A DNA stretch of 53,810 nucleotides from a virus: the IMG/VR virus record IMGVR_UViG_3300030099_000437, positions 1-53,810 of that record. One strand, written 5' to 3'. Under the pieces are notes generated by a model. It searched no databases. It had not been told where the DNA came from and saw only the letters and a list, made by a program, of their open reading frames with translations. Position 1 is the stretch's first letter. Each line of letters opens with the position of its first letter. Below, piece after piece: positions 1-53,810 of the stretch. Both the position numbers and the translations under genes were made by a program.

Positions 1-365
1 GTGGCTAATATAGTTGTGCTTATATCCATGCTTTGTGCATTAGTTCTAAACATACCACCATTTTTAAAGTTACCTTTGTTTTCTGCTGCAGGTGTTACTG
101 TAGCTCCACCTACCTCTAGGAAGTATACAAAGATATTATTACCTGAGTTAGAAGAAGGTGCAGCAGTAAATGTTAATGTTGAACCATCAGGTACACTATA
201 GGCTGTAGTATCCTGTACAACACCATCTACAGATACAAGTATGTCTTGTACAGAGCCAATCGTTCTACCTAAGTCAAATGTAGTGTCTGAACCATCACCA
301 CTGAACCTAACAACAGCAGGAGCAGTTTGAAAGTTAGACTCTGGTTCTACTCCGATATATGGCAT
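1..365 (-). CDS. Tail-fibre-type protein, 3' end off the left edge
   Basis: Starts at ATG 363-365 and reads off the window after 121 codons. The N-terminus (MPYIGVEPESNF) and the following beta-rich segment with FDLGRTIGSVQDILVSVDG resemble the short fibre or hinge proteins common in marine phages. The last visible residues (GGMFRTNAQSMDIST) are the start of a C-terminal element whose relative (IIRTNGNSISTDIT) is seen at the far right end of the window. It lies 1 nt after the stop of the 119-aa structural gene, so it is in the same operon. The function as a fibre or receptor-contact protein is inferred. The C-terminus is missing. Confidence 0.7.
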   Translation of the reverse strand, partial: MPYIGVEPESNFQTAPAVVRFSGDGSDTTFDLGRTIGSVQDILVSVDGVVQDTTAYSVPDGSTLTFTAAPSSNSGNNIFVYFLEVGGATVTPAAENKGNFKNGGMFRTNAQSMDISTTILA

Positions 366-366
366 A

Positions 367-726
367 TTATGTTATCTCCATGATACTAAGTGTGCCTGAA
401 AGTTTATCCGCTACTGAGCAATCTACTCTTAATAAATCTCCAGTTTCTAGTATAACCTTACCACCTGATAATAATTCTAGTGAAGACCCTACAGGTATTG
501 GCACATCTTTAGCTAAAAAAGAAGTTCCATTGTTTGCGGCTCTACCACCACCTGATGTAGTACTAACAAGCTCAACTTCTGTTGTTACTTGAGAAGTGTG
601 TATATTAGTTAATATTAATCCAATTACAACGGTTGTTGTACTTCCGGGGACTGTATAAATAGTATAAGGTGTACCTGCAGCGTTTGGCTCTGCTGCGAAT
701 GTTACCACTCTAAATGTATTTGCCAT
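367..726 (-). CDS. Small virion-associated protein (119 aa)
   Basis: No named family is recognised. The protein is rich in Thr, Val and Gly, with alternating hydrophobics (TTTVVIGLILTNIHTSQVTTEVEL), no membrane segment after the first residues and no signal peptide, so it looks like a beta-sandwich. It is similar in style and length to the 116-aa product at 23621-23971 (both begin MAN, carry a central Thr/Val beta stretch and end in a GDIIKV/GDLLRV-like motif), so the two are probably paralogues. It sits between the ELNIxDG fibre gene and a second fibre gene, which suggests a minor tail or fibre-attachment protein. Confidence 0.6.
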   Translation of the reverse strand: MANTFRVVTFAAEPNAAGTPYTIYTVPGSTTTVVIGLILTNIHTSQVTTEVELVSTTSGGGRAANNGTSFLAKDVPIPVGSSLELLSGGKVILETGDLLRVDCSVADKLSGTLSIMEIT

Positions 727-739
727 CTCTTTCTCCTAA

Positions 740-3700
740 CTATCCGAGGGCTATCGCAAGTGCGGTGGGGTCATCTGTAGTAAACCCTGCACTAGTTAAA
801 TATGTTTTTAAATCTGTTAATGCAACCTGCTTCATTGTTCCATTATCGTTTGTTACTAATCTATCTGCATCTGCAAGAGTTGTAGATGAAGCAGCTGTAC
901 CACCGTCCATAATATTTAACTCCGCAGCAGTAGCATTTATAGAAGTTCCTCCTATTTGTAAAGTAGTAGCATTGACTTCACCACTAGAACCGTAGATGAC
1001 TGCTTTGCTATTTACTATTGTTCCTGCAGAAGAACCGTCAACTAAATTTAACTCTGCACCTGTAGAAGTAACTGCTGTTCCTCCATAGTTTAAGTTACTC
1101 GCAGCTATATTAACTTCACCTGTTCCTTTTGGTGATATGTCAATATCTATGTTTGAGTCATCTCCTGATGCTCCTACAACTACTGAACCACCTGAGGCTG
1201 AGTTTGTTACCTCTAATTGATTAACTGCAGAAGAAGCAGTCTGTAGCATAATAAGTTCATTACCGTTAGCATCAGCTATAAATCCACCATCAGCAAACTT
1301 TGGAGCAGTAAGTGTTTTGTTAGTTAGAGTCTTTGTTGTACCTGCAAAGTATGTATCTAACAAATCTACGTCAAAGTATTTTGCTGCAGTAGCTGATGTA
1401 TCAAACATTAAGATACCATCATTGTTAGCAACGGCTGTGCTTGTGTCAACACTTATTGCAGAGTTATCAGCGACAGTATTTAATTCAGCACCTGTAGCAT
1501 TAAGACCTGTCACATTTCTGTTATCATCTACATAAGTCTTAATAGCTTTAGCAGAAGCTAGGGTGTCATCACTACCTGATACAGAACTTATATCTGTGTC
1601 TATAGACGCTATGCCATCTAATACATTAAGTTCTGCAGCAGTTGCTGTTACGTTTGTACCACCAATATCAAGAGTAGTTACAGATAATTCACCTGCTACT
1701 GTTGCAACACCATTGGCTAAAGTAATAAGGTCTGTATCATCTGTGTGTCCTATTGTAGAGCCATTGATTAGAACATCATCTATATCAAGAGAGCCACCTG
1801 TAATAAGACCTGTAGTTGTTATTGTAGAAGACCCTGTATCTATTGTGCCAAAGCCACTTGTAATACTACCTGAGTCTAATGCTCCAACTGTAGTAGCAGC
1901 AGTAGTTACTAGGTTAGGCATTGCAGTTATTTCGTCATCAAAATATGCTGCAAGGTCAGTAACAGCTACCTGAACCATTGTGCCATTATCGTTTAAAACA
2001 ACTCTGTCTGCGTCAGCTACTGTTGTTGATGTTGCTGATGTATTACCATCTACTATGTTAAGTTCAGTAGCAGTAGATGTTACACCATCAAGAATATTAA
2101 GTTCTGCAGTTGTGGCTGTCACACCATCTAATATATTCAATTCTGCAGGAGTAGAAGTAATTGCTGTATCACTGTCTGCAGCTAATACTGGTAATGTTCC
2201 AGATTGATTAGGTAGCTTTATAGTTCTGTCTGCAGTAGGGTCTGTTATTGTTAGTGTTGTTTCGTGAGCATCTGCAGTAGCACCTTCAAATACAATAGCA
2301 TTCTGTGCATTCATTGTGACAGTATCTACAACTGTCTGTGTTCCACTAACTGTTAAGTTTCCTGTAACAGTAAGATTATCACCTATTGTTACTTCAGAAG
2401 TACCATGTCCTATTGTTATGGCTGTACCTGAGATGCCTGTACCAATAGAGACTGACTCACTACTATTAGCTGTGTCAATAATTAAATAAGCATCAGAACC
2501 TTGTTTAATCGTAAATGCTGTTGCTGAGTTATCAGATACAGCTACATTGATGTCTGTGCCATCTGCACTGATAGAGTCAAGGGCAATGTCACCTACATTA
2601 GTGATAGCGTTATCGTTAAAAGATGTAGCACCTAAAGATACTGTACCTGTTGCTGTAAGATTATCAGAACCAATATCTATATTACCAAAGCCTGATGTAA
2701 TAGAACCACTATCTAATGCACCTACAGTTGTAGCCGCTGTTGTAACAAGATTAGGCATGGCTGTAATCTCATCATCAAAGTATGCAGCTAAGTCTGTTAC
2801 AGCAACTTGTACCATAGTACCGTTGTCATTCATTACTACTCTGTCAGCATCTGCGACAGTAGTAGATGTAGCTGAAGTATCACCGTCTACTATATTAAGT
2901 TCTGCTGTTGTAGATGTTACCCCATCCATAATATTGAGTTCGGATGTAGTAGCAGTAACTCCATCCATAATGTTTAACTCAGAGGTAGTTGCAGTTACAC
3001 CATCAAGAATGTTTAACTCAGCTGCAGTAGAGGTAACATTTGTTCCACCTATATCTAAGGTGGTCATTGAGACTTCACCTGCTGCAGTAACATTAGCACC
3101 ACTAAATGTTAATGCTGTAGTGCTACCAGACTTTATTATAAGATTACCTGAACTATTTGTTAGAGCAGCATATTGTGTTCCTGCATCCTTTAAAAGAACA
3201 TCTGCTCCATCTGCATCTAGTATTATATCACCTGCAACATCTAATGTCAAGTCTCCAGATGATAAATCTATCTCTGTGCCATCAATAGTTATATTATCTA
3301 CTACAACCCCTGCATTAGCTGTAACAGCCCCTGTAACCCCCAAAGTTCCTGCTATAGTGGCATTCTCGTCTACGTCTAGGGTATCTACATGGGCTGTACC
3401 ATCAAGGTACAAGTCCTTAAATTCTGTGCCTGAAGCACCTAAGTCTATATCATTATCTGTGACAGGAAGTATAGAACCATCTTGTATTCTTATTTGCTCA
3501 ACTGCAGCACTGCTAACTTCACTAAAGAAACCTACTCTATTATTACTTGTGTCAACTACAACTTTATTTAAAGCATCAGTATCTGCAATAAGTCCTACAT
3601 ATGCACCCTCAGTAGATGAACCATCATGGTTATGTCCACCACTGAATGCAAATGCTGTAACGATTGCATTTAATTCTGCATTAATCGGAGCAGACTTTAC

Positions 3701-3751
3701 AACCTGACCTGACTGAATATCTGCAGTATTTGTCCTTGCATAACCTGCCAT
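740..3751 (-). CDS. Long repetitive tail fibre (1003 aa)
   Basis: Tail-fibre-type protein typical of marine podoviruses. The N-terminus (MAGYARTNTADIQSGQ) includes SGGHNHDGSSTEG, a metal-binding-like HNHDG motif often found at the base of such fibres. The rest is a beta-rich stalk with about eleven copies of an ELNIxDG motif and long Thr/Ser/Asp stretches. A block of about 68 residues containing DADRVV, NDNGTMVQVAVTDLAAYFDD and ITSGFG occurs twice (coded near 2690-2890 and 1850-2050) with a single conservative change, and a shorter third relative lies near the C-terminus. Its start overlaps the stop of the nozzle gene by 1 nt. Role inferred: host recognition. Confidence 0.85.
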   Translation of the reverse strand: MAGYARTNTADIQSGQVVKSAPINAELNAIVTAFAFSGGHNHDGSSTEGAYVGLIADTDALNKVVVDTSNNRVGFFSEVSSAAVEQIRIQDGSILPVTDNDIDLGASGTEFKDLYLDGTAHVDTLDVDENATIAGTLGVTGAVTANAGVVVDNITIDGTEIDLSSGDLTLDVAGDIILDADGADVLLKDAGTQYAALTNSSGNLIIKSGSTTALTFSGANVTAAGEVSMTTLDIGGTNVTSTAAELNILDGVTATTSELNIMDGVTATTSELNIMDGVTSTTAELNIVDGDTSATSTTVADADRVVMNDNGTMVQVAVTDLAAYFDDEITAMPNLVTTAATTVGALDSGSITSGFGNIDIGSDNLTATGTVSLGATSFNDNAITNVGDIALDSISADGTDINVAVSDNSATAFTIKQGSDAYLIIDTANSSESVSIGTGISGTAITIGHGTSEVTIGDNLTVTGNLTVSGTQTVVDTVTMNAQNAIVFEGATADAHETTLTITDPTADRTIKLPNQSGTLPVLAADSDTAITSTPAELNILDGVTATTAELNILDGVTSTATELNIVDGNTSATSTTVADADRVVLNDNGTMVQVAVTDLAAYFDDEITAMPNLVTTAATTVGALDSGSITSGFGTIDTGSSTITTTGLITGGSLDIDDVLINGSTIGHTDDTDLITLANGVATVAGELSVTTLDIGGTNVTATAAELNVLDGIASIDTDISSVSGSDDTLASAKAIKTYVDDNRNVTGLNATGAELNTVADNSAISVDTSTAVANNDGILMFDTSATAAKYFDVDLLDTYFAGTTKTLTNKTLTAPKFADGGFIADANGNELIMLQTASSAVNQLEVTNSASGGSVVVGASGDDSNIDIDISPKGTGEVNIAASNLNYGGTAVTSTGAELNLVDGSSAGTIVNSKAVIYGSSGEVNATTLQIGGTSINATAAELNIMDGGTAASSTTLADADRLVTNDNGTMKQVALTDLKTYLTSAGFTTDDPTALAIALG

Positions 3752-5538
3752 TACCTTACATCCCCCAATCCATAAGTAATTGTAAATCCCTGTATACTGT
3801 GACTTTCATTTTTATCATCTGTAACATACGTAAGAGCTAGTGCTTTACCTGAACCAGAAAAAGTAACAGACTCCACAGGAGATGGATTACCATCAAATAT
3901 ATCACTAGTATCAAAAACAGCCACGTTTGTTCCTCTGTCAAAAAATGCTCCCGGACTTGAAGTAGAAAGCGATAAGTTATCAGGAGTTGCTACATCTGTA
4001 TTATCGTAGTCATATGTTACAGACAATGCTATCGAAAAGTTACCCTCTGCACTCATATAGGTAGAAGCATTATAAAAAGTTTTTCTTTGCTCTGGATTAT
4101 CCATATAGATAAAAGGAGTTTTAAATATACTTAATATATTACTCGTATCAAAAGCATTACCAGATTCTTGTCTATATACTTTACCATTAGATTGTCCATG
4201 TATTATAAACTCTTCTTGACCTATATATCCACTATCTGCACATGTACATTCTATACCAAAAGTTTGAGTAAACTCAAAAGATATATTCCCACCTTTTTCT
4301 CTCAGTCCTCCTAATATTCCTTGAGAAGAAGACCCTGAAAATAAGTATCTAAACTGTGACTTACTCCTAACTATTACAGACGAGAGAGTAGTTAAGTCTT
4401 CTGCGTTTATTATCCCTGTAACTGTAGACTGTATATTCTTAGAAATTGTTTCAAGATTAACGTCACCAATCTTTGCTGTACCACCAATAGGTCTAATACC
4501 GTCAGGTGCTAAGAATAGTAAGTCACCACCTAATTCTACCACACTATCTGTTGCTAGACACCCTAAGTTTGAAGTAACTGTTTCTAACGTAAAGTTAGCA
4601 GAGTTTTCTCCTACTAATCTTTTAATATTATTTGTACCAAATATGTATAGTACGTTACGAAACTTCTTTATAGCAACTATCTCAAAACCTACATTTATAA
4701 CTCCACCACCATTAGCAGGACTAAAATCGGTTTCTGCAGTAGGAGCAGAAAAGAATAAGTTACTAACTTGTGCAGGGTCTCCTGCAAGAAACAAATGGTT
4801 CTGAAACTCTGCAGACATTGTAGGGTCTGTTGGTGCATTCGAATCTGTTATCTGCGTATATGTACTACCATCATATGTAGCTGCAGGATTAATACCATCT
4901 GTCAATATAACTTTAGGAGTTCCAAAGTTTATTTCCGTAAATCTAACTTTACTCACACCTGTCATAGTTGGTGAGCCACTTGTAGTTACTGCAGTCCAAC
5001 CCACTACAGTAGGAGTAGAAGTTACTGTTGTCTCTGCTTCTGATGTTCCTCCTGTAAGAACATTACCTGTTGCAAAAACAGAAGTTGGTATTCTACCAAA
5101 ATCTATAGTTAAAGAAGCAGAAGCTCTTGCTTTTACAGTTCCTGAAATACCTGTAGATGTGCTATCACTAGAACTTGTTACGGCTGTTACTGTTTCTCCA
5201 ACAGTAAAGTTTGTTCCTTGCCCTGAAGTAACTGGTACAGTGAAATAAAAACTCCAATGATGAAGATAATTATTTCCTGAAGAAGGTGTTCTACAGGCTA
5301 GTATTCCTTGATTAACACCATTAGCTACAGCAACACCCAGTATTGAACCAGTTCCGGGAACTGTGCCTAAATCATTAGCAAATCCAGAAAGTCTTCTATA
5401 GCCACCCTCAAGGTTAGGTTCATAATTTAATAACTGTGTAGCAGACCCCGGACTTTCTTGTCCTAGAGTAAGAACATCTGCACCAGTATTTAAACCGCCT
5501 CTACAGTTTGCTTTAAAGGTAGATACTGCATCTGCCAT
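3751..5538 (-). CDS. Tail nozzle / tail tubular protein B-like (595 aa)
   Basis: Matches in length, position and composition the tail tube B or nozzle protein that closes the T7-like tail. It begins MADAVSTFKANCRGGLNTG, then has the NYEPNLEGGYRRLSGF stretch characteristic of this group, where the chain enters its beta-propeller-like repeats, followed by DGINPAATYDG-type segments. No enzymatic motif is seen. It lies directly downstream of the adaptor gene and upstream of the long fibre gene, the usual order of tail genes in podoviruses. The assignment rests on remembered family features and context. Confidence 0.8.
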   Translation of the reverse strand: MADAVSTFKANCRGGLNTGADVLTLGQESPGSATQLLNYEPNLEGGYRRLSGFANDLGTVPGTGSILGVAVANGVNQGILACRTPSSGNNYLHHWSFYFTVPVTSGQGTNFTVGETVTAVTSSSDSTSTGISGTVKARASASLTIDFGRIPTSVFATGNVLTGGTSEAETTVTSTPTVVGWTAVTTSGSPTMTGVSKVRFTEINFGTPKVILTDGINPAATYDGSTYTQITDSNAPTDPTMSAEFQNHLFLAGDPAQVSNLFFSAPTAETDFSPANGGGVINVGFEIVAIKKFRNVLYIFGTNNIKRLVGENSANFTLETVTSNLGCLATDSVVELGGDLLFLAPDGIRPIGGTAKIGDVNLETISKNIQSTVTGIINAEDLTTLSSVIVRSKSQFRYLFSGSSSQGILGGLREKGGNISFEFTQTFGIECTCADSGYIGQEEFIIHGQSNGKVYRQESGNAFDTSNILSIFKTPFIYMDNPEQRKTFYNASTYMSAEGNFSIALSVTYDYDNTDVATPDNLSLSTSSPGAFFDRGTNVAVFDTSDIFDGNPSPVESVTFSGSGKALALTYVTDDKNESHSIQGFTITYGLGDVR

Positions 5539-5553
5539 ATCACAAACTCAACA

Positions 5554-6285
5554 CTAGCTAAACGTACTTAACATATGAGATGCAAATTTAGGTCTAGTTA
5601 TCATACTAGACCTTACTGCTAGTGGGTCATCCAATAGCAGTCTACGCATTGTTTTAATGCCTTCTGAGAATTTTTGTTGATGTATTTGTGCTGATTGTTC
5701 ATTAGACCTAAATCTCATCATATAAGTCATACCACCATCTATGATAATATATTTAAATCTATCTGGTATAATCATCGTATCATCAAATGCCACTAAATCA
5801 TTTGGGAATTTATAATAAACATACTCTACTACATAAGCTGCATTTGGAAGTGGTGTAACACCAAACTTATTTTCAGAAGTTTGATATACAAGGTTAGGCA
5901 CAGTCCTGCCTTCACTACCAGAGTTTTCTTCTATTGCTTTATAAAATCTTACATACTCATCAAAAGTAATTGTTGATATAGATTTTGCAGAGTTATTCTG
6001 ACTGTCTAGTTTTTGTAGATAAAATGTATCCCAGTCTGCACTAGCTAAGTCAGTGGGAAAATCATATGTTCCTGTTCCTGCTGTAAGTGTTTGTGTAGTT
6101 GTAGTTTTAAGAAACGGAAACTGATGTCCGTCTTGTAGAATTTCTCTTATTGCATTATTAATTGCATCTTTAGCAATAGCCTGAACATTTTTAACCGTGC
6201 TAAAACCATCACCTGAGGTATCAAGAGTGACTTCATTCATCCTTCTAAGAAGGTCATTAACTAATGTAATGTATGTTGTAGCCAC
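5554..6285 (-). CDS. Head-tail adaptor / tail tubular protein A-like (243 aa)
   Basis: Resembles T7 gp11-type tail tubular A (adaptor) proteins. It has a helical N-terminus (MATTYITLVNDLLRRMNEV), a central FPFLKTT...LTAGTGTYDFP segment and a C-terminal helical region with MTYMMRFRSNEQSAQIHQQKF. Length about 240 aa is close to the family norm of roughly 200-250. In the family this protein forms the ring joining portal to nozzle. It is preceded by a hairpin at 6306-6333 and followed after 15 nt by the nozzle gene. Confidence 0.82.
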   Translation of the reverse strand: MATTYITLVNDLLRRMNEVTLDTSGDGFSTVKNVQAIAKDAINNAIREILQDGHQFPFLKTTTTQTLTAGTGTYDFPTDLASADWDTFYLQKLDSQNNSAKSISTITFDEYVRFYKAIEENSGSEGRTVPNLVYQTSENKFGVTPLPNAAYVVEYVYYKFPNDLVAFDDTMIIPDRFKYIIIDGGMTYMMRFRSNEQSAQIHQQKFSEGIKTMRRLLLDDPLAVRSSMITRPKFASHMLSTFS

Positions 6286-6305
6286 TCTTTACCTTTCATT
6301 CTCGT

Positions 6306-6333
6306 AGGGGCAAGGAGTAATTTCCCTGCCCCT
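6306..6333 (-). other. Intercistronic hairpin
   Basis: Perfect 7-bp arms (AGGGGCA / TGCCCCT) plus an inner GGA/TCC pair, with a short loop, lie between the 176-aa structural gene and the adaptor gene. No T-run follows on the minus strand, so this is not a classical terminator. It may be an mRNA stability or processing element, or a partial attenuator that lowers expression of tail genes relative to capsid genes. Confidence 0.6.
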
Positions 6334-6345
6334 GAAGTTTTTAAA

Positions 6346-6876
6346 TTAAGCTAAAAAGTCTCTATCGACTTCTGTTGCTCTATCCACAGCACCGTGGTCA
6401 TTACAGTCAATCACAGTTGCATAGACACGTAGTCTACCTGTAGCAGGAGCAGCACCTGCAATCGTGCAGTCAATAGTATCAGCAGTGCTGATAAACTGAG
6501 TGTACGTTGAAGCAGCACTTCCTACAACAGTATTTGTTTGACCATTTGTACCTGCAGCACAGAACCCTGTTGAGGTAATGTCAGCACCATCAATGATGTC
6601 ATCACCACCGTCAAAGTCCATGTCTAAGGTACAGCTAGAAGTAAATGCTTTCATTACCTCTGCTCCTGCGTTTAGCACTAAGCATCCTGCAGGAATCTCA
6701 AGCATTTGAAAGACATCTCCATTAGCAAGAGAATTACCTGCTGCTATTAAAGCGTCAATATCCAAATACTCTTGGATTGTTTGAGGCATATGTGTACCTT
6801 GATGTGAAGGTAGAGTTGCGATAGAGTTAGAACCAACACCAGTGGTTGATTTTGCTGTTAAGTCAAAAGTTGCCAT
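6346..6876 (-). CDS. Probable capsid-accessory / structural protein (176 aa)
   Basis: Placed 14 nt after the major capsid gene. The chain is Gly/Thr/Ala-rich, with no lysine cluster or membrane segment; visible segments include MPQTIQEYLDIDALIAAG and MLEIPAGCLVLNAGAEV. I recall similar proteins immediately after the capsid gene in related marine phages, where they are virion components of unproven role, perhaps decoration or head completion. Four or more cysteines are scattered through it, which is unusual for an outer capsid protein but shows no zinc-binding spacing. Functional naming is inference from context. Confidence 0.6.
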   Translation of the reverse strand: MATFDLTAKSTTGVGSNSIATLPSHQGTHMPQTIQEYLDIDALIAAGNSLANGDVFQMLEIPAGCLVLNAGAEVMKAFTSSCTLDMDFDGGDDIIDGADITSTGFCAAGTNGQTNTVVGSAASTYTQFISTADTIDCTIAGAAPATGRLRVYATVIDCNDHGAVDRATEVDRDFLA

Positions 6877-6890
6877 ATCAGTACCCTCCC

Positions 6891-7961
6891 TTACGCTATG
6901 TTATATTTAGCAGTTACGATAGCTTCTGGACGAAGTATCTTTCTGCCATATAGGTGCATACCACGAACAATGTCAGCAAAGCTGTCAGGGTCACGATAAG
7001 TTTCAGTTTTGCTGAGTTGTTCAGCAGTTGCGACAGCAGAGCCATGACCTGCAACAATAACACCAAAGTTTGAGTTCTGGTTTGCTGAACCTGATGTTCC
7101 CGGACCAGTACCTACAGATGGTAAGTTGCTAGAAACATAAACTCTAAAACCTGCTAAGTTACCTATTACAAGACCATTCTTTACAGAAGCGTCTGCATAG
7201 TCAGCATGAACTAACTTAGAGTTTTCTTCAGATAGCAGTTCCATGAATACAGGGTCAATAACTAACCATCTGTCCTGAGTATCAACTTGCTGTTGGTTTA
7301 AAAGTCTAACCATTCTATTGACAACTTGTGTTGGACTCACAGTTCCTGTTGGAAGAGAAGTAGCACCATTAGGAACATTTGCAAGAGGAATAGAATGGTC
7401 TCCTGCACTTGATGTTGTAATTTGACCAAATGAACTCTTAATCAATTTCATGCTTGACAACAATTCATCAGAACCTGCAGTGCTTACTGCTTTTGAACCA
7501 TTAACTTGGTCATTCACAGTATCTGCTTTAGAGTTTATAGATGATTGTTTAAAGCCTGATAGATATCCAAGAACTTCTTGGTCATACTGGTCAGCAAGCC
7601 TATAAGCGGCTCTATCAGTTGCAAGGTCCATAAAGTTTACATGACTGTGTGCTTCCTCAATGTCATCCATTTTAAAAGCATAGTAGTTTGCTTTATCAAC
7701 AACAAGTTGGAAGTCCTCGTCATCGAGGTCTTGTGCAGTCACTTGAGTACCTCTTGCGTACTCTTTAACTGAAATTTCAGGTTCTTTAATAATCCTGACG
7801 GTATCGCCCTGATTAGAAATTTCCCCAAAATAGTCAGAGTTAGTAATATCTCCTACAACAGTAGCTTTGCGGAATGCAAGCTGTACCTGTTTGGAGTAGA
7901 TTATCGGACTAAAATTACCATTAGGTAAATTGCCGTAACCTGACGTAGTTTGAAAAGCCAT
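6891..7961 (-). CDS. Major capsid protein (356 aa)
   Basis: Main head shell subunit, presumably of the HK97 fold. Visible hallmarks are the N-terminal MAFQTTSGYGNLPNGNF, the E-loop-type region SNQGDTVRIIKEP followed by YARGTQVTAQDLDDED, and a helical segment with DQYDQEVLGYL. It sits directly downstream of the scaffold gene and upstream of the adaptor and nozzle, as in other podoviruses. It has its own consensus promoter (8173-8200), a roughly 200-nt leader with a stem-loop at the predicted 5' end, and a strong AAGGAGG Shine-Dalgarno, all consistent with a need for high expression. Confidence 0.88.
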   Translation of the reverse strand: MAFQTTSGYGNLPNGNFSPIIYSKQVQLAFRKATVVGDITNSDYFGEISNQGDTVRIIKEPEISVKEYARGTQVTAQDLDDEDFQLVVDKANYYAFKMDDIEEAHSHVNFMDLATDRAAYRLADQYDQEVLGYLSGFKQSSINSKADTVNDQVNGSKAVSTAGSDELLSSMKLIKSSFGQITTSSAGDHSIPLANVPNGATSLPTGTVSPTQVVNRMVRLLNQQQVDTQDRWLVIDPVFMELLSEENSKLVHADYADASVKNGLVIGNLAGFRVYVSSNLPSVGTGPGTSGSANQNSNFGVIVAGHGSAVATAEQLSKTETYRDPDSFADIVRGMHLYGRKILRPEAIVTAKYNIA

Positions 7962-8166
7962 AATAAATCCTCCTTATAATAGGTTTGGCTCGATTAAAAG
8001 CTAAACATTATACGTAGAGGCTATATTTTCTAGAGTGCATACGGTTATTCGATAGCTAATCTTGTAACCAATGGGTCTATACTTATATAGGTAGTCGTAG
8101 TTAAGGTTTAGACTCGAATTTAAACTAAGACATAAAGGTAGTCTAATAAGAGGCTTTGTGTCTTAG
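7962..8166 (-). promoter_or_regulatory. Structured 5' leader of the capsid mRNA
   Basis: Non-coding stretch between scaffold and capsid genes. Transcription from the promoter at 8173-8200 should start near 8166, directly at a hairpin with 12-nt arms (8126-8137 and 8154-8165, one A.C mismatch on the transcript, loop about 16 nt). A second short palindrome (CTATA/TATAG, 8077-8090) lies further in. The leader ends in AAGGAGG before ATG 7961. A 5'-terminal stem-loop could protect the transcript or mark a cleavage site in read-through RNA. That role is inferred. Confidence 0.6.
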
Positions 8167-8172
8167 TCACTA

Positions 8173-8200
8173 GTTATACAGATAAAATGTTATTTGTCAA
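8173..8200 (-). promoter_or_regulatory. Sigma70-type promoter for the capsid gene
   Basis: On the minus strand: TTGACA (8195-8200), 16-bp spacer, TATAAC (8173-8178), continuing into TAGT. The same composite, TTGACA-N16-TATAACTAGT, occurs at 24680-24711, the first gene of the late arm, so these may be one class of late promoter read by host polymerase. Transcription would begin near 8166, giving a leader of about 200 nt. Confidence 0.75.
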
Positions 8201-8204
8201 CAAT

Positions 8205-9068
8205 TTATCTACGATTTCCTGATAAATCATAAATGATTTTACCAGAACGTCTAGCTACATTTATTTTATCAATATTTGCAGCATATTCTCTATCAGACAT
8301 TTTTTCAATATCTGACTCTTTAATTGTATCTGCAAGTTCTTCAGCATCTACTTGGGTTTTTGAACCCTTGTTTACTAAGGAAGCCGCAGCTTTTCTTTTA
8401 TTTTTCTTATCACTGGGAGTAAGCCCATTGTCAACTTTATATAAATCCAAGACCCTAATAACACTGGCAGGGTCATCAGTATTTTTGTAAAGAGCTTCCT
8501 GAATCCATTTAGGCTGTTCTTCAACCCAGTTATGAAACTCCTCAGAGTTACGTAGCTTATCAAAGTCTTTATGATGTTCCCTAATTTCATTTTCTGCTTG
8601 ACTCCTTGTTGCCTCTGACCTTGCTCTAGTCAGTTCTTCAATTTGTATATTTGCTTTGTCAAACATTTGTTTAGCTCGTTTATCAGCTATAGTTTCTACT
8701 ATACCTGCAACATCAGGATACTTTTCTACCCATGCTGCAATATCCTCATCAGACTTAGGAGGAACAAGATGTTCTGTTTGACCTAGCTTTTCTTCTAGTT
8801 TTTTTATTTTTTCTGCGTATTCTTTTTCTTTTTGTTGAGAGTGTCTACGCAAATCTCCATACCGTGTTTTAAAAGATTTCTCTTCATCGTTTAAAACTTC
8901 TTCAGGCTTTGCCTCTGTTTCTTCAGCAGGAGGAGCTTCTTCAGTTTTACCTTCCATAAGTTCCTTCAACTCTTGTTCATCTTTTTCAATCTTATCTTTG
9001 TACTTAGAACGACTTCTACTTACAAATCCTGCAGTTGTTTGGGGTTCGACTTCTGCTAGTTCTGGCAT
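8205..9068 (-). CDS. Scaffolding protein (287 aa)
   Basis: Highly charged, Glu/Lys-rich and predicted helical or coiled-coil almost throughout (EKEYAEKIKKLEEKLG; ELTRARSEATRSQAENE), with no Cys, the hallmark of podoviral scaffold proteins. It lies immediately before the major capsid gene. The acidic, disordered first 70 residues and a basic patch near the C-terminus (DKKNKRKAAASLV), where scaffolds usually contact coat protein, fit the role. The start at ATG 9068 has a clear AAGGAGA sequence. Expected to direct procapsid assembly and leave before DNA packaging. Confidence 0.8.
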   Translation of the reverse strand: MPELAEVEPQTTAGFVSRSRSKYKDKIEKDEQELKELMEGKTEEAPPAEETEAKPEEVLNDEEKSFKTRYGDLRRHSQQKEKEYAEKIKKLEEKLGQTEHLVPPKSDEDIAAWVEKYPDVAGIVETIADKRAKQMFDKANIQIEELTRARSEATRSQAENEIREHHKDFDKLRNSEEFHNWVEEQPKWIQEALYKNTDDPASVIRVLDLYKVDNGLTPSDKKNKRKAAASLVNKGSKTQVDAEELADTIKESDIEKMSDREYAANIDKINVARRSGKIIYDLSGNRR

Positions 9069-9101
9069 ATTTTTCTCCTTTTATTGGGGCTGACTTGATT
9101 G

Positions 9102-10973
9102 TCAGGTAGCCTTAGGTTTTGTGCCTAATCCTTTTGTAGTTCTTTTCTTCTTTGGTTTTGGTTTGGGTTTAGATGCTAGTCCACCTTTAGTAAAACCACT
9201 TCCTCCTGTGTAACCTTTACCTGCTAGTTGCATTGCTTCTGTGCCTAATTTTTTCTTTTCTTTTTCATCTTTATCTTCTTTAGCTTTTTTATATTTGTCT
9301 TGCGCCGCTTTTATTTGCTTATCTATATCTTGTTTTTCTTTTTTAGTTTGTTCACCCTTAGCAATCTTCATAGTTGTTTTTGCAGCTTCTGTAGAACCTC
9401 CTGATAAATCAACTTCTTTCTTCTTTTTATCCTCTTTAACAACAGGAGTATCATCTTTATACTCAGGTACAGTTCTGTTAATTCCTAATATATCATCTAT
9501 AGTTTTACCACCACCAAGAATGTCAGCTTTACCTAATATACTATCTTTATAAAAATCATCTCCTGCAGGTTTTCTAGTTATCTTAGAAGGGTCGAGGTTA
9601 AGAATATCTGTAGAGGTGATTCTATCTTTACCTAACATCTTCTTCAATTCGTATCGTCTAATAAACTGTGCCTTACCGTCAGCACCTTCCATTCTAATAA
9701 GGTCCATGTCTCTAACATTATTCTCGTTAGGCATAAACTGCACATTACCATACTTTGTTAAAGCAACACCTGTTGCTTCAAATTGTCTTTGAGCAGTAGG
9801 CTTAAGTCCTTTTTCTGTAGGCACTTGTCCATCTCTTAGCTGAGACTTAGCAGATAAATCAGGTAGTTCTGGCACAGGATACTTTTTAATTAATTCTTCA
9901 TAAGTTCCTGTAACTGGATTACCATTCATATCTTCAAAGGTTAGTATATCACCTTCTCCACCCTCTTCTTCTACCTCTTTTCCTGTTAATCTATTTACAA
10001 TATTAGTTAAAAAGCTTTCAGGCTTAGGTGTATTTAAATAGCGAGTTAGCTGTAATCTTTCATAGTTGCTTAAAGGCTTTCCTTTATATTGTTTAGACTC
10101 TAATATAGCTTTTGCAGTTTCTTGACCTTTTTCTAAAGAAATACCTGCTATCGCACCTAAAGGGGTAAACTCTGCAATACTTGCAAGGTTTCCATCAAAT
10201 GATTGTGCAGCTTTACCAAAATCAATAGGAGAGTATTCTTCAAAAGGTTTTGCTATCCCTCTATCTTTATCTTCAATAAAACCTTGTACTCCTCCTCTGT
10301 CACTAATGACATCTACAGGTTGAGTTTTTTCAAGATTATCTTGACTTCCTGCTTCAGGTTTAGTAAGTGACCAAGGAGATTCTGTGTACTCAGCATCAGA
10401 AGGATTAACTAAGTTGCCATTAGCATCATAGAGTACTACCTGTATTCTTCCATCAGGATGATAGTAGGTTCTAGTAGTTGTACCTGTAGGTACTTTATCA
10501 CCAAAAACACTACTGCCAACAAAACCAAAACCTGAGAGGGGGCTTAGAGATTTTAACTTAGCATCTTTATATATATCAGCATCGGTCATAACTCCTTCCG
10601 CAGCTTTAACAACTCCTCCTTCATTCATATCAGGAGTTATTGCTATAATCATCTGCTCGTCCTCAGGACTCATCATCTGGTCATTTTCTTCTGGAATAGG
10701 CTCTCCACCTATTCTACCACTTTTTTCCATTTGTTGCAAGCCCATTTTTGCTTGCATACGTAAATCTTCAAAAAACTTTACACCAAAAAAACGAACAACA
10801 TCTGCAGGTACAACATATTCTCCATCACTTAGCATAGCAGGAATATCATCTCTAACTTCTTCAGCAAGAGAACCAGAAGGAATATCATTACCACTCACAG
10901 GGTCACGCTTCATGCCATCATCCCTCAAGCCTCCATCTTGCATGAAAGCCATTTCAGTTTGTTTACCTAGCAT
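9102..10973 (-). CDS. Virion-associated protein with conserved EVRDDIPAMLSDGEYVV region (623 aa)
   Basis: Function unknown. The first 75 residues contain a block I recall from many marine phages: FMQDGGL, then DPVSGNDIPSGSLAEEVRDD, then IPAMLSDGEYVVPADVVRFF. The middle is acidic and probably partly disordered. The C-terminus is strongly Lys-rich, with a coiled-coil-like KEDKDEKEKKK stretch and a basic tail containing FTKGGLASKPKPKPKKK. Located between the 1257-aa protein and the scaffold gene, it is likely a head or portal-vertex component. Its start overlaps the upstream stop by 11 nt and has a GGGAGGA sequence. Confidence 0.65.
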   Translation of the reverse strand: MLGKQTEMAFMQDGGLRDDGMKRDPVSGNDIPSGSLAEEVRDDIPAMLSDGEYVVPADVVRFFGVKFFEDLRMQAKMGLQQMEKSGRIGGEPIPEENDQMMSPEDEQMIIAITPDMNEGGVVKAAEGVMTDADIYKDAKLKSLSPLSGFGFVGSSVFGDKVPTGTTTRTYYHPDGRIQVVLYDANGNLVNPSDAEYTESPWSLTKPEAGSQDNLEKTQPVDVISDRGGVQGFIEDKDRGIAKPFEEYSPIDFGKAAQSFDGNLASIAEFTPLGAIAGISLEKGQETAKAILESKQYKGKPLSNYERLQLTRYLNTPKPESFLTNIVNRLTGKEVEEEGGEGDILTFEDMNGNPVTGTYEELIKKYPVPELPDLSAKSQLRDGQVPTEKGLKPTAQRQFEATGVALTKYGNVQFMPNENNVRDMDLIRMEGADGKAQFIRRYELKKMLGKDRITSTDILNLDPSKITRKPAGDDFYKDSILGKADILGGGKTIDDILGINRTVPEYKDDTPVVKEDKKKKEVDLSGGSTEAAKTTMKIAKGEQTKKEKQDIDKQIKAAQDKYKKAKEDKDEKEKKKLGTEAMQLAGKGYTGGSGFTKGGLASKPKPKPKKKRTTKGLGTKPKAT

Positions 10974-13900
10974 CGACTAATCCTCCCTTTGCCATACCGA
11001 CTGTTACATTCTCTAATTTAACATCATTCAAGATGCCACTAATATCTATACCTTTTACAGGTTCTTGTGTTGTTTTTCCTGATTCTTCAAATATTTTTAT
11101 TCGTAAATCTTTTGCTTTTTGTAACATTGTTTTTTCATATAATTCTACTATATCAACAAAAAATTCTTCACTGTCTGGAATATTTAATCTATTACTTGGA
11201 GTTACTGTAGTCCCGGGTTTTGCTCCTGCAAAATATTCATTAGGGTTTTCTTTCATTTTATTATTAATAATAGTAAGTTCAGGATAAACTTCTGGACCTT
11301 CTTTCATCAATGTTTTATACAATCTTTTAGCTGTTTCATTTTTAGTTTCTGTTCCATAATCTATTATTTGTGTTTTACCTCCAGTGTACCTAACATCTTC
11401 TGGACCTCTTGTTTGTCGAGCAGCTCTTTTTAAATATTCTTTTGCTATAATTTGTTTTTCAGAAAAAGTAGTTGCTGTACTAAACACACTATCAGTTTCT
11501 TTAGCAGTCATTTCTTCAATCGCATCAAAATGGTAAGTTAAATTATTAAGAGAATCTTCATCAATAAATATGTCAGACGCATATTCTAAAGTTACTGGAC
11601 TTTTATCTTTTTTAAACTGTATAGGTTTAATCTGTCCATTTGACTTTTTTACAAGATTAGCAATAGCCCTGTCAAAAGCTTTTTCATATATTTCAAAATA
11701 TTTTTCTGAGCCTTCTTTTAAAAGTGGAGATACTTGGGCTGTGTTTAAAACTTCTCCTAAATTATCTCCTTTTTTTATTCTATCTATAGCTAATAATGAA
11801 AATCTATATTGTTTATCATTACGACTCTGTAAAGTTACTCCTCTTGCATTAGCTAATTTTTCTAAAGGAGGAAGTATTATTCTTTTTGCTCCTCCTTTTT
11901 TAGCATCAAGTATAAGAGATAATAAAAGTTTTTCTGCTCCTTCTTCTAAAGAATTAAGAGGTATTCCTTTCACTAAACCTAACTCTGCTTTAGCCTCTTC
12001 TCTAGCAGTTCTTCCTATTTTACTAGGAGACAATTCAGACTGTAATAAATAAAGTTCTTTTCCAAGTTCTTTTTCATTATCAATAAAATTTTTATATCTC
12101 TTAATATCAGCAATATCTGGTGTCTCTACAAACTTATTAGCTGTTTTATCAAAATAACCAGTAGAAGAAGTTATACCTGATTCACTTACATTTATATTTT
12201 TTCTTAATTCATTAGTAGGAACTATTTGAGTATATTTACCAATACCTTTATTAGAAAATTTACCTTCTTTAATTAATTGATTTACTCTATCTATACCTTC
12301 TTCTTTAATAAGGTCTCGCAAATTATTAGGTAGTTTTTTGTAGTTAAAAGGTAAGCTACTTAACTCTTTAATAGATTTATCTTTACTTTCAGATAATATC
12401 TTTTGCAAAACATCAAACTGTATTTCATCTATAACAACATCTTCTCCATATTGTTTATATCTTAAGTGTCCTAATTGGTCTACACCAAAACCATGTGTCT
12501 GCGTAACTGGGCGAGATTTTTTTGTTCTTGCATTAGCTTGTCTTAATTCTTCTAATTTTCGAGGTAAGTATTGTATTGTTCTTACAAGTTTTTCTGGAGT
12601 ATCAATATTTTTTAAACCTAAATAACTTAAATAATTTTTTGACCGTGATGCATTTTTTAAAGCAATTTTCTCAAATTCATCTACTTTTTGTGTAAAATTT
12701 ATAAAAGAATTTGATTGATATTTTTTATTCTCAGGATTAATATTACGATTAAAATTATTTGGAACTTTTATAAAAAATTCTTTTTGCCCATTTAGTTTAG
12801 CATTTGCATAAGCAATACTTACATCTGCATAAAAAATATCTTTTAATTCATCAGGGCTTTTACTTGGATACCCACTAGAATCAGAAACAAATGCTTTATT
12901 TTTTGCTACACTATCTAAATAAGATTCAAATGTTTCTTTAATTTTAGTATTACTAGGAAATAAATCGCTAACACCTGCTATTGATTCAAAAATAAATTTT
13001 GACGCAATTACAGCATTTGTGTTATTAGACATAAGTTTTAAATTTAATTGATTAATTGGTATATCTTCATTTAATGCAATAATATCACTATACTCAGGTC
13101 TTTTATCAACAAATTTTAAATCTGCTAATGCTTCAGATAAACTTAGCATGCTTGATGGAAGAGTTCCTCTTTCCTCAAATAACACGTTAGAACTTCTATC
13201 AATTTCTCCTATATCAGCAGAATGTCTAAGAATTATTTCACCTCTTCTACTACCAACTAAAGCCCTTTCAATTGGTATCTTTACTTCAACAGGAGGGTTA
13301 TTTATTATTAATCCTTGCTGTTCTTGAGATTGCGTTCCTCCATACCTAAGATTTGAAAAATCATTAGAAAATGGTTCATCTCTTAAATAACCACTATAGG
13401 GTGTATATCTAAGATTATCTGTTGCTCCAAACCCTGCAAATCCTTTTTCACCACGAACATCTACCTCAAAATTTGTAGATAAAGAATAAGGATTATCTAT
13501 AGGATTTTGTAAAGACTCATTTATAAAATTAAAATGTTTATCGTTTATATCTTTTAGTCTAGTTTTGTATTCTTCAGGTTTCATTATTTCAAAAGGTTTA
13601 TCAAACTCTGAACCAAACTCTACTCTATAATTTCCATCAGGCATTAGTTTAGCATTACGTAAAGCTTCAGAATAAAGAGTAGAATATCTAGCTACTTCTT
13701 TTTGAAGTTCAGGTATTTTATTTGTATTATTTAAAATTGAGGAAAAATATGAATTATCTTCAAATGCTTTTTGTGGAATAACTCCCTCATCAGCAAAGTA
13801 AAAAACATTATCATAGTTAAATATTCTATCTGTGTTTATAGAGTTTAATATCGCAGCATTATCTTCTGGTATATTTTTTATATGTTGAAGAATTTCCTCT

Positions 13901-14736
13901 GGTTGAATTATTCTTTCATTAGATACTTGTTTATAATTAGGAAAAGTGTATAAAGCTTCTATGGTAGGACTGTATGTACTTATACCTTCCCTTTTTAAAT
14001 AATTTTCCCTCTGTCCTAAATTTAAACTTATAGGATTAACATTATATTCAAGAAAACTTGTCTTAGTTGTTTCTTTATATGGCAGTCCTGCTTTATAGTC
14101 TAGTTGTACCTTTTGTCCAAATACATCTACTTCTGTAGGACTATCTACTTTAACTTCAGGAATATTACCACGTTCTGTAGTAGTCCAATCTAAGAGAGAA
14201 GTATTCTTCCTAACAAACTTACTTATATATTTTCCAAAAATAGGAATACCCAATAATGCACTTAAAGCACTTGCCTGTGCATACTTACCTTCTTTAATTA
14301 GTTGACGTATATCTTCAACAAAAAAAGCTTCACCTGTTCCCGGGGCTAAGTCACCAAAGTTAGCTGCATTATACCCTGCTAAATTTGCAGTATCTTCATT
14401 TGCCCCTGCGCTTAGTGCTGCATTATATGCTGCATCAAAAGTTTCTGTGCGTAGTATATTGTTGTCATTCGCTCTAAGTTCTTTAGCATTAGATATACGT
14501 TTTTGTCTAAGAGCTTCATTAAATCTTTTATCTAAACCGCTTGCTTCTTGTATTATCTGTTCATAGTTTTTAAAAGATTGTTGTGCTTCAGAAAGACCAA
14601 TAGCTCCCTCAAGTTCTCTTCTAGATTTTTCTTTAGCTCCTTCAAGATAAAAATAAGCATCCTGTTTAGAGTATTTAAGCAAATCCTCATCAGGTATAAG
14701 ATTAAAAGCATTTTCTGTTTGCTTATTCAGTTCCAT
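10963..14736 (-). CDS. Giant polyvalent-type head protein (1257 aa)
   Basis: Very large protein between portal and scaffold genes. Residues about 745-770 (THGFGVDQLGHLRYKQYGED, then DEIQFD) and about 945-960 (KRIILPPLEKLANARG) resemble the large polyvalent protein-associated domains found in giant phage and conjugative-element proteins, where a GHxRY...EIQSD motif recurs. This is a resemblance by eye only. The C-terminus ends in VGMAKGGLVDAR, a short K-G-G element shared with other products here. It could be injected with the DNA or act at the portal vertex. The coding region is locally more AT-rich than its neighbours, suggesting a different history. Confidence 0.6.
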   Translation of the reverse strand: MELNKQTENAFNLIPDEDLLKYSKQDAYFYLEGAKEKSRRELEGAIGLSEAQQSFKNYEQIIQEASGLDKRFNEALRQKRISNAKELRANDNNILRTETFDAAYNAALSAGANEDTANLAGYNAANFGDLAPGTGEAFFVEDIRQLIKEGKYAQASALSALLGIPIFGKYISKFVRKNTSLLDWTTTERGNIPEVKVDSPTEVDVFGQKVQLDYKAGLPYKETTKTSFLEYNVNPISLNLGQRENYLKREGISTYSPTIEALYTFPNYKQVSNERIIQPEEILQHIKNIPEDNAAILNSINTDRIFNYDNVFYFADEGVIPQKAFEDNSYFSSILNNTNKIPELQKEVARYSTLYSEALRNAKLMPDGNYRVEFGSEFDKPFEIMKPEEYKTRLKDINDKHFNFINESLQNPIDNPYSLSTNFEVDVRGEKGFAGFGATDNLRYTPYSGYLRDEPFSNDFSNLRYGGTQSQEQQGLIINNPPVEVKIPIERALVGSRRGEIILRHSADIGEIDRSSNVLFEERGTLPSSMLSLSEALADLKFVDKRPEYSDIIALNEDIPINQLNLKLMSNNTNAVIASKFIFESIAGVSDLFPSNTKIKETFESYLDSVAKNKAFVSDSSGYPSKSPDELKDIFYADVSIAYANAKLNGQKEFFIKVPNNFNRNINPENKKYQSNSFINFTQKVDEFEKIALKNASRSKNYLSYLGLKNIDTPEKLVRTIQYLPRKLEELRQANARTKKSRPVTQTHGFGVDQLGHLRYKQYGEDVVIDEIQFDVLQKILSESKDKSIKELSSLPFNYKKLPNNLRDLIKEEGIDRVNQLIKEGKFSNKGIGKYTQIVPTNELRKNINVSESGITSSTGYFDKTANKFVETPDIADIKRYKNFIDNEKELGKELYLLQSELSPSKIGRTAREEAKAELGLVKGIPLNSLEEGAEKLLLSLILDAKKGGAKRIILPPLEKLANARGVTLQSRNDKQYRFSLLAIDRIKKGDNLGEVLNTAQVSPLLKEGSEKYFEIYEKAFDRAIANLVKKSNGQIKPIQFKKDKSPVTLEYASDIFIDEDSLNNLTYHFDAIEEMTAKETDSVFSTATTFSEKQIIAKEYLKRAARQTRGPEDVRYTGGKTQIIDYGTETKNETAKRLYKTLMKEGPEVYPELTIINNKMKENPNEYFAGAKPGTTVTPSNRLNIPDSEEFFVDIVELYEKTMLQKAKDLRIKIFEESGKTTQEPVKGIDISGILNDVKLENVTVGMAKGGLVDAR

Positions 14737-14917
14737 TCATTTCTTCTCTAAGATATTTAAGTCTACGCAATGCACCGATTGCTCCCTGTAATCTATGAAT
14801 AATAACTGCATTATCTGCCTGTTCTAATGCTGTATGATTTTTAGCAATACTATCATCTAGATATTCTAAAAAATTATCCCATAAAGTTTTGTCATTAACG
14901 AGCTTTTTTAAGTTCAT
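14723..14917 (-). CDS. Small helical protein next to portal (64 aa)
   Basis: Short, fully helical-looking protein (MNLKKLVNDKTLWDNFLEYL; AVIIHRLQGAIGALRRLKYL) overlapping the portal stop by 4 nt and the next gene by 14 nt. Such translationally linked small genes beside the portal are common in marine podoviruses. Possible portal chaperone or connector piece; no family is recognised. Confidence 0.6.
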   Translation of the reverse strand: MNLKKLVNDKTLWDNFLEYLDDSIAKNHTALEQADNAVIIHRLQGAIGALRRLKYLREEMNGTE

Positions 14918-17016
14918 TGTATAGCCCCTGTAGGAGCAGGAAATCCGGGTTCTTGTGGTGTTGGCACTGAGCCTGTACCTATAGTTCCTCCACCTGTTCC
15001 TTGCGTATCTTCAACCTGTCCTCCTGCAGGAGCAGGTGGTTGTCCTCCTTGTGGTAATTCACCTTGAGGAGGTTGTGGAGCTTGTTCCTGAAACTTCTTA
15101 AGTATCTCAGCCTGTACTGCTGCCTGACTCATTGAGTTAGCAATCTTATCAGGGTCTAAGTCCATACTCTTTGCAATCTCTCTAACTATGTAATCCATCC
15201 GTGCAAATGGAGCAAGAGTAGGATTAGAAACAGTCTGCATGAACTGCATCAATCTCTGACTACGTACTTCATTAGCCATAAGACTTTCTGTACCCTGTGC
15301 CTTAACCTCAAGGTCTCCTCGTATCTCAGGGTCAAAGTCAAACTGCATGTTAAAGCTAAAGAAAGCTTTACCTAAAGGTCCTAACAAATAATCGTCTATA
15401 TTCTTAATAACGCTCCGTATAGAGCCGTTAGCAGCATTCATGAGCATTGAGATACCAGAGGCAGTTCTACCCACTCCTGACACTCCTGTCTGTCCGTGAG
15501 CAAAGGATGGAAAGCCTGTGCTTTCATCTGATAACTGTCTTGCCTTATCAAACATCTGCATATTCTCATTAGATACATTAGGAAACTTAGTACCAAATAT
15601 ACCCTGTCCGGGTGCGCCACCTTGTCTTCTGAATACTTTTCCGGGATAAACACTTAAGTCTTGTCCGGGAACTAGGTTAGTTTCATCAACTTCTATTAGT
15701 AAGTTTCCTGATAGTGCAGCATTATCTACAGCCATACGCATGAAACCATTCATCAGTGTTTGTGTATCATCCATATTCTCAGCAATACCTACACCAAAAA
15801 TATTGTATGGGTTCATCTCATAAGGTGTTGCATAGTAAGGGAGATAGGCAGGAGTAAATGGGTTTAAGACTAGTCGTAGTACGTTATTGTTACATACCCA
15901 AACATTTACACTTACCTGTTCTGCATCTTTTAATTCATCAGGTATTTCTATATCCTGTTGTTCTAATACCTCTCTATCAACAAATCCCCAAAACTCAAAT
16001 ACTTCAAAACGCTCTGCTCTGTCATCATCGTTATTATCGTCCATGACATGTTCCCACCACTCTTTATTATACATCTCTCCTTCATTTAGAGATTTGTTAA
16101 TGGCATTGTGTCTAAAGAATGGTCTACGTTTTAAGGCTCGGAGTTGAGAGCGAGATAGTTTATGTCTTTCAATAACATATTCTGCCTCATCCATATTGTT
16201 AGCATCAGGGTCTGGATAAAAATTCCAAATAGATACGTTAGAAGTTTGAGGTACAGTCTTAAACATTGGACTATATTCACCCTCTTCATCCCAGTTAGGA
16301 TACTCTTTGTCAACAGCAAAAGGTCCTTTCATAATACCTGTACCAAATAACGCTGCTTCAAAAGCTGCTGCTCTAAGCTGCTTCTTTGCATTTGACTCTT
16401 CTAATTGGTCATGTATCTTTTTTTCCATCTTCTTGGCGGCAACCATAGCAGGATGAAGATTGATAGAAGTAGGACTACCTGTAGGTTCAAACTTAACATC
16501 ATCCTCAATAGGTTTTAACTCATCTAGTAAAGGTCCTACACGGTCATTAAACTCTGTAAAAGTTTCTCCTGCCTTAAGTTCAGGCATTTCTTGTGAAGTA
16601 TCTTCTTGTTTATCTGTAGCTTTTTTAAGTTCAGGATTAGTTTCAAAGCTAACAGTATCCTCTACACCATCAGGTAATATAGTAGGATTAATACTTAAAG
16701 GAAACTTATTGCCACCAAAAAGAACTTCTACTAACTGCCCATATGCAGCAAGCACTTTTGTCTTGGTAACTTTTACAAATACTTGAGATTTTTCTGTAGA
16801 GGTAAACTGAACTTCAGGGCTATATAAACCTCTATAGTTTCTATAGGCTTGTATCCATCGTTCTTCATCTCCTCGTCTTGCAGTTTCAGCTTTAGTAAAC
16901 TTACCTTTTACAAAAGCAACAATTTCTCCAACAGGTGAATCACTAAAAGAGTTTTCTTCCATATCTTCAATAGCTATAGCTTTTTCAGAGTCTGCACTAA
17001 TTTCTTCTTCTGCCAT
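14914..17016 (-). CDS. Portal protein (700 aa)
   Basis: Dodecameric portal through which DNA is packaged and ejected. Identified by size, position directly after the large terminase, and recognisable podoviral portal segments: the acidic N-terminus followed by RGDEERWIQAYRNYRG, the KTKVLAAYGQLVEVLFG helix, and YYATPYEMNPYNIFGVG ahead of NMDDTQTLMNGFMRMAVDNA, the typical stem/clip region. The C-terminal 60 residues are Pro/Gln/Gly-rich (PQPPQGELPQGGQPPAPAGG), probably a disordered tail. The downstream 64-aa gene overlaps its stop. Confidence 0.87.
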   Translation of the reverse strand: MAEEEISADSEKAIAIEDMEENSFSDSPVGEIVAFVKGKFTKAETARRGDEERWIQAYRNYRGLYSPEVQFTSTEKSQVFVKVTKTKVLAAYGQLVEVLFGGNKFPLSINPTILPDGVEDTVSFETNPELKKATDKQEDTSQEMPELKAGETFTEFNDRVGPLLDELKPIEDDVKFEPTGSPTSINLHPAMVAAKKMEKKIHDQLEESNAKKQLRAAAFEAALFGTGIMKGPFAVDKEYPNWDEEGEYSPMFKTVPQTSNVSIWNFYPDPDANNMDEAEYVIERHKLSRSQLRALKRRPFFRHNAINKSLNEGEMYNKEWWEHVMDDNNDDDRAERFEVFEFWGFVDREVLEQQDIEIPDELKDAEQVSVNVWVCNNNVLRLVLNPFTPAYLPYYATPYEMNPYNIFGVGIAENMDDTQTLMNGFMRMAVDNAALSGNLLIEVDETNLVPGQDLSVYPGKVFRRQGGAPGQGIFGTKFPNVSNENMQMFDKARQLSDESTGFPSFAHGQTGVSGVGRTASGISMLMNAANGSIRSVIKNIDDYLLGPLGKAFFSFNMQFDFDPEIRGDLEVKAQGTESLMANEVRSQRLMQFMQTVSNPTLAPFARMDYIVREIAKSMDLDPDKIANSMSQAAVQAEILKKFQEQAPQPPQGELPQGGQPPAPAGGQVEDTQGTGGGTIGTGSVPTPQEPGFPAPTGAIQ

Positions 17017-17025
17017 TATTTATCC

Positions 17026-18579
17026 TTAATATCCAAATGTTGTATCAGCTGCTTGAAATCCACTCTTTTGAGATACTGGATTGTAATCAAATAAACTGCT
17101 TCTTGGTCTTGTCATAACTCCATATCGTAGTGCGTCATACAGATGGTCTTCAGCATTTGTGTCTACATCTTCAGAATTATTTTTATCTAAAGGAAGAGCA
17201 GGTATCTGTGAAGCTAAGTTTGTACATGTATTAAAAAAGACCATTCTAGGTTCTTCTGTAAACTCATCTATCTGTAATCTTCTGTGTATTTCATTCTTAC
17301 CTGCTACTCTTGAGCCTCTACTTCTGTCTGAAGGTCTCCATCTACAACCTTTGACTATCATCTGCTCTGCCAAAGATGGACCAGTATCGCCACGTTTATG
17401 CCAAAGGCTAGAGTCCAACACACCATACCGAATAGTTCCATCTTCTGCCTCTGCTTCCAGTATCATATCAGCTAAGTCTGTAGCTAATACTTTTGACACA
17501 TATAATTCTCTATAGACTACAAGTTGTTCCGATGGAGCAACTGCAATCCAGACAACACCTGTATGACTACCATACCCATAATCACATGCGCGAAACTTAG
17601 CCCAACTGTTAGGAATACTATAGGGTTCGACAACATGCACTTGTCTGTTCCACTCTGGGAAAGCTGCTCCTTCATTGACATCCCAATTTCCTTCTAGTAA
17701 TTGTTTTCGTTGATATTCAGGTAGAGAGAGTAGGTTTGCTTCATACATACCATCTTCAGCTAAGTATGGATTATCAAATAGTGTTGCAGGGATAAATCGT
17801 CTTTTAAATAAAGGCTCTCCCTCTCGACTATGTCCTTTGGGCATTGTTAGTATTTGCCCTGTTTCTATATCTGTAGCCCAGAACGCTGTTCCATGTGGAG
17901 CAGGGTCTATAAACATTTTCTTAACCCACTGATGTCCTGCACCTCCGGGGTTAGTTGTAGCTCTCTGGTATAACTCTAAGCCACTTCCTTTTGCAGTACG
18001 TAGTCGAGAACGCATGTAATCAAACGGATATGGACTTGCCCACTGTGTCAACTCGTCAAAGCCTATCCAACTAAATGCCTGTCCTTGGTATCGTGTAACG
18101 TCATCATCACGGTCAAGGTAGGATAACCAGAGTGTTGCACCTGATGGAGCTACCCAAGTCTTGTCTCTCTCCATAAACCTTATATTAGGTATCGCCTCTG
18201 GATAGAGTTGTTTGGAGACAGAGATAAGTTCTCTAAGTTCCTCCGTTGTTCGTCTTATAAGCAACCCACGAAACTGCGGATTATTTAAATAGCGTACAGG
18301 GTCTGCCAACATAGCATAGGACTTACCTCCACCTGCTGAACCACCGTATAATACTTCTCTTTCATTAGAAGAAAGAAACTCTGTTTGTGGTCCTTTATTA
18401 GGTTGGAAGATAACTCTCTGAGCTTCTTCTATTTCTATCGGTTCTGGCTTAGGCTGTGGATAAACCTTCTGCTCTTCCACCAATTCTTTCTTCAAGCCTT
18501 TCGGCTTTTTGTAACGCTTCCTTGTACCTTTCGGCAAGGTAGCGTTGATTTGAAGCTTGTCTCTTACGCTTTTGTTCAA
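17026..18579 (-). CDS. terL: Terminase large subunit (517 aa)
   Basis: DNA-packaging motor ATPase and nuclease. The Walker A motif GGSAGGGKS lies near residue 85, the Walker B/catalytic Glu in FSWIGFDELTQW near residue 175, and the coupling motif in ATTNPGGAGHQW. The RNase H-like nuclease half shows RACDYGYG, VVYRELYV and an acidic VLDSSLWH. The start at 18579 overlaps the upstream gene by 131 nt; the Lys-rich first 30 residues are plausible but a shorter start cannot be excluded. The order of small subunit candidates, TerL, portal is canonical. Confidence 0.92.
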   Translation of the reverse strand: MNKSVRDKLQINATLPKGTRKRYKKPKGLKKELVEEQKVYPQPKPEPIEIEEAQRVIFQPNKGPQTEFLSSNEREVLYGGSAGGGKSYAMLADPVRYLNNPQFRGLLIRRTTEELRELISVSKQLYPEAIPNIRFMERDKTWVAPSGATLWLSYLDRDDDVTRYQGQAFSWIGFDELTQWASPYPFDYMRSRLRTAKGSGLELYQRATTNPGGAGHQWVKKMFIDPAPHGTAFWATDIETGQILTMPKGHSREGEPLFKRRFIPATLFDNPYLAEDGMYEANLLSLPEYQRKQLLEGNWDVNEGAAFPEWNRQVHVVEPYSIPNSWAKFRACDYGYGSHTGVVWIAVAPSEQLVVYRELYVSKVLATDLADMILEAEAEDGTIRYGVLDSSLWHKRGDTGPSLAEQMIVKGCRWRPSDRSRGSRVAGKNEIHRRLQIDEFTEEPRMVFFNTCTNLASQIPALPLDKNNSEDVDTNAEDHLYDALRYGVMTRPRSSLFDYNPVSQKSGFQAADTTFGY

Positions 18580-18856
18580 GTTTTACTCTTTTCATTAACC
18601 CTACGTGGGATATGTATCTGCCTGACTGTTCACTTAACCAGTTGGCTACATCTCTATAACTATATTGTTTTAGATACTTTTTAGCTCTCTCTAAAAGCTC
18701 AAGTTCTTCTACAACTGGTTGCAATATGTCTAAGTCAGTGGGGTCTTTCTCATAACCAAAGGGTACAGTTCTCCCTATTCTCACTACAGGTTGCCAGTTA
18801 AAACCCTCATCAGTTTCTTCTGGCATCGGAAGTTTCCAATCTTTATCAGTCTTCAT
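18449..18856 (-). CDS. HTH-containing protein upstream of terminase (135 aa)
   Basis: Basic, with a helix-turn-helix-like segment (YSYRDVANWLSEQSGRYISH), followed by a strongly charged coiled coil (KLEQKRKRQASNQRYLAERY). N-terminal motifs RIGRTVPFGYEKDPTDLDIL and VVEELELLERAKKYL recur, as I recall, in genes just before terL of marine phages. A role in packaging-site recognition or as terminase accessory is likely but unproven. It overlaps terL by 131 nt and the upstream gene by 11 nt. Confidence 0.68.
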   Translation of the reverse strand: MKTDKDWKLPMPEETDEGFNWQPVVRIGRTVPFGYEKDPTDLDILQPVVEELELLERAKKYLKQYSYRDVANWLSEQSGRYISHVGLMKRVKLEQKRKRQASNQRYLAERYKEALQKAERLEERIGGRAEGLSTA

Positions 18857-19208
18857 CTTTCTTTGGTGGTAGGATAAACAAAGGACTATTCGCAGTTACT
18901 TCTACCTTGTCAGTCTTGGTAAAACCACTACGGTCTAGTATATCTTTTGCTGCTACCATCTTCTCCTTATTGCCTAAATCTGTTGGACTATGCATAACTT
19001 CATACATTGAGTATGCTGCTTTTGCAGCAGAAGAAGCTAAGAACTTTCTTGTTAAGTCTGCTATCTGGTCTTGTAGAGGATTAGTAACAGTAGAGGTAGC
19101 TACATTGTCACTGTATCCTGCCATCTTTTTGGCAGTTATAAAGTTACCTCCTGCCTCTTCAAATAGGACATCAAGAAACCTCTGTTGTTTTTCTGTCAGT
19201 TCTCTCAT
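18846..19208 (-). CDS. Terminase small subunit candidate (120 aa)
   Basis: MRELTEKQQRFLDVLFEEAG followed by ITAKKMAGYSDNVATSTV resembles the N-terminal HTH of small terminase subunits, which recognise packaging sites. The C-terminal half has DKMVAAKDILDRSG-like helices (here NKEKMVAAKDILDRSGF). I place the start at ATG 19208 rather than at 19238: AGGAAAAGG lies at the right distance, and the ATG overlaps the upstream stop as ATGA. Position two genes before terL supports the assignment. Confidence 0.7.
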   Translation of the reverse strand: MRELTEKQQRFLDVLFEEAGGNFITAKKMAGYSDNVATSTVTNPLQDQIADLTRKFLASSAAKAAYSMYEVMHSPTDLGNKEKMVAAKDILDRSGFTKTDKVEVTANSPLFILPPKKDED

Positions 19209-19405
19209 ATACCTTTTCCTATCATTATTTCTTGGCACATAGGACGCTTATAAACTATTTTTTCTATTTCATTAGCTTCTTTAAGTTTAGCCATAACTAC
19301 CTTTATACACTCTTTTTCACTATCTACTAAGTCATAATTACGAGCTATCACTGTACAAGAAGATGCTTCCAGACTACCACATATGAGTAACATAGGAAGC
19401 CACAT
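19205..19405 (-). CDS. Small exported protein (66 aa)
   Basis: Start placed at ATG 19405, which overlaps the preceding stop as TAATG and has GGAGGTG upstream; a GTG 12 nt earlier is less likely. The first 16 residues (MWLPMLLICGSLEASS) form a signal-peptide-like or membrane segment, followed by a periplasmic part with three cysteines (SSCTVIARNYDL, KECIKV, RPMCQ). It lies within the lysis/packaging block. A periplasmic or envelope role is inferred; no family is recognised. Confidence 0.6.
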   Translation of the reverse strand: MWLPMLLICGSLEASSCTVIARNYDLVDSEKECIKVVMAKLKEANEIEKIVYKRPMCQEIMIGKGI

Positions 19406-19695
19406 TAACACCTCCACCGTCTTCTGGCTTGTCTTAAACGACTATTAGGGTCTTTAGCTGCTTTAGGGAATTTCTTCATTTGTCCTGCACTTCTGGCACA
19501 ATATGATTTTCTTCTTGCTGCTCTAGACTTAGAAGGGTTCTTTTCTGTTACTGCAGTCTTAAGATTACCGCCTGTTCTTCTGTTATATTTTGCAACACCC
19601 TTCTTTGTCATACCTGCACCAGACTTCGTAGGGCGTTTATCCCCACTCTTTACAGACATGCCTTTCATGGCTTTTTTATGTTTACGTTCTGCCAT
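19405..19695 (-). CDS. Small basic protein, DUF6321-like (96 aa)
   Basis: Arg/Lys-rich protein with MTKKGVAKYNRRTGGNLKTA, RRKSYCARSAGQMKKFP and a C-terminal DPNSRLRQARRRW. This order of motifs matches, from memory, a widespread small phage family (DUF6321). The charge suggests nucleic-acid or packaged-DNA binding, but the function is unknown. It is tightly linked to the endolysin gene upstream (shared base) and to the exported 66-aa protein downstream. Confidence 0.7.
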   Translation of the reverse strand: MAERKHKKAMKGMSVKSGDKRPTKSGAGMTKKGVAKYNRRTGGNLKTAVTEKNPSKSRAARRKSYCARSAGQMKKFPKAAKDPNSRLRQARRRWRC

Positions 19696-20147
19696 TAACT
19701 CAACTCAAAATGTGGTCCGTCTATAAAGGGTCTTCTGCCTTGACTTCTTCGCAAATCTATGTAGGCATTCATAGCTTCTTCCATCGTGCCATCCCAATCT
19801 GCCATGTTATCTATTTGCCAAGCTGCACCCCAACGTACCCCCACGTTTTCAAGCTTTGCAGCTTCCTTCATGGCATCTGCTATATCGTCATATAGGTTTA
19901 ACTCCCATGAAGCCCTCCCTCCTAGATATGCCATGAGGTCTACTGCAAGTCCGTCAATATGCTTAGACTTCATGGTCTGTGACGCACCTTTGGCTACTAG
20001 TTCTTCCTGTTCTTCTACTGTACGTAGCCCACAGATTACACCAAAGTCTACTTTCGTTAGTTCAATAGCTTTCTTAACAACTCGCACCATGTCATCATTG
20101 ACACCTTCAAGTCTATCTAAACTTTTTTGGGATAGGTTAAATGGCAT
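19695..20147 (-). CDS. Endolysin, M15-type L,D/D-Ala peptidase (150 aa)
   Basis: Peptidoglycan peptidase of the VanY/T5-endolysin type. FGVICGLRTVEEQEELVAKG is the substrate-side helix region, SKHIDGLAVDL supplies the zinc His and Asp (residues about 62-71), and the C-terminal DGPHFELS supplies the last His. Length is normal for single-domain phage M15 enzymes. It lies two genes after the holin, separated only by a 53-aa CxxC protein, so this is the lysis module. No signal peptide is present, so release depends on the holin. Confidence 0.88.
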   Translation of the reverse strand: MPFNLSQKSLDRLEGVNDDMVRVVKKAIELTKVDFGVICGLRTVEEQEELVAKGASQTMKSKHIDGLAVDLMAYLGGRASWELNLYDDIADAMKEAAKLENVGVRWGAAWQIDNMADWDGTMEEAMNAYIDLRRSQGRRPFIDGPHFELS

Positions 20148-20298
20148 TTTTACTCTTCCTTTTTTTAGCTTCTTCTAACTTTTTCTTTTCATAGCAGGGT
20201 TCACATACCCCCTGCATTCTTTTCCATTTTTGTTTGAGTGTGTAGACGTTGTAGATGGGAATAGGTCTGTGACATAAATGACACTCTATGTTTTCCAC
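20137..20298 (-). CDS. CxxC zinc-ribbon-like microprotein (53 aa)
   Basis: GTG start at 20298, immediately after the holin stop, with no strong Shine-Dalgarno, so probably expressed by coupling. Two CxxC pairs (IECHLCHRP near the N-terminus; GVCEPCYEK near residue 32) suggest a zinc ribbon; the C-terminus is Lys-rich. It overlaps the endolysin start by 11 nt. The conserved-looking cysteine spacing and tight packing support a real gene; the function is unknown. Confidence 0.62.
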   Translation of the reverse strand: MENIECHLCHRPIPIYNVYTLKQKWKRMQGVCEPCYEKKKLEEAKKRKSKNAI

Positions 20299-20299
20299 T

Positions 20300-20701
20300 T
20301 TACTTTGTTAAACCCTTTTGTTTTTCATATGTACGTAAGCCGCCAATTCCTAACATACCACCCAAGACAGGAAGAAGAGTGCTTATATCAAACTGTGGTA
20401 AGTCAGGTGTTTCTAATCCACTATAAGCAAATATAAATATTAATAGTGGCTGTATAACAAAATGATATGCAAAAGCAATGCCGCAGGTCCATCCTACAAA
20501 GGGTCTCCATCCTCCTTTAAATATACTGCCTGACGCTGCTTCTGCTTTATTAATTTCCAGTTGAGCAAGCATAGCTTCTTGAGCATGTTTTTGACCCATA
20601 GTAGCAATCTCATGGGCAAGCTTTGCCTTCTGGTCCTTGTCCTCTATAAACTTATCAAGAAGTCCTGTGACAGGTCCTACTAGACTTGTGAGTACACTCA
20701 T
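20300..20701 (-). CDS. Holin, GTA 3TM type (133 aa)
   Basis: Membrane pore-former that times lysis. An amphipathic N-terminal half (VTGLLDKFIEDKDQKAKLAH) is followed by GGWRPFVGWTCGIAFAYHFV, the characteristic WRP...GW entry of the GTA_holin_3TM family, then hydrophobic segments IQPLLIFIFAYSGL and LLPVLGGMLGIGGLRTYEK. The ATG overlaps the previous tiny ORF as ATGA. Located just upstream of the endolysin. Confidence 0.85.
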   Translation of the reverse strand: MSVLTSLVGPVTGLLDKFIEDKDQKAKLAHEIATMGQKHAQEAMLAQLEINKAEAASGSIFKGGWRPFVGWTCGIAFAYHFVIQPLLIFIFAYSGLETPDLPQFDISTLLPVLGGMLGIGGLRTYEKQKGLTK

Positions 20702-20775
20702 TCGTTACAGGTGCAGGTATCACTGCACTTCTTATTAATTAATGCACACCAGAGTCTTTTTAGGTATCTTCTCAT
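20698..20775 (-). CDS. Tiny Cys-rich ORF coupled to holin (25 aa)
   Basis: MRRYLKRLWCALINKKCSDT then CTCNE. The ATG overlaps the upstream stop as TAATG and its own stop overlaps the holin start as ATGA. Four cysteines in 25 residues and basic N-terminal residues are compatible with a small membrane-proximal peptide. It may also work only as a translational relay for the holin. Too short for confident assignment. Confidence 0.42.
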   Translation of the reverse strand: MRRYLKRLWCALINKKCSDTCTCNE

Positions 20776-20864
20776 TATAAATACTCCACTATAAAATATG
20801 CTGACCAGATTATGAATAAAGCTATGAGGAGAGTTTTAGTTTTCTCTTTATTCCAAGATTTCAA
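20775..20864 (-). CDS. Tiny single-span membrane ORF (29 aa)
   Basis: TTG start overlapping the upstream TGA; encodes KSWNKEKTKTLLIALFIIWS then AYFIVEYL, a basic head plus one transmembrane helix. It is linked by TAATG to the next tiny ORF. Pattern and placement upstream of the holin suggest a small lysis-associated membrane peptide, such as an antiholin or pinholin-like factor, but only context supports this. Confidence 0.42.
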   Translation of the reverse strand: MKSWNKEKTKTLLIALFIIWSAYFIVEYL

Positions 20865-21100
20865 TGAATAATCCTATTAAAGTATACCCAGAGATTTTGA
20901 GGTACTCTACCATGTTTCATAGCAGCTTTTCTCCAAGTATGATATTTTTCAATCGCTAAATTTTTAGCTTCTTCAAATTCATCGTAAGCTTTTTCCATTT
21001 CACCATAACGCATTTTATGAAGCTGCTCTTGTTTTGCAGCAATTTCTTCTTCAAGTTTCATTTCTTCAGAAATCTCTACTTTATCTTTTGTATCGCTCAT
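20861..21100 (-). CDS. Small coiled-coil protein (79 aa)
   Basis: Charged helical protein (EISEEMKLEEEIAAKQEQLH; YDEFEEAKNLAIEKYHTW) ending in a basic aromatic tail with NLWVYFNRIIH. No family is recognised. It is 9 nt from the EF-hand membrane gene upstream, with GGAGAAACG before its ATG, and is in the lysis block. Possibly a virion or lysis accessory. Confidence 0.6.
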   Translation of the reverse strand: MSDTKDKVEISEEMKLEEEIAAKQEQLHKMRYGEMEKAYDEFEEAKNLAIEKYHTWRKAAMKHGRVPQNLWVYFNRIIH

Positions 21101-21109
21101 CGTTTCTCC

Positions 21110-21430
21110 TTACTTATTACGATTAGACATCCAAGCGGATGTTCCCATATAAGCACCAACAATACCTGCACCTGATATATAAAAGAGGTTAGATATATCG
21201 CTTAATGCTTTAATCTTCTCTACATCCATAAGAAACATAGCAGCAGTAAATGCTCCCATACCTATAAGTGTAGCAGTAGCCATCCTACGTTGCGCTCTCT
21301 GCTTACGTAAGTCAGCTTCTGTTTTACCTATTTCTTTTGCATGTGCTAATTCTTCATCAGTGACTACACCGTCACCATCCATATCGTACTTATTAAAGTT
21401 ACTATCTTTTTGTAAGTTCTTCTGTGTCAC
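21110..21430 (-). CDS. EF-hand membrane protein (106 aa)
   Basis: Residues about 15-30 form an EF-hand-type calcium loop (DMDGDGVVTDEEL), followed by a basic linker (KQRAQRRMA) and two hydrophobic segments (TATLIGMGAFTAAMFLM; LFYISGAGIVGAYMG). A calcium-sensing or calcium-stabilised inner-membrane protein is the direct reading. Such EF-hand plus two-TM proteins occur near lysis genes of marine phages, as I recall. It overlaps the preceding gene by 4 nt. Confidence 0.66.
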   Translation of the reverse strand: MTQKNLQKDSNFNKYDMDGDGVVTDEELAHAKEIGKTEADLRKQRAQRRMATATLIGMGAFTAAMFLMDVEKIKALSDISNLFYISGAGIVGAYMGTSAWMSNRNK

Positions 21431-21675
21431 GATACTTTCCTATACGCTCTTGTTTTCTTAGCAATACTTTTGGGTTGTTTAACAAATTGTTTACCCTTTT
21501 TTGTACCTGCCCTCTTTGCTCTAGTTGTTGCTGCGTACTCTTGTGGGGATAACGCTTTAATGGCAGCGGATGGTAGGTAACGCTCTCCAGTTTTTGAACT
21601 CGGCTTACCACTCTTTGTCCTCCACTTTTGTTTTCCCCAAGCTTTAAGACTTCTTTGACTTTTTGCGAGTGCCAT
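21427..21675 (-). CDS. Small basic phage protein (82 aa)
   Basis: Lys/Arg-rich, with KSGKPSSKTGERYLPSAAIK and LSPQEYAATTRAKRAGTKKG, an ordering I remember from many phage small proteins of unknown function. It is probably nucleic-acid-associated. It is preceded by an overlapping basic gene (21644-21799) in another frame (32-nt overlap) and followed by the EF-hand gene. Confidence 0.68.
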   Translation of the reverse strand: MALAKSQRSLKAWGKQKWRTKSGKPSSKTGERYLPSAAIKALSPQEYAATTRAKRAGTKKGKQFVKQPKSIAKKTRAYRKVS

Positions 21676-21799
21676 TCTTAGATTTCCCTGCTATGGTTAG
21701 AACTATAGCTATAGCTTGTTTACGAGGCTTACCCTCTTTCTTTAACTTCCTAAAATTAGAAGAGATTGCTTTTTTACTTTTACCTTTTTTTAGAGGCAT
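21644..21799 (-). CDS. Small basic protein, DUF6496-like in pattern (51 aa)
   Basis: MPLKKGKSKKAISSNFRKLK, then KPRKQAIAIVLTIAGKSK. The pattern of a short basic head, K.GKP.KQAIAI.L..AGKSK and a basic tail recurs in many phage small proteins. ATG 21799 lies inside the end of the upstream gene (20-nt overlap). Function unknown; likely DNA- or RNA-binding by charge. Confidence 0.66.
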   Translation of the reverse strand: MPLKKGKSKKAISSNFRKLKKEGKPRKQAIAIVLTIAGKSKNGTRKKSKKS

Positions 21800-22073
21800 C
21801 GTGTTTTGCTTTCAGTTGTTTCTTTGCTGCTTTTGCTAATCTTGCCTGTTCCATTTTACCTGCAACTTTAGCTCTCTGTTCTAATACAGTTAGTATTTGT
21901 ATTTTTCTAGCATAAGGTTTACTGATACGTTTAACCTTTGCTATTGTATCTTTAGCATTTTGTACAGTAGCAAACTTTATACTAACAGTATCCTTAGGAT
22001 TTTCGTCAGTATAAAGTCTGCGTCCTGAACCTTTAGGTTTTTTACCTGTGCCTACTCTAGGGTCTTTAGCGAT
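21780..22073 (-). CDS. Small basic protein with ATC start (97 aa)
   Basis: Reads AKDPRVGTGKKPKGSGRRLY, then TDENPKDTVSIKFAT and KPYARKIQILTVLEQRAKV. I recall homologues beginning MAKDPR, and here the codon at that position is ATC (22071-22073). A perfect AGGAGG lies 5 nt upstream and there is no ATG, GTG or TTG nearby; the next Met is near residue 73. The reading frame is open and codes for the whole conserved domain, so the gene is real even if its start is unusual. The alternatives are a sequencing error or true AUC initiation. Confidence 0.68.
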   Translation of the reverse strand: MAKDPRVGTGKKPKGSGRRLYTDENPKDTVSIKFATVQNAKDTIAKVKRISKPYARKIQILTVLEQRAKVAGKMEQARLAKAAKKQLKAKHDASKKR

Positions 22074-22353
22074 AACCGCCTCCTGCTTTTTTATAAGCAG
22101 AAGCTAACATTTGTGCTTTTCTTGCAGACCATTGACCGGGTTTACCGCCCTTAGAACCTGCTTTAATTCTAGCAAACTGTCTTTTACGCATAGCAGGTTT
22201 AGTATAGTTTCCTGCTTTATTTACAGTGCTTCCACCTTTAGCAAATCCCGAAAGACTGCCTAAAGATTTAGCTTGTCCTGCATGTAGCTTAGAAGCTTTC
22301 TTAAGACCCTTGATGACTTTTTTTACTTTACTTTTATTTTGCTTAGTAGTCAT
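22066..22353 (-). CDS. Small basic protein with KAQMLASAYKKAGGGY tail (95 aa)
   Basis: Lys-rich throughout, with the GFAKGGST element in the middle and a C-terminal GQWSARKAQMLASAYKKAGG motif that recurs in phage and mobile-element small proteins. It overlaps the following ATC-started gene by 8 nt. The function is unknown. Charge and abundance of such proteins in this block suggest association with packaged DNA or RNA. Confidence 0.68.
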   Translation of the reverse strand: MTTKQNKSKVKKVIKGLKKASKLHAGQAKSLGSLSGFAKGGSTVNKAGNYTKPAMRKRQFARIKAGSKGGKPGQWSARKAQMLASAYKKAGGGYR

Positions 22354-22355
22354 AA

Positions 22356-22688
22356 CTATGCCTTTGTTAGCTTATAACCTTTAGCCTTTGCAGCAGCTCT
22401 GATTTGTGCAAGAGTCATTGCTCCACCTCTAGCACTACCCTTCTTAGTAGCACCACCTTTAGCGTAGCCTTTCTTCTTCATCATTCCACCCTTCGCCATT
22501 TTACCTTTTCCGTCCATAGCGAATGCAGGAATCATCTTTCCTGTCTTAGGGTCTTTTCTCATAGGCATCTTTGCACCGCCCTTTGCATAACCCTTCTTCT
22601 TCATAGCTCCACCTCGAGCCATACCCTTCTTTTTCATTGCACCGCCTCTTGCCATGCCTTTCTTTTTCATTGGTCTTTTCATAGCCAT
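22356..22688 (-). CDS. KKKGYAKGG-repeat protein (110 aa)
   Basis: Low-complexity protein built of repeated MKKKGMARGGA/MKKKGYAKGGA units (at least six), interrupted by PMRKDPKTGKMIPAFAMDG. Strongly basic, with no hydrophobic core. Similar repeats occur in marine phage genomes I recall, with no known function; they are also present as single K-G-G elements in several larger virion-type proteins here. Candidate nucleic-acid condensing protein. Confidence 0.66.
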   Translation of the reverse strand: MAMKRPMKKKGMARGGAMKKKGMARGGAMKKKGYAKGGAKMPMRKDPKTGKMIPAFAMDGKGKMAKGGMMKKKGYAKGGATKKGSARGGAMTLAQIRAAAKAKGYKLTKA

Positions 22689-23366
22689 TTAGTCCTCCTG
22701 TTTAGCATATAAGTTATTAAAGACTCTTTGAGTATCCCATACGTACTCAGTCTCTTGTTTTGAGTGGAACACTCTCTGACTTGGCTTAAAGTCTGGTGCG
22801 CCTTCCCCTGTCTCAAACCATGCAGGATGCGTTACTCTCACCCTGTTGTTTGGTAGTGCAACAATGTTGCCTGTATATTCTCCTGCGTCCATTAACTCTA
22901 ACACATGACTTTGTTTGTGTTGAGCAGGGTCATCGGCTATCTCACTGTTTGTATAGTCTACAGTAAAATAATACTTCGCAGGATAGAACTCTCCATCCAC
23001 CTTTGCAATCCAAGGTGAAGGAGTAGCCCTATTCAAAACGTAGACTGAATGGTCATGCGACATGCAATCCCAAGGTTGTGCTACGTATGGTGGTAACTCT
23101 TGCGGCCATTCATCTAATGGAGTGTCACCAACCAATGCTGTGATGGGCATTCTCGCCCACATTGCCCCACCGTGTACATTCTCTTCGTCTGTCTCATCTG
23201 CCTCACACCCGGTAAATATTACCTGAAAACTGAGGCTACGGTTTGGCATACTTGTCACGGCTATTACCATTGCATGTAGAAAGTCTCCGTGGTGTCTTTC
23301 AAAATTACAAGTATATTCTCTTCTAACCCATGCTTTAAAGTATGGTATGTTACTTTGTAGATACAT
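22689..23366 (-). CDS. Conserved hypothetical protein (225 aa)
   Basis: Soluble, aromatic-rich protein (YFKAWVRREYTCNFERHHGD; MARMPITAL as WARMPITALVG; QPWDCMSHDHSVYVLNR) with many His, Trp and Cys, so a folded enzyme-like or beta-sandwich domain. I do not recognise the family. It begins 2 nt after the DUF1127 stop, sharing its promoter, and lies upstream of the basic small-protein cluster. No catalytic pattern can be asserted. Confidence 0.6.
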   Translation of the reverse strand: MYLQSNIPYFKAWVRREYTCNFERHHGDFLHAMVIAVTSMPNRSLSFQVIFTGCEADETDEENVHGGAMWARMPITALVGDTPLDEWPQELPPYVAQPWDCMSHDHSVYVLNRATPSPWIAKVDGEFYPAKYYFTVDYTNSEIADDPAQHKQSHVLELMDAGEYTGNIVALPNNRVRVTHPAWFETGEGAPDFKPSQRVFHSKQETEYVWDTQRVFNNLYAKQED

Positions 23367-23367
23367 A

Positions 23368-23544
23368 TTAAAGTCCTGATTCCCTAATTTTAGTTACATC
23401 AAAAACTTTACCATATATTTCTGCTCTTGTCAACCCTATATCTGATAATTGTTTATCAGAAAATGATTTTAAGGCTTCATAAGCTTTTCGTGTTTCTCTT
23501 GCTTTTCTGGCGGCTTCCCACCAACTTTTTATTGATTCTAACAT
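23368..23544 (-). CDS. DUF1127 (YjiS-like) small RNA-binding-type protein (58 aa)
   Basis: MLESIKSWWEAARKARETRK then ALKSFSDKQLSDIGLTRAEI: the LxxFSDxQLxDIGLxRxEI signature defines the DUF1127 family, abundant in Alphaproteobacteria and linked there to RNA turnover and phosphate or carbon metabolism. It has an AAGGAGGAA Shine-Dalgarno and an extended -10 promoter (23573-23578) 30 nt upstream. It was probably acquired from a host. It may steer host RNA metabolism during infection; that role is inferred. Confidence 0.85.
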   Translation of the reverse strand: MLESIKSWWEAARKARETRKAYEALKSFSDKQLSDIGLTRAEIYGKVFDVTKIRESGL

Positions 23545-23572
23545 GGTATTCCTCCTTTTATTACCGAGGCTA

Positions 23573-23581
23573 ATTATACCA
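23573..23581 (-). promoter_or_regulatory. Extended -10 promoter upstream of DUF1127
   Basis: Minus strand TGGTATAATTAG: a perfect TATAAT (23573-23578) with an extended TGn. The -35 position (CTGGTA) is poor, which extended -10 promoters tolerate. Predicted start near 23566, with a leader of about 22 nt. Confidence 0.6.
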
Positions 23582-23620
23582 CATTTTCAAAAATTTACCA
23601 GATACAAAAATGCAAATCCG

Positions 23621-23971
23621 TTATGCAGTTGTTGCTTTTGGTATCTCCACAAGAGAAGCTATAACATGGAGGCGATTAGCTGTACCTGCAGTAACCTTTA
23701 TAATATCTCCAGAGGTTAATATTAAATCCTTAGAAAATAATTCTACTGTACCCTTTGCCCCCACTGCTTTATCTTTGTATACGCTAAATACATCACTACC
23801 ATTCGTTATGGTGAGGGTAATAGTGTCTGCATTATCACTATCTTCAGATACAAGCACTGACTCTACTATAGTATCCATGAGCGCAGGACAGGTGTAGAGA
23901 GTTGTAGCATTTGTCGTTGTAAGGTCTAGCTTTACATTTTTAAAACGTGAGGTACTAAGGACGTTAGCCAT
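23621..23971 (-). CDS. Small beta-rich structural-type protein (116 aa)
   Basis: Thr/Val-rich with TTTNATTLYTCPALMDTIVE, DTITLTITNGSDVFSVY and LTSGDIIKVTAG, a beta-sandwich pattern common in phage head-fibre or tail-accessory proteins. Its organisation resembles the 119-aa protein at 367-726, suggesting paralogy across the two ends of the structural region. It shares one base with the upstream gene. Confidence 0.6.
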   Translation of the reverse strand: MANVLSTSRFKNVKLDLTTTNATTLYTCPALMDTIVESVLVSEDSDNADTITLTITNGSDVFSVYKDKAVGAKGTVELFSKDLILTSGDIIKVTAGTANRLHVIASLVEIPKATTA

Positions 23972-24429
23972 TATACTTTCCTAGCCATTCCTCCACCATA
24001 GAACATCCCAGACTTACGGTAGTCTACCATGCCACCCTTTTTCATAGATAGTCCAGTGCTAGGATTAACTTTTCTTCCTAGACCTCCCATACTCATTGAT
24101 AGACCAGTAGAAGGATTAATCTTTTTGTCATCCATCATGCCGCCCAATGCCATCTTCCTCTTTTTCACTGCTCCCCCCATATACATTTTCATCATTTTAC
24201 TCATGTAAGCCTTCGGATTTCTTTTATATTCTTTAGCTGCTTCTGGATTTATCTCCTCCAACTCTTTTAATTGAGAAGGAGTCATACTTGGAATTTTATC
24301 TCCAATATAATTTCCTTTACTGTCAAAAGAATCTACCCCAGTAAAGAAATCCAGAACCTTATGGACAAATTTTTCAAACCTAGATAGCTTTTTTCTAGCA
24401 GGTTTTTTACCTTTTTTAGTTTCAGCCAT
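23971..24429 (-). CDS. Basic protein with KINPSTGLSM repeats (152 aa)
   Basis: The N-terminal Lys-rich segment is followed by an ordered helix (SRFEKFVHKVLDFFTGVD), then Met/Gly/Lys-rich low complexity with two NPSTGLSM units and several MGG/KGGM elements (MYMGGAVKKRK, KKGGMVDYRK, YGGGMARKV). It belongs to the same style of K-G-G proteins as 22356-22688. Function unknown. Confidence 0.6.
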   Translation of the reverse strand: MAETKKGKKPARKKLSRFEKFVHKVLDFFTGVDSFDSKGNYIGDKIPSMTPSQLKELEEINPEAAKEYKRNPKAYMSKMMKMYMGGAVKKRKMALGGMMDDKKINPSTGLSMSMGGLGRKVNPSTGLSMKKGGMVDYRKSGMFYGGGMARKV

Positions 24430-24676
24430 AATTTTTCCTCTTCATATGGGGTTTATATACATCATTAGCATCAAGCATACCCTCTAAATACATAGCTCTC
24501 TCTACATGGTCTAGCGTATACTTAATTCCAGTGTCTAATCTTATCTTCTCTCTAACGTAGAATACATCAGAGCGTGGAATGTGGACTCTCCGCAGCTTAG
24601 ACTCGTCCTCATCAGCCAAAGCTTTATAAAATTCTTCTATCACATTATCACTAATGTACATTTTAGCTCTGGGCAT
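24422..24676 (-). CDS. First gene of the late arm, hypothetical (84 aa)
   Basis: I place the start at ATG 24676 (MPRAKMYISDNVIEEFYKAL), because the longer reading frame begins with TTG and would include the promoter at 24684-24711. Charged and helical, with RRVHIPRSDVFYVREKI and YTLDHVERAMYLEGM segments. No family is recognised. With the predicted transcription start near 24677 the message could be almost leaderless. It overlaps the following gene by 8 nt. Confidence 0.58.
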   Translation of the reverse strand: MPRAKMYISDNVIEEFYKALADEDESKLRRVHIPRSDVFYVREKIRLDTGIKYTLDHVERAMYLEGMLDANDVYKPHMKRKNYG

Positions 24677-24683
24677 GGTACTA

Positions 24684-24711
24684 GTTATACTCCTAACACA
24701 TTCTTTGTCAA
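24684..24711 (-). promoter_or_regulatory. Late-class promoter
   Basis: Minus strand TTGACA (24706-24711), 16-bp spacer, TATAAC (24684-24689), followed by TAGT, identical in the key elements to the capsid promoter. The predicted start is at or just before ATG 24676, so the transcript would be leaderless or nearly so. Confidence 0.7.
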
Positions 24712-24746
24712 GAATAAACGACAAAAAATTAACTTCTATTATGTAT

Positions 24747-24852
24747 ACTTAAAGTAACTTAAATAATTACTTAAGAGGAGTAGGAGATTAAGTGTACTTT
24801 AAGTCTTATTATGTATTACATTATGTATTATATAGGATTATTTACTTAAAGT
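24747..24852. repeat. Three ACTTWAAGT operator-like boxes, copy A
   Basis: Exact boxes at 24747-24755, 24796-24804 and 24844-24852, spaced 49 and 48 bp, in both orientations (ACTTAAAGT and ACTTTAAGT are reverse complements). Intervening partial palindromes (CTTAAGTAATTATTTAAG) strengthen the impression of a cooperative repressor or activator site. Confidence 0.65.
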
Positions 24853-24855
24853 CAA
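24827..24855 (-). promoter_or_regulatory. Upstream leftward promoter with operator boxes
   Basis: Minus strand TTGACT (24850-24855), 17-bp spacer, TATAAT (24827-24832). Three ACTTTAAGT/ACTTAAAGT boxes are positioned around it (24747-24755, 24796-24804, 24844-24852), the last overlapping the -35. The sequence downstream aligns with that downstream of the rightward promoter at 31658-31685. Confidence 0.72.
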
Positions 24856-24859
24856 GCCC

Positions 24860-25260
24860 CCTCCCTCTCTTTTTTCGTTACAGGTAGGTTTTTCAGGGTA
24901 AAATCACTGTGTTGCCGCTTAACACCCCCGGTATACATACAATATCCTCTCAGAGGCTTAAATTTAGCCACTGAGTAGGGGTAAATGTAATCCATATGGT
25001 AGACTGCCTGTAGTCCTACTCCCCCTCCTCAGAGGGGAAATATAAAGACCTACTGAATTTTACCATGCAGCAGCCTTACGCAGCAGTGTGCAGCAGCTAA
25101 ATGCCTAAAAAATAGGCATAATATTACAACTGCACAAAAAACAGGCAGTTATATACAGTGGTTAACACCCTAAATTACCCCTCTCTGGCAGAGTACGAGT
25201 ACGCATACGTACAGGGGTGGGGTGGCACTTGCCACGGTGTTCTCGTTTTGTTCTAATCCT
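24860..25260. other. Non-coding, hairpin-rich segment, possible origin
   Basis: No supported gene. It contains many palindromes: CCTCT/AGAGG; GAGTAGG (24973-24979) with CCTACTC (25015-25021); CCCCTC/GAGGGG (25022-25037); ATGCCTA/TAGGCAT around an A5 loop (25101-25119); GTGGCA/TGCCAC near 25222-25235. Three GCAGCAG direct repeats lie at about 25067-25096. Together with the AT-rich block that follows, this resembles a replication origin or a further structured transcript. Confidence 0.45.
25067..25096 (+). repeat. GCAGCAG direct repeats (three copies)
   Basis: GCAGCAG recurs three times, at spacings of about 13 and 10 bp, directly before the perfect ATGCCTA/TAGGCAT inverted repeat. Iteron-like in arrangement; no binding protein is known. 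Confidence 0.5.
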
Positions 25261-25566
25261 GTCCTTAAATTGAGAACATTTAGTGAACAAATAGAGTAAG
25301 TCATTGTTTTTATTAAGTATTCATAACAATAATACATTATCAGTAATTTTTTTTGTCTTAAAAACTCAATAAAATCAGTAAGTTATCAAAAAGTTTGGTA
25401 TTTATGTATTTTTTTTGTTGCAATCTGTTTTTCGTTATGCCATTGTTTAGGAGTTCAGAAGACGGAACACCAGAACTAAACGGTTAAATGTCCAACTTGT
25501 TCTAACCTGAAGCACTGAACAGAATATGACTAAATGACTACCGCCTAAATAAAAAAGTTTTTTAAT
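25260..25566. other. AT-rich non-coding block
   Basis: About 300 bp with many A/T runs (T8 near 25347, T8 near 25410, AAAAAAGTTTTTT near 25551) and no open frame with a usable start. It is compatible with a DNA-unwinding element for replication initiation or with promoter UP-elements for the RNA candidate that follows. Confidence 0.45.
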
Positions 25567-25602
25567 CTTGACTTTAATTTTAAAATAAGGTTAGACTATA
25601 AA

Positions 25603-25978
25603 ACAAGTCTTGCGGATACTAGCAAGCCACCAAGAGCGGAATGTAAGTCTCATTGTCTGGGTGATATCAGACTAGGTTAACTCCTCTATTGCCGATAATG
25701 CTTAATTGCATGGGCTAACCTTAACGCTTGCCATATGTGAGTATTGGGTGTCTTAAAAGGGTGTAGAGTATCCACCAGAGCTACGGTCAATCTGTCTGGT
25801 GAGCCGAATGAGTAAGGTCAATGTGGCTACGCTTGTTGTCTGTTATTGCGTGGAATGTAAATCGCAGGAGTTTCTAGGCTAAGTCCAACCATTGTTGTCC
25901 TTTGGGTGAATCCATAAGCCCATAAAATATATCTTAATGGGGGAGTAGCTATGGTGACATAGGTGACAAGCTCCCCCA
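25603..25978 (+). ncRNA. Candidate structured non-coding RNA, about 375 nt
   Basis: No protein frame, but dense complementarity. CTTGC/GCAAG (25609-25626) has loop GGATACT complementary to AGTATCC (25767-25773), a possible pseudoknot. GTCTG/CAGAC (25655-25672). AGGTTA/TAACCT (25674-25679, 25716-25721) encloses GCC/GGC and ATGC/GCAT. CACCAGA/TCTGGTG (25773-25779, 25795-25801). CTACGC/GCGTGG (25827-25853) uses G.U pairs that favour the plus strand. A terminal TGGGGGAG/CTCCCCCA helix (25938-25978) carries CTATG-GTGA-CATAG with a GNRA tetraloop. TTGACT at 25568 gives a possible but imperfect promoter. No known RNA family is recognised. Confidence 0.55.
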
Positions 25979-25987
25979 ATAAGTTTT
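25938..25987 (+). terminator. Strong 3' hairpin, terminator-like
   Basis: 8-bp TGGGGGAG/CTCCCCCA stem with an inner CTATG/CATAG hairpin closed by GTGA, followed by AATAAGTTTT. The U-run is short, so termination may be partial, allowing some read-through into the early genes. Confidence 0.5.
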
Positions 25988-26292
25988 ACTCAGTGATACC
26001 TCTAGGAAAGTAATGAGGTATACCTATGACAATTTCAAAAAAAGCTGAAGATTTTAATTTATTAGTAGTACGCAATATCGTTGACAATTTTTCTCGAAGA
26101 AATGACAACAAAAAAGGAGTACATTCTTTTATATATAAGCTAACGCATAAGAACTATAGGTGCAATGTAAAATCTGTTACCTATGGTGGGAAAACATACT
26201 TGAGAGGTCAATTCTTACCCAAAGTTTTTTGGGAATTAAGATAAGACTTTACAACAACAATTTTTTAATATAGAGGTATCACTAAGTAAAAC
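25983..26292. repeat. 22-bp inverted repeat flanking the first early gene
   Basis: Left arm 25983-26004, right arm 26271-26292, inverted, with one mismatch: both contain AGTGATACCTCTA (or its complement) and GTTTTACT. They enclose the 72-aa gene at 26026-26244. In RNA they would form a long stem closing around the gene; in DNA they could be recombination or protein-binding sites. Confidence 0.7.
26026..26244 (+). CDS. First early gene, small basic protein (72 aa)
   Basis: MTISKKAEDFNLLVVRNIVD, then a basic segment and HKNYRCNVKSVTYGGKTYLR. Highly basic and probably nucleic-acid- or host-protein-binding; no family is recognised. It is enclosed by the inverted repeat 25983-26292 and preceded by GAGG 8 nt before the ATG. 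As the first gene after the control region it is a candidate host-takeover factor. Confidence 0.58.
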   Translation: MTISKKAEDFNLLVVRNIVDNFSRRNDNKKGVHSFIYKLTHKNYRCNVKSVTYGGKTYLRGQFLPKVFWELR

Positions 26293-26307
26293 AATGAGAG
26301 GTGAAAT

Positions 26308-26931
26308 ATGATAGATAATATTATAGGTACATACTACCTATCTAAATCTGGGGAAAAGCTACATGGGTTTGCATGGTATCTTGACGCATACAAATCTTGT
26401 GTCGTTATCTCCAAGAGGTTTGGTGTACCATTAAAGGTGGTGGTGGGTGTATGCTCCGCACTATCTCCGAATAATAAATGGCATAAGAATATTATTGACA
26501 CTGAGAATATGGTGCTTGCCTATAAATCAGGCATACCATTGGATGAGGTCAAGGTGTCAACGTATAGCAATAATAAAGCAAAAGCTATTGAGATGCTTAT
26601 GCTACCCAAAGCTACTAAGCAAGACATAAGGGATATACTGTTTGGTAAATCTGGGCATAAGACTAGGGCATTTTTTGACTGCATATATGGGTGTAAGACG
26701 AACAAGGATACAGTATGTGTAGACGGACACGCTAAGTCTATCTATATGGGTGAAAAATTTGCCCTGAGTAGTAACAAAAGCAATATGACACCCAAACAAT
26801 ACTTGACCATATCACAAGCCTATATTGATGCGTGTGATGAGATAAACAAGCGAGAGGGTACAAGCTACCTACCCTATCAAATACAAGCTATAACATGGGT
26901 AGCTTGGAGGAGAATACATGGCATCACATAA
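26308..26931 (+). CDS. Conserved phage protein with ALSPNNKW motif (207 aa)
   Basis: VVVGVCSALSPNNKWHKNI, STYSNNKAKAIEML, GHKTRAFFDCIYG, VCVDGHAKSIYMG and the C-terminal YQIQAITWVAWRR follow, in order, a pattern I recall from a widespread phage family of unknown function (possibly DUF7178). The invariant-looking Asp, His, Lys and Trp residues suggest an enzyme or DNA-binding fold related to helix-hairpin-helix proteins, but no activity can be stated. RBS GAGAGGTG. Confidence 0.68.
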   Translation: MIDNIIGTYYLSKSGEKLHGFAWYLDAYKSCVVISKRFGVPLKVVVGVCSALSPNNKWHKNIIDTENMVLAYKSGIPLDEVKVSTYSNNKAKAIEMLMLPKATKQDIRDILFGKSGHKTRAFFDCIYGCKTNKDTVCVDGHAKSIYMGEKFALSSNKSNMTPKQYLTISQAYIDACDEINKREGTSYLPYQIQAITWVAWRRIHGIT

Positions 26932-27184
26932 TAGAGAAATTAGAAATAGGATTAGGCTATCATTGGCAAGCTATGCCTACGAATACCATGATGATAGCCT
27001 GATGACTGACGCAGAATTTGACAAGCTATCAAGAGAGATAGACCCTAACGAAAAGACAGGCAATGAGTTGATAGATAGATTTTTTCGTGAAGAGTTTATG
27101 CCTGACTCTGGAATGTGGATTAGGAAACACCCTGAGTTGTGGAAGTTGGAGCATATTTATAAAACATTGAGAGGTAAAAAATGA
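26918..27184 (+). CDS. Small protein resembling DNA ligase domain Ia (88 aa)
   Basis: The segment LSLASYAYEYHDDSLMTDAE then FDKLSREID recalls the N-terminal domain Ia of NAD-dependent DNA ligases (helical, YxYEYY...PDAEYDxL), which binds NMN. The rest (FFREEFMPDSGMWIRKHPEL) has no ligase catalytic lysine. It is therefore a stand-alone Ia-like domain or a look-alike. It overlaps its neighbours by 14 and 4 nt. Confidence 0.6.
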   Translation: MASHNREIRNRIRLSLASYAYEYHDDSLMTDAEFDKLSREIDPNEKTGNELIDRFFREEFMPDSGMWIRKHPELWKLEHIYKTLRGKK

Positions 27185-27495
27185 AAGATTGTTTAGTAAC
27201 AAATTACTTGCGGAGAACCCACCATAATGACGAGAATGGTGAGCAAAGATTGTTCAAGTTTAAGAATGGCTATGGTGCGAGTGTGGTGAGACATAAGCAT
27301 AGCTATGGGGGCAGTAAAGGATTATGGGAGCTTGCCGTATTGAAAGACATGGGCAGAAATACGCAGATGTACGATGATGTGGAATGGCTACAAACCTATG
27401 ATATATGCTACACTACACCCATAACGAATGATGTGGTGGGTTGGCTAAAGAATAGCGAGGTATTAGATACATTAGTAAAGATAGGAGAGTTGTAG
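27181..27495 (+). CDS. Early hypothetical protein (104 aa)
   Basis: Contains FKNGYGASVVRHKHSYGGSK, GLWELAVLKDMG and CYTTPITNDVVGWLKNSEVL, in an order that recurs in phage early proteins of unknown function. Soluble, with alpha/beta character. The ATG overlaps the previous stop as ATGA. Confidence 0.62.
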   Translation: MKDCLVTNYLRRTHHNDENGEQRLFKFKNGYGASVVRHKHSYGGSKGLWELAVLKDMGRNTQMYDDVEWLQTYDICYTTPITNDVVGWLKNSEVLDTLVKIGEL

Positions 27496-27496
27496 A

Positions 27497-27604
27497 ATGG
27501 ATACTGCACTAATAGTATTTTTAATAATAATGACACCAATAGGCTTGACAGGTTTTGGTCTGTTGTGTTACAACTATTACAGATTAATAAAAGAAGGAAT
27601 ATAA
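27497..27604 (+). CDS. Single-span membrane microprotein (35 aa)
   Basis: MDTALIVFLIIMTPIGLTGF then GLLCYNYYRLIKEGI: one transmembrane segment with a positive-inside C-terminus. It starts 1 nt after the previous stop, with GGAGAG upstream. Short but well placed between two real genes. Confidence 0.55.
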   Translation: MDTALIVFLIIMTPIGLTGFGLLCYNYYRLIKEGI

Positions 27605-27606
27605 AT

Positions 27607-27816
27607 ATGACTAGTAAATTAGATTGGACAGTGCATGACATACACCTAGCCTTGTTGAAGGTGAAGGCTGATGGTGAGAAAGCACTAGAAGAATTAGATA
27701 AACCTGAGTTTGAGAATGAATCCTATATGAGAGGGCATTTTAGGGCTAGGGTAGGACTAGCAACTGACATCTTGAATATGTTGTATAAAGATGATTTAGT
27801 AATGAAGGAGGAGTAG
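27607..27816 (+). CDS. Early helical hypothetical (69 aa)
   Basis: The start is at ATG 27607 (MTSKLDWTVHDIHLALLKVK) because AAGGA lies 10 nt upstream; an in-frame extension to 27565 would run through the membrane microprotein gene. Mostly helical and charged. No family is recognised. It is followed without a gap by the DUF3846-like gene. Confidence 0.62.
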   Translation: MTSKLDWTVHDIHLALLKVKADGEKALEELDKPEFENESYMRGHFRARVGLATDILNMLYKDDLVMKEE

Positions 27817-28152
27817 ATGAGAGCGATATTAATAGACCCAATAGAGCAGAAAGTATCAGAGATAGACTATGATGGGAATATAGAGAATATCTATGAGTTA
27901 CTGACCACAGATGGTTTCAAACCTAGGTTCTTTGATGTGGTGGCGATACCTTTTGGTAGTGATGGGATATACATAGATGATGAGGGCTTGTACGCACCGA
28001 TACAGTCTAGATGGAGCTTTAATTGGCACAGATGGAAAGAACCAATAAAGCTAGTGAACAGAGGACTAGTGATAGGGTGTGATGACGAGGGCAACAGTTG
28101 TGAGAGTACAAGTGGTGTCGAAATTATAAACCATATAAAATGGAGTTGGTAA
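27817..28152 (+). CDS. DUF3846-like protein (111 aa)
   Basis: MRAILIDPIEQKVSEIDYDG, later DGIYIDDEGLYAPIQSRW and NRGLVIGCDDEGN, the opening and GLVxGxDDEG motifs of DUF3846, a family frequent in phages and plasmids with no proven function. AAGGAGGAG precedes the ATG. Confidence 0.75.
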   Translation: MRAILIDPIEQKVSEIDYDGNIENIYELLTTDGFKPRFFDVVAIPFGSDGIYIDDEGLYAPIQSRWSFNWHRWKEPIKLVNRGLVIGCDDEGNSCESTSGVEIINHIKWSW

Positions 28153-28536
28153 ATGTTAAATAGAAAGACAGTAAAAGACTTGAGAGATAAGCTACAAGGC
28201 ATGATAGAGTTAGAGGGCTATGAAATACTTGTAGGCAACGCATCATTCAATGATGATGAGGTAACATTCAAGCTAAACATTAAGGTAAAGGGTGCTAAAT
28301 CTCAGGCTGAGAAAGACTTGGAGCAATGGGCAGAGATACATAACCTAGACATCACCAAGACTGCTAGGATAGATGGTAGAACTTTCATACTGTCAGGGTA
28401 CAGACGCAAGGCTAGAACAAAGCCATACCTGATAAAAGACATTGCGAGTGGCAACGAATACATAACTACACCAGATACAGTCAAGATGCACTTTAGCAAA
28501 GACAATGCCTTACATATAGGTCAGGAGGTGCATTGA
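28153..28536 (+). CDS. Early conserved hypothetical (127 aa)
   Basis: N-terminal KTVKDLRDKLQGMIELEGYE, then VTFKLNIKVKGAKSQAEKDL, a basic RRKARTKPYLIKD and a C-terminal beta segment. Reminiscent of small phage nucleic-acid-associated proteins of the early region; no family name is recalled. It starts directly after the DUF3846 stop. Confidence 0.62.
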   Translation: MLNRKTVKDLRDKLQGMIELEGYEILVGNASFNDDEVTFKLNIKVKGAKSQAEKDLEQWAEIHNLDITKTARIDGRTFILSGYRRKARTKPYLIKDIASGNEYITTPDTVKMHFSKDNALHIGQEVH

Positions 28537-28760
28537 TGTATTATGTTATTGATGACTATGAGGGGGAGGGTTTCACCTTCTCCTCTAAGATAGAGTTCCG
28601 AAGATGGTTACTGAATGAGTATGATGAGGACAGACACCTTATACATACTACTGAGCAGGAACATCTTGAACACTTAGCAAAATATTATGTTGACAAAGGT
28701 TTTGATGACAGGTATGATGACATTAATAAAATAGGAGGGATATATGATGTTGATTACTAA
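28536..28760 (+). CDS. Early acidic hypothetical (74 aa)
   Basis: ATG 28536 overlaps the upstream TGA as TGATG and has AGGAGG 7 nt upstream. The product is acidic and aromatic (MYYVIDDYEGEGFTFSSKIE; LAKYYVDKGFDDRYDDINKI). DNA-mimic-like in charge, but no family is recognised. It overlaps the next gene by 17 nt. Confidence 0.58.
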   Translation: MYYVIDDYEGEGFTFSSKIEFRRWLLNEYDEDRHLIHTTEQEHLEHLAKYYVDKGFDDRYDDINKIGGIYDVDY

Positions 28761-28965
28761 GCAAAGTGTGATGACAGGTGAGAAGAATACAATGCTTTTA
28801 CCTGTCACGAATGAACAGATAGAGAGATGGCAGGATGGGGAGTTGATACAGAATGTATTCCCCCACCTTTCACCATCTGAAAGAGAGTTCCTTATCTCAG
28901 GAGTGACACCTGAGGAATGGGATGTAGTGAACGAAGATATGGAGGAGGTGTATGGAGATGACTAA
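28744..28965 (+). CDS. Early hypothetical (73 aa)
   Basis: Contains PVTNEQIERWQDGELIQNVF and LSPSEREFLISGVTPEEWDV, a pattern seen in small phage proteins with no known role. AGGAGG lies 5 nt before ATG 28744; ATG 28747 is also possible. It overlaps the methyltransferase start. Confidence 0.6.
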   Translation: MMLITKQSVMTGEKNTMLLPVTNEQIERWQDGELIQNVFPHLSPSEREFLISGVTPEEWDVVNEDMEEVYGDD

Positions 28966-30124
28966 GATTGTAGCAAGTTTATGTGATGGTATGTCGTGTG
29001 GACATCTGGCACTCAACAAGTTGGGATACAAAGACTTATCCTTTCAGTTGGTGACACCAGAGGACAAGCTGATAGAGTACCACACCTTTGAGGTAGACAA
29101 GTATGCTGAAGCAGTCAGTAGGTATCGCTATCCCAATGCTATCCGACATGGTGACGCTAGAAATTGGACTAACCTGATTGGTAAAGATGTTTACTTACTG
29201 ATGGGTGGCTTTCCTTGCCAACCTTATTCGGTGGCAGGTAAAGGTAAGGCAGATGAGGATGAGCGTGACCTATCTCATCTTATTGTTGATGCACTACGAG
29301 GACTTAAGCCTAAGTATTTTCTCTTTGAGAATGTGATGATGAAACAGGAGCATCAGGACAGAATATCTGAAGACTTAGGTGTGCAACCTATAATGATAAA
29401 CAGTTCTGACTTCTCTGCACACAATCGCAAGAGATTGTATTGGACTAACATCCCTGTTGATGAGTGGGAGGACAAGGGCATTGTACTCAAGGACATAGTT
29501 GAAGATGGTATGGTAGACAGAGACAAAGCATACTGTGTAGATGCCAACTACTTCAAGGGTGGTAGCATGAAGATGTACTACGAGAAGTCCAGAAGACAGT
29601 TAGTGTTTGACACTAAGGGTTGTCATCAGGTTGGTGAAGCTGACCTCAAAGGGTATGACATTATCAAGCGAGTGTATGCCACATCAGGTAAGTCACCTGC
29701 CTTGACTACCATGCAGGGTGGACACAGAGAACCTAAGATAGTCTGTGGTTCTGTCATTAATAGAAGGATAAATCCTGACACAGGTAAGCGAGATGACTAC
29801 AACATGGACATACCTATGCAGCCTCGTATTGAAACGAGGGCAGATGAAAAGACAGGTACACTTACAACCCTGACTAAGGATAATGTGGTGGTCAACCATA
29901 ATGAGATGTATTGGAGAGCTTTAACTCCAAAAGAATGTGAGAGATTACAGACAGTACCAGACGGATACACTGAGTATGGAGTTTTTGTTAAAGACCCAAA
30001 CTATGAAGATGAATGGGATATAGTACACACGACAAAACCAATCAGTAATTCACAGAGATACAAGATGTTGGGCAATGGTTGGACTGTAGATGTAATAGCC
30101 CACATAATGAGAGGAATGGAATGA
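28958..30124 (+). CDS. DNA (cytosine-5) methyltransferase (388 aa)
   Basis: Transfers methyl from SAM to cytosine C5. Motif I is VASLCDGMSCGHLAL (the DGMSCG variant typical of phage, Dnmt3-like enzymes), motif IV GGFPCQPYSVAG with the catalytic Cys near residue 85, motif VI LFENV near 123, motif VIII RKRLYW near 156, the target-recognition end RALTPKECERLQTVPDGYT, and motif X QRYKMLGNGWTVDV. All core motifs are present. No restriction endonuclease partner is visible, so protection against host restriction is likely. The start is chosen for AGGAGG spacing; ATG 28952 is the alternative. Confidence 0.9.
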   Translation: MTKIVASLCDGMSCGHLALNKLGYKDLSFQLVTPEDKLIEYHTFEVDKYAEAVSRYRYPNAIRHGDARNWTNLIGKDVYLLMGGFPCQPYSVAGKGKADEDERDLSHLIVDALRGLKPKYFLFENVMMKQEHQDRISEDLGVQPIMINSSDFSAHNRKRLYWTNIPVDEWEDKGIVLKDIVEDGMVDRDKAYCVDANYFKGGSMKMYYEKSRRQLVFDTKGCHQVGEADLKGYDIIKRVYATSGKSPALTTMQGGHREPKIVCGSVINRRINPDTGKRDDYNMDIPMQPRIETRADEKTGTLTTLTKDNVVVNHNEMYWRALTPKECERLQTVPDGYTEYGVFVKDPNYEDEWDIVHTTKPISNSQRYKMLGNGWTVDVIAHIMRGME

Positions 30125-30303
30125 ATGTAGAGTATGTAGACACAGAGACTGTCATGTGTGAAGATGACCACCCAAGAGTATACTATAGACTAAAAGATGG
30201 TGAAGCTATCTGTGGATACTGTAACAAAAAATTTATTTTTAAGGAGAAAGCTGATGGAAATAACAAAGGAACAGAGAAAAAGATTACTGAGTGGAACGAA
30301 TAA
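30121..30303 (+). CDS. zf-CHCC zinc-finger protein (60 aa)
   Basis: CEDDHPRVYYRLKDGEAICG then YCNKKF fits the CHCC zinc finger (C...HPxVY...CxYCxxxF) known from NDUFS6-type proteins, with four apparent zinc ligands. The tail is Lys-rich. The ATG overlaps the methyltransferase stop (ATGA), so the two are co-translated. Function unknown. Confidence 0.72.
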   Translation: MNVEYVDTETVMCEDDHPRVYYRLKDGEAICGYCNKKFIFKEKADGNNKGTEKKITEWNE

Positions 30304-30490
30304 CCTACAAGACTTAATTAACGATGCCAGAGATTTAGCAGACATACGATACAATACTCTGTGTGAATTAGAAAAACTACTCTATCTACTGGTAGACATT
30401 GGAGATTTTGGTAAACCTGAGGGTAACTGTTGGCAATGTGACTATGAACTAATAGAGGAGAAAGCTGATGAAGTACGCAGTGATGATTGA
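30254..30490 (+). CDS. Early hypothetical (78 aa)
   Basis: Start at ATG 30254 (MEITKEQRKRLLSGTNNLQD), with AAGGAGAAAGCTG directly upstream; a longer in-frame start at 30197 would overlap the zinc-finger gene almost entirely. Helical, ending CWQCDYELIEEKADEVRSDD. The same GGAGAAAGCTGATG ribosome-binding context is repeated at the next gene. Confidence 0.6.
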   Translation: MEITKEQRKRLLSGTNNLQDLINDARDLADIRYNTLCELEKLLYLLVDIGDFGKPEGNCWQCDYELIEEKADEVRSDD

Positions 30491-30641
30491 ACCCTTTGAG
30501 GTCTTTGAGTATGTCAAGTATGGGCGTGATAATATGTGGACAGTAGACACACCTGTTAAAGTGTTTGACACAAAGGAAGAAGCACAAGAAGAAGCAGATA
30601 AATGGAACACAGGAGAAGTAGTAGAATGGACAATAGAGTAA
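30468..30641 (+). CDS. Early microprotein (57 aa)
   Basis: MKYAVMIEPFEVFEYVKYGR then MWTVDTPVKVFDTKEEAQEE. ATG 30468 follows GAGGAGAAAGCTG. The alternating beta/helix pattern with VFDTKEEAQEEADKWN is typical of small phage proteins. It overlaps both neighbours. Confidence 0.6.
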   Translation: MKYAVMIEPFEVFEYVKYGRDNMWTVDTPVKVFDTKEEAQEEADKWNTGEVVEWTIE

Positions 30642-30769
30642 AACAAGACGCACAGGCACAGGCAGAGATAGCATACACAGGCTTCCTATCCTTCCTCAAA
30701 TGGATGTTAGTAGCCACATTGTTTATATTTGTATTGTTGGTGCGTTGTAATTTTGGAGTAGAAACATGA
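30626..30769 (+). CDS. Single-span membrane microprotein (47 aa)
   Basis: MDNRVKQDAQAQAEIAYTGF, then one hydrophobic helix (MLVATLFIFVLLVRC). GGAGAAG lies before the ATG. Overlaps the previous gene by 16 nt and the next by 4 nt (ATGA). Confidence 0.55.
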   Translation: MDNRVKQDAQAQAEIAYTGFLSFLKWMLVATLFIFVLLVRCNFGVET

Positions 30770-30870
30770 GTTATTGGAATAACAAAGACCCCAACGACTG
30801 GTATATGTTAGTTTTAGTTGTGTTTTTCATAGGGGTAATAATATGGATGCAGTATGGTAAACTTTTTTGA
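30766..30870 (+). CDS. Single-span membrane microprotein (34 aa)
   Basis: MSYWNNKDPNDWYMLVLVVF then FIGVIIWMQYGKLF. Coupled to the previous gene by ATGA and overlapped by the next by 17 nt. Together with 30626-30769 it forms a pair of early membrane peptides. Confidence 0.5.
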   Translation: MSYWNNKDPNDWYMLVLVVFFIGVIIWMQYGKLF

Positions 30871-31048
30871 ACACATAAGAGAGTTAAGATTAAAACAAGA
30901 GCTACACTCTAAAGTTAAAGACCAGACTCTTAATAAAAATTATGATGCAGGTTTACCTAGATATACTCTAGTGTATAAAGACACGATATACTCTGGTCAC
31001 ACTGCTGAAGAAGTTGTTAAAAAAGCTTTAAAAGAAAACCTAAGCTAA
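30854..31048 (+). CDS. Early basic hypothetical (64 aa)
   Basis: MVNFFEHIRELRLKQELHSK, then YDAGLPRYTLVYKDTIYSGH and TAEEVVKKALKENL. Helix plus small beta unit. No family is recognised. In the same run of overlapping early genes, upstream of the nuclease-like gene. Confidence 0.58.
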   Translation: MVNFFEHIRELRLKQELHSKVKDQTLNKNYDAGLPRYTLVYKDTIYSGHTAEEVVKKALKENLS

Positions 31049-31060
31049 GGGAGATGCTTA

Positions 31061-31489
31061 ATGACAAGACCATGCAAGGAAGATAGGAAGAAGTACGATA
31101 TTGATTTCGCAGGAGACTTAAAGTTTGGACTGGGTATGGAAGATGAAGTAGTCTCCATGTTCAAGGACAAGAAGATAGAAGTCAAGTCTGAGAAAGGAAT
31201 GTGGCAACGCACAGGGAACATAGCGATAGAGTTTGAAAGTTGGGGGCAGCCATCAGGTATTGATGCCACCGAGTCAGACTATTGGTTTCATAATCTTTGT
31301 ATTGATGGTGACATTTATGCAACACTTGTATTTAAAACAGACACACTAAGAAAACTTATTGACAGTCTGGACAAGAAGAAAGTTGTGAGTGGTGGAGACC
31401 ATAAAGCATCAAAGATGTACCTCGTCAACATCAAGAAGTTGTTCTCAACTGATGTGATAAAAGCATACAAAGGAGTTGAAGATGAGTAA
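31061..31489 (+). CDS. PD-(D/E)XK nuclease-like protein (142 aa)
   Basis: FGLGMEDEV (helix with Glu), then KIEVKSEKG (ExK), then TGNIAIEFESWGQPSGIDAT, a pattern recurring in small phage nucleases or Holliday-junction-resolvase-like proteins. The Glu, ExK and following GNIxIE elements could form the metal site. Activity unproven. Preceded by GGGAG; located at the end of the first early operon. Confidence 0.66.
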   Translation: MTRPCKEDRKKYDIDFAGDLKFGLGMEDEVVSMFKDKKIEVKSEKGMWQRTGNIAIEFESWGQPSGIDATESDYWFHNLCIDGDIYATLVFKTDTLRKLIDSLDKKKVVSGGDHKASKMYLVNIKKLFSTDVIKAYKGVEDE

Positions 31490-31661
31490 GGAAGTCTTTG
31501 TTTTAATGATGTTTTTTACATTTGATAATGTAGAGGACTGCGAGAAAATGAGAGAGCGTTTTAAAACTGACAACAAATGTGTTGACATGATTGACTACAC
31601 AGAGAAGTGGGAGTTACCTCTACCTGCACCACGACCAGAAGTTTTTGAAAATAGTTCTTGA
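31482..31661 (+). CDS. Early microprotein with N-terminal hydrophobic segment (59 aa)
   Basis: Start at ATG 31482 (MSKEVFVLMMFFTFDNVEDC), with AAGGAG upstream; the longer frame begins with TTG. Two Cys, possibly a cleaved or anchored peptide. Its end overlaps the promoter at 31658-31685. Confidence 0.55.
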   Translation: MSKEVFVLMMFFTFDNVEDCEKMRERFKTDNKCVDMIDYTEKWELPLPAPRPEVFENSS

Positions 31662-31685
31662 CAGATTTTTATTTGTCAGTATAAT
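31658..31685 (+). promoter_or_regulatory. Consensus sigma70 promoter for the integrase/replication operon
   Basis: TTGACA (31658-31663), 16-bp spacer, TATAAT (31680-31685): perfect hexamers, the strongest promoter seen in the window. Three ACTTWAAGT boxes lie downstream (31728-31763), and the whole segment aligns with the leftward control region near 24.8 kb. Confidence 0.85.
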
Positions 31686-31727
31686 ATATACATAATGTAT
31701 AACATAAAGTACACTTTAACTCCTACT

Positions 31728-31763
31728 ACTTAAAGTAAATAAAACTTTAAGTATACTTTAAGT
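31728..31763. repeat. Three ACTTWAAGT operator-like boxes, copy B
   Basis: Exact boxes at 31728-31736, 31744-31752 and 31755-31763, closely packed, with the first two facing each other as an 8-bp inverted repeat (CTTAAAGT/ACTTTAAG). They lie in the transcribed leader of the 31658 promoter, where a bound protein could block elongation. Confidence 0.68.
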
Positions 31764-31809
31764 TTCTTTTAGGTATAACTATAGGTCTTTATACTTGAGA
31801 GGGGGAGTT

Positions 31810-31974
31810 ATGGAGGCAGAAGATGATGACCCATCTGATGATTGGTCTGAAAACATACTTGTCGTTATTGAAAAATTAGAAAAGAAAAAAGAGGAGAAAA
31901 AGAAAAAGAATGTCAATACCACCGATAATACCGAAGACCCACTGCGCTATGTGTGGCTACCTTTTAGACGATGA
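31810..31974 (+). CDS. Small charged protein (54 aa)
   Basis: MEAEDDDPSDDWSENILVVI then a Lys/Glu run and DPLRYVWLPFRR. Acidic head, basic middle. GGGGGAG lies just before the ATG. It overlaps the DUF3310-like gene by 65 nt in another frame. It is the first gene behind the consensus promoter. Function unknown. Confidence 0.58.
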   Translation: MEAEDDDPSDDWSENILVVIEKLEKKKEEKKKKNVNTTDNTEDPLRYVWLPFRR

Positions 31975-32266
31975 TTTAAATTGTCCAGAGTGTGAGGTGT
32001 GTAACCCTACAGATGAGGTCAACCACCCATCTCACTATACAACAGGTGGGATAGAGTGTATAGATGCTATGAAGGCTATGATGGAAGGTGCTAATGTACC
32101 CTCGTTCATTTCGTATGATTGGGGTGCAACATTCAAGTACATCTGGAGATGGCACTACAAAGGTAAACCTATCCAAGACTTAGAGAAAGCTAAGTGGTAC
32201 ATAGATAAGATGATTGAAACTCTGAAGGAGAAAGATGAAGTATACGACAAAAATAAAACAAACTGA
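31910..32266 (+). CDS. DUF3310 protein with N-terminal zinc ribbon (118 aa)
   Basis: N-terminal CAMCGYLLDDDLNCPECEVC supplies two CxxC pairs. Then VNHPSHYTTGGIECIDAMKA, ATFKYIWRWHYKGKP and DLEKAKWYIDKMIE give the DUF3310 (SaV-like) domain known from many phages, often near replication genes. Proposed in the literature to be nucleotide-metabolism related; not proven. Confidence 0.82.
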   Translation: MSIPPIIPKTHCAMCGYLLDDDLNCPECEVCNPTDEVNHPSHYTTGGIECIDAMKAMMEGANVPSFISYDWGATFKYIWRWHYKGKPIQDLEKAKWYIDKMIETLKEKDEVYDKNKTN

Positions 32267-33317
32267 TGGTACTTATCACTATCGTTTCAGTCCACCGAAA
32301 GATGCAAGACTTTCTGGTGTATCTCAGAGCAAGACGTTCAGAGATGGTAGGACTGCACGATTTGAGATACCGAAGTTAATTAAGATTGTCGAGGACTTTC
32401 GTAAAGGTAAGATAGTGGCAGGGAACTTGAGCATCAACAGTACACTAAGGCAAGTTCTCTCCTACTACTACAATACAGGTCAATTCAAAGCCCTGTCAAC
32501 AAGAACACAGAAGACTTATACATATGGTCTTAATAAAATATGTGCCAGTAAGTTTTTCGCAAGAGAATTAGGTGACATCACACTAAGATACCTCACTGTT
32601 GCCCACTGCTCAGAGTTATACGAGTTGTGGGCGAGAGGTGGAGTAGATAATGCCAACCAACTGTCCAGAATATTCTCTGTCGTACTAAATTTCTGTGTAA
32701 ATCTTGAGTTGATTGACTCAAACCCAATGGCAAAGGTAAAAAAGAGGTCACATGAGCCTCGCTCTGTCACTTGGGCTAAGGAACAGGTAGAATTATTCGT
32801 AGAGACTGCATTTACACAGTTCAAGTGGAGAAATATAGGCTTACTCGCCCTACTCTGCTACGAATGGGGTCAAAGACCGATAGATATTAGGCTATTGAAG
32901 TGGAGTTCAGTAGATTTAGACAACAAAATGGTGACAATAAAGCAGACTAAGCGTGGTGCAACTGTCCAACTACCTCTAGAGGACAAGTTGTGGGAGTTAC
33001 TGACCCAACAGGAAGAGGATTGGGGGTGGCAGCCATACGTATTACCTCATCAGAAGCCGAATAATGGGGGCTACAGCCCGATTGGTGACATTCAGGTATC
33101 AACCCTTGCAAATGAGGTAAAGTCTGTGTGTGGGCTTCCTTCAGCCTTACAGATGGGAGACCTTAGAAAGACTGCGATAGTAGAACTTATCGAAAGTGGT
33201 GTAGACCAACTGGCAATCATGTCTGTAACAGGACATAGGAACGTACAAAGTTTGAACCCTTACAACAAACATAACTTTGCCACTGCAAAATCTGCACTAG
33301 AGATGAGGAGAAGGTAG
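32235..33317 (+). CDS. int: Tyrosine integrase (360 aa)
   Basis: Site-specific recombinase. The catalytic domain shows GQRPIDIRLLKW (Arg near residue 211), KQTKRGA (Lys), MGDLRKTAIVELIESG (second Arg; the usual preceding His is Gly), VTGHRN (His near 332) and LNPYNKH (nucleophilic Tyr near 342). The N-terminal SAM-like DNA-binding region is present, so the enzyme is full length. It lies behind the consensus promoter with replication genes rather than beside an obvious attachment site or repressor; I saw no attP. Confidence 0.86.
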   Translation: MKYTTKIKQTDGTYHYRFSPPKDARLSGVSQSKTFRDGRTARFEIPKLIKIVEDFRKGKIVAGNLSINSTLRQVLSYYYNTGQFKALSTRTQKTYTYGLNKICASKFFARELGDITLRYLTVAHCSELYELWARGGVDNANQLSRIFSVVLNFCVNLELIDSNPMAKVKKRSHEPRSVTWAKEQVELFVETAFTQFKWRNIGLLALLCYEWGQRPIDIRLLKWSSVDLDNKMVTIKQTKRGATVQLPLEDKLWELLTQQEEDWGWQPYVLPHQKPNNGGYSPIGDIQVSTLANEVKSVCGLPSALQMGDLRKTAIVELIESGVDQLAIMSVTGHRNVQSLNPYNKHNFATAKSALEMRRR

Positions 33318-33788
33318 ATGTATCTCTTAGAGGAACATAATAAAGAGGCTATGATAGAACATATTGTACCTCTTTCAAACTCAGAAGATTTTAATCTTGC
33401 GAGGACAGAGTGGAAACTTTATAAGATTGAACTGCATGACCACTGGTACAAATGCCCCTGTAACCACCCTATAAAAGAGTTGTGCCACATAAGAAATAGA
33501 TTAAATGGTAATGAAACTTACGTAGGCAACATCTGTATAAATAAGTTTATGGACATAAATACTAACAACATTATTAATGGTATTAAAAGAATTTCTCAGG
33601 ATATATATGCTAATGTTAACAAAGATTTAATAGAATATCTTAGAGACAACAAGCATCTATCACCAAATGAGTATAGGTTTTTATTACAGACAAAAAGAAA
33701 AAGAAAACTAAGTGCCAAACAATATGCTTGGAAGGGAATAATTAATAAGAAGATACTTTATCTCTCAGGTATCAAAGAAAGTTCTTGA
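33318..33788 (+). CDS. Conserved Cys/His protein (156 aa)
   Basis: Central WYKCPCNHPIKELCHIRNRL then NGNETYVGNICINKF recalls a small phage family with a CxCxH...C...N..NG...VGN.C pattern, likely zinc-binding. The rest is Lys/Arg-rich and helical (RFLLQTKRKRKLSAKQYAWK), suggesting nucleic-acid binding. It starts directly at the integrase stop. Confidence 0.6.
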   Translation: MYLLEEHNKEAMIEHIVPLSNSEDFNLARTEWKLYKIELHDHWYKCPCNHPIKELCHIRNRLNGNETYVGNICINKFMDINTNNIINGIKRISQDIYANVNKDLIEYLRDNKHLSPNEYRFLLQTKRKRKLSAKQYAWKGIINKKILYLSGIKESS

Positions 33789-33812
33789 CTTATGTTTAAT
33801 AATACATATAAT
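33785..33812 (+). promoter_or_regulatory. Promoter for the primase-helicase
   Basis: TTGACT (33785-33790), 16-bp spacer, TATAAT (33807-33812), overlapping the stop of the previous gene. GAAGGAG lies before ATG 33833, so the transcript has a very short leader of about 15 nt. Confidence 0.72.
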
Positions 33813-33832
33813 AGTAGAAGAAGGAGAAAAGT

Positions 33833-35434
33833 ATGAGCGATAACCCCCATCAAGCGTGTCCATATACTGACTGTGGTTCATCGGATGCGTTCAACTGGAA
33901 TGACGATGGCTATGGGTTCTGCCACAGTTGTGGGGAATCTTATCCGTCAAAGAATAAACGAGATGTATTTAACTGGGTAGCTGACTCCTACCCACTGAAG
34001 AAGAGAGGGAATGTAATGAGTATAGAAGTTAAAGGTATGACATACAATGACATCAGAGGTATTGACCCTGATGTGTGTAAGCTCTATGGAATACAGGTAC
34101 AGACTGATGCCGATGGTAATCCAATCAGGTATGCCTACAAGTATCCACACACTGTCAAGTACAGAGATTACAACGATAAGTCTAGGACTTGGATAAAGGA
34201 TAAGGGTGTAGGTATGAACCAACTGTTTGGTCCTGAGTTCAACTCCAACTCCTCTAACAAACTGTATATTACAGAAGGAGAGTTTGATGCTGCAAGTTTG
34301 TATCAGATACTAGGACAGAAGTACTTTGTTAAGTCTCTCCCCTCTGCTTCTATTGGTGAGAAGTTTATCAAACAAAACTACAAGTACCTTGATTCATTCA
34401 AGGAGATTATATATGCAGGTGAACTAGATGACGCAGGTAAGCGAAGTGCTGAGAGAATATACGAGGCATTTCCTAGCAAACTATACTATGTTCCCATGTC
34501 TAAACACAAAGATGCGAATGAGTTCCTCATGGCAGGTGATGGAGAGGAGTTGAAGTGGACTGCCCTCAAACCACAACGATACTCTCCAGATAATTTCTTC
34601 TGTTCTGATGAGGAAGTCACTCAGGCTATCCTTAACGAAAATCCATACGACTACACTCCTACAGGACACACAGGTCTGGATGATAAGATTCGTGGGATTG
34701 TTAAGGGTGGTCTGACCTTTATCAAAGCACCGAGGGGTACAGGTAAGACTGAAGTTATACGTTACTTTGAGACAGGATTGTTGCAAAACCCTGACACACG
34801 TATCGCACTCCTTCACATGGAAGAGATGCGAAGCACAACGTACAGGGCAATGGCAACGTACCAATTAGGAGTTAACGTAAGAACGAAGGATGATGCTAAA
34901 GAGAATGGCATATCCGAACAACAGGTGATAGAGGCTGCAAAAGAAGCCACTCAAGGAGAACGCACTATAGTATTCGAAATGCGTTCACACGATGACCCTC
35001 TCAAATTACTTGAGTATACTCGACTTGCAGCTTCTGTCTACGGAGCAGAATATATATTCGTAGACCATGTTCAGAGGTTGGCTTACCTCAGTCAGACAGG
35101 TGTAGATGGTGCTACATCTGTACTGACATCCCTTGGTGCTAGGATGGCACAACTTAGTAAGGAACTTAATATCGGTGTAGTATTTATATCGCAGGTCAAT
35201 GATGATGGACGTACTAAGTATGCCTCATCACTTGAGGAAGAAGCTATCATCTGTATTAAGATTGAACGAGATATAGAGAACGAGGACGAGGTGGTTCAGA
35301 ATACTACAGAGTTTATTGTAGATAAGAACAGACCTTTTGCTAGACTTGGTAAAGCAGGTAGAGTATACTATGACCCAGAGACTACACTACTTACTGAGGA
35401 TAGTGATAATAGAGATGACAGGATGGTTGCATGA
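33833..35434 (+). CDS. DNA primase-helicase (533 aa), T7 gp4-like
   Basis: Bifunctional replication enzyme. N-terminal zinc site CPYTDCGSS...GFCHSCGE (residues 9-42); TOPRIM domain with LYITEGEFDAASLYQ and YAGELDDAGKRSAERI; helicase Walker A FIKAPRGTGKTEVIR near residue 300; Walker B region IFVDHVQRLAYL; sensor-like VVFISQVNDDGR. The domain order is as in T7 gp4, length also close. Its stop overlaps the polymerase start by 4 nt, so the two are coupled. Confidence 0.93.
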   Translation: MSDNPHQACPYTDCGSSDAFNWNDDGYGFCHSCGESYPSKNKRDVFNWVADSYPLKKRGNVMSIEVKGMTYNDIRGIDPDVCKLYGIQVQTDADGNPIRYAYKYPHTVKYRDYNDKSRTWIKDKGVGMNQLFGPEFNSNSSNKLYITEGEFDAASLYQILGQKYFVKSLPSASIGEKFIKQNYKYLDSFKEIIYAGELDDAGKRSAERIYEAFPSKLYYVPMSKHKDANEFLMAGDGEELKWTALKPQRYSPDNFFCSDEEVTQAILNENPYDYTPTGHTGLDDKIRGIVKGGLTFIKAPRGTGKTEVIRYFETGLLQNPDTRIALLHMEEMRSTTYRAMATYQLGVNVRTKDDAKENGISEQQVIEAAKEATQGERTIVFEMRSHDDPLKLLEYTRLAASVYGAEYIFVDHVQRLAYLSQTGVDGATSVLTSLGARMAQLSKELNIGVVFISQVNDDGRTKYASSLEEEAIICIKIERDIENEDEVVQNTTEFIVDKNRPFARLGKAGRVYYDPETTLLTEDSDNRDDRMVA

Positions 35435-37281
35435 TAATATTTGATGTAGAGGCTGATGGTCTTATTGACGAGGCTACAAAGATACATTGCCTATCTTACA
35501 TCTCAACTGACAGTGATGATACTGTTAAGACAGTAACAGACTATGATGAGATGCGAGACCTACTCCTATCTCAACAGGGTTTAGTAGGACACAACATAAT
35601 AAGGTATGACATACCCTTGCTGAATAAGATACTTGACATTAACATAAAGGCTAGACGATTTGACACACTGCCTATGTCTTGGGTGATTAATCCACTACGT
35701 ATGAAGCATGGGCTTGATAGTTTTTTCCCAGACTTTGGGATTGAGAAACCTAAGATTTCAGATTGGAACAATCTATCTGTGACCGACTACATACACAGAT
35801 GCGAACAAGATGTTAGGATTACACAGGCTCTTTGGTCTAACCTATTGAAAAGATTTATGTTTTTGTACAAGGATAAAGTAGAGTTGGACAAGTTCTTTAG
35901 GTATCTGGAGTTTAAGATGGATTGTGCTAACGAAGCAGAGCAGTCTGGTTGGAGAGTTGATATTAAACTTGCACAAGAGTGTGTGCATAAGTTGACTGAG
36001 TTACAAGACCAGAAGGTTGCTGAACTTACTGAAGTCATGCCTATGCGTAAACTATATAAGACACAGACTAAACCAAAGGTATGTTATAAGAAAGATAATA
36101 GTCTATCCTCACACGGTATCAAATGGTTTGAACTTCTTGAGGAGCATGGACTACCTGATACATACGATGGTGAGGTGACAGTTGTTAAGGGTGTAGAAGA
36201 TGCTAACCCTAACTCTACTGAGCAGGTTAAAGAATGGTTATACACACTAGGTTGGAAGCCTTGCACCTACAAGTATAACAAAGACAAGCAGACAGGTGAA
36301 GAGAAGAAAGTAGAACAGGTCAGGAAGAGTGGAGAACTTACAGAGTCAGTCAAACTTCTGATAAAAGAACATCCTGCAGTAGAAGTTCTTGATGGTCTGA
36401 CTGTTATACAACACAGGTTAGGTATCTTCAATAGCTTTGTTGAGTGCGAGAAAGATGGCTATCTACGAGCAGAGATAGATGGACTTACTAATACACTCAG
36501 GTTTAAACATAAGCGACCTCTGGTTAATCTACCTAGCGTAGAGAAGCCTTGGGGTAAAGAGATTAGAAGTTGTTTGATAGCACCAGAGGGTCATGTACTT
36601 TGTGGTGCTGACATGACCTCTCTTGAAGATACGACAAAGAGACACTATATGAAACCATACGACCCTAAGTATGTAGCAGAGATGTCAAGAGAAGGCTTTG
36701 ACCCACACCTTGACTTAGCAAAACACGCAGGTGCTATAACACAGAAAGATATAGATGCGTACCATAGGGGAGAGATAGATTTAAAACCATTACGAAAAGA
36801 TTTTAAGGTGGTTAACTACTCAGCAACATATGGAGTAGGTGCAGCAAAGTTATCAAGAGAGACAGGTATGAGTGTACATAAAGCAAAGAAACTTCTTGAA
36901 GCATATTGGAACAGGAACTGGTCAGTCAGGAAGTTCTCAAGTAAACAGAAGATACGAAAGATTGGTGATGAGATGTGGATACAGAACCCTGTTAGTAAGT
37001 TCTGGCACTCACTAAGGTACGAGAAAGATGCCTTCTCCACCATCAATCAAAGCACAGGCTCTTACTGCTTTGATAAGTGGGTAGCTTTCTACCGTACCAG
37101 ACGTTCTAATATTGTCGGTCAGTTTCACGATGAGAGTATTAATGTCGTGAGAGAGGGAGAGCAAGAGGAACACACACAGACATTACATTGGGCAATAGAC
37201 AGACTCAATGAACAGTTAAGACTGAATGTTGAACTAGGTATTGATGTTCAGTATGGAAATAATTATGCAAAAGTACATTAA
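35431..37281 (+). CDS. Family A DNA polymerase with 3'-5' exonuclease (616 aa)
   Basis: Exonuclease motifs: IIFDVEADG (DxE, start of the protein), LVGHNIIRYDIPLL and HRCEQDVRITQ. Polymerase motif A is LCGADMTSLEDTTKR near residue 393; motif B is RKDFKVVNYSATYGVG near 456-470, with Tyr at the position equivalent to E. coli PolI Phe762; motif C is GQFHDESINV near 565. All catalytic residues are present. No DnaJ-like CxxCxGxG element is seen, unlike the HMO-2011 prototype as I recall it. Coupled to the primase-helicase. Confidence 0.93.
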   Translation: MIIFDVEADGLIDEATKIHCLSYISTDSDDTVKTVTDYDEMRDLLLSQQGLVGHNIIRYDIPLLNKILDINIKARRFDTLPMSWVINPLRMKHGLDSFFPDFGIEKPKISDWNNLSVTDYIHRCEQDVRITQALWSNLLKRFMFLYKDKVELDKFFRYLEFKMDCANEAEQSGWRVDIKLAQECVHKLTELQDQKVAELTEVMPMRKLYKTQTKPKVCYKKDNSLSSHGIKWFELLEEHGLPDTYDGEVTVVKGVEDANPNSTEQVKEWLYTLGWKPCTYKYNKDKQTGEEKKVEQVRKSGELTESVKLLIKEHPAVEVLDGLTVIQHRLGIFNSFVECEKDGYLRAEIDGLTNTLRFKHKRPLVNLPSVEKPWGKEIRSCLIAPEGHVLCGADMTSLEDTTKRHYMKPYDPKYVAEMSREGFDPHLDLAKHAGAITQKDIDAYHRGEIDLKPLRKDFKVVNYSATYGVGAAKLSRETGMSVHKAKKLLEAYWNRNWSVRKFSSKQKIRKIGDEMWIQNPVSKFWHSLRYEKDAFSTINQSTGSYCFDKWVAFYRTRRSNIVGQFHDESINVVREGEQEEHTQTLHWAIDRLNEQLRLNVELGIDVQYGNNYAKVH

Positions 37282-37284
37282 TAC

Positions 37285-37313
37285 TTGCATCATTATAAAT
37301 CGTAGTATATAAT
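37285..37313 (+). promoter_or_regulatory. Promoter for the SSB gene
   Basis: TTGCAT (37285-37290), 17-bp spacer, TATAAT (37308-37313), directly after the polymerase stop; AAGGAG precedes ATG 37340. Gives the SSB its own strong transcript, as expected for a stoichiometric protein. Confidence 0.72.
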
Positions 37314-37339
37314 ATTAACACATTAACAAGGAGTAAAAT

Positions 37340-37852
37340 ATGGCTACACGTAAAGTTGTTTTAACAGGTATCGGTGAATGGGCAAAAGTCTTTGAAGATA
37401 ACCGTGACATGAAGGGCTTTGAAGGAGCTTGGGAAGAGTTTAACGGTGCTTGTACTATTGACATGATACTAGACGATGAGAATATGCAGATACTGCGTAA
37501 CTCTAAGTCGATGAAGAAGGGTACACCAGACCCTGAGGGTAGAGGTACTAAGGTACGTCTTATCCGAAAGTTTGACACAGGTAGGGATTGGGATAGTGGC
37601 GCACCAGTAGTCACCAAGGCTGATGGTTCTAAGTGGAACTATGAAGAGGATGGAACTATTGGTAATGGTTCTACTGTTCAGGTTACACTATCTGTCTACG
37701 ACACTAGCCGTAAGGGTATAGTGGGTACACGACTTGACCGAATTAAGGTCATCAACCATGTGGAGTATCAACCTGAGGACGAGGATGAGGTTGCAACTCC
37801 TCCCCCACCAAGGGTTGTAAGTGACAACAGTGCAAAAGAAGTTCTCTTCTAA
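37340..37852 (+). CDS. Single-stranded DNA-binding protein, T7 gp2.5-like (170 aa)
   Basis: OB-fold-type core (VRLIRKFDTGRDWDSGAPVV; NGSTVQVTLSVYDTSRKGIV) and an acidic tail (EYQPEDEDEV) ending in the aromatic KEVLF, the arrangement by which gp2.5-type proteins contact polymerase and helicase. Length is close to the 232-aa T7 protein but shorter. Strong own promoter; followed by a predicted RNA pseudoknot at 37860-37915. Confidence 0.85.
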   Translation: MATRKVVLTGIGEWAKVFEDNRDMKGFEGAWEEFNGACTIDMILDDENMQILRNSKSMKKGTPDPEGRGTKVRLIRKFDTGRDWDSGAPVVTKADGSKWNYEEDGTIGNGSTVQVTLSVYDTSRKGIVGTRLDRIKVINHVEYQPEDEDEVATPPPPRVVSDNSAKEVLF

Positions 37853-37859
37853 ATCACTG

Positions 37860-37915
37860 AAGCCCAGAAACCTTGAGGCTAGGGCTTTACACAGTCCACA
37901 GTATAGCCTCAAGGT
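37860..37915 (+). promoter_or_regulatory. Predicted H-type RNA pseudoknot downstream of SSB
   Basis: Stem 1: AAGCCC (37860-37865) with GGGCTT (37882-37887). Stem 2: ACCTTGAGGCT (37870-37880) with AGCCTCAAGGT (37905-37915), 11 bp perfect. The arms alternate in the order 1, 2, 1', 2', which gives a pseudoknot with short first and second loops and a 17-nt third loop. No T-run follows. Alternatively the two stems may be exclusive, as in an attenuator. Confidence 0.6.
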
Positions 37916-37974
37916 AATCCCCAATAAAGTCAAGAAACTGTTTAGAAAAAGAAAACATAAATCAGGAACGACAG

Positions 37975-38829
37975 ATGAAAAAGATTGACACACTTATAAG
38001 AGACATGAACAAGACGCTCAAAGGTATGGGCGGTTGGGATGGTCTACGAGGTCAAAGTCTTGGTCATGGCATAGCTCTCACTGCAAATCAAAGGTTTGGT
38101 GAGCCTCAGAAACCAAGAGGATACCTATCTCTTTCTTCTGTCGGTACACCCTGCAAGAGAAAGCTTTGGTACAAGATTAATAAGACAGACGAAGGGGAAG
38201 AGCTAACTCCTAACACCTTTCTAAAGTTCTTCTATGGAGATATGATAGAAGAGTTTATACTACAGCTAGCCATTGCAAGTGGACATGATGTTAAAGGTCA
38301 ACAGGATAGACTAGATGTTCATGGTGTTAAAGGACACAGAGATGCAGTCATTGACGGTATGACAGTTGATGTAAAGTCCTGCAGTAGTTATGCGTTTAAG
38401 AAATTTAAAGAAGGGAAGCTTAGAGATGATGACCCATTTGGATACATATCACAACTTAGTTCATATGTGTATGCAGGTCAGAACGACCCTCTTGTTACAG
38501 ACAAAGTACGAGGAGCTTTTCTGGCAGTTGACAAACAGAATGGACATATTTGTTTGGATGTTTATGATTTCACTGAGGAACTAAAAACGAAAGAAGAAGA
38601 GATACTAGAGGCTATCTACATGGTAGATGGTAAAATACCAGAAGAACGTATTCCTACTGTGCCTCAGTCTAAGTCTAGCGAAAACACAAAACTTAGTATG
38701 CAGTGTAGTTACTGTGAGTTTAAGTTTCTGTGTTGGGAGAACCTGAGAACCTTTATCTATTCCTCAGGTCCTGAGTATCTTATTAATGTTGTACAAGAAC
38801 CTAGAGTTCCTGAGGTGTTTCATGACTAA
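37975..38829 (+). CDS. RecB/Cas4-like Fe-S exonuclease (284 aa)
   Basis: PD-(D/E)XK nuclease. GHRDAVIDGMTVDVKSCS has the GxxD...DxK metal site and GYISQLSSYVYAG the QxxxY motif. Four cysteines in the Cas4/AddB arrangement, one in TPCKRKLWY near residue 60 and three in CSYCEFKFLCW near the C-terminus, imply a [4Fe-4S] cluster. No CRISPR genes are nearby, so a replication/recombination or host-DNA degradation role is likely. Confidence 0.87.
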   Translation: MKKIDTLIRDMNKTLKGMGGWDGLRGQSLGHGIALTANQRFGEPQKPRGYLSLSSVGTPCKRKLWYKINKTDEGEELTPNTFLKFFYGDMIEEFILQLAIASGHDVKGQQDRLDVHGVKGHRDAVIDGMTVDVKSCSSYAFKKFKEGKLRDDDPFGYISQLSSYVYAGQNDPLVTDKVRGAFLAVDKQNGHICLDVYDFTEELKTKEEEILEAIYMVDGKIPEERIPTVPQSKSSENTKLSMQCSYCEFKFLCWENLRTFIYSSGPEYLINVVQEPRVPEVFHD

Positions 38830-39184
38830 AAACAGTAAAGCAAAAGGTAGACTAGGACAACAAGAGATACGAGATAAAATACTAGATACTTTTCCTAAAC
38901 TACATCCTGACGATGTTAAGTCTACAGTTATGGGAGATACAGGTGAAGATATACAACTCTCTCCTGCAGCTAGGAAGATAATACCACTCTCTATAGAAGT
39001 AAAGAGAAGAAAGGGTGGACTTAAAACTGTTTATGCCTACATGGAACAGGCATCTAAACATGGTAAAGGAGAGCCTGTTGTGTTTTTCAGGGCAGACAGA
39101 CAGCCTTGGATTGTAATGACAGGAGTAGAACACTACATGGATTTAATTAAACTTTGGGGAAAGAACAATGGTGGAAAAAATTAA
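38822..39184 (+). CDS. Holliday-junction-resolvase-like nuclease (120 aa)
   Basis: MTKNSKAKGRLGQQEIRDKI, then MGDTGEDIQLSPAARKIIPL, SIEVKRRKG (ExK) and VVFFRADRQPWIVM: the G-E...D...ExK order of small PD-(D/E)XK phage resolvases. Start at ATG 38822, overlapping the exonuclease stop. Probably resolves branched DNA before packaging; from context and motif order. Confidence 0.74.
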   Translation: MTKNSKAKGRLGQQEIRDKILDTFPKLHPDDVKSTVMGDTGEDIQLSPAARKIIPLSIEVKRRKGGLKTVYAYMEQASKHGKGEPVVFFRADRQPWIVMTGVEHYMDLIKLWGKNNGGKN

Positions 39185-39428
39185 AGTGTGGGCTGTAACA
39201 GAAGGTCCTTTTGATGTGCAGAAACTAATAGATAAGGATGATTACCCCTATACAGTGCCACCTAACGGCAGATATTTTACTGTATGTCAGGTGGAAGAAA
39301 ACAATAAATTAGTAGAAAAAGAGTTTTGGTTTCCTGAAGAGAAAGAAGCATACGCATTTAAACATTATATAGACTCACACATGGAAGCAGTTGAGCTTGA
39401 TTCACCTAAACTAGCAGAAATAATTTGA
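39168..39428 (+). CDS. Hypothetical protein between resolvase and NrdJ (86 aa)
   Basis: Soluble alpha/beta protein (KVWAVTEGPFDVQKLIDKDD; EKEFWFPEEKEAYAFKHYID). No family is recognised. Overlaps the resolvase-like gene by 17 nt. Likely early and cytoplasmic. Confidence 0.58.
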   Translation: MVEKIKVWAVTEGPFDVQKLIDKDDYPYTVPPNGRYFTVCQVEENNKLVEKEFWFPEEKEAYAFKHYIDSHMEAVELDSPKLAEII

Positions 39429-39430
39429 CT

Positions 39431-39601
39431 ATGACTATAAAATATGAAATAATAATGACAGTAACTGTTGATGATGGTGCTAACTTCCTAGAAGTAAGTG
39501 GGCAAAACAGACAAGTAATCAAAGAGAAGATAGAAGATTTAATTTATGACTTAGACGATGTAACAATAGAAGATATAGATGTAACAAGGAGAGAAGAATG
39601 A
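39431..39601 (+). CDS. Acidic microprotein coupled to NrdJ (56 aa)
   Basis: MTIKYEIIMTVTVDDGANFL then QVIKEKIEDLIYDLDDVTIE. Beta-helix-beta pattern, acidic. Its stop overlaps the NrdJ start as ATGA, so the genes are co-translated. A modulator of the reductase is possible but not supported beyond linkage. Confidence 0.6.
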   Translation: MTIKYEIIMTVTVDDGANFLEVSGQNRQVIKEKIEDLIYDLDDVTIEDIDVTRREE

Positions 39602-41496
39602 GTTTACCAACCGACTACCAAAACTTTATAGCAGTGTCACGCTATGCACGATGGCTTGATGAAGAGAACAGGAGAGAGACTTGGGATGAGACAGTGCAGA
39701 GATACGTTGACTATATGGCAGAGAAAGTCAAAGGCAGTCTACCTAAGGGTGAGATATATGATGCAATATACAACCTAGAAGTTATGCCATCTATGAGAGC
39801 CTTAATGACTGCAGGACCTGCACTTGAACGAGACAACACTGCAGGATATAACTGTAGCTATCTACCTGTCGATGACCCCAAAGCATTTGACGAGGCTATG
39901 TATATCCTGTTGTGCGGAACAGGTGTTGGCTTCTCTGTCGAGAGACAATACATAAGTAGACTACCAGACATTCCTGAGGATATGGAAGAGTGTGATACAG
40001 TTATTGAAGTTGTTGATAGTAAAGAAGGTTGGGCTAAGTCTTTACGTAAACTCATAGGACATCTGTACATGGGCGAGATACCATCGTGGGATGTCTCAAA
40101 GGTTAGACCTGCAGGTGCTAGACTGAAGATATTCGGTGGTAGAGCCAGTGGTCCTGAACCTCTCGTTGATTTATTTAACTTTACTGTGGCATTATTCAAG
40201 GCTAATGCAGGACGTAAACTGTCTAGCTACGACTGTCACAATCTAATGTGTAAGGTGGGAGAAGTTGTAGTATCTGGTGGAGTAAGACGGTCAGCAATGA
40301 TTAGTCTCTCCAATCTCTCTGACCAGAGAATGAGACACGCTAAGTCTGGTAAATGGTGGGAGACTGCACCACAGATGGCATTGTCTAACAACTCTGTAGC
40401 CTACACAGACAAGCCAGATGGTGAGACATTCCTCAGGGAGTGGCTCTCACTGGTTGAGTCTAAGTCAGGGGAGCGTGGGATATTCAATAGAGTATCCGCA
40501 AAGAAACAGGTTGCTAAGTATGGTAGGAGAAATCCTGACTATGACTTTGGGTGCAACCCATGCTCTGAGATTATCCTGCGCCCCTATCAATTCTGTAACC
40601 TCACGGAGGTTGTCATCAGAGAGAGTGATAGGTTTGATGACTTGAAACGTAAGGTAGTCCTAGCGACAATACTAGGTACTGCACAGGCTACATTAACTAA
40701 GTTCCCCTATCTCCGAAAGATTTGGAATACAAACACAGAGGAGGAGAGATTACTTGGTGTGTCTCTGACAGGTATCATGGATAATGAATTAACAAGTGGG
40801 AGAAAGAAAGGACTAGATAAAACTCTAGAATCTCTGAGAGAGATTGCAGTGGAGACAAACCGGGAATGGTCACAGATATTCCGAATACCACCATCTACTG
40901 CTATCACCTGTGTCAAGCCTAGTGGCACAGTGTCACAGTTAGTAGACTCTGCTAGTGGAATACATCCACGACACAGTAAGTATTACATCAGAACTGTACG
41001 AGGAGACAACAAAGACCCACTCACAAAGTTTATGATTGACAATGGTGTACCTAGTGAACCAGACTTTATGAAGCCTGATGGTCAGACTGTATTCAGTTTC
41101 CCCATGAAGTCTCCTCATACGTCAGTCATTAGACACGAAATGACAGCCATACAACAGCTAGAAATGTGGCTTACGTACCAGAGGTACTGGTGTGAACATA
41201 AACCCTCTGTAACAGTCTCTGTCAAGGACGATGAGTGGATGGAGGTAGGTGCATTTGTATTCAAACACTTTGATGAGATGTCAGGTGTGTCATTCTTGCC
41301 ACACTCAGACCACACCTATCAGCAAGCACCCTATCAGGACTGCACAGAGAAAGAGTATAATGCCATGCTAGACAAGTTTGTCTATGACATTAACTGGGAT
41401 AGCCTTGATGATTACGAGAAGGAAGATACGACTGCAGGAAGTCAGACGTTTGCTTGTAGTGGTGACACTTGTGAAATCGTAGATATAGGAGTATAG
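39598..41496 (+). CDS. nrdJ: Class II (B12-dependent) ribonucleotide reductase (632 aa)
   Basis: Makes deoxynucleotides using adenosylcobalamin. GYNCSYLPVDD carries the first active-site Cys (near residue 84); FGCNPCSEIILRPYQFCNLT carries the thiyl-radical Cys and Glu (near 319) and the second redox Cys; CVKPSGTVSQLVDSASGIHP is the conserved phosphate-binding loop; a C-terminal CSGDTC pair reactivates the enzyme. Monomeric type, with length shorter than bacterial homologues. Only cobalamin, not an NrdB partner, is needed, and none is encoded. Confidence 0.93.
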   Translation: MSLPTDYQNFIAVSRYARWLDEENRRETWDETVQRYVDYMAEKVKGSLPKGEIYDAIYNLEVMPSMRALMTAGPALERDNTAGYNCSYLPVDDPKAFDEAMYILLCGTGVGFSVERQYISRLPDIPEDMEECDTVIEVVDSKEGWAKSLRKLIGHLYMGEIPSWDVSKVRPAGARLKIFGGRASGPEPLVDLFNFTVALFKANAGRKLSSYDCHNLMCKVGEVVVSGGVRRSAMISLSNLSDQRMRHAKSGKWWETAPQMALSNNSVAYTDKPDGETFLREWLSLVESKSGERGIFNRVSAKKQVAKYGRRNPDYDFGCNPCSEIILRPYQFCNLTEVVIRESDRFDDLKRKVVLATILGTAQATLTKFPYLRKIWNTNTEEERLLGVSLTGIMDNELTSGRKKGLDKTLESLREIAVETNREWSQIFRIPPSTAITCVKPSGTVSQLVDSASGIHPRHSKYYIRTVRGDNKDPLTKFMIDNGVPSEPDFMKPDGQTVFSFPMKSPHTSVIRHEMTAIQQLEMWLTYQRYWCEHKPSVTVSVKDDEWMEVGAFVFKHFDEMSGVSFLPHSDHTYQQAPYQDCTEKEYNAMLDKFVYDINWDSLDDYEKEDTTAGSQTFACSGDTCEIVDIGV

Positions 41497-41497
41497 A

Positions 41498-41704
41498 TTG
41501 ACAGTGATTAAACTAGAGAAAGAAGCAAAAGCATTTAGAAAGAAACAGACACCTAAGTCTCTCAAGCCACTAACATCTAGGAGATACCTTGCAGGTCAGG
41601 CACTTGCAGGGTTACTTGCTAGAGGTAAAGGTGCTGTAAATAAACATGATTTGAAAAGAGAAGCCTACGAGTGGGCAGACTATATGTTAGAAGATGACTA
41701 CTGA
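41498..41704 (+). CDS. Last early-arm gene, small basic protein (68 aa)
   Basis: TTG start at 41498, 6 nt after AGGAG; GTG 41504 is the alternative. Basic and helical (EKEAKAFRKKQTPKSLKPLT; LAGQALAGLLARGKG). It overlaps the converging virion gene by 7 nt. No family is recognised. Confidence 0.58.
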   Translation: MTVIKLEKEAKAFRKKQTPKSLKPLTSRRYLAGQALAGLLARGKGAVNKHDLKREAYEWADYMLEDDY

Positions 41705-44700
41705 TAGGCTAGGTTTTCTCTTAAAATAGAACCTGAAGGTTGAGGAAAGGTTAGTGTGTCGTAGTTATCCATAATAGTTTTTATGTATGCTAATATATCT
41801 GTTGCATTTTCTTTTTTCATTATATCATCAAACTCATCATCCGCACCAATTATATTACCCTGTCTTGCAACATTTAGTGCGTAGTTCATAGCGTCTTTAT
41901 CACCTATTGTTATATCTCTCAATATACTTAAAGATTTTGGAGAAGAGTTTCTTAGTACTTCCAGAGTCATTTCTCTTAATTTAGGTTTAATTATTTCATT
42001 TATTATTTTTACCTTAACATTTAAATCTCTTTGAAAATAGTTAGGGTATTTTTCTAATGTTTCCATAGCAATTTGTTCAAAGATAGGAGCTGCAATATTA
42101 TCCATAGCATTCTTAACTATGGGGTCTCCTCCCCACCTATTAAACTTCCAAGTAGGAATACCTGCAGCATTTAACATTTTTATACCTATGTTAGAGTGAG
42201 GTGAACGTCTAGCACCAAATAACATTTTACTTACGTTTGGAACTCTATCTTTACCCTCTCCTAATGTGGCTCTAGTTTCTTCCGTTGCTGCACTAGACAG
42301 TTCTGTGGGTAGAAGAGCGTTAATATATTTAAAGGCTGAATTGGTTCTTTCATTGCCCTGTCTTAGGTCAGGTGTAGCACCATCAAATCTTACCATATTA
42401 GCTACAACATTAACAGGTTCAAGAAACCTCGTACCTCCCTGAAATATTCTAGCCCCTGCATCTGCTGTAAGACCAATAATGAAATTAAAAAGGTCTAACA
42501 AAGAATCTACTTGTGTTTCTCCATCTACAAAAGAATAAAATTGTTCTCCTATATAACTCGTTACTTGGTCAACTTGTCTAACTGCAGAACCAGTAAGCTC
42601 TGCTCCAAGTCTAGCTTGTAACCCTGTAGGTATTTGCGTTACATCAAAATGTTCGATAATATATTCATATATTTCGTCAGGATTACGTTCAGCTAAATCC
42701 TTTTTTAAATTTCTACCATCTCCACTAATTGCATGAGCAAGCATTTGAGCAATTAGGTCTGCCTGATTAAGCGGCCAATCATAAGTAATATCTACTAAAT
42801 CCCCCTCTGAATTTCTATTTTCATTATAAGCATCACCCCTAGAAACTTTTTCTACAGCAGAATTTTCACCGTAGAATGTTCTCCACAATACGTATGACCA
42901 ACCTACAATCATTTTAGAGGTAGCTTCAGTAAAATCTTGTGTCTCAGGGTCTAAGTCTCTACCCAGAGCTTTTCTAGTCATATATCTTGCAGCATTTATC
43001 CCAGTAACATCACCAAAAGTAGCGGCAACAGTATTCATAAAACTACCAAAAGGTATAATAAAACCTCCTGCAGTTCGATTAGTAACATTTTCTACAAGAA
43101 TAGCACCCTCTCTAAATAAACTGTTACCTGCTCTCCCCTGTAGTTGTGACCAGTTGACTGAAGCAGTCTGTCTCATTGTTCTCCATGCAGACTTTTGTAA
43201 AACCTCATCCATAAATTTAGGACTAGTTATTTCAATTCCTACATCTGGTCTAGAGAAAAATTGCGTAGGAGACTCTCCATATACCTTCATAATATTTTGA
43301 TTCATATTACCACTGAAAGCCCACAACTTAGAATATTCATCTTGAAGTCTCATAAGTGAAATAGTTTGCGCTCCTTTTGTAATACTATCAAATCCTGCAT
43401 ATATAGGATTATTTTTCTTGTCCAGATTAAATAAAGCTAAACTATCAAATGCTCCTCCATCTCCAGACACATCTCTAAATAATCTCTCTTTGACTTTAGG
43501 ATTTAAGTCAAGGATAAGTCTTGCATATCCTACATCCATCTCTGGATTTAGTACATTAAAACCTTTTCTAGCAGCACCAAAGAAATTACCATATGCCTGT
43601 CTAGCATGGTACTCTGCTTTCTTTGCATTACCTCCTAAGGTTTTATAAAATGCAGACAAAGTTATGTTACCAACAGAAGTTGTTATATCTCCTGCCACAT
43701 CTAATAAATTTAACGCACCAAAACCTTTTAAGTTAGAACCTGTGGTAGCAGGGTGTGAAGTAAGAAGTCTTTTATATATAGACAAAGCCCACTGAAATCT
43801 CTTTGGACTAATGTCCGTTTCTATCTGACCTGCCATAACTTTCATGGTGGTATTCATATTTTTAGTTTCTTTATGTATATTATTAGCCATTGCTTGTGAT
43901 ATTTGTAAAGTACGTCCTGCATTACTCTCAATATTAACATATCTAGCACTCAAGGCTTCTACTGTATAAGGTAGATTAAGACTTTTTCCTGTTCTAAATT
44001 CATATTCTTTCATAATTTTTTCTACAGTAAAATTACTTAGATATTTCATTGACTCTGCCATTACACCAGTTATCTTACTTTCATCAATCATATCCTGATG
44101 AACAACAAAACCTGCTTCTTTTAATACTCTTAAGTAACCTTTAGTTAATATGTTACCTTCATTATCAACTGTGTCTAAAAAAAACTCTCTAAAAAATTGT
44201 TGTGTGTGAGCTAAATCATTTGCAAAAGCGTCAGGATTATTTCCACCTATAGACTCTTTTAATGTGTTATAAGCCTCACCCCTAATCTTTTCCCATTTTT
44301 TTAAATTTTCGTTAAAACCTCCGGGAAGTTGTTTCCATTCTTTAATAGGTTTACGATAACCAAAATGTGACTCAACTTTATAGGCTATATCATCAGCATT
44401 TGCACTAACTCTTTCATCAACTATTTGCTGTGCATTCTTTAATCCTTCCCTAACCTTATTATCTATATCAATATAACCAAGCCAACTACTTTTTATAGGC
44501 TCTTTCTTTCGTAACTCTCTTAAACCAAAGTTAGTTATTGTTACTGCAGGAATAAATAAGGATGCGAAAGCGGCTATAGTAGTTTGAGATTTAGATATTT
44601 CTTCTTGATTACCCACATTAATTAAATTTAACTGCGACAATAAATCTAATGTTACATTCTGAGCTAGGTCTGGTAATGTAAATGCAGCAGTAGTACCAAG

Positions 44701-45669
44701 TAACTCTTTACTTGCTAGAGACTTAACAAGTTTTTGTCTAGCAATCTCAGGAGCTACTCCTTTATTTAATTGATTTTTATAGAAGGCTAATGCAGTTCTC
44801 TTAACACCTTCTGCAGCAAGCTTCTGCCCTGTTCCAAATAGTATTTTACCTAAACCAAACGTAACTAAGTTAAGTGGGTCATGGATTGCACCTCTTGTAT
44901 AATCCCACATAGCATCTCCCATCTCTCTCCAAGTACCTCTTCCTACAAAAGCATTATCCATGCGTGACATAAGATAATATCCTGCACCCATCTTGGAACG
45001 CTCATCGTCATTCGCAAGAAGACCTGCAGATACTTCGTTAGCAACAGTAACAGAGTTTAGGGAATTTAAAAGACGCATCCAATTTTGCCAAGTCTCAAAG
45101 ACTTTCTCATTAGATTGACTTCTGTAGTCTCTACCGAGACCGCCCATTGGTGCGCCTAATCCTGCTGAGACTAAACCATACCCCTGACTAACAATAGAGT
45201 CAGAGTATCTGGCTTCTAAAGAAGAACGTATGATGTCCATCATCACTGGGTCTTCTAGTATATCTTCTTTTGTTAAATCATTCTTATAGTAATAAGTTGC
45301 AATATCGCTTGCTTTACCACGATTTTTTGCCTTACTAAGAATATATTCTGGTAAGTTAACTAATGTACTATTAGGACCTACTTTTGCTAAATTTTCTACA
45401 GTAAAGTTAGGTGATGGACTTGTGATTTCATTCACAAAGGGTATGGAAGATTCATCAATTTCTATTGGCTTATATGAATTACCTCTACCTATAAATGGCG
45501 CATTTTCATAGTCAGTATTATTAGGTATTTCATTTGTGTCATCATCTATATCTAATGATATACCAAACTTATCTTCTTCTTCCTCTTCTTTATCAACAAG
45601 GTTGTTAAAAACACCATTTATATTACCTTTTCCAATAAAAGGTATTTCTTCTTCAGACTGATATATCAT
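41698..45669 (-). CDS. Large internal virion protein candidate (1323 aa)
   Basis: The last gene of the late arm. The N-terminus repeats PFIGKGN/PFIGRGN-like elements in an acidic, disordered region, followed by a long, mostly helical chain with hydrophobic stretches (HDPLNLVTFGLGKILFG). No lysozyme or transglycosylase catalytic motif is visible. In podoviruses, proteins of this size and gene position form the ejected internal core; assigned here by size, position and composition. Its stop overlaps the opposite early-arm gene. Confidence 0.66.
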   Translation of the reverse strand: MIYQSEEEIPFIGKGNINGVFNNLVDKEEEEEDKFGISLDIDDDTNEIPNNTDYENAPFIGRGNSYKPIEIDESSIPFVNEITSPSPNFTVENLAKVGPNSTLVNLPEYILSKAKNRGKASDIATYYYKNDLTKEDILEDPVMMDIIRSSLEARYSDSIVSQGYGLVSAGLGAPMGGLGRDYRSQSNEKVFETWQNWMRLLNSLNSVTVANEVSAGLLANDDERSKMGAGYYLMSRMDNAFVGRGTWREMGDAMWDYTRGAIHDPLNLVTFGLGKILFGTGQKLAAEGVKRTALAFYKNQLNKGVAPEIARQKLVKSLASKELLGTTAAFTLPDLAQNVTLDLLSQLNLINVGNQEEISKSQTTIAAFASLFIPAVTITNFGLRELRKKEPIKSSWLGYIDIDNKVREGLKNAQQIVDERVSANADDIAYKVESHFGYRKPIKEWKQLPGGFNENLKKWEKIRGEAYNTLKESIGGNNPDAFANDLAHTQQFFREFFLDTVDNEGNILTKGYLRVLKEAGFVVHQDMIDESKITGVMAESMKYLSNFTVEKIMKEYEFRTGKSLNLPYTVEALSARYVNIESNAGRTLQISQAMANNIHKETKNMNTTMKVMAGQIETDISPKRFQWALSIYKRLLTSHPATTGSNLKGFGALNLLDVAGDITTSVGNITLSAFYKTLGGNAKKAEYHARQAYGNFFGAARKGFNVLNPEMDVGYARLILDLNPKVKERLFRDVSGDGGAFDSLALFNLDKKNNPIYAGFDSITKGAQTISLMRLQDEYSKLWAFSGNMNQNIMKVYGESPTQFFSRPDVGIEITSPKFMDEVLQKSAWRTMRQTASVNWSQLQGRAGNSLFREGAILVENVTNRTAGGFIIPFGSFMNTVAATFGDVTGINAARYMTRKALGRDLDPETQDFTEATSKMIVGWSYVLWRTFYGENSAVEKVSRGDAYNENRNSEGDLVDITYDWPLNQADLIAQMLAHAISGDGRNLKKDLAERNPDEIYEYIIEHFDVTQIPTGLQARLGAELTGSAVRQVDQVTSYIGEQFYSFVDGETQVDSLLDLFNFIIGLTADAGARIFQGGTRFLEPVNVVANMVRFDGATPDLRQGNERTNSAFKYINALLPTELSSAATEETRATLGEGKDRVPNVSKMLFGARRSPHSNIGIKMLNAAGIPTWKFNRWGGDPIVKNAMDNIAAPIFEQIAMETLEKYPNYFQRDLNVKVKIINEIIKPKLREMTLEVLRNSSPKSLSILRDITIGDKDAMNYALNVARQGNIIGADDEFDDIMKKENATDILAYIKTIMDNYDTLTFPQPSGSILRENLAYQ

Positions 45670-46791
45670 TTACTCTGCTTTTCCTATTGTTCCGTCAGGA
45701 AGAATAACTGGATGACCATACTCTAATAAACCTTTAGCTACTAAATAGTTTATAAACCCTACAGCATTGTCAGGTTGATTAGTAGTTGGGTCTATCATTA
45801 TATGTTTACTTTCAAACTTTATCGGAACTCTAGATATCTTCAAACTAGGATTTAAAGCTACATCTGGAAGTTTTTTACCGGGATAAGTCTTTGAATATAT
45901 TGGTTTGTATCTTTCATATTGAAGTTTACTTCCATATGTTTCAAATAATTTAAGAGGATTATCTGGACTTAAATCTAAACTCTCTAATAAAGTTGACCTT
46001 TGGATTATAAATTCTAATTCTAACCTTTCTATGTCACTCCTGTTTTTCTTATTAGTTAATGTAGTCTGTCTATCAAGAAGTGCTTCTATCTCTCTTTTTT
46101 GTTTATCTACTAAAAATTTATGAATAGTGCTTTCTGCATTCTTTTCCCCTACCTCTGAAATTTCAACTGCTTCAGTAGCAGTTGGAAAAGTTATCTGTGA
46201 AAAAGTTTTATTTTCATACAGACTCAGTATATCTTTTAAGTATGGACTTACATCTTTTGTATCTATATTTGAAAAAGGATTGTTTGGTGTTACTTCAGTT
46301 ACAACAACATTATTAAAAAAACTAGATACATCTTCTACAGATAATCTTTTGTCTGGTTTCATATCTCTAAGTGCAGTTAGTGCATTATACAATCTATACC
46401 CTACATTTGAAGCCAGATTGCTTGCACCATAGACTTTTGATAACGCACTTTTATCTACATTAGGAAACTCTGTAAGAATTTGTTGCATGTAGTGAGCATT
46501 ATCTGGACCTCTATATTTTCCAGAAGTATCATACATCTCTCCCTCTCCATACCCTACAGTACTACCTGCACCAAAGCCCCCATTTTTACTAATTATCTTC
46601 GCCATATCTATGAAGTTATCATCTCTATTCTTTTGTTTAGTATACTCTAGAGTTTCTTTTTCTAATTCAAATTTCTCTAGGTCTAAATCAAAAGCATCTT
46701 TTTTTAACTTAAAAGCTTCTTTATATTTTTTATTTTCATCTACCTCTTTTTGGTAGTCCATTAATCCTGTAAAAAATCCTGACCAAACCAT
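45670..46791 (-). CDS. Internal-core-type helical protein (373 aa)
   Basis: Begins with a hydrophobic MVWSGFFTGL, then a coiled coil (LKKDAFDLDLEKFELEKETL; EIEALLDRQTTLTNKKNRSD). Gly-rich GGFGAGSTVGYGEGEMY separates two helical parts. No family is recognised. It shares bases with both neighbours, in the virion-protein block; a candidate ejection protein. Confidence 0.62.
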   Translation of the reverse strand: MVWSGFFTGLMDYQKEVDENKKYKEAFKLKKDAFDLDLEKFELEKETLEYTKQKNRDDNFIDMAKIISKNGGFGAGSTVGYGEGEMYDTSGKYRGPDNAHYMQQILTEFPNVDKSALSKVYGASNLASNVGYRLYNALTALRDMKPDKRLSVEDVSSFFNNVVVTEVTPNNPFSNIDTKDVSPYLKDILSLYENKTFSQITFPTATEAVEISEVGEKNAESTIHKFLVDKQKREIEALLDRQTTLTNKKNRSDIERLELEFIIQRSTLLESLDLSPDNPLKLFETYGSKLQYERYKPIYSKTYPGKKLPDVALNPSLKISRVPIKFESKHIMIDPTTNQPDNAVGFINYLVAKGLLEYGHPVILPDGTIGKAE

Positions 46792-47333
46792 TACATTACT
46801 CCTCTATCTGGTCTTTGCATTAATCCCATCTCTTTAGCAGGAGGCGGTGTTTCTTCTACAGTCTCCATAAGTTCAGTTGGAGTATCAGTTTTTTCTAAAT
46901 CCATTTCATCTATTGGTTCTCTGTTAGGTTTAATATTATCCGTAAATCTTTTAGCAATACTTAGGTTTCTGTTAAACCTTAAATTTTCTCTTGCTTTAAT
47001 ATTATCTATTCCTTCATCGTAATCTGCACCTAAAGCATCAAGTCTTCCTACAATATACTCATGTAAGAGTGGAGCTATTATTAAACTTACATCTATAGAG
47101 TGAATACCAGTAGCAACTGCACTCCTTAATAAACCCTCATTCAAAGACTTAACATCCATACCTGACTGTGTAAAAAATAAAATGTCTTCTATTGCATCTC
47201 TATTATCAAGATTATCTAAGTGTCTTTCTAAGGCTTCCTTAGGATTAGTAATCTCAGGAGGTCTTTCATATGCCTGTGCCTTAGGTGGAGTTGTTAAAGA
47301 ACTTCCGGGTACTGGACGGTCAAACTGTGTCAT
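46791..47333 (-). CDS. Hypothetical virion-block protein (180 aa)
   Basis: Pro-rich first 30 residues (PVPGSSLTTPPKAQAYERPP), then a helical middle (EDILFFTQSGMDVKSLNEGL) and an acidic C-terminus with PTELMETVEETPPPAKE. No family is recognised. Overlaps the next gene by 14 nt. Likely minor structural or assembly protein. Confidence 0.6.
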   Translation of the reverse strand: MTQFDRPVPGSSLTTPPKAQAYERPPEITNPKEALERHLDNLDNRDAIEDILFFTQSGMDVKSLNEGLLRSAVATGIHSIDVSLIIAPLLHEYIVGRLDALGADYDEGIDNIKARENLRFNRNLSIAKRFTDNIKPNREPIDEMDLEKTDTPTELMETVEETPPPAKEMGLMQRPDRGVM

Positions 47334-47538
47334 CTTGTCCTCTTTTTAATCTATCATTACTTAACATTATTTGCAAGAAAGCATTCTCTTGAAAAGATTG
47401 TATAGGATTTTTCTCTACATCTTTTTCTTTCTTGTCTTTAGGTTTTTTAACTAAAGACTTCTCATTGACTTCCATAGGTTTTTCTACGTAGTCTAACCTT
47501 CTTAACTCTTTTAATCTTTTTACATAATCTAAAGACAC
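47320..47538 (-). CDS. Small basic hypothetical (72 aa)
   Basis: MSLDYVKRLKELRRLDYVEK, a Lys-rich middle, then NPIQSFQENAFLQIMLSNDR. A short helical protein between two virion-type genes; possible assembly cofactor. Function unknown. Confidence 0.55.
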   Translation of the reverse strand: MSLDYVKRLKELRRLDYVEKPMEVNEKSLVKKPKDKKEKDVEKNPIQSFQENAFLQIMLSNDRLKRGQDDTV

Positions 47539-47548
47539 TAATTAACTC

Positions 47549-49813
47549 CTAATCATCACCTAAACCAAATAAACCTTTGTCACCAAATATTCCCGAGTTA
47601 CCAAACAACAATCTTGCAAAGAAATTAGATTTAGCTGCACCCTCTGTAGCCTCTATTTGTTTTCTAATACCCTCTAGATTTTTATCCCCTAGTAAAAGTT
47701 TAGTAGCTCTGTCTAATGCACTCTCTGATTGAGCAACAGCAAACTGCATTAAGTCTCTTTCTCTCTGCCATATCTGGTCTAACGCTTGCATGGATAAACC
47801 ATTAGTCATTTTAGCAAACTCAAAGTTAGCCTGATTTTCAGCAGCAGTATTTATAGTAGATGTATCTTGTCTCCACTTTGCATTAGCCTGTGCTATTACC
47901 AGAGAGTTCTGTGCATTAAACATATCTCTTTGATTTTCCATTGAGGCATTAAATTGTGCAATAGAATTTTCTTGACCTGCACTAAACTGAGCCATACTAT
48001 TCTGTTGTGCTGCATTAAATTGTTTAACCTGAGTCTGTATTGATTTGTTAAACTCATTGATTTGATTTTGACTTGCGGCATTAAATTGTTTTGCCGCATT
48101 TTCAGAGGCAACATCTGTAAGTAACGCATTAGCCTGTTGAGTTGATTTAAGTAACTCAGTCTGTTGAGCAGCTTCTAGATTGGAAATATCTACCTGTAAT
48201 AAATTCTTAGCGTTCTCTACTTGTGCCTGTTGCATATTGCTTAGACCTTGTGTTTCAAGAGAAGCAATCTGTGCAATCTCTGCCATTACAACAGCCTGTT
48301 CATTAGTTAAGTTCTGCAAAGCTGCAGTCTGTGCAAACCTAGAGTTTTCTAGTATCACCTGTTGCTCTGCAGTAAAGTTCATATTAGCTATTTCGCTAAT
48401 CTTTGCTGCATTTCTAACTTTAGTTTCAAAATTTTGGTCAAACTCTTGTTGCAAAAACTTAGCACGTTGCTCTGCTTTTAGAACAGCCATCTGTTGTTTA
48501 TTACTTGTATCTATCTGTGCGATAGGTAATGCGCTCTCCATCATAGCCTGTATAACAGCCTGTCCTGCCATTGAAGATGCACTCAGACCTCTGGCTGCTA
48601 ATACCTGATTAGCTTTACGCATAGCTCCTGCTGCCCACGTAGGAGTTTTACCATCATCAAACTCTCCAAGTATATCTTTGAGTTCATCTCTCATGGAGGC
48701 AGCTTCAGCTTTGTCCATCTCTTCTTTTATTTTAGCTTGGTCAACTGCAGAGCCTGATATAAGTTCGCTCTCTTCCATTACAGGATTACCCTGAGCATCC
48801 AACATATCAACCATAATTGGATTACCCTCTGCATCTAGAACAGGGTTTCCATCTGCATCTAGTTGAGGAGTTTGTTTAACCTTACTACCATCCTGAAGAG
48901 TACGAGTAGCAGCAGTAGCCTTTAGTTTTTCTATCTCCTCCTCACTAAGAGTAGCTGCTTTCTTATCTTCAATATCGGTATAAGTTTCCATCTGTGGTAT
49001 GGGATTACCATCAGCATCAAGAAGTCTATTACCTTCTGCGTCTAATTGATAGACAACATTACCTTCTGCGTCTTTCTTAACCCTTTCTTTCTTCTGACCT
49101 TCAACTTTAGTAATAGTATCTTTATCTATTTGTTCAGCCTCAAAACCACCCTCTCTAACTGGCTCTCCAGTTTCAGGGTCTATAACATCTTCCATAATGG
49201 GGTTGCCTTCCGCATCCACCATTGGGTTTCCTTCAGCATCAACTTTTTGTTTTTGTTTAATCTTACCTTCAGTTAACTCTTTCATCTTATCAGCAGATTT
49301 ATCTGCAGTATAAGTCTGTGCTGTCACATCAGTAGGAGTATCTGCTGTTTTTGCGGTAGGTGATTCTATGTCATCATCTTTTATTTTCGGAGTATCTTCA
49401 TCACTTACCTGACCTTTTGTATCTGCAATCTCTGTTCCAGTAGTATCAGGGTCTATTGTTTTAACTGTAGGTTTATCTACAACAGTACTAGGGTCAGTAA
49501 AAGCCCCTCCAATAAGTTGTTGTTGTCCTTTTTGTACATCTTCTGGAGTATAATCAGGAGGAGGTGGATTAGTACCTACATCATCTTTTTTATCACCTTT
49601 GGGCTGTTCAGTTTCTACAGTTTCTCCAGAAGGCTTTTCTTTCTTCTCTGTATCTCCTCCCTCTTGCATACCAATAAGACCACCCCTATTTTTTACAGCA
49701 ACAGGTAAGTCTCTAGCATTAACAAACTGACTGATAGCCCTCTTTGTTCTAGGACCTGTGTACCCATGAAACTTAGAGAGTATCTGGTACGCTTGTTCTA
49801 CTGTCATCGCCAT
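47549..49813 (-). CDS. Modular virion protein with DAEGNP repeats (754 aa)
   Basis: The N-terminal 45 residues (MTVEQAYQILSKFHGYTGPR) are a compact helical module, then GGLIGMQEGGD, an acidic region, and about ten DAEGNPx/DADGNPx units (residues about 190-370) of repeat-in-toxin-like spacing. The C-terminal half is Ala/Gln/Asn-rich coiled coil (QFNAAQQNSMAQFSAGQENS), ending in Gly/Phe-rich FGNSGIFGDKGLFGLGDD. Probably an internal core or ejection protein; assigned by context. Confidence 0.65.
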   Translation of the reverse strand: MAMTVEQAYQILSKFHGYTGPRTKRAISQFVNARDLPVAVKNRGGLIGMQEGGDTEKKEKPSGETVETEQPKGDKKDDVGTNPPPPDYTPEDVQKGQQQLIGGAFTDPSTVVDKPTVKTIDPDTTGTEIADTKGQVSDEDTPKIKDDDIESPTAKTADTPTDVTAQTYTADKSADKMKELTEGKIKQKQKVDAEGNPMVDAEGNPIMEDVIDPETGEPVREGGFEAEQIDKDTITKVEGQKKERVKKDAEGNVVYQLDAEGNRLLDADGNPIPQMETYTDIEDKKAATLSEEEIEKLKATAATRTLQDGSKVKQTPQLDADGNPVLDAEGNPIMVDMLDAQGNPVMEESELISGSAVDQAKIKEEMDKAEAASMRDELKDILGEFDDGKTPTWAAGAMRKANQVLAARGLSASSMAGQAVIQAMMESALPIAQIDTSNKQQMAVLKAEQRAKFLQQEFDQNFETKVRNAAKISEIANMNFTAEQQVILENSRFAQTAALQNLTNEQAVVMAEIAQIASLETQGLSNMQQAQVENAKNLLQVDISNLEAAQQTELLKSTQQANALLTDVASENAAKQFNAASQNQINEFNKSIQTQVKQFNAAQQNSMAQFSAGQENSIAQFNASMENQRDMFNAQNSLVIAQANAKWRQDTSTINTAAENQANFEFAKMTNGLSMQALDQIWQRERDLMQFAVAQSESALDRATKLLLGDKNLEGIRKQIEATEGAAKSNFFARLLFGNSGIFGDKGLFGLGDD

Positions 49814-49818
49814 TTAAT

Positions 49819-50049
49819 TTAACCTTTAATCAACAGTTTATCTAATTTGTCTTCTATACGGTGCATAGCTTCGTGAACTATCTTCATCTCTTCTTTGACA
49901 TCTTCTCTTGAAGCATACTCTTCTCTTGTTTTATTAAGAAGAATATCTATGCGTTTTACTTCAGCTAACAACCCCCTAAACGACCAGAAGGCAGGAGCTA
50001 TAACGAGTGTAAGTATGATATTCCAAAATATTACAGGGCTAATTTCCAT
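49819..50049 (-). CDS. Membrane-anchored coiled-coil protein (76 aa)
   Basis: One N-terminal hydrophobic segment (FWNIILTLVIAPAFWSF) followed by a charged coiled coil (KEEMKIVHEAMHRIEDKLDK). Resembles small holin-like or spanin-like membrane proteins, but the lysis module lies elsewhere and no lipobox is seen. It begins at the stop of the upstream gene. Confidence 0.6.
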   Translation of the reverse strand: MEISPVIFWNIILTLVIAPAFWSFRGLLAEVKRIDILLNKTREEYASREDVKEEMKIVHEAMHRIEDKLDKLLIKG

Positions 50050-50435
50050 TATTTAAAAGCATCCTTCATTGCGTCTAACATGTCATTTATAGATGGTGGT
50101 CTATCCTTTGGGTCATAGGGGCAGATAACTTCTCTAGGACATTGTGTGTATGACTCCACCATCTCTAAGAACCCACTACCATTTGCACCTTCGTATAAAC
50201 ACCACCAACTTATTGTATTCTTTTTTCCTGCAGAGTCATGTCTCTTGTGTATTTTCTTCAATCTACAAACTGTCAGGTGTCCGTTGTTTAGCGTGGGTTG
50301 AAACTTGTGTTCACTAGCTGTTGTCCAAGACCCATAACCCATAGGTAAAAGCGAAAAGAATAGCAGCACAAACAGCGAATATGAGAACACTACTAACCCA
50401 TAATACAATTTTCTCTCTACGCTCTTGTGCTTCAT
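50049..50435 (-). CDS. Secreted or membrane-anchored protein (128 aa)
   Basis: The N-terminal hydrophobic stretch (LVVFSYSLFVLLFFSLLPM) resembles a signal peptide or anchor, followed by a soluble part with conserved-looking CRLKKIHKRHDSAGKK, SWWCLYEGANGSG, YTQCPREVICPYDP and Trp/Cys residues. I recall similar small periplasmic-type phage proteins of unknown role. The ATG lies 122 nt inside the upstream gene, so two different frames encode membrane segments from the same DNA. Confidence 0.6.
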   Translation of the reverse strand: MKHKSVERKLYYGLVVFSYSLFVLLFFSLLPMGYGSWTTASEHKFQPTLNNGHLTVCRLKKIHKRHDSAGKKNTISWWCLYEGANGSGFLEMVESYTQCPREVICPYDPKDRPPSINDMLDAMKDAFK

Positions 50436-50799
50436 ATATCATTTTCTTTCTTTGCTTACGGATATTAGCCTCTGTCTGAAGTAGCTCATCCCAAGCCTTA
50501 GTGCCTTGTGTAAACATGATATATGTTTTTAGGTCATCTCTTTGTTGCTCTAGTTTCTTCTTTGCAGTAAATGCCTCTATCGCCTCTTGTTCTACTGACT
50601 GTGCAGAGAACATTTTCTTTAATACTGATGGTGACTTAGACGATTTGTGTATGTGGTCTACGTCACTTACTGCTCCCATCCAACGTGACAAATCACCTGC
50701 CATCGCCTCCAAGTCTCTACCTGCAGCGAAAGCTTTCTTAATCCCATTATATGCAGCCGTAGCTGTAGAGATTGCCGCACTGACTGTTAATGGGTCTAT
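50314..50799 (-). CDS. Membrane-anchored helical protein with ATA start (161 aa)
   Basis: The frame is open from just after the upstream TAG and reads DPLTVSAAISTATAAYNGIK then FAAGRDLEAMAGDLSRWMGA. I recall a phage family beginning MDPLTV... with this GRDLExMxGDLSRWMGAxSD order, so the initiator is most likely ATA at 50797-50799, with AGAGGTG just upstream. The next usable starts (TTG 50712, ATG 50703) would remove the conserved N-terminus. The C-terminus has one transmembrane segment (LWVSSVLIFAVCAAILFAF). Confidence 0.62.
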   Translation of the reverse strand: MDPLTVSAAISTATAAYNGIKKAFAAGRDLEAMAGDLSRWMGAVSDVDHIHKSSKSPSVLKKMFSAQSVEQEAIEAFTAKKKLEQQRDDLKTYIMFTQGTKAWDELLQTEANIRKQRKKMIYEAQERREKIVLWVSSVLIFAVCAAILFAFTYGLWVLDNS

Positions 50800-50808
50800 G
50801 GCACACCT

Positions 50809-51039
50809 CTAGTTTGTTATGGCAGTCTGTACTGCAGTGTTAGATTCTTTCTTTTCAATAGAGGAGATGAGAGCATTAGTAAACTGATTAAGTGCTGCCT
50901 GAGTCTGGTCTAACTCAAACTTATGTGAATTGCTCTTTGCTTGTAGGCTTTTTATCTGAGCTACAAGATAGTTCTGCTCACGACTAAGGTTGTTAGTATC
51001 ATAGTCTTTACCATTAATTTGTATTACATTTTCACTCAT
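50809..51039 (-). CDS. DUF6447-like small protein (76 aa)
   Basis: MSENVIQINGKDYDTNNLSR, then a helical coiled-coil with EQNYLVAQIKSLQAKSN and LDQTQAALNQFTNALIS. This arrangement matches small phage proteins of the DUF6447 type, as I remember it. It is in the same frame as the following ATA-started gene, separated by a TAG. Function unknown. Confidence 0.68.
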   Translation of the reverse strand: MSENVIQINGKDYDTNNLSREQNYLVAQIKSLQAKSNSHKFELDQTQAALNQFTNALISSIEKKESNTAVQTAITN

Positions 51040-51212
51040 TAATCAACGTCCTTAATTGTTAGTGTACCTTCTTTAACTTGTTTCATTATCTCGTCATAAT
51101 GGCGATTGCCTTCTATTGGTGGTACACTCCAAGTTATACCCCCAATAATCACTCGTATTGCATAGGGTTTATTATCTGCGTCTTTTGTATACTGTGCGTT
51201 TTCTATTTTCAT
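51039..51212 (-). CDS. Small hypothetical protein (57 aa)
   Basis: MKIENAQYTKDADNKPYAIR then GGITWSVPPIEGNRHYDEIM. Start at ATG 51212 with GGAG 7 nt upstream; an in-frame start 15 nt earlier would overlap the fibre gene. The NKPYAIRVIIGGITWSVP beta pattern recurs in small tail-associated phage proteins. Confidence 0.62.
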   Translation of the reverse strand: MKIENAQYTKDADNKPYAIRVIIGGITWSVPPIEGNRHYDEIMKQVKEGTLTIKDVD

Positions 51213-51213
51213 T

Positions 51214-52329
51214 TTATAACTCCGCATCTAAATTAACTAAAGCATCAGCATCATCACCAGATGCCTTTAAAAAACAACCAAACCCATTTTCATTATTATC
51301 AGCAGTTAAAGTTAAACTCATTTGAACATTTTGATTAGTTGCCCTATTTAATGATGGGTTGCCACAAGCTCTATCATTTGCTTTAATTCTAACTTTAAAA
51401 GTTCCAACATGAGATATAGAAGGTGCTTGTCTCATTGTTTCTTTTAAAAAATAATCTCCAAGAAACAGTGTATCACTTATCATACAACCAGTACACATAG
51501 AGTCGCTTGCCGTATCTGCTTGCCAACGATGAAAATATCTATGACACTTAGATAGTGTAGTCTCAAATGGTTCATGCTCAAATTCGGTAGCTTTTTCTCC
51601 AATTTCTAACTGTACTCCTGTAATTTGCCAAGTAGCAGAGGCAGTAGTAATAACTCCATCTTGTGCGTGACCATGATGAAATCGTGTATTAGGTGTAGTT
51701 GCCCACCCTGTTGTATTGTCTGTGCCTTTGTAATCACTTCCTGCCGCTAAAGCAAAAACTACCCAAATCCCTGCTCCGTTATTATTATCAATAATACCAA
51801 CTGTGTCTCCTGCAAAAGAAAAACTTTTATACTCCCATGTGTTGGCTGAACTTATTGTATAAGTACCACCTATGTTTCTATTATCATCTTCTTGATATAA
51901 ATTAAATGCAAATGTACCTGTTTGACTCGACTTAACATAAAAAGATAATGCTACTGGTTTTGCATCAGAAGAACCAAAGTCTAAACTTTGTAAATTTTGT
52001 GCTTCAATTTTTTGATGTATGTCTACAAATTCATCTGAAGCTATAGCACTTTCAGCCGTGCCAGTTGTCCATTTAAGAGAAGTTGTTAAACCTGTTCCTG
52101 CAGGTGCATCTGTTGCTTGGCTAAATGTTCCATCTAACTCATCTGCATTTTGCATACGTAAATTAAATCTATCTACTCCATAACTTTCGGTAGTTCCATC
52201 ATGTGCCATTGAAACACTGACACGTTGATTTACGCTACAATTTCCATTGATAATAAAATTTTTATTCCCTAACGAGCTACCCTTATTAACATTGGCAATT
52301 AGTGCCGCTAGTTCTGCCGCTTTACTCAT
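51214..52329 (-). CDS. Carbohydrate-binding-type tail fibre protein (371 aa)
   Basis: The N-terminus (MSKAAELAALIANVNKG) is followed by NFIINGNCSVNQRVSVS, the start of a common phage fibre fold, SYGVDRFNLRMQ (GVDRF motif), a jelly-roll-like domain and ITGVQLEIGEKATEFEHEPF then ETTLSKCHRYFHRW, a conserved end block of such proteins. The distal C-terminus is variable. Likely receptor-binding. It overlaps the upstream paralogue stop by 4 nt. Confidence 0.75.
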   Translation of the reverse strand: MSKAAELAALIANVNKGSSLGNKNFIINGNCSVNQRVSVSMAHDGTTESYGVDRFNLRMQNADELDGTFSQATDAPAGTGLTTSLKWTTGTAESAIASDEFVDIHQKIEAQNLQSLDFGSSDAKPVALSFYVKSSQTGTFAFNLYQEDDNRNIGGTYTISSANTWEYKSFSFAGDTVGIIDNNNGAGIWVVFALAAGSDYKGTDNTTGWATTPNTRFHHGHAQDGVITTASATWQITGVQLEIGEKATEFEHEPFETTLSKCHRYFHRWQADTASDSMCTGCMISDTLFLGDYFLKETMRQAPSISHVGTFKVRIKANDRACGNPSLNRATNQNVQMSLTLTADNNENGFGCFLKASGDDADALVNLDAEL

Positions 52330-52763
52330 GCTAAATCTCCGTGTACACTAATAAAATTTAAAGCCGCATCAGCATAACCAGAAGACGAGCTGAAAGAACC
52401 TAAACTTGTAGTAGAGGTTGAGTTTCCTGTCATACTACTGTGAGAAGTTCCTGTGGGAGCAAAAGTTAAAGATTGAAAATTGTTAGTACCACTATCTCCG
52501 TTGGTATTTGCAGTGGGGCAATGATTTGCATTTCCCATATTTGTTGTAAAGTTTATATCGTACTCACCTGTACCTCTGTCAGTTAAAGAGCCACAATTAA
52601 AGCTATCTCTGTGTGCTATAGTGCTAGTGCCGTTGAAATTAGTCCACGCTTTAGCTAATCCCTGTTGCAGATTAGTCGTGGTGCTATTACCTTCAGCCGT
52701 GACTGCAATGCTACCTGCTGTGCTAACTCCTGTGAGTGTATTTACTTTGAGTTCACTTGCCAT
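52326..52763 (-). CDS. Fibre-tip paralogue 3 (145 aa)
   Basis: N-terminal MASELKVNTLTGVS, then STTTNLQQGLAKAWTNFNGT, RDSFNCGSLTDRGTGEYDIN, a variable C-terminal domain and the end block SVHGDLA. It shares the NLQQGLAKAW module and GDLA end with the two genes upstream, so three tandem copies are present. Linked by TAATG overlap. Probably alternative or combined receptor-binding tips. Confidence 0.72.
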   Translation of the reverse strand: MASELKVNTLTGVSTAGSIAVTAEGNSTTTNLQQGLAKAWTNFNGTSTIAHRDSFNCGSLTDRGTGEYDINFTTNMGNANHCPTANTNGDSGTNNFQSLTFAPTGTSHSSMTGNSTSTTSLGSFSSSSGYADAALNFISVHGDLA

Positions 52764-53263
52764 TATGCTAAATCTCCGTGTACTGCACTATTTAAAGTGT
52801 TCATTCCTACATCTGAACCAGAACTTTGGTCATAGGCATCTAACCGATAAGAGCCATTTGCAGTAACATCATATCTTACAACCACTGTTCTATCTCTTTG
52901 TGAAGAACTTGCTCCACCTCCTGTAACTATTGAATAGTTAGCATTTGCCATATCGTTATTAATAGTAAAAGTTGTTTGACCATTTGCTTCATCTGTTTGT
53001 CCTGATAAATTAAATGAATCATGTGTAGTAAAAGCACCCGATGTATTTTCATTCATTGCCCATGCTTTAGCTAACCCTTGTTGTAAATTCGTAGTAGTAC
53101 TACCCCCTTCACCAACAATCGTAGTCTGACCTGTAGCGTTCATAGTTAGGCGAGTAGTGTTAGCAGTCTTGAGAACTATCTGGTCATTGGTTGAGAGGTC
53201 AATGCCGCTATCGTTGTCTCCACCTTCGTTATGTATTTTATCTACTCTAAGTTCACTAACCAT
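52763..53263 (-). CDS. Fibre-tip paralogue 2 (166 aa)
   Basis: N-terminal MVSELRVDKIHNEGG with a longer insert (STNDQIVLKTANTTRLTMN) before STTTNLQQGLAKAWAMNENT, then HDSFNLSGQTDEANGQTTFT, a variable domain and AVHGDLA. Same architecture as its neighbours but an extra N-terminal segment. Overlaps both by 1 nt (TAATG). Confidence 0.72.
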   Translation of the reverse strand: MVSELRVDKIHNEGGDNDSGIDLSTNDQIVLKTANTTRLTMNATGQTTIVGEGGSTTTNLQQGLAKAWAMNENTSGAFTTHDSFNLSGQTDEANGQTTFTINNDMANANYSIVTGGGASSSQRDRTVVVRYDVTANGSYRLDAYDQSSGSDVGMNTLNSAVHGDLA

Positions 53264-53664
53264 TATGCTAAATCTCCGAATATCATAAACCCATGCGTTC
53301 TATCTTCTAAATCATCTGCGTTCATATTATTACATTTTATATCTATAACTGTTGTAGTAGTTTCTGCTGAACCCCCTCTAATAACGGTAGGACCACCAAA
53401 AGCCATACCTGCACAAGCACCGTCATCTATTTGAGCAGCAAAAGCGTTTGTCACAGTGTAATCAAAATCTCCAGTGCCTTCATCTGTCCTACTTGCCATA
53501 TTAAAACTATCCCTAATAGTAGTGCCATCACTATCACCACCTGCCCACGCTTTAGCCAACCCTTGCTGTAGATTAGTCGTGGTGCTATTGCCCTCTGCCA
53601 CCACAGCTATACTACCTGCTGTAGTTCGTCCTGCTATATTGTCAACTATAAGTTTACTTGTCAT
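53263..53664 (-). CDS. Fibre-tip paralogue 1 (133 aa)
   Basis: Start at ATG 53664 (MTSKLIVDNIAGRTTAGSIA), which overlaps the upstream stop as ATGA; a further in-frame ATG lies 12 nt earlier. STTTNLQQGLAKAWAGGDSD, RDSFNMASRTDEGTGDFDYT, a variable domain and MIFGDLA. First of three tandem paralogues. Confidence 0.72.
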   Translation of the reverse strand: MTSKLIVDNIAGRTTAGSIAVVAEGNSTTTNLQQGLAKAWAGGDSDGTTIRDSFNMASRTDEGTGDFDYTVTNAFAAQIDDGACAGMAFGGPTVIRGGSAETTTTVIDIKCNNMNADDLEDRTHGFMIFGDLA

Positions 53665-53810
53665 ACTACCGTCCAATGTCCTGCAACAGTTACAGTGCTA
53701 GAAGAACCTATTGTGATTGGTCCTGCCGATAAGCCATTTGTACTGCTGTCTATTGTAATGTCTGTGCTGATAGAGTTGCCATTAGTTCTGATGATTGAAT
53801 TATTGCCTAA
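53661..53810 (-). CDS. Tail-fibre-type protein, 5' end off the right edge
   Basis: The last 49 residues of a fibre protein (IIRTNGNSISTDITIDSSTN, then GPITIGSSSTVTVAGHWTVV). The SSTNGLSAGPITIGSSSTVTV block is the common C-terminal closing element of marine phage fibres. It is related to the last visible residues of the left-edge gene, but the frames do not join directly (see findings). Confidence 0.7.
   Translation of the reverse strand, partial: LGNNSIIRTNGNSISTDITIDSSTNGLSAGPITIGSSSTVTVAGHWTVV

Follow-up and report, generated by a model that had tools for sequence, protein, structure and literature searches.

Does the 1.3-kb noncoding stretch that separates the two arms of this phage genome encode a structured RNA, as the original prediction proposed from the letters of one sequence, and what would such an RNA do at the head of the early genes? 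The window (the whole stretch of DNA analysed, a viral record of 53,810 bases) carries structural genes leftward and, from 26 kb, replication genes rightward: primase-helicase, family A DNA polymerase, exonuclease, ribonucleotide reductase and a tyrosine recombinase. Its DNA polymerase is 54% identical to the counterpart in Roseobacter phage CRP-6, and the small leftward gene adjoining the RNA region has its relatives mainly in Roseobacter phages (CRP-1, -2, -9, -13, -207, -345 and -603). The phage is marine, podovirus-like and kin to the RCA-roseobacter (HMO-2011-type) phages, described as a dominant and broadly distributed marine group (PMC9038755). Three features define the locus:

25568..25597, plus strand: sigma-70-like early promoter, TTGACT-N18-TAGACT, with transcription expected to start at about 25604
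25605..25983, plus strand: structured RNA (whole), family type I, delineated from relatives L107, L209, L193 and L104/L105
26026..26244, plus strand: ORF1, 72 aa, of no known family

The promoter-like site, recognized by sequence pattern, scores 9/12, no excess over shuffles by itself; by eye, TTGACn-N17/18 recurs at the equivalent place in L001, L013, L014, L016, L104, L107 and L209.

The region has no protein frame, as predicted: sense ORFs reach at most 27 aa, and the longest antisense frame is 50 aa with a TTG start. ARAGORN and Rfam returned no tRNA or tmRNA match either. An Rfam search, which the prediction had proposed as a check, matched no family in the whole window; specifically, Rfam 15 at its gathering threshold gave 0 matches in the window, L001, L013–L018, L021 and 18 further loci, a permissive scan gave chance matches only, and the GOLLD and ROOL covariance models found no match in the window. 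A blastn search of the RNA against isolated phages was likewise empty, as were those of three other leader types. Folding energy by itself carries no signal (z = -0.40 on the plus strand, -0.52 on the minus strand). With an unremarkable folding energy and no Rfam match, the RNA claim was not upheld on one sequence alone, and relatives had to decide. The window's own minimum-energy fold already has helices P3 to P7 of the consensus described below.

Relatives were gathered by baiting first with the DUF7178 gene downstream and next with the small leftward gene, and by two pattern scans. Four further distinct type I members emerged at the same locus—L107 (on the same contig as L184), L209, L193 and L104 (of which L105 is a near copy)—and in each the same leftward gene lies on one side and early genes on the other. 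The type I set is therefore five sequences, representing about three independent lineages, in the collections searched. The DUF7178 gene is present in the window and L104 and was not found in L107/L184, L209 or L193. A covariance model built from four members (R1) matched the fifth, L209, at 177 bits (E 3.6e-44), and among the other loci searched it matched only L105 significantly. The pattern AAGCTCCCCCAWTAAG recovered L001/L006 as its only real relatives; two further pattern scans returned mostly coding-sequence coincidences, yet yielded L193 and L209. A scan of bacterial genomes produced nine chance matches, the best scoring 13 bits with the model.

The five cores were aligned with MAFFT, blind to structure, and RNAalifold proposed the consensus, which has seven helices in a core of 156 nt (25651-25806) preceded by a hairpin and followed by a less widely shared domain:

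25609..25626, plus strand: hairpin P0, 25609-25613 paired with 25622-25626 (CUUGC/GCAAG)
25655..25672, plus strand: hairpin PA, 6 bp, conserved UGAUA in the loop, 2/6 pairs compensatory
25675..25805, plus strand: closing helix P2, 25675-25678 with 25802-25805, all paired with one one-sided change, hence weakly supported
25684..25768, plus strand: helix P3, 25684-25693 with 25760-25768, 9 pairs, 6 compensatory, 100% paired
25698..25711, plus strand: hairpin P4, with a GAAA loop in relatives, not in the window
25712..25753, plus strand: helix P5, 25712-25721 with 25746-25753, 100% paired, with 1 compensatory change and 2 changes on one side
25726..25742, plus strand: hairpin P6, 3/6 pairs compensatory
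25773..25801, plus strand: hairpin P7, 7 bp, conserved loop around GCU..GGU, 5/7 pairs compensatory
25816..25922, plus strand: 3' domain common only to L104/L105, with 25816-25821/25895-25900, 25835-25838/25886-25889 and a hairpin at 25903-25922

Across the five sequences, 99.1% of the cells in the 44 nested pairs are standard pairs, and 17 of the 44 have changed on both sides. None of 500 shuffles reached any of five measures for this fold, a structure derived from the alignment it was tested on; the hand-made helices tested first, and P3 alone, agree with that result. When partners were slid by 1–3 columns, pairing dropped to 42%, with at most 3 compensatory pairs. P3, which the covariance model does not contain, passes its own covariation test. 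Outside the core, the P0 stem reads CUUGU/ACAAG in L104 and CGCAU/AUGUG in L107, L193 and L209, and the hairpin at 25903-25922 reads UGGG/CCCA in the window and UAGG/CCUA in L104 (a two-sequence comparison by eye).

The relatives also settle the strand. Alignment columns 66-108 and 78-94 are G.U pairs in 5/5 sequences, and on the other strand these would be C.A mismatches; the plus strand is thus the RNA, as the prediction had held from its G.U pairs. More than six helices exist, in line with the predicted minimum of six. Of the predicted pseudoknot, the distal helix (25684-25689/25763-25768) is real, with 5/6 pairs compensatory in this 6-bp part and an extension pairing 25691-25693 with 25760-25762. 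The helix that would cross it (AGGTTA, 25674-25679, with TAACCT, 25716-25721) shows no compensatory change and loses two pairs in L104. Since its competitor, helix P5, pairs in all five sequences, the helices nest, the predicted pseudoknot finds no support and the coaxial stack of GGC on TAACCT falls away. An initial hand-made structure with the pseudoknot had been dropped on the same grounds, after RNAalifold offered a nested alternative and single-helix tests went against the crossing helix. The repeated GGTCAAT is present at 25785 and 25816, as described, with only the first copy forming a conserved loop of the family.

Covariation among aligned relatives thus goes beyond chance where folding energy gives no signal. 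Together with strict synteny, the promoter-like site just upstream and the lack of an Rfam match, it strongly supports the central claim, that the early region opens with a structured RNA left unannotated; on this comparative evidence, 25605-25983 is a genuine structured RNA whose family is not in Rfam.

Two elements beyond the core bear on what this RNA might do:

25938..25978, plus strand: terminal domain, an 8-bp outer stem around a 5-bp GNRA-capped inner hairpin, with GUGACAAG conserved on its 3' side
25983..26004, plus strand: left arm of a long-range inverted repeat bracketing ORF1
26271..26292, plus strand: right arm of this repeat, after the ORF1 stop codon (a BLAST self-hit)

The terminal GC stem (25938-25945/25971-25978) with its GUGA-capped inner hairpin, already seen in the single sequence, recurs in seven phages (the window, L107, L209, L193, L104, L001 and L097). 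The outer stem, 7–10 bp long, differs in sequence in most of them and is always fully paired; the inner loop is GNRA in 7/7 (GUGA or GCAA), and GUGACA or AUGACA lies 3' of the inner hairpin in 6/7. L097 and L001 have this domain in common with the window and carry RNA bodies of another type.

The arms lie outside the coordinates of the original prediction, and the left one starts a few nucleotides past the terminal stem. Arms of 22 nt bracket ORF1 in seven phages (the window, L001, L193, L107, L104, L013 and L014), pairing at 20–22 of 22 positions within each phage over a spacing of 266–327 nt, as against 10–19 of 22 between clearly different phages, whose arms can have as few as 7/22 letters alike. 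Those of L209 and L107 are nearly identical, a compensatory G/C swap setting them apart. In the window the arms pair at 21/22, compared with a best of 19/22 in 150 random placements within it; L016 has no arms. A stem formed by the arms would reach the length of RNase III leader stems, about 20 bp or longer; most phages have a mismatch at its centre. G.U and A.C mismatches occur at similar frequencies, so arm sequence alone does not prove pairing at the RNA rather than the DNA level, and the arms might be DNA sites. On a DNA-level reading, the locus would serve as a replication origin, packaging or recombination site whose inverted repeats only resemble RNA stems, with the arms as inversion sites for the phage's tyrosine recombinase, a reading to which the large noncoding control region, the integrase-family gene at 32235-33317 and the inverted 22-bp arms flanking ORF1 would lend themselves. 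It is nevertheless a very improbable one: the conserved G.U pairs are valid on the plus strand only, loops are conserved, mismatches between the arms have not been corrected back to identity and the arms vary in sequence between lineages. Inversion of ORF1 in particular was judged unlikely, its orientation being identical in all phages examined.

Near relatives reveal how the body behaves. L001, whose DUF7178 gene is 98% identical to that of the window, matches the intergenic DNA at 80% identity up to 25601 and again from 25932; between these flanks lie about 170 unrelated bases that resemble L097 and, by eye, L016/L017. L001 has retained the promoter, terminal stem, arms and downstream genes around an unrelated RNA body. 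Furthermore, its ORF1 matches that of L013 (53%, 5e-14) and the start of the L097 ORF1 matches that of the window, in both cases despite different RNAs. RNA type is thus decoupled from ORF1 type and from the genes beyond ORF1, and by these alignments the RNA body is a swapped cassette.

This exchange bears directly on whether the RNA could be a riboswitch-like or translational leader controlling ORF1, which would sense some signal and expose or mask the ORF1 start site, with the left arm pairing with either the ORF1 Shine–Dalgarno (SD) sequence or the distal right arm. The position is typical of a leader, and the left arm includes an SD complement (ATACCTC/GAGGTAT) in the window and L013/L014/L015. 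However, L107 and L104 lack SD sequestration, conservation does not extend to the hairpin at the ORF1 start site, and neither an expression platform nor a terminator accompanies the RNA (no plus-strand terminator was found in 24700-26400). A riboswitch aptamer would be tied to the genes of one pathway; here one RNA family stands before differing ORF1 and ORF2 genes, the body can change where the ORF1 family stays, and in the nearest relative, L001, the whole body is replaced ahead of unchanged downstream genes. An RNA that does not track the genes after it is unlike a gene-specific riboswitch, and the riboswitch-like leader raised in the original prediction becomes improbable.

Other phages fill the same slot with other RNAs. 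A third type, in L013–L015 (about 4790-5060), has 13 compensatory pairs across three sequences with 0/500 shuffles reaching that level; among the other slot types it is the only one for which covariation was assessed with controls, and an alignment of type IV gave mixed support. By eye, and with weaker tests, some hundreds of noncoding bases also lie there in further HMO-2011-like contigs and in two cultured phages, CRP-9 and CRP-207; a long stem closes these stretches, ahead of the first ORF or of the record's end. Inspection by eye, which turned up shared strings such as CUGAGAUGC, CUUAAGGG and AGUCGAAA, did not establish a fold common to types I, II and III and the remaining HMO-2011-like leaders. 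It is possible, if on balance doubtful, that a hypervariable RNA slot heads the early operon of HMO-2011-like phages, filled with dissimilar takeover RNAs that are swapped independently of neighbouring genes, much as T7-like phages swap anti-defence proteins at the corresponding place.

Several side observations concern this slot. Other HMO-2011-like contigs fill it with at least six further noncoding stretches of 250–500 nt that look structured and do not resemble one another; contigs with other slot types include L013-L015, L016/L017, L112/L167/L169/L172, L116/L131/L138, L122/L132/L162/L171 and L141/L159. The last ~450 bases of the records L198 (CRP-207) and L201 (CRP-9) are an unannotated stretch with a closing stem and a CCAA-capped inner hairpin (AUAAG-CCAA-CUUAU in CRP-9, CAUAGG-CCAA-CCUAUG in CRP-207), and both records end just past it.

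Phage packaging RNAs of the phi29 type also combine divergent sequence with a conserved helix plan, and the window's RNA, an early phage RNA that changes fast in sequence while keeping its helices, resembles them in this respect. A packaging or assembly role nonetheless strikes us as barely credible here, given an ordinary terminase large subunit in place of a phi29-type ATPase, and an early-promoter position and whole-body swaps between close relatives that are unlike a structural partner:

17026-18579: terminase large subunit, ordinary type

The nested fold, its strand, synteny, the terminal domain, the arms around ORF1 and the replacement of the cassette are all established by comparison among relatives; they point to an RNA that probably has its job at the start of infection. 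We tentatively prefer, at only just short of an even chance, the reading that it acts in trans as a discrete, processed early RNA. Host RNA polymerase would transcribe it rightward as the first product of the early operon, and transcription from about 25604 would be expected to continue into ORF1, as no intrinsic terminator follows the RNA. The architecture suggests that both arms would then pair in the transcript as a 22-bp stem of RNase III-substrate size, that a cut at this stem would release the RNA as a discrete molecule with its own closing stem at the end, and that the freed RNA would act in trans on a host target during takeover (candidates being RNA polymerase, the ribosome, an RNase or a defence factor). 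An arms race, or adaptation to local hosts, would then account for the quick turnover of types among relatives. The preference follows from two patterns: a closing stem that runs straight into a two-turn bracket hints at excision of the RNA, and exchange among close relatives suggests an outward-looking role.

The fold and position would be equally expected of a cis-acting leader, and the main rival is an early leader whose anti-pausing or antitermination effect on elongating host RNA polymerase would let the long early operon be read, as with put of phage HK022. There, putL lies directly after the early promoter, and put is about 70 nt with two stem-loops (PMC9378689). The window's RNA likewise follows a promoter (as recognized by pattern) directly, would be made by host RNA polymerase before any gene, is independent of the identity of the gene downstream, and has some structured stretch as its counterpart in related phages. 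It differs in scale: ~380 nt and at least eight helices (seven of them over 156 nt in the core alone), a GNRA terminal domain and no Rfam similarity. Moreover, the early operon contains 2 weak plus-strand intrinsic terminators (7 on both strands, against 7.9 in shuffles) and strong-looking internal promoters at 28690, 31658 and 33785, so an antiterminator would have little work here, unless it is Rho that stands in the way. We regard a put-like role as rather unlikely.

Other close company is the large multi-helix phage-encoded RNAs GOLLD and ROOL, to which no function is assigned; GOLLD expression goes up during lysis of phage-infected cells (PMC12286853). ROOL (~660 nt) and GOLLD (>800 nt) often lie near tRNA islands, whereas the window's RNA is about half as long, has no tRNAs beside it and heads the early operon. 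The description as an ornate phage RNA was therefore fair in kind, with no match to Rfam families, GOLLD and ROOL included. As a kind, it joins these phage structured RNAs; its fold and position are new and its exchange behaviour is unusual.

T4-type phages carry promoter early stem loop (PeSL) cassettes, in which an early promoter and a stem-loop bound exchangeable modules; the exchanged module there is an ORF with the stem-loop as a small joint, whereas here it is the RNA itself. Long stems of about two turns bracket transcribed units at the RNase III sites of T7 early mRNA and in pre-rRNA processing. The arms resemble these and differ in enclosing ORF1 over 266–327 nt with lineage-variable sequence, and their cleavage is predicted. 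The open-licence literature searched, genome papers on these phages included, mentions no noncoding RNA in this region, which is also blank in the annotated records. Should the slot encode early takeover RNAs, the first phage product would be an RNA, not a protein; the covarying bracket around ORF1 offers an immediately testable processing model, and cultured CRP-series phages on RCA roseobacters exist as test material.

Other parts of the window deserve brief mention. Upstream of the promoter, 24725-25560 is long, AT-rich and noncoding, with repeats ATTATGTATTACATTATGTATTAT and CCTCCTCAGAGGGG and 80% conservation in L001; a strong leftward promoter-like site (TTGACT-N17-TATAAT) lies at 24855 on the minus strand, and this part is likely a bidirectional control region or origin. 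The tyrosine recombinase gene (32235-33317) belongs to phrog_1 (integrase), and a ferredoxin-like auxiliary gene (phrog_3704) lies at 22689-23366. At 26918-27184, an 88-aa protein amounts to the NAD-binding N-terminal (Ia) domain of NAD-dependent DNA ligase (PF22745) and nothing more, the catalytic domain being absent.
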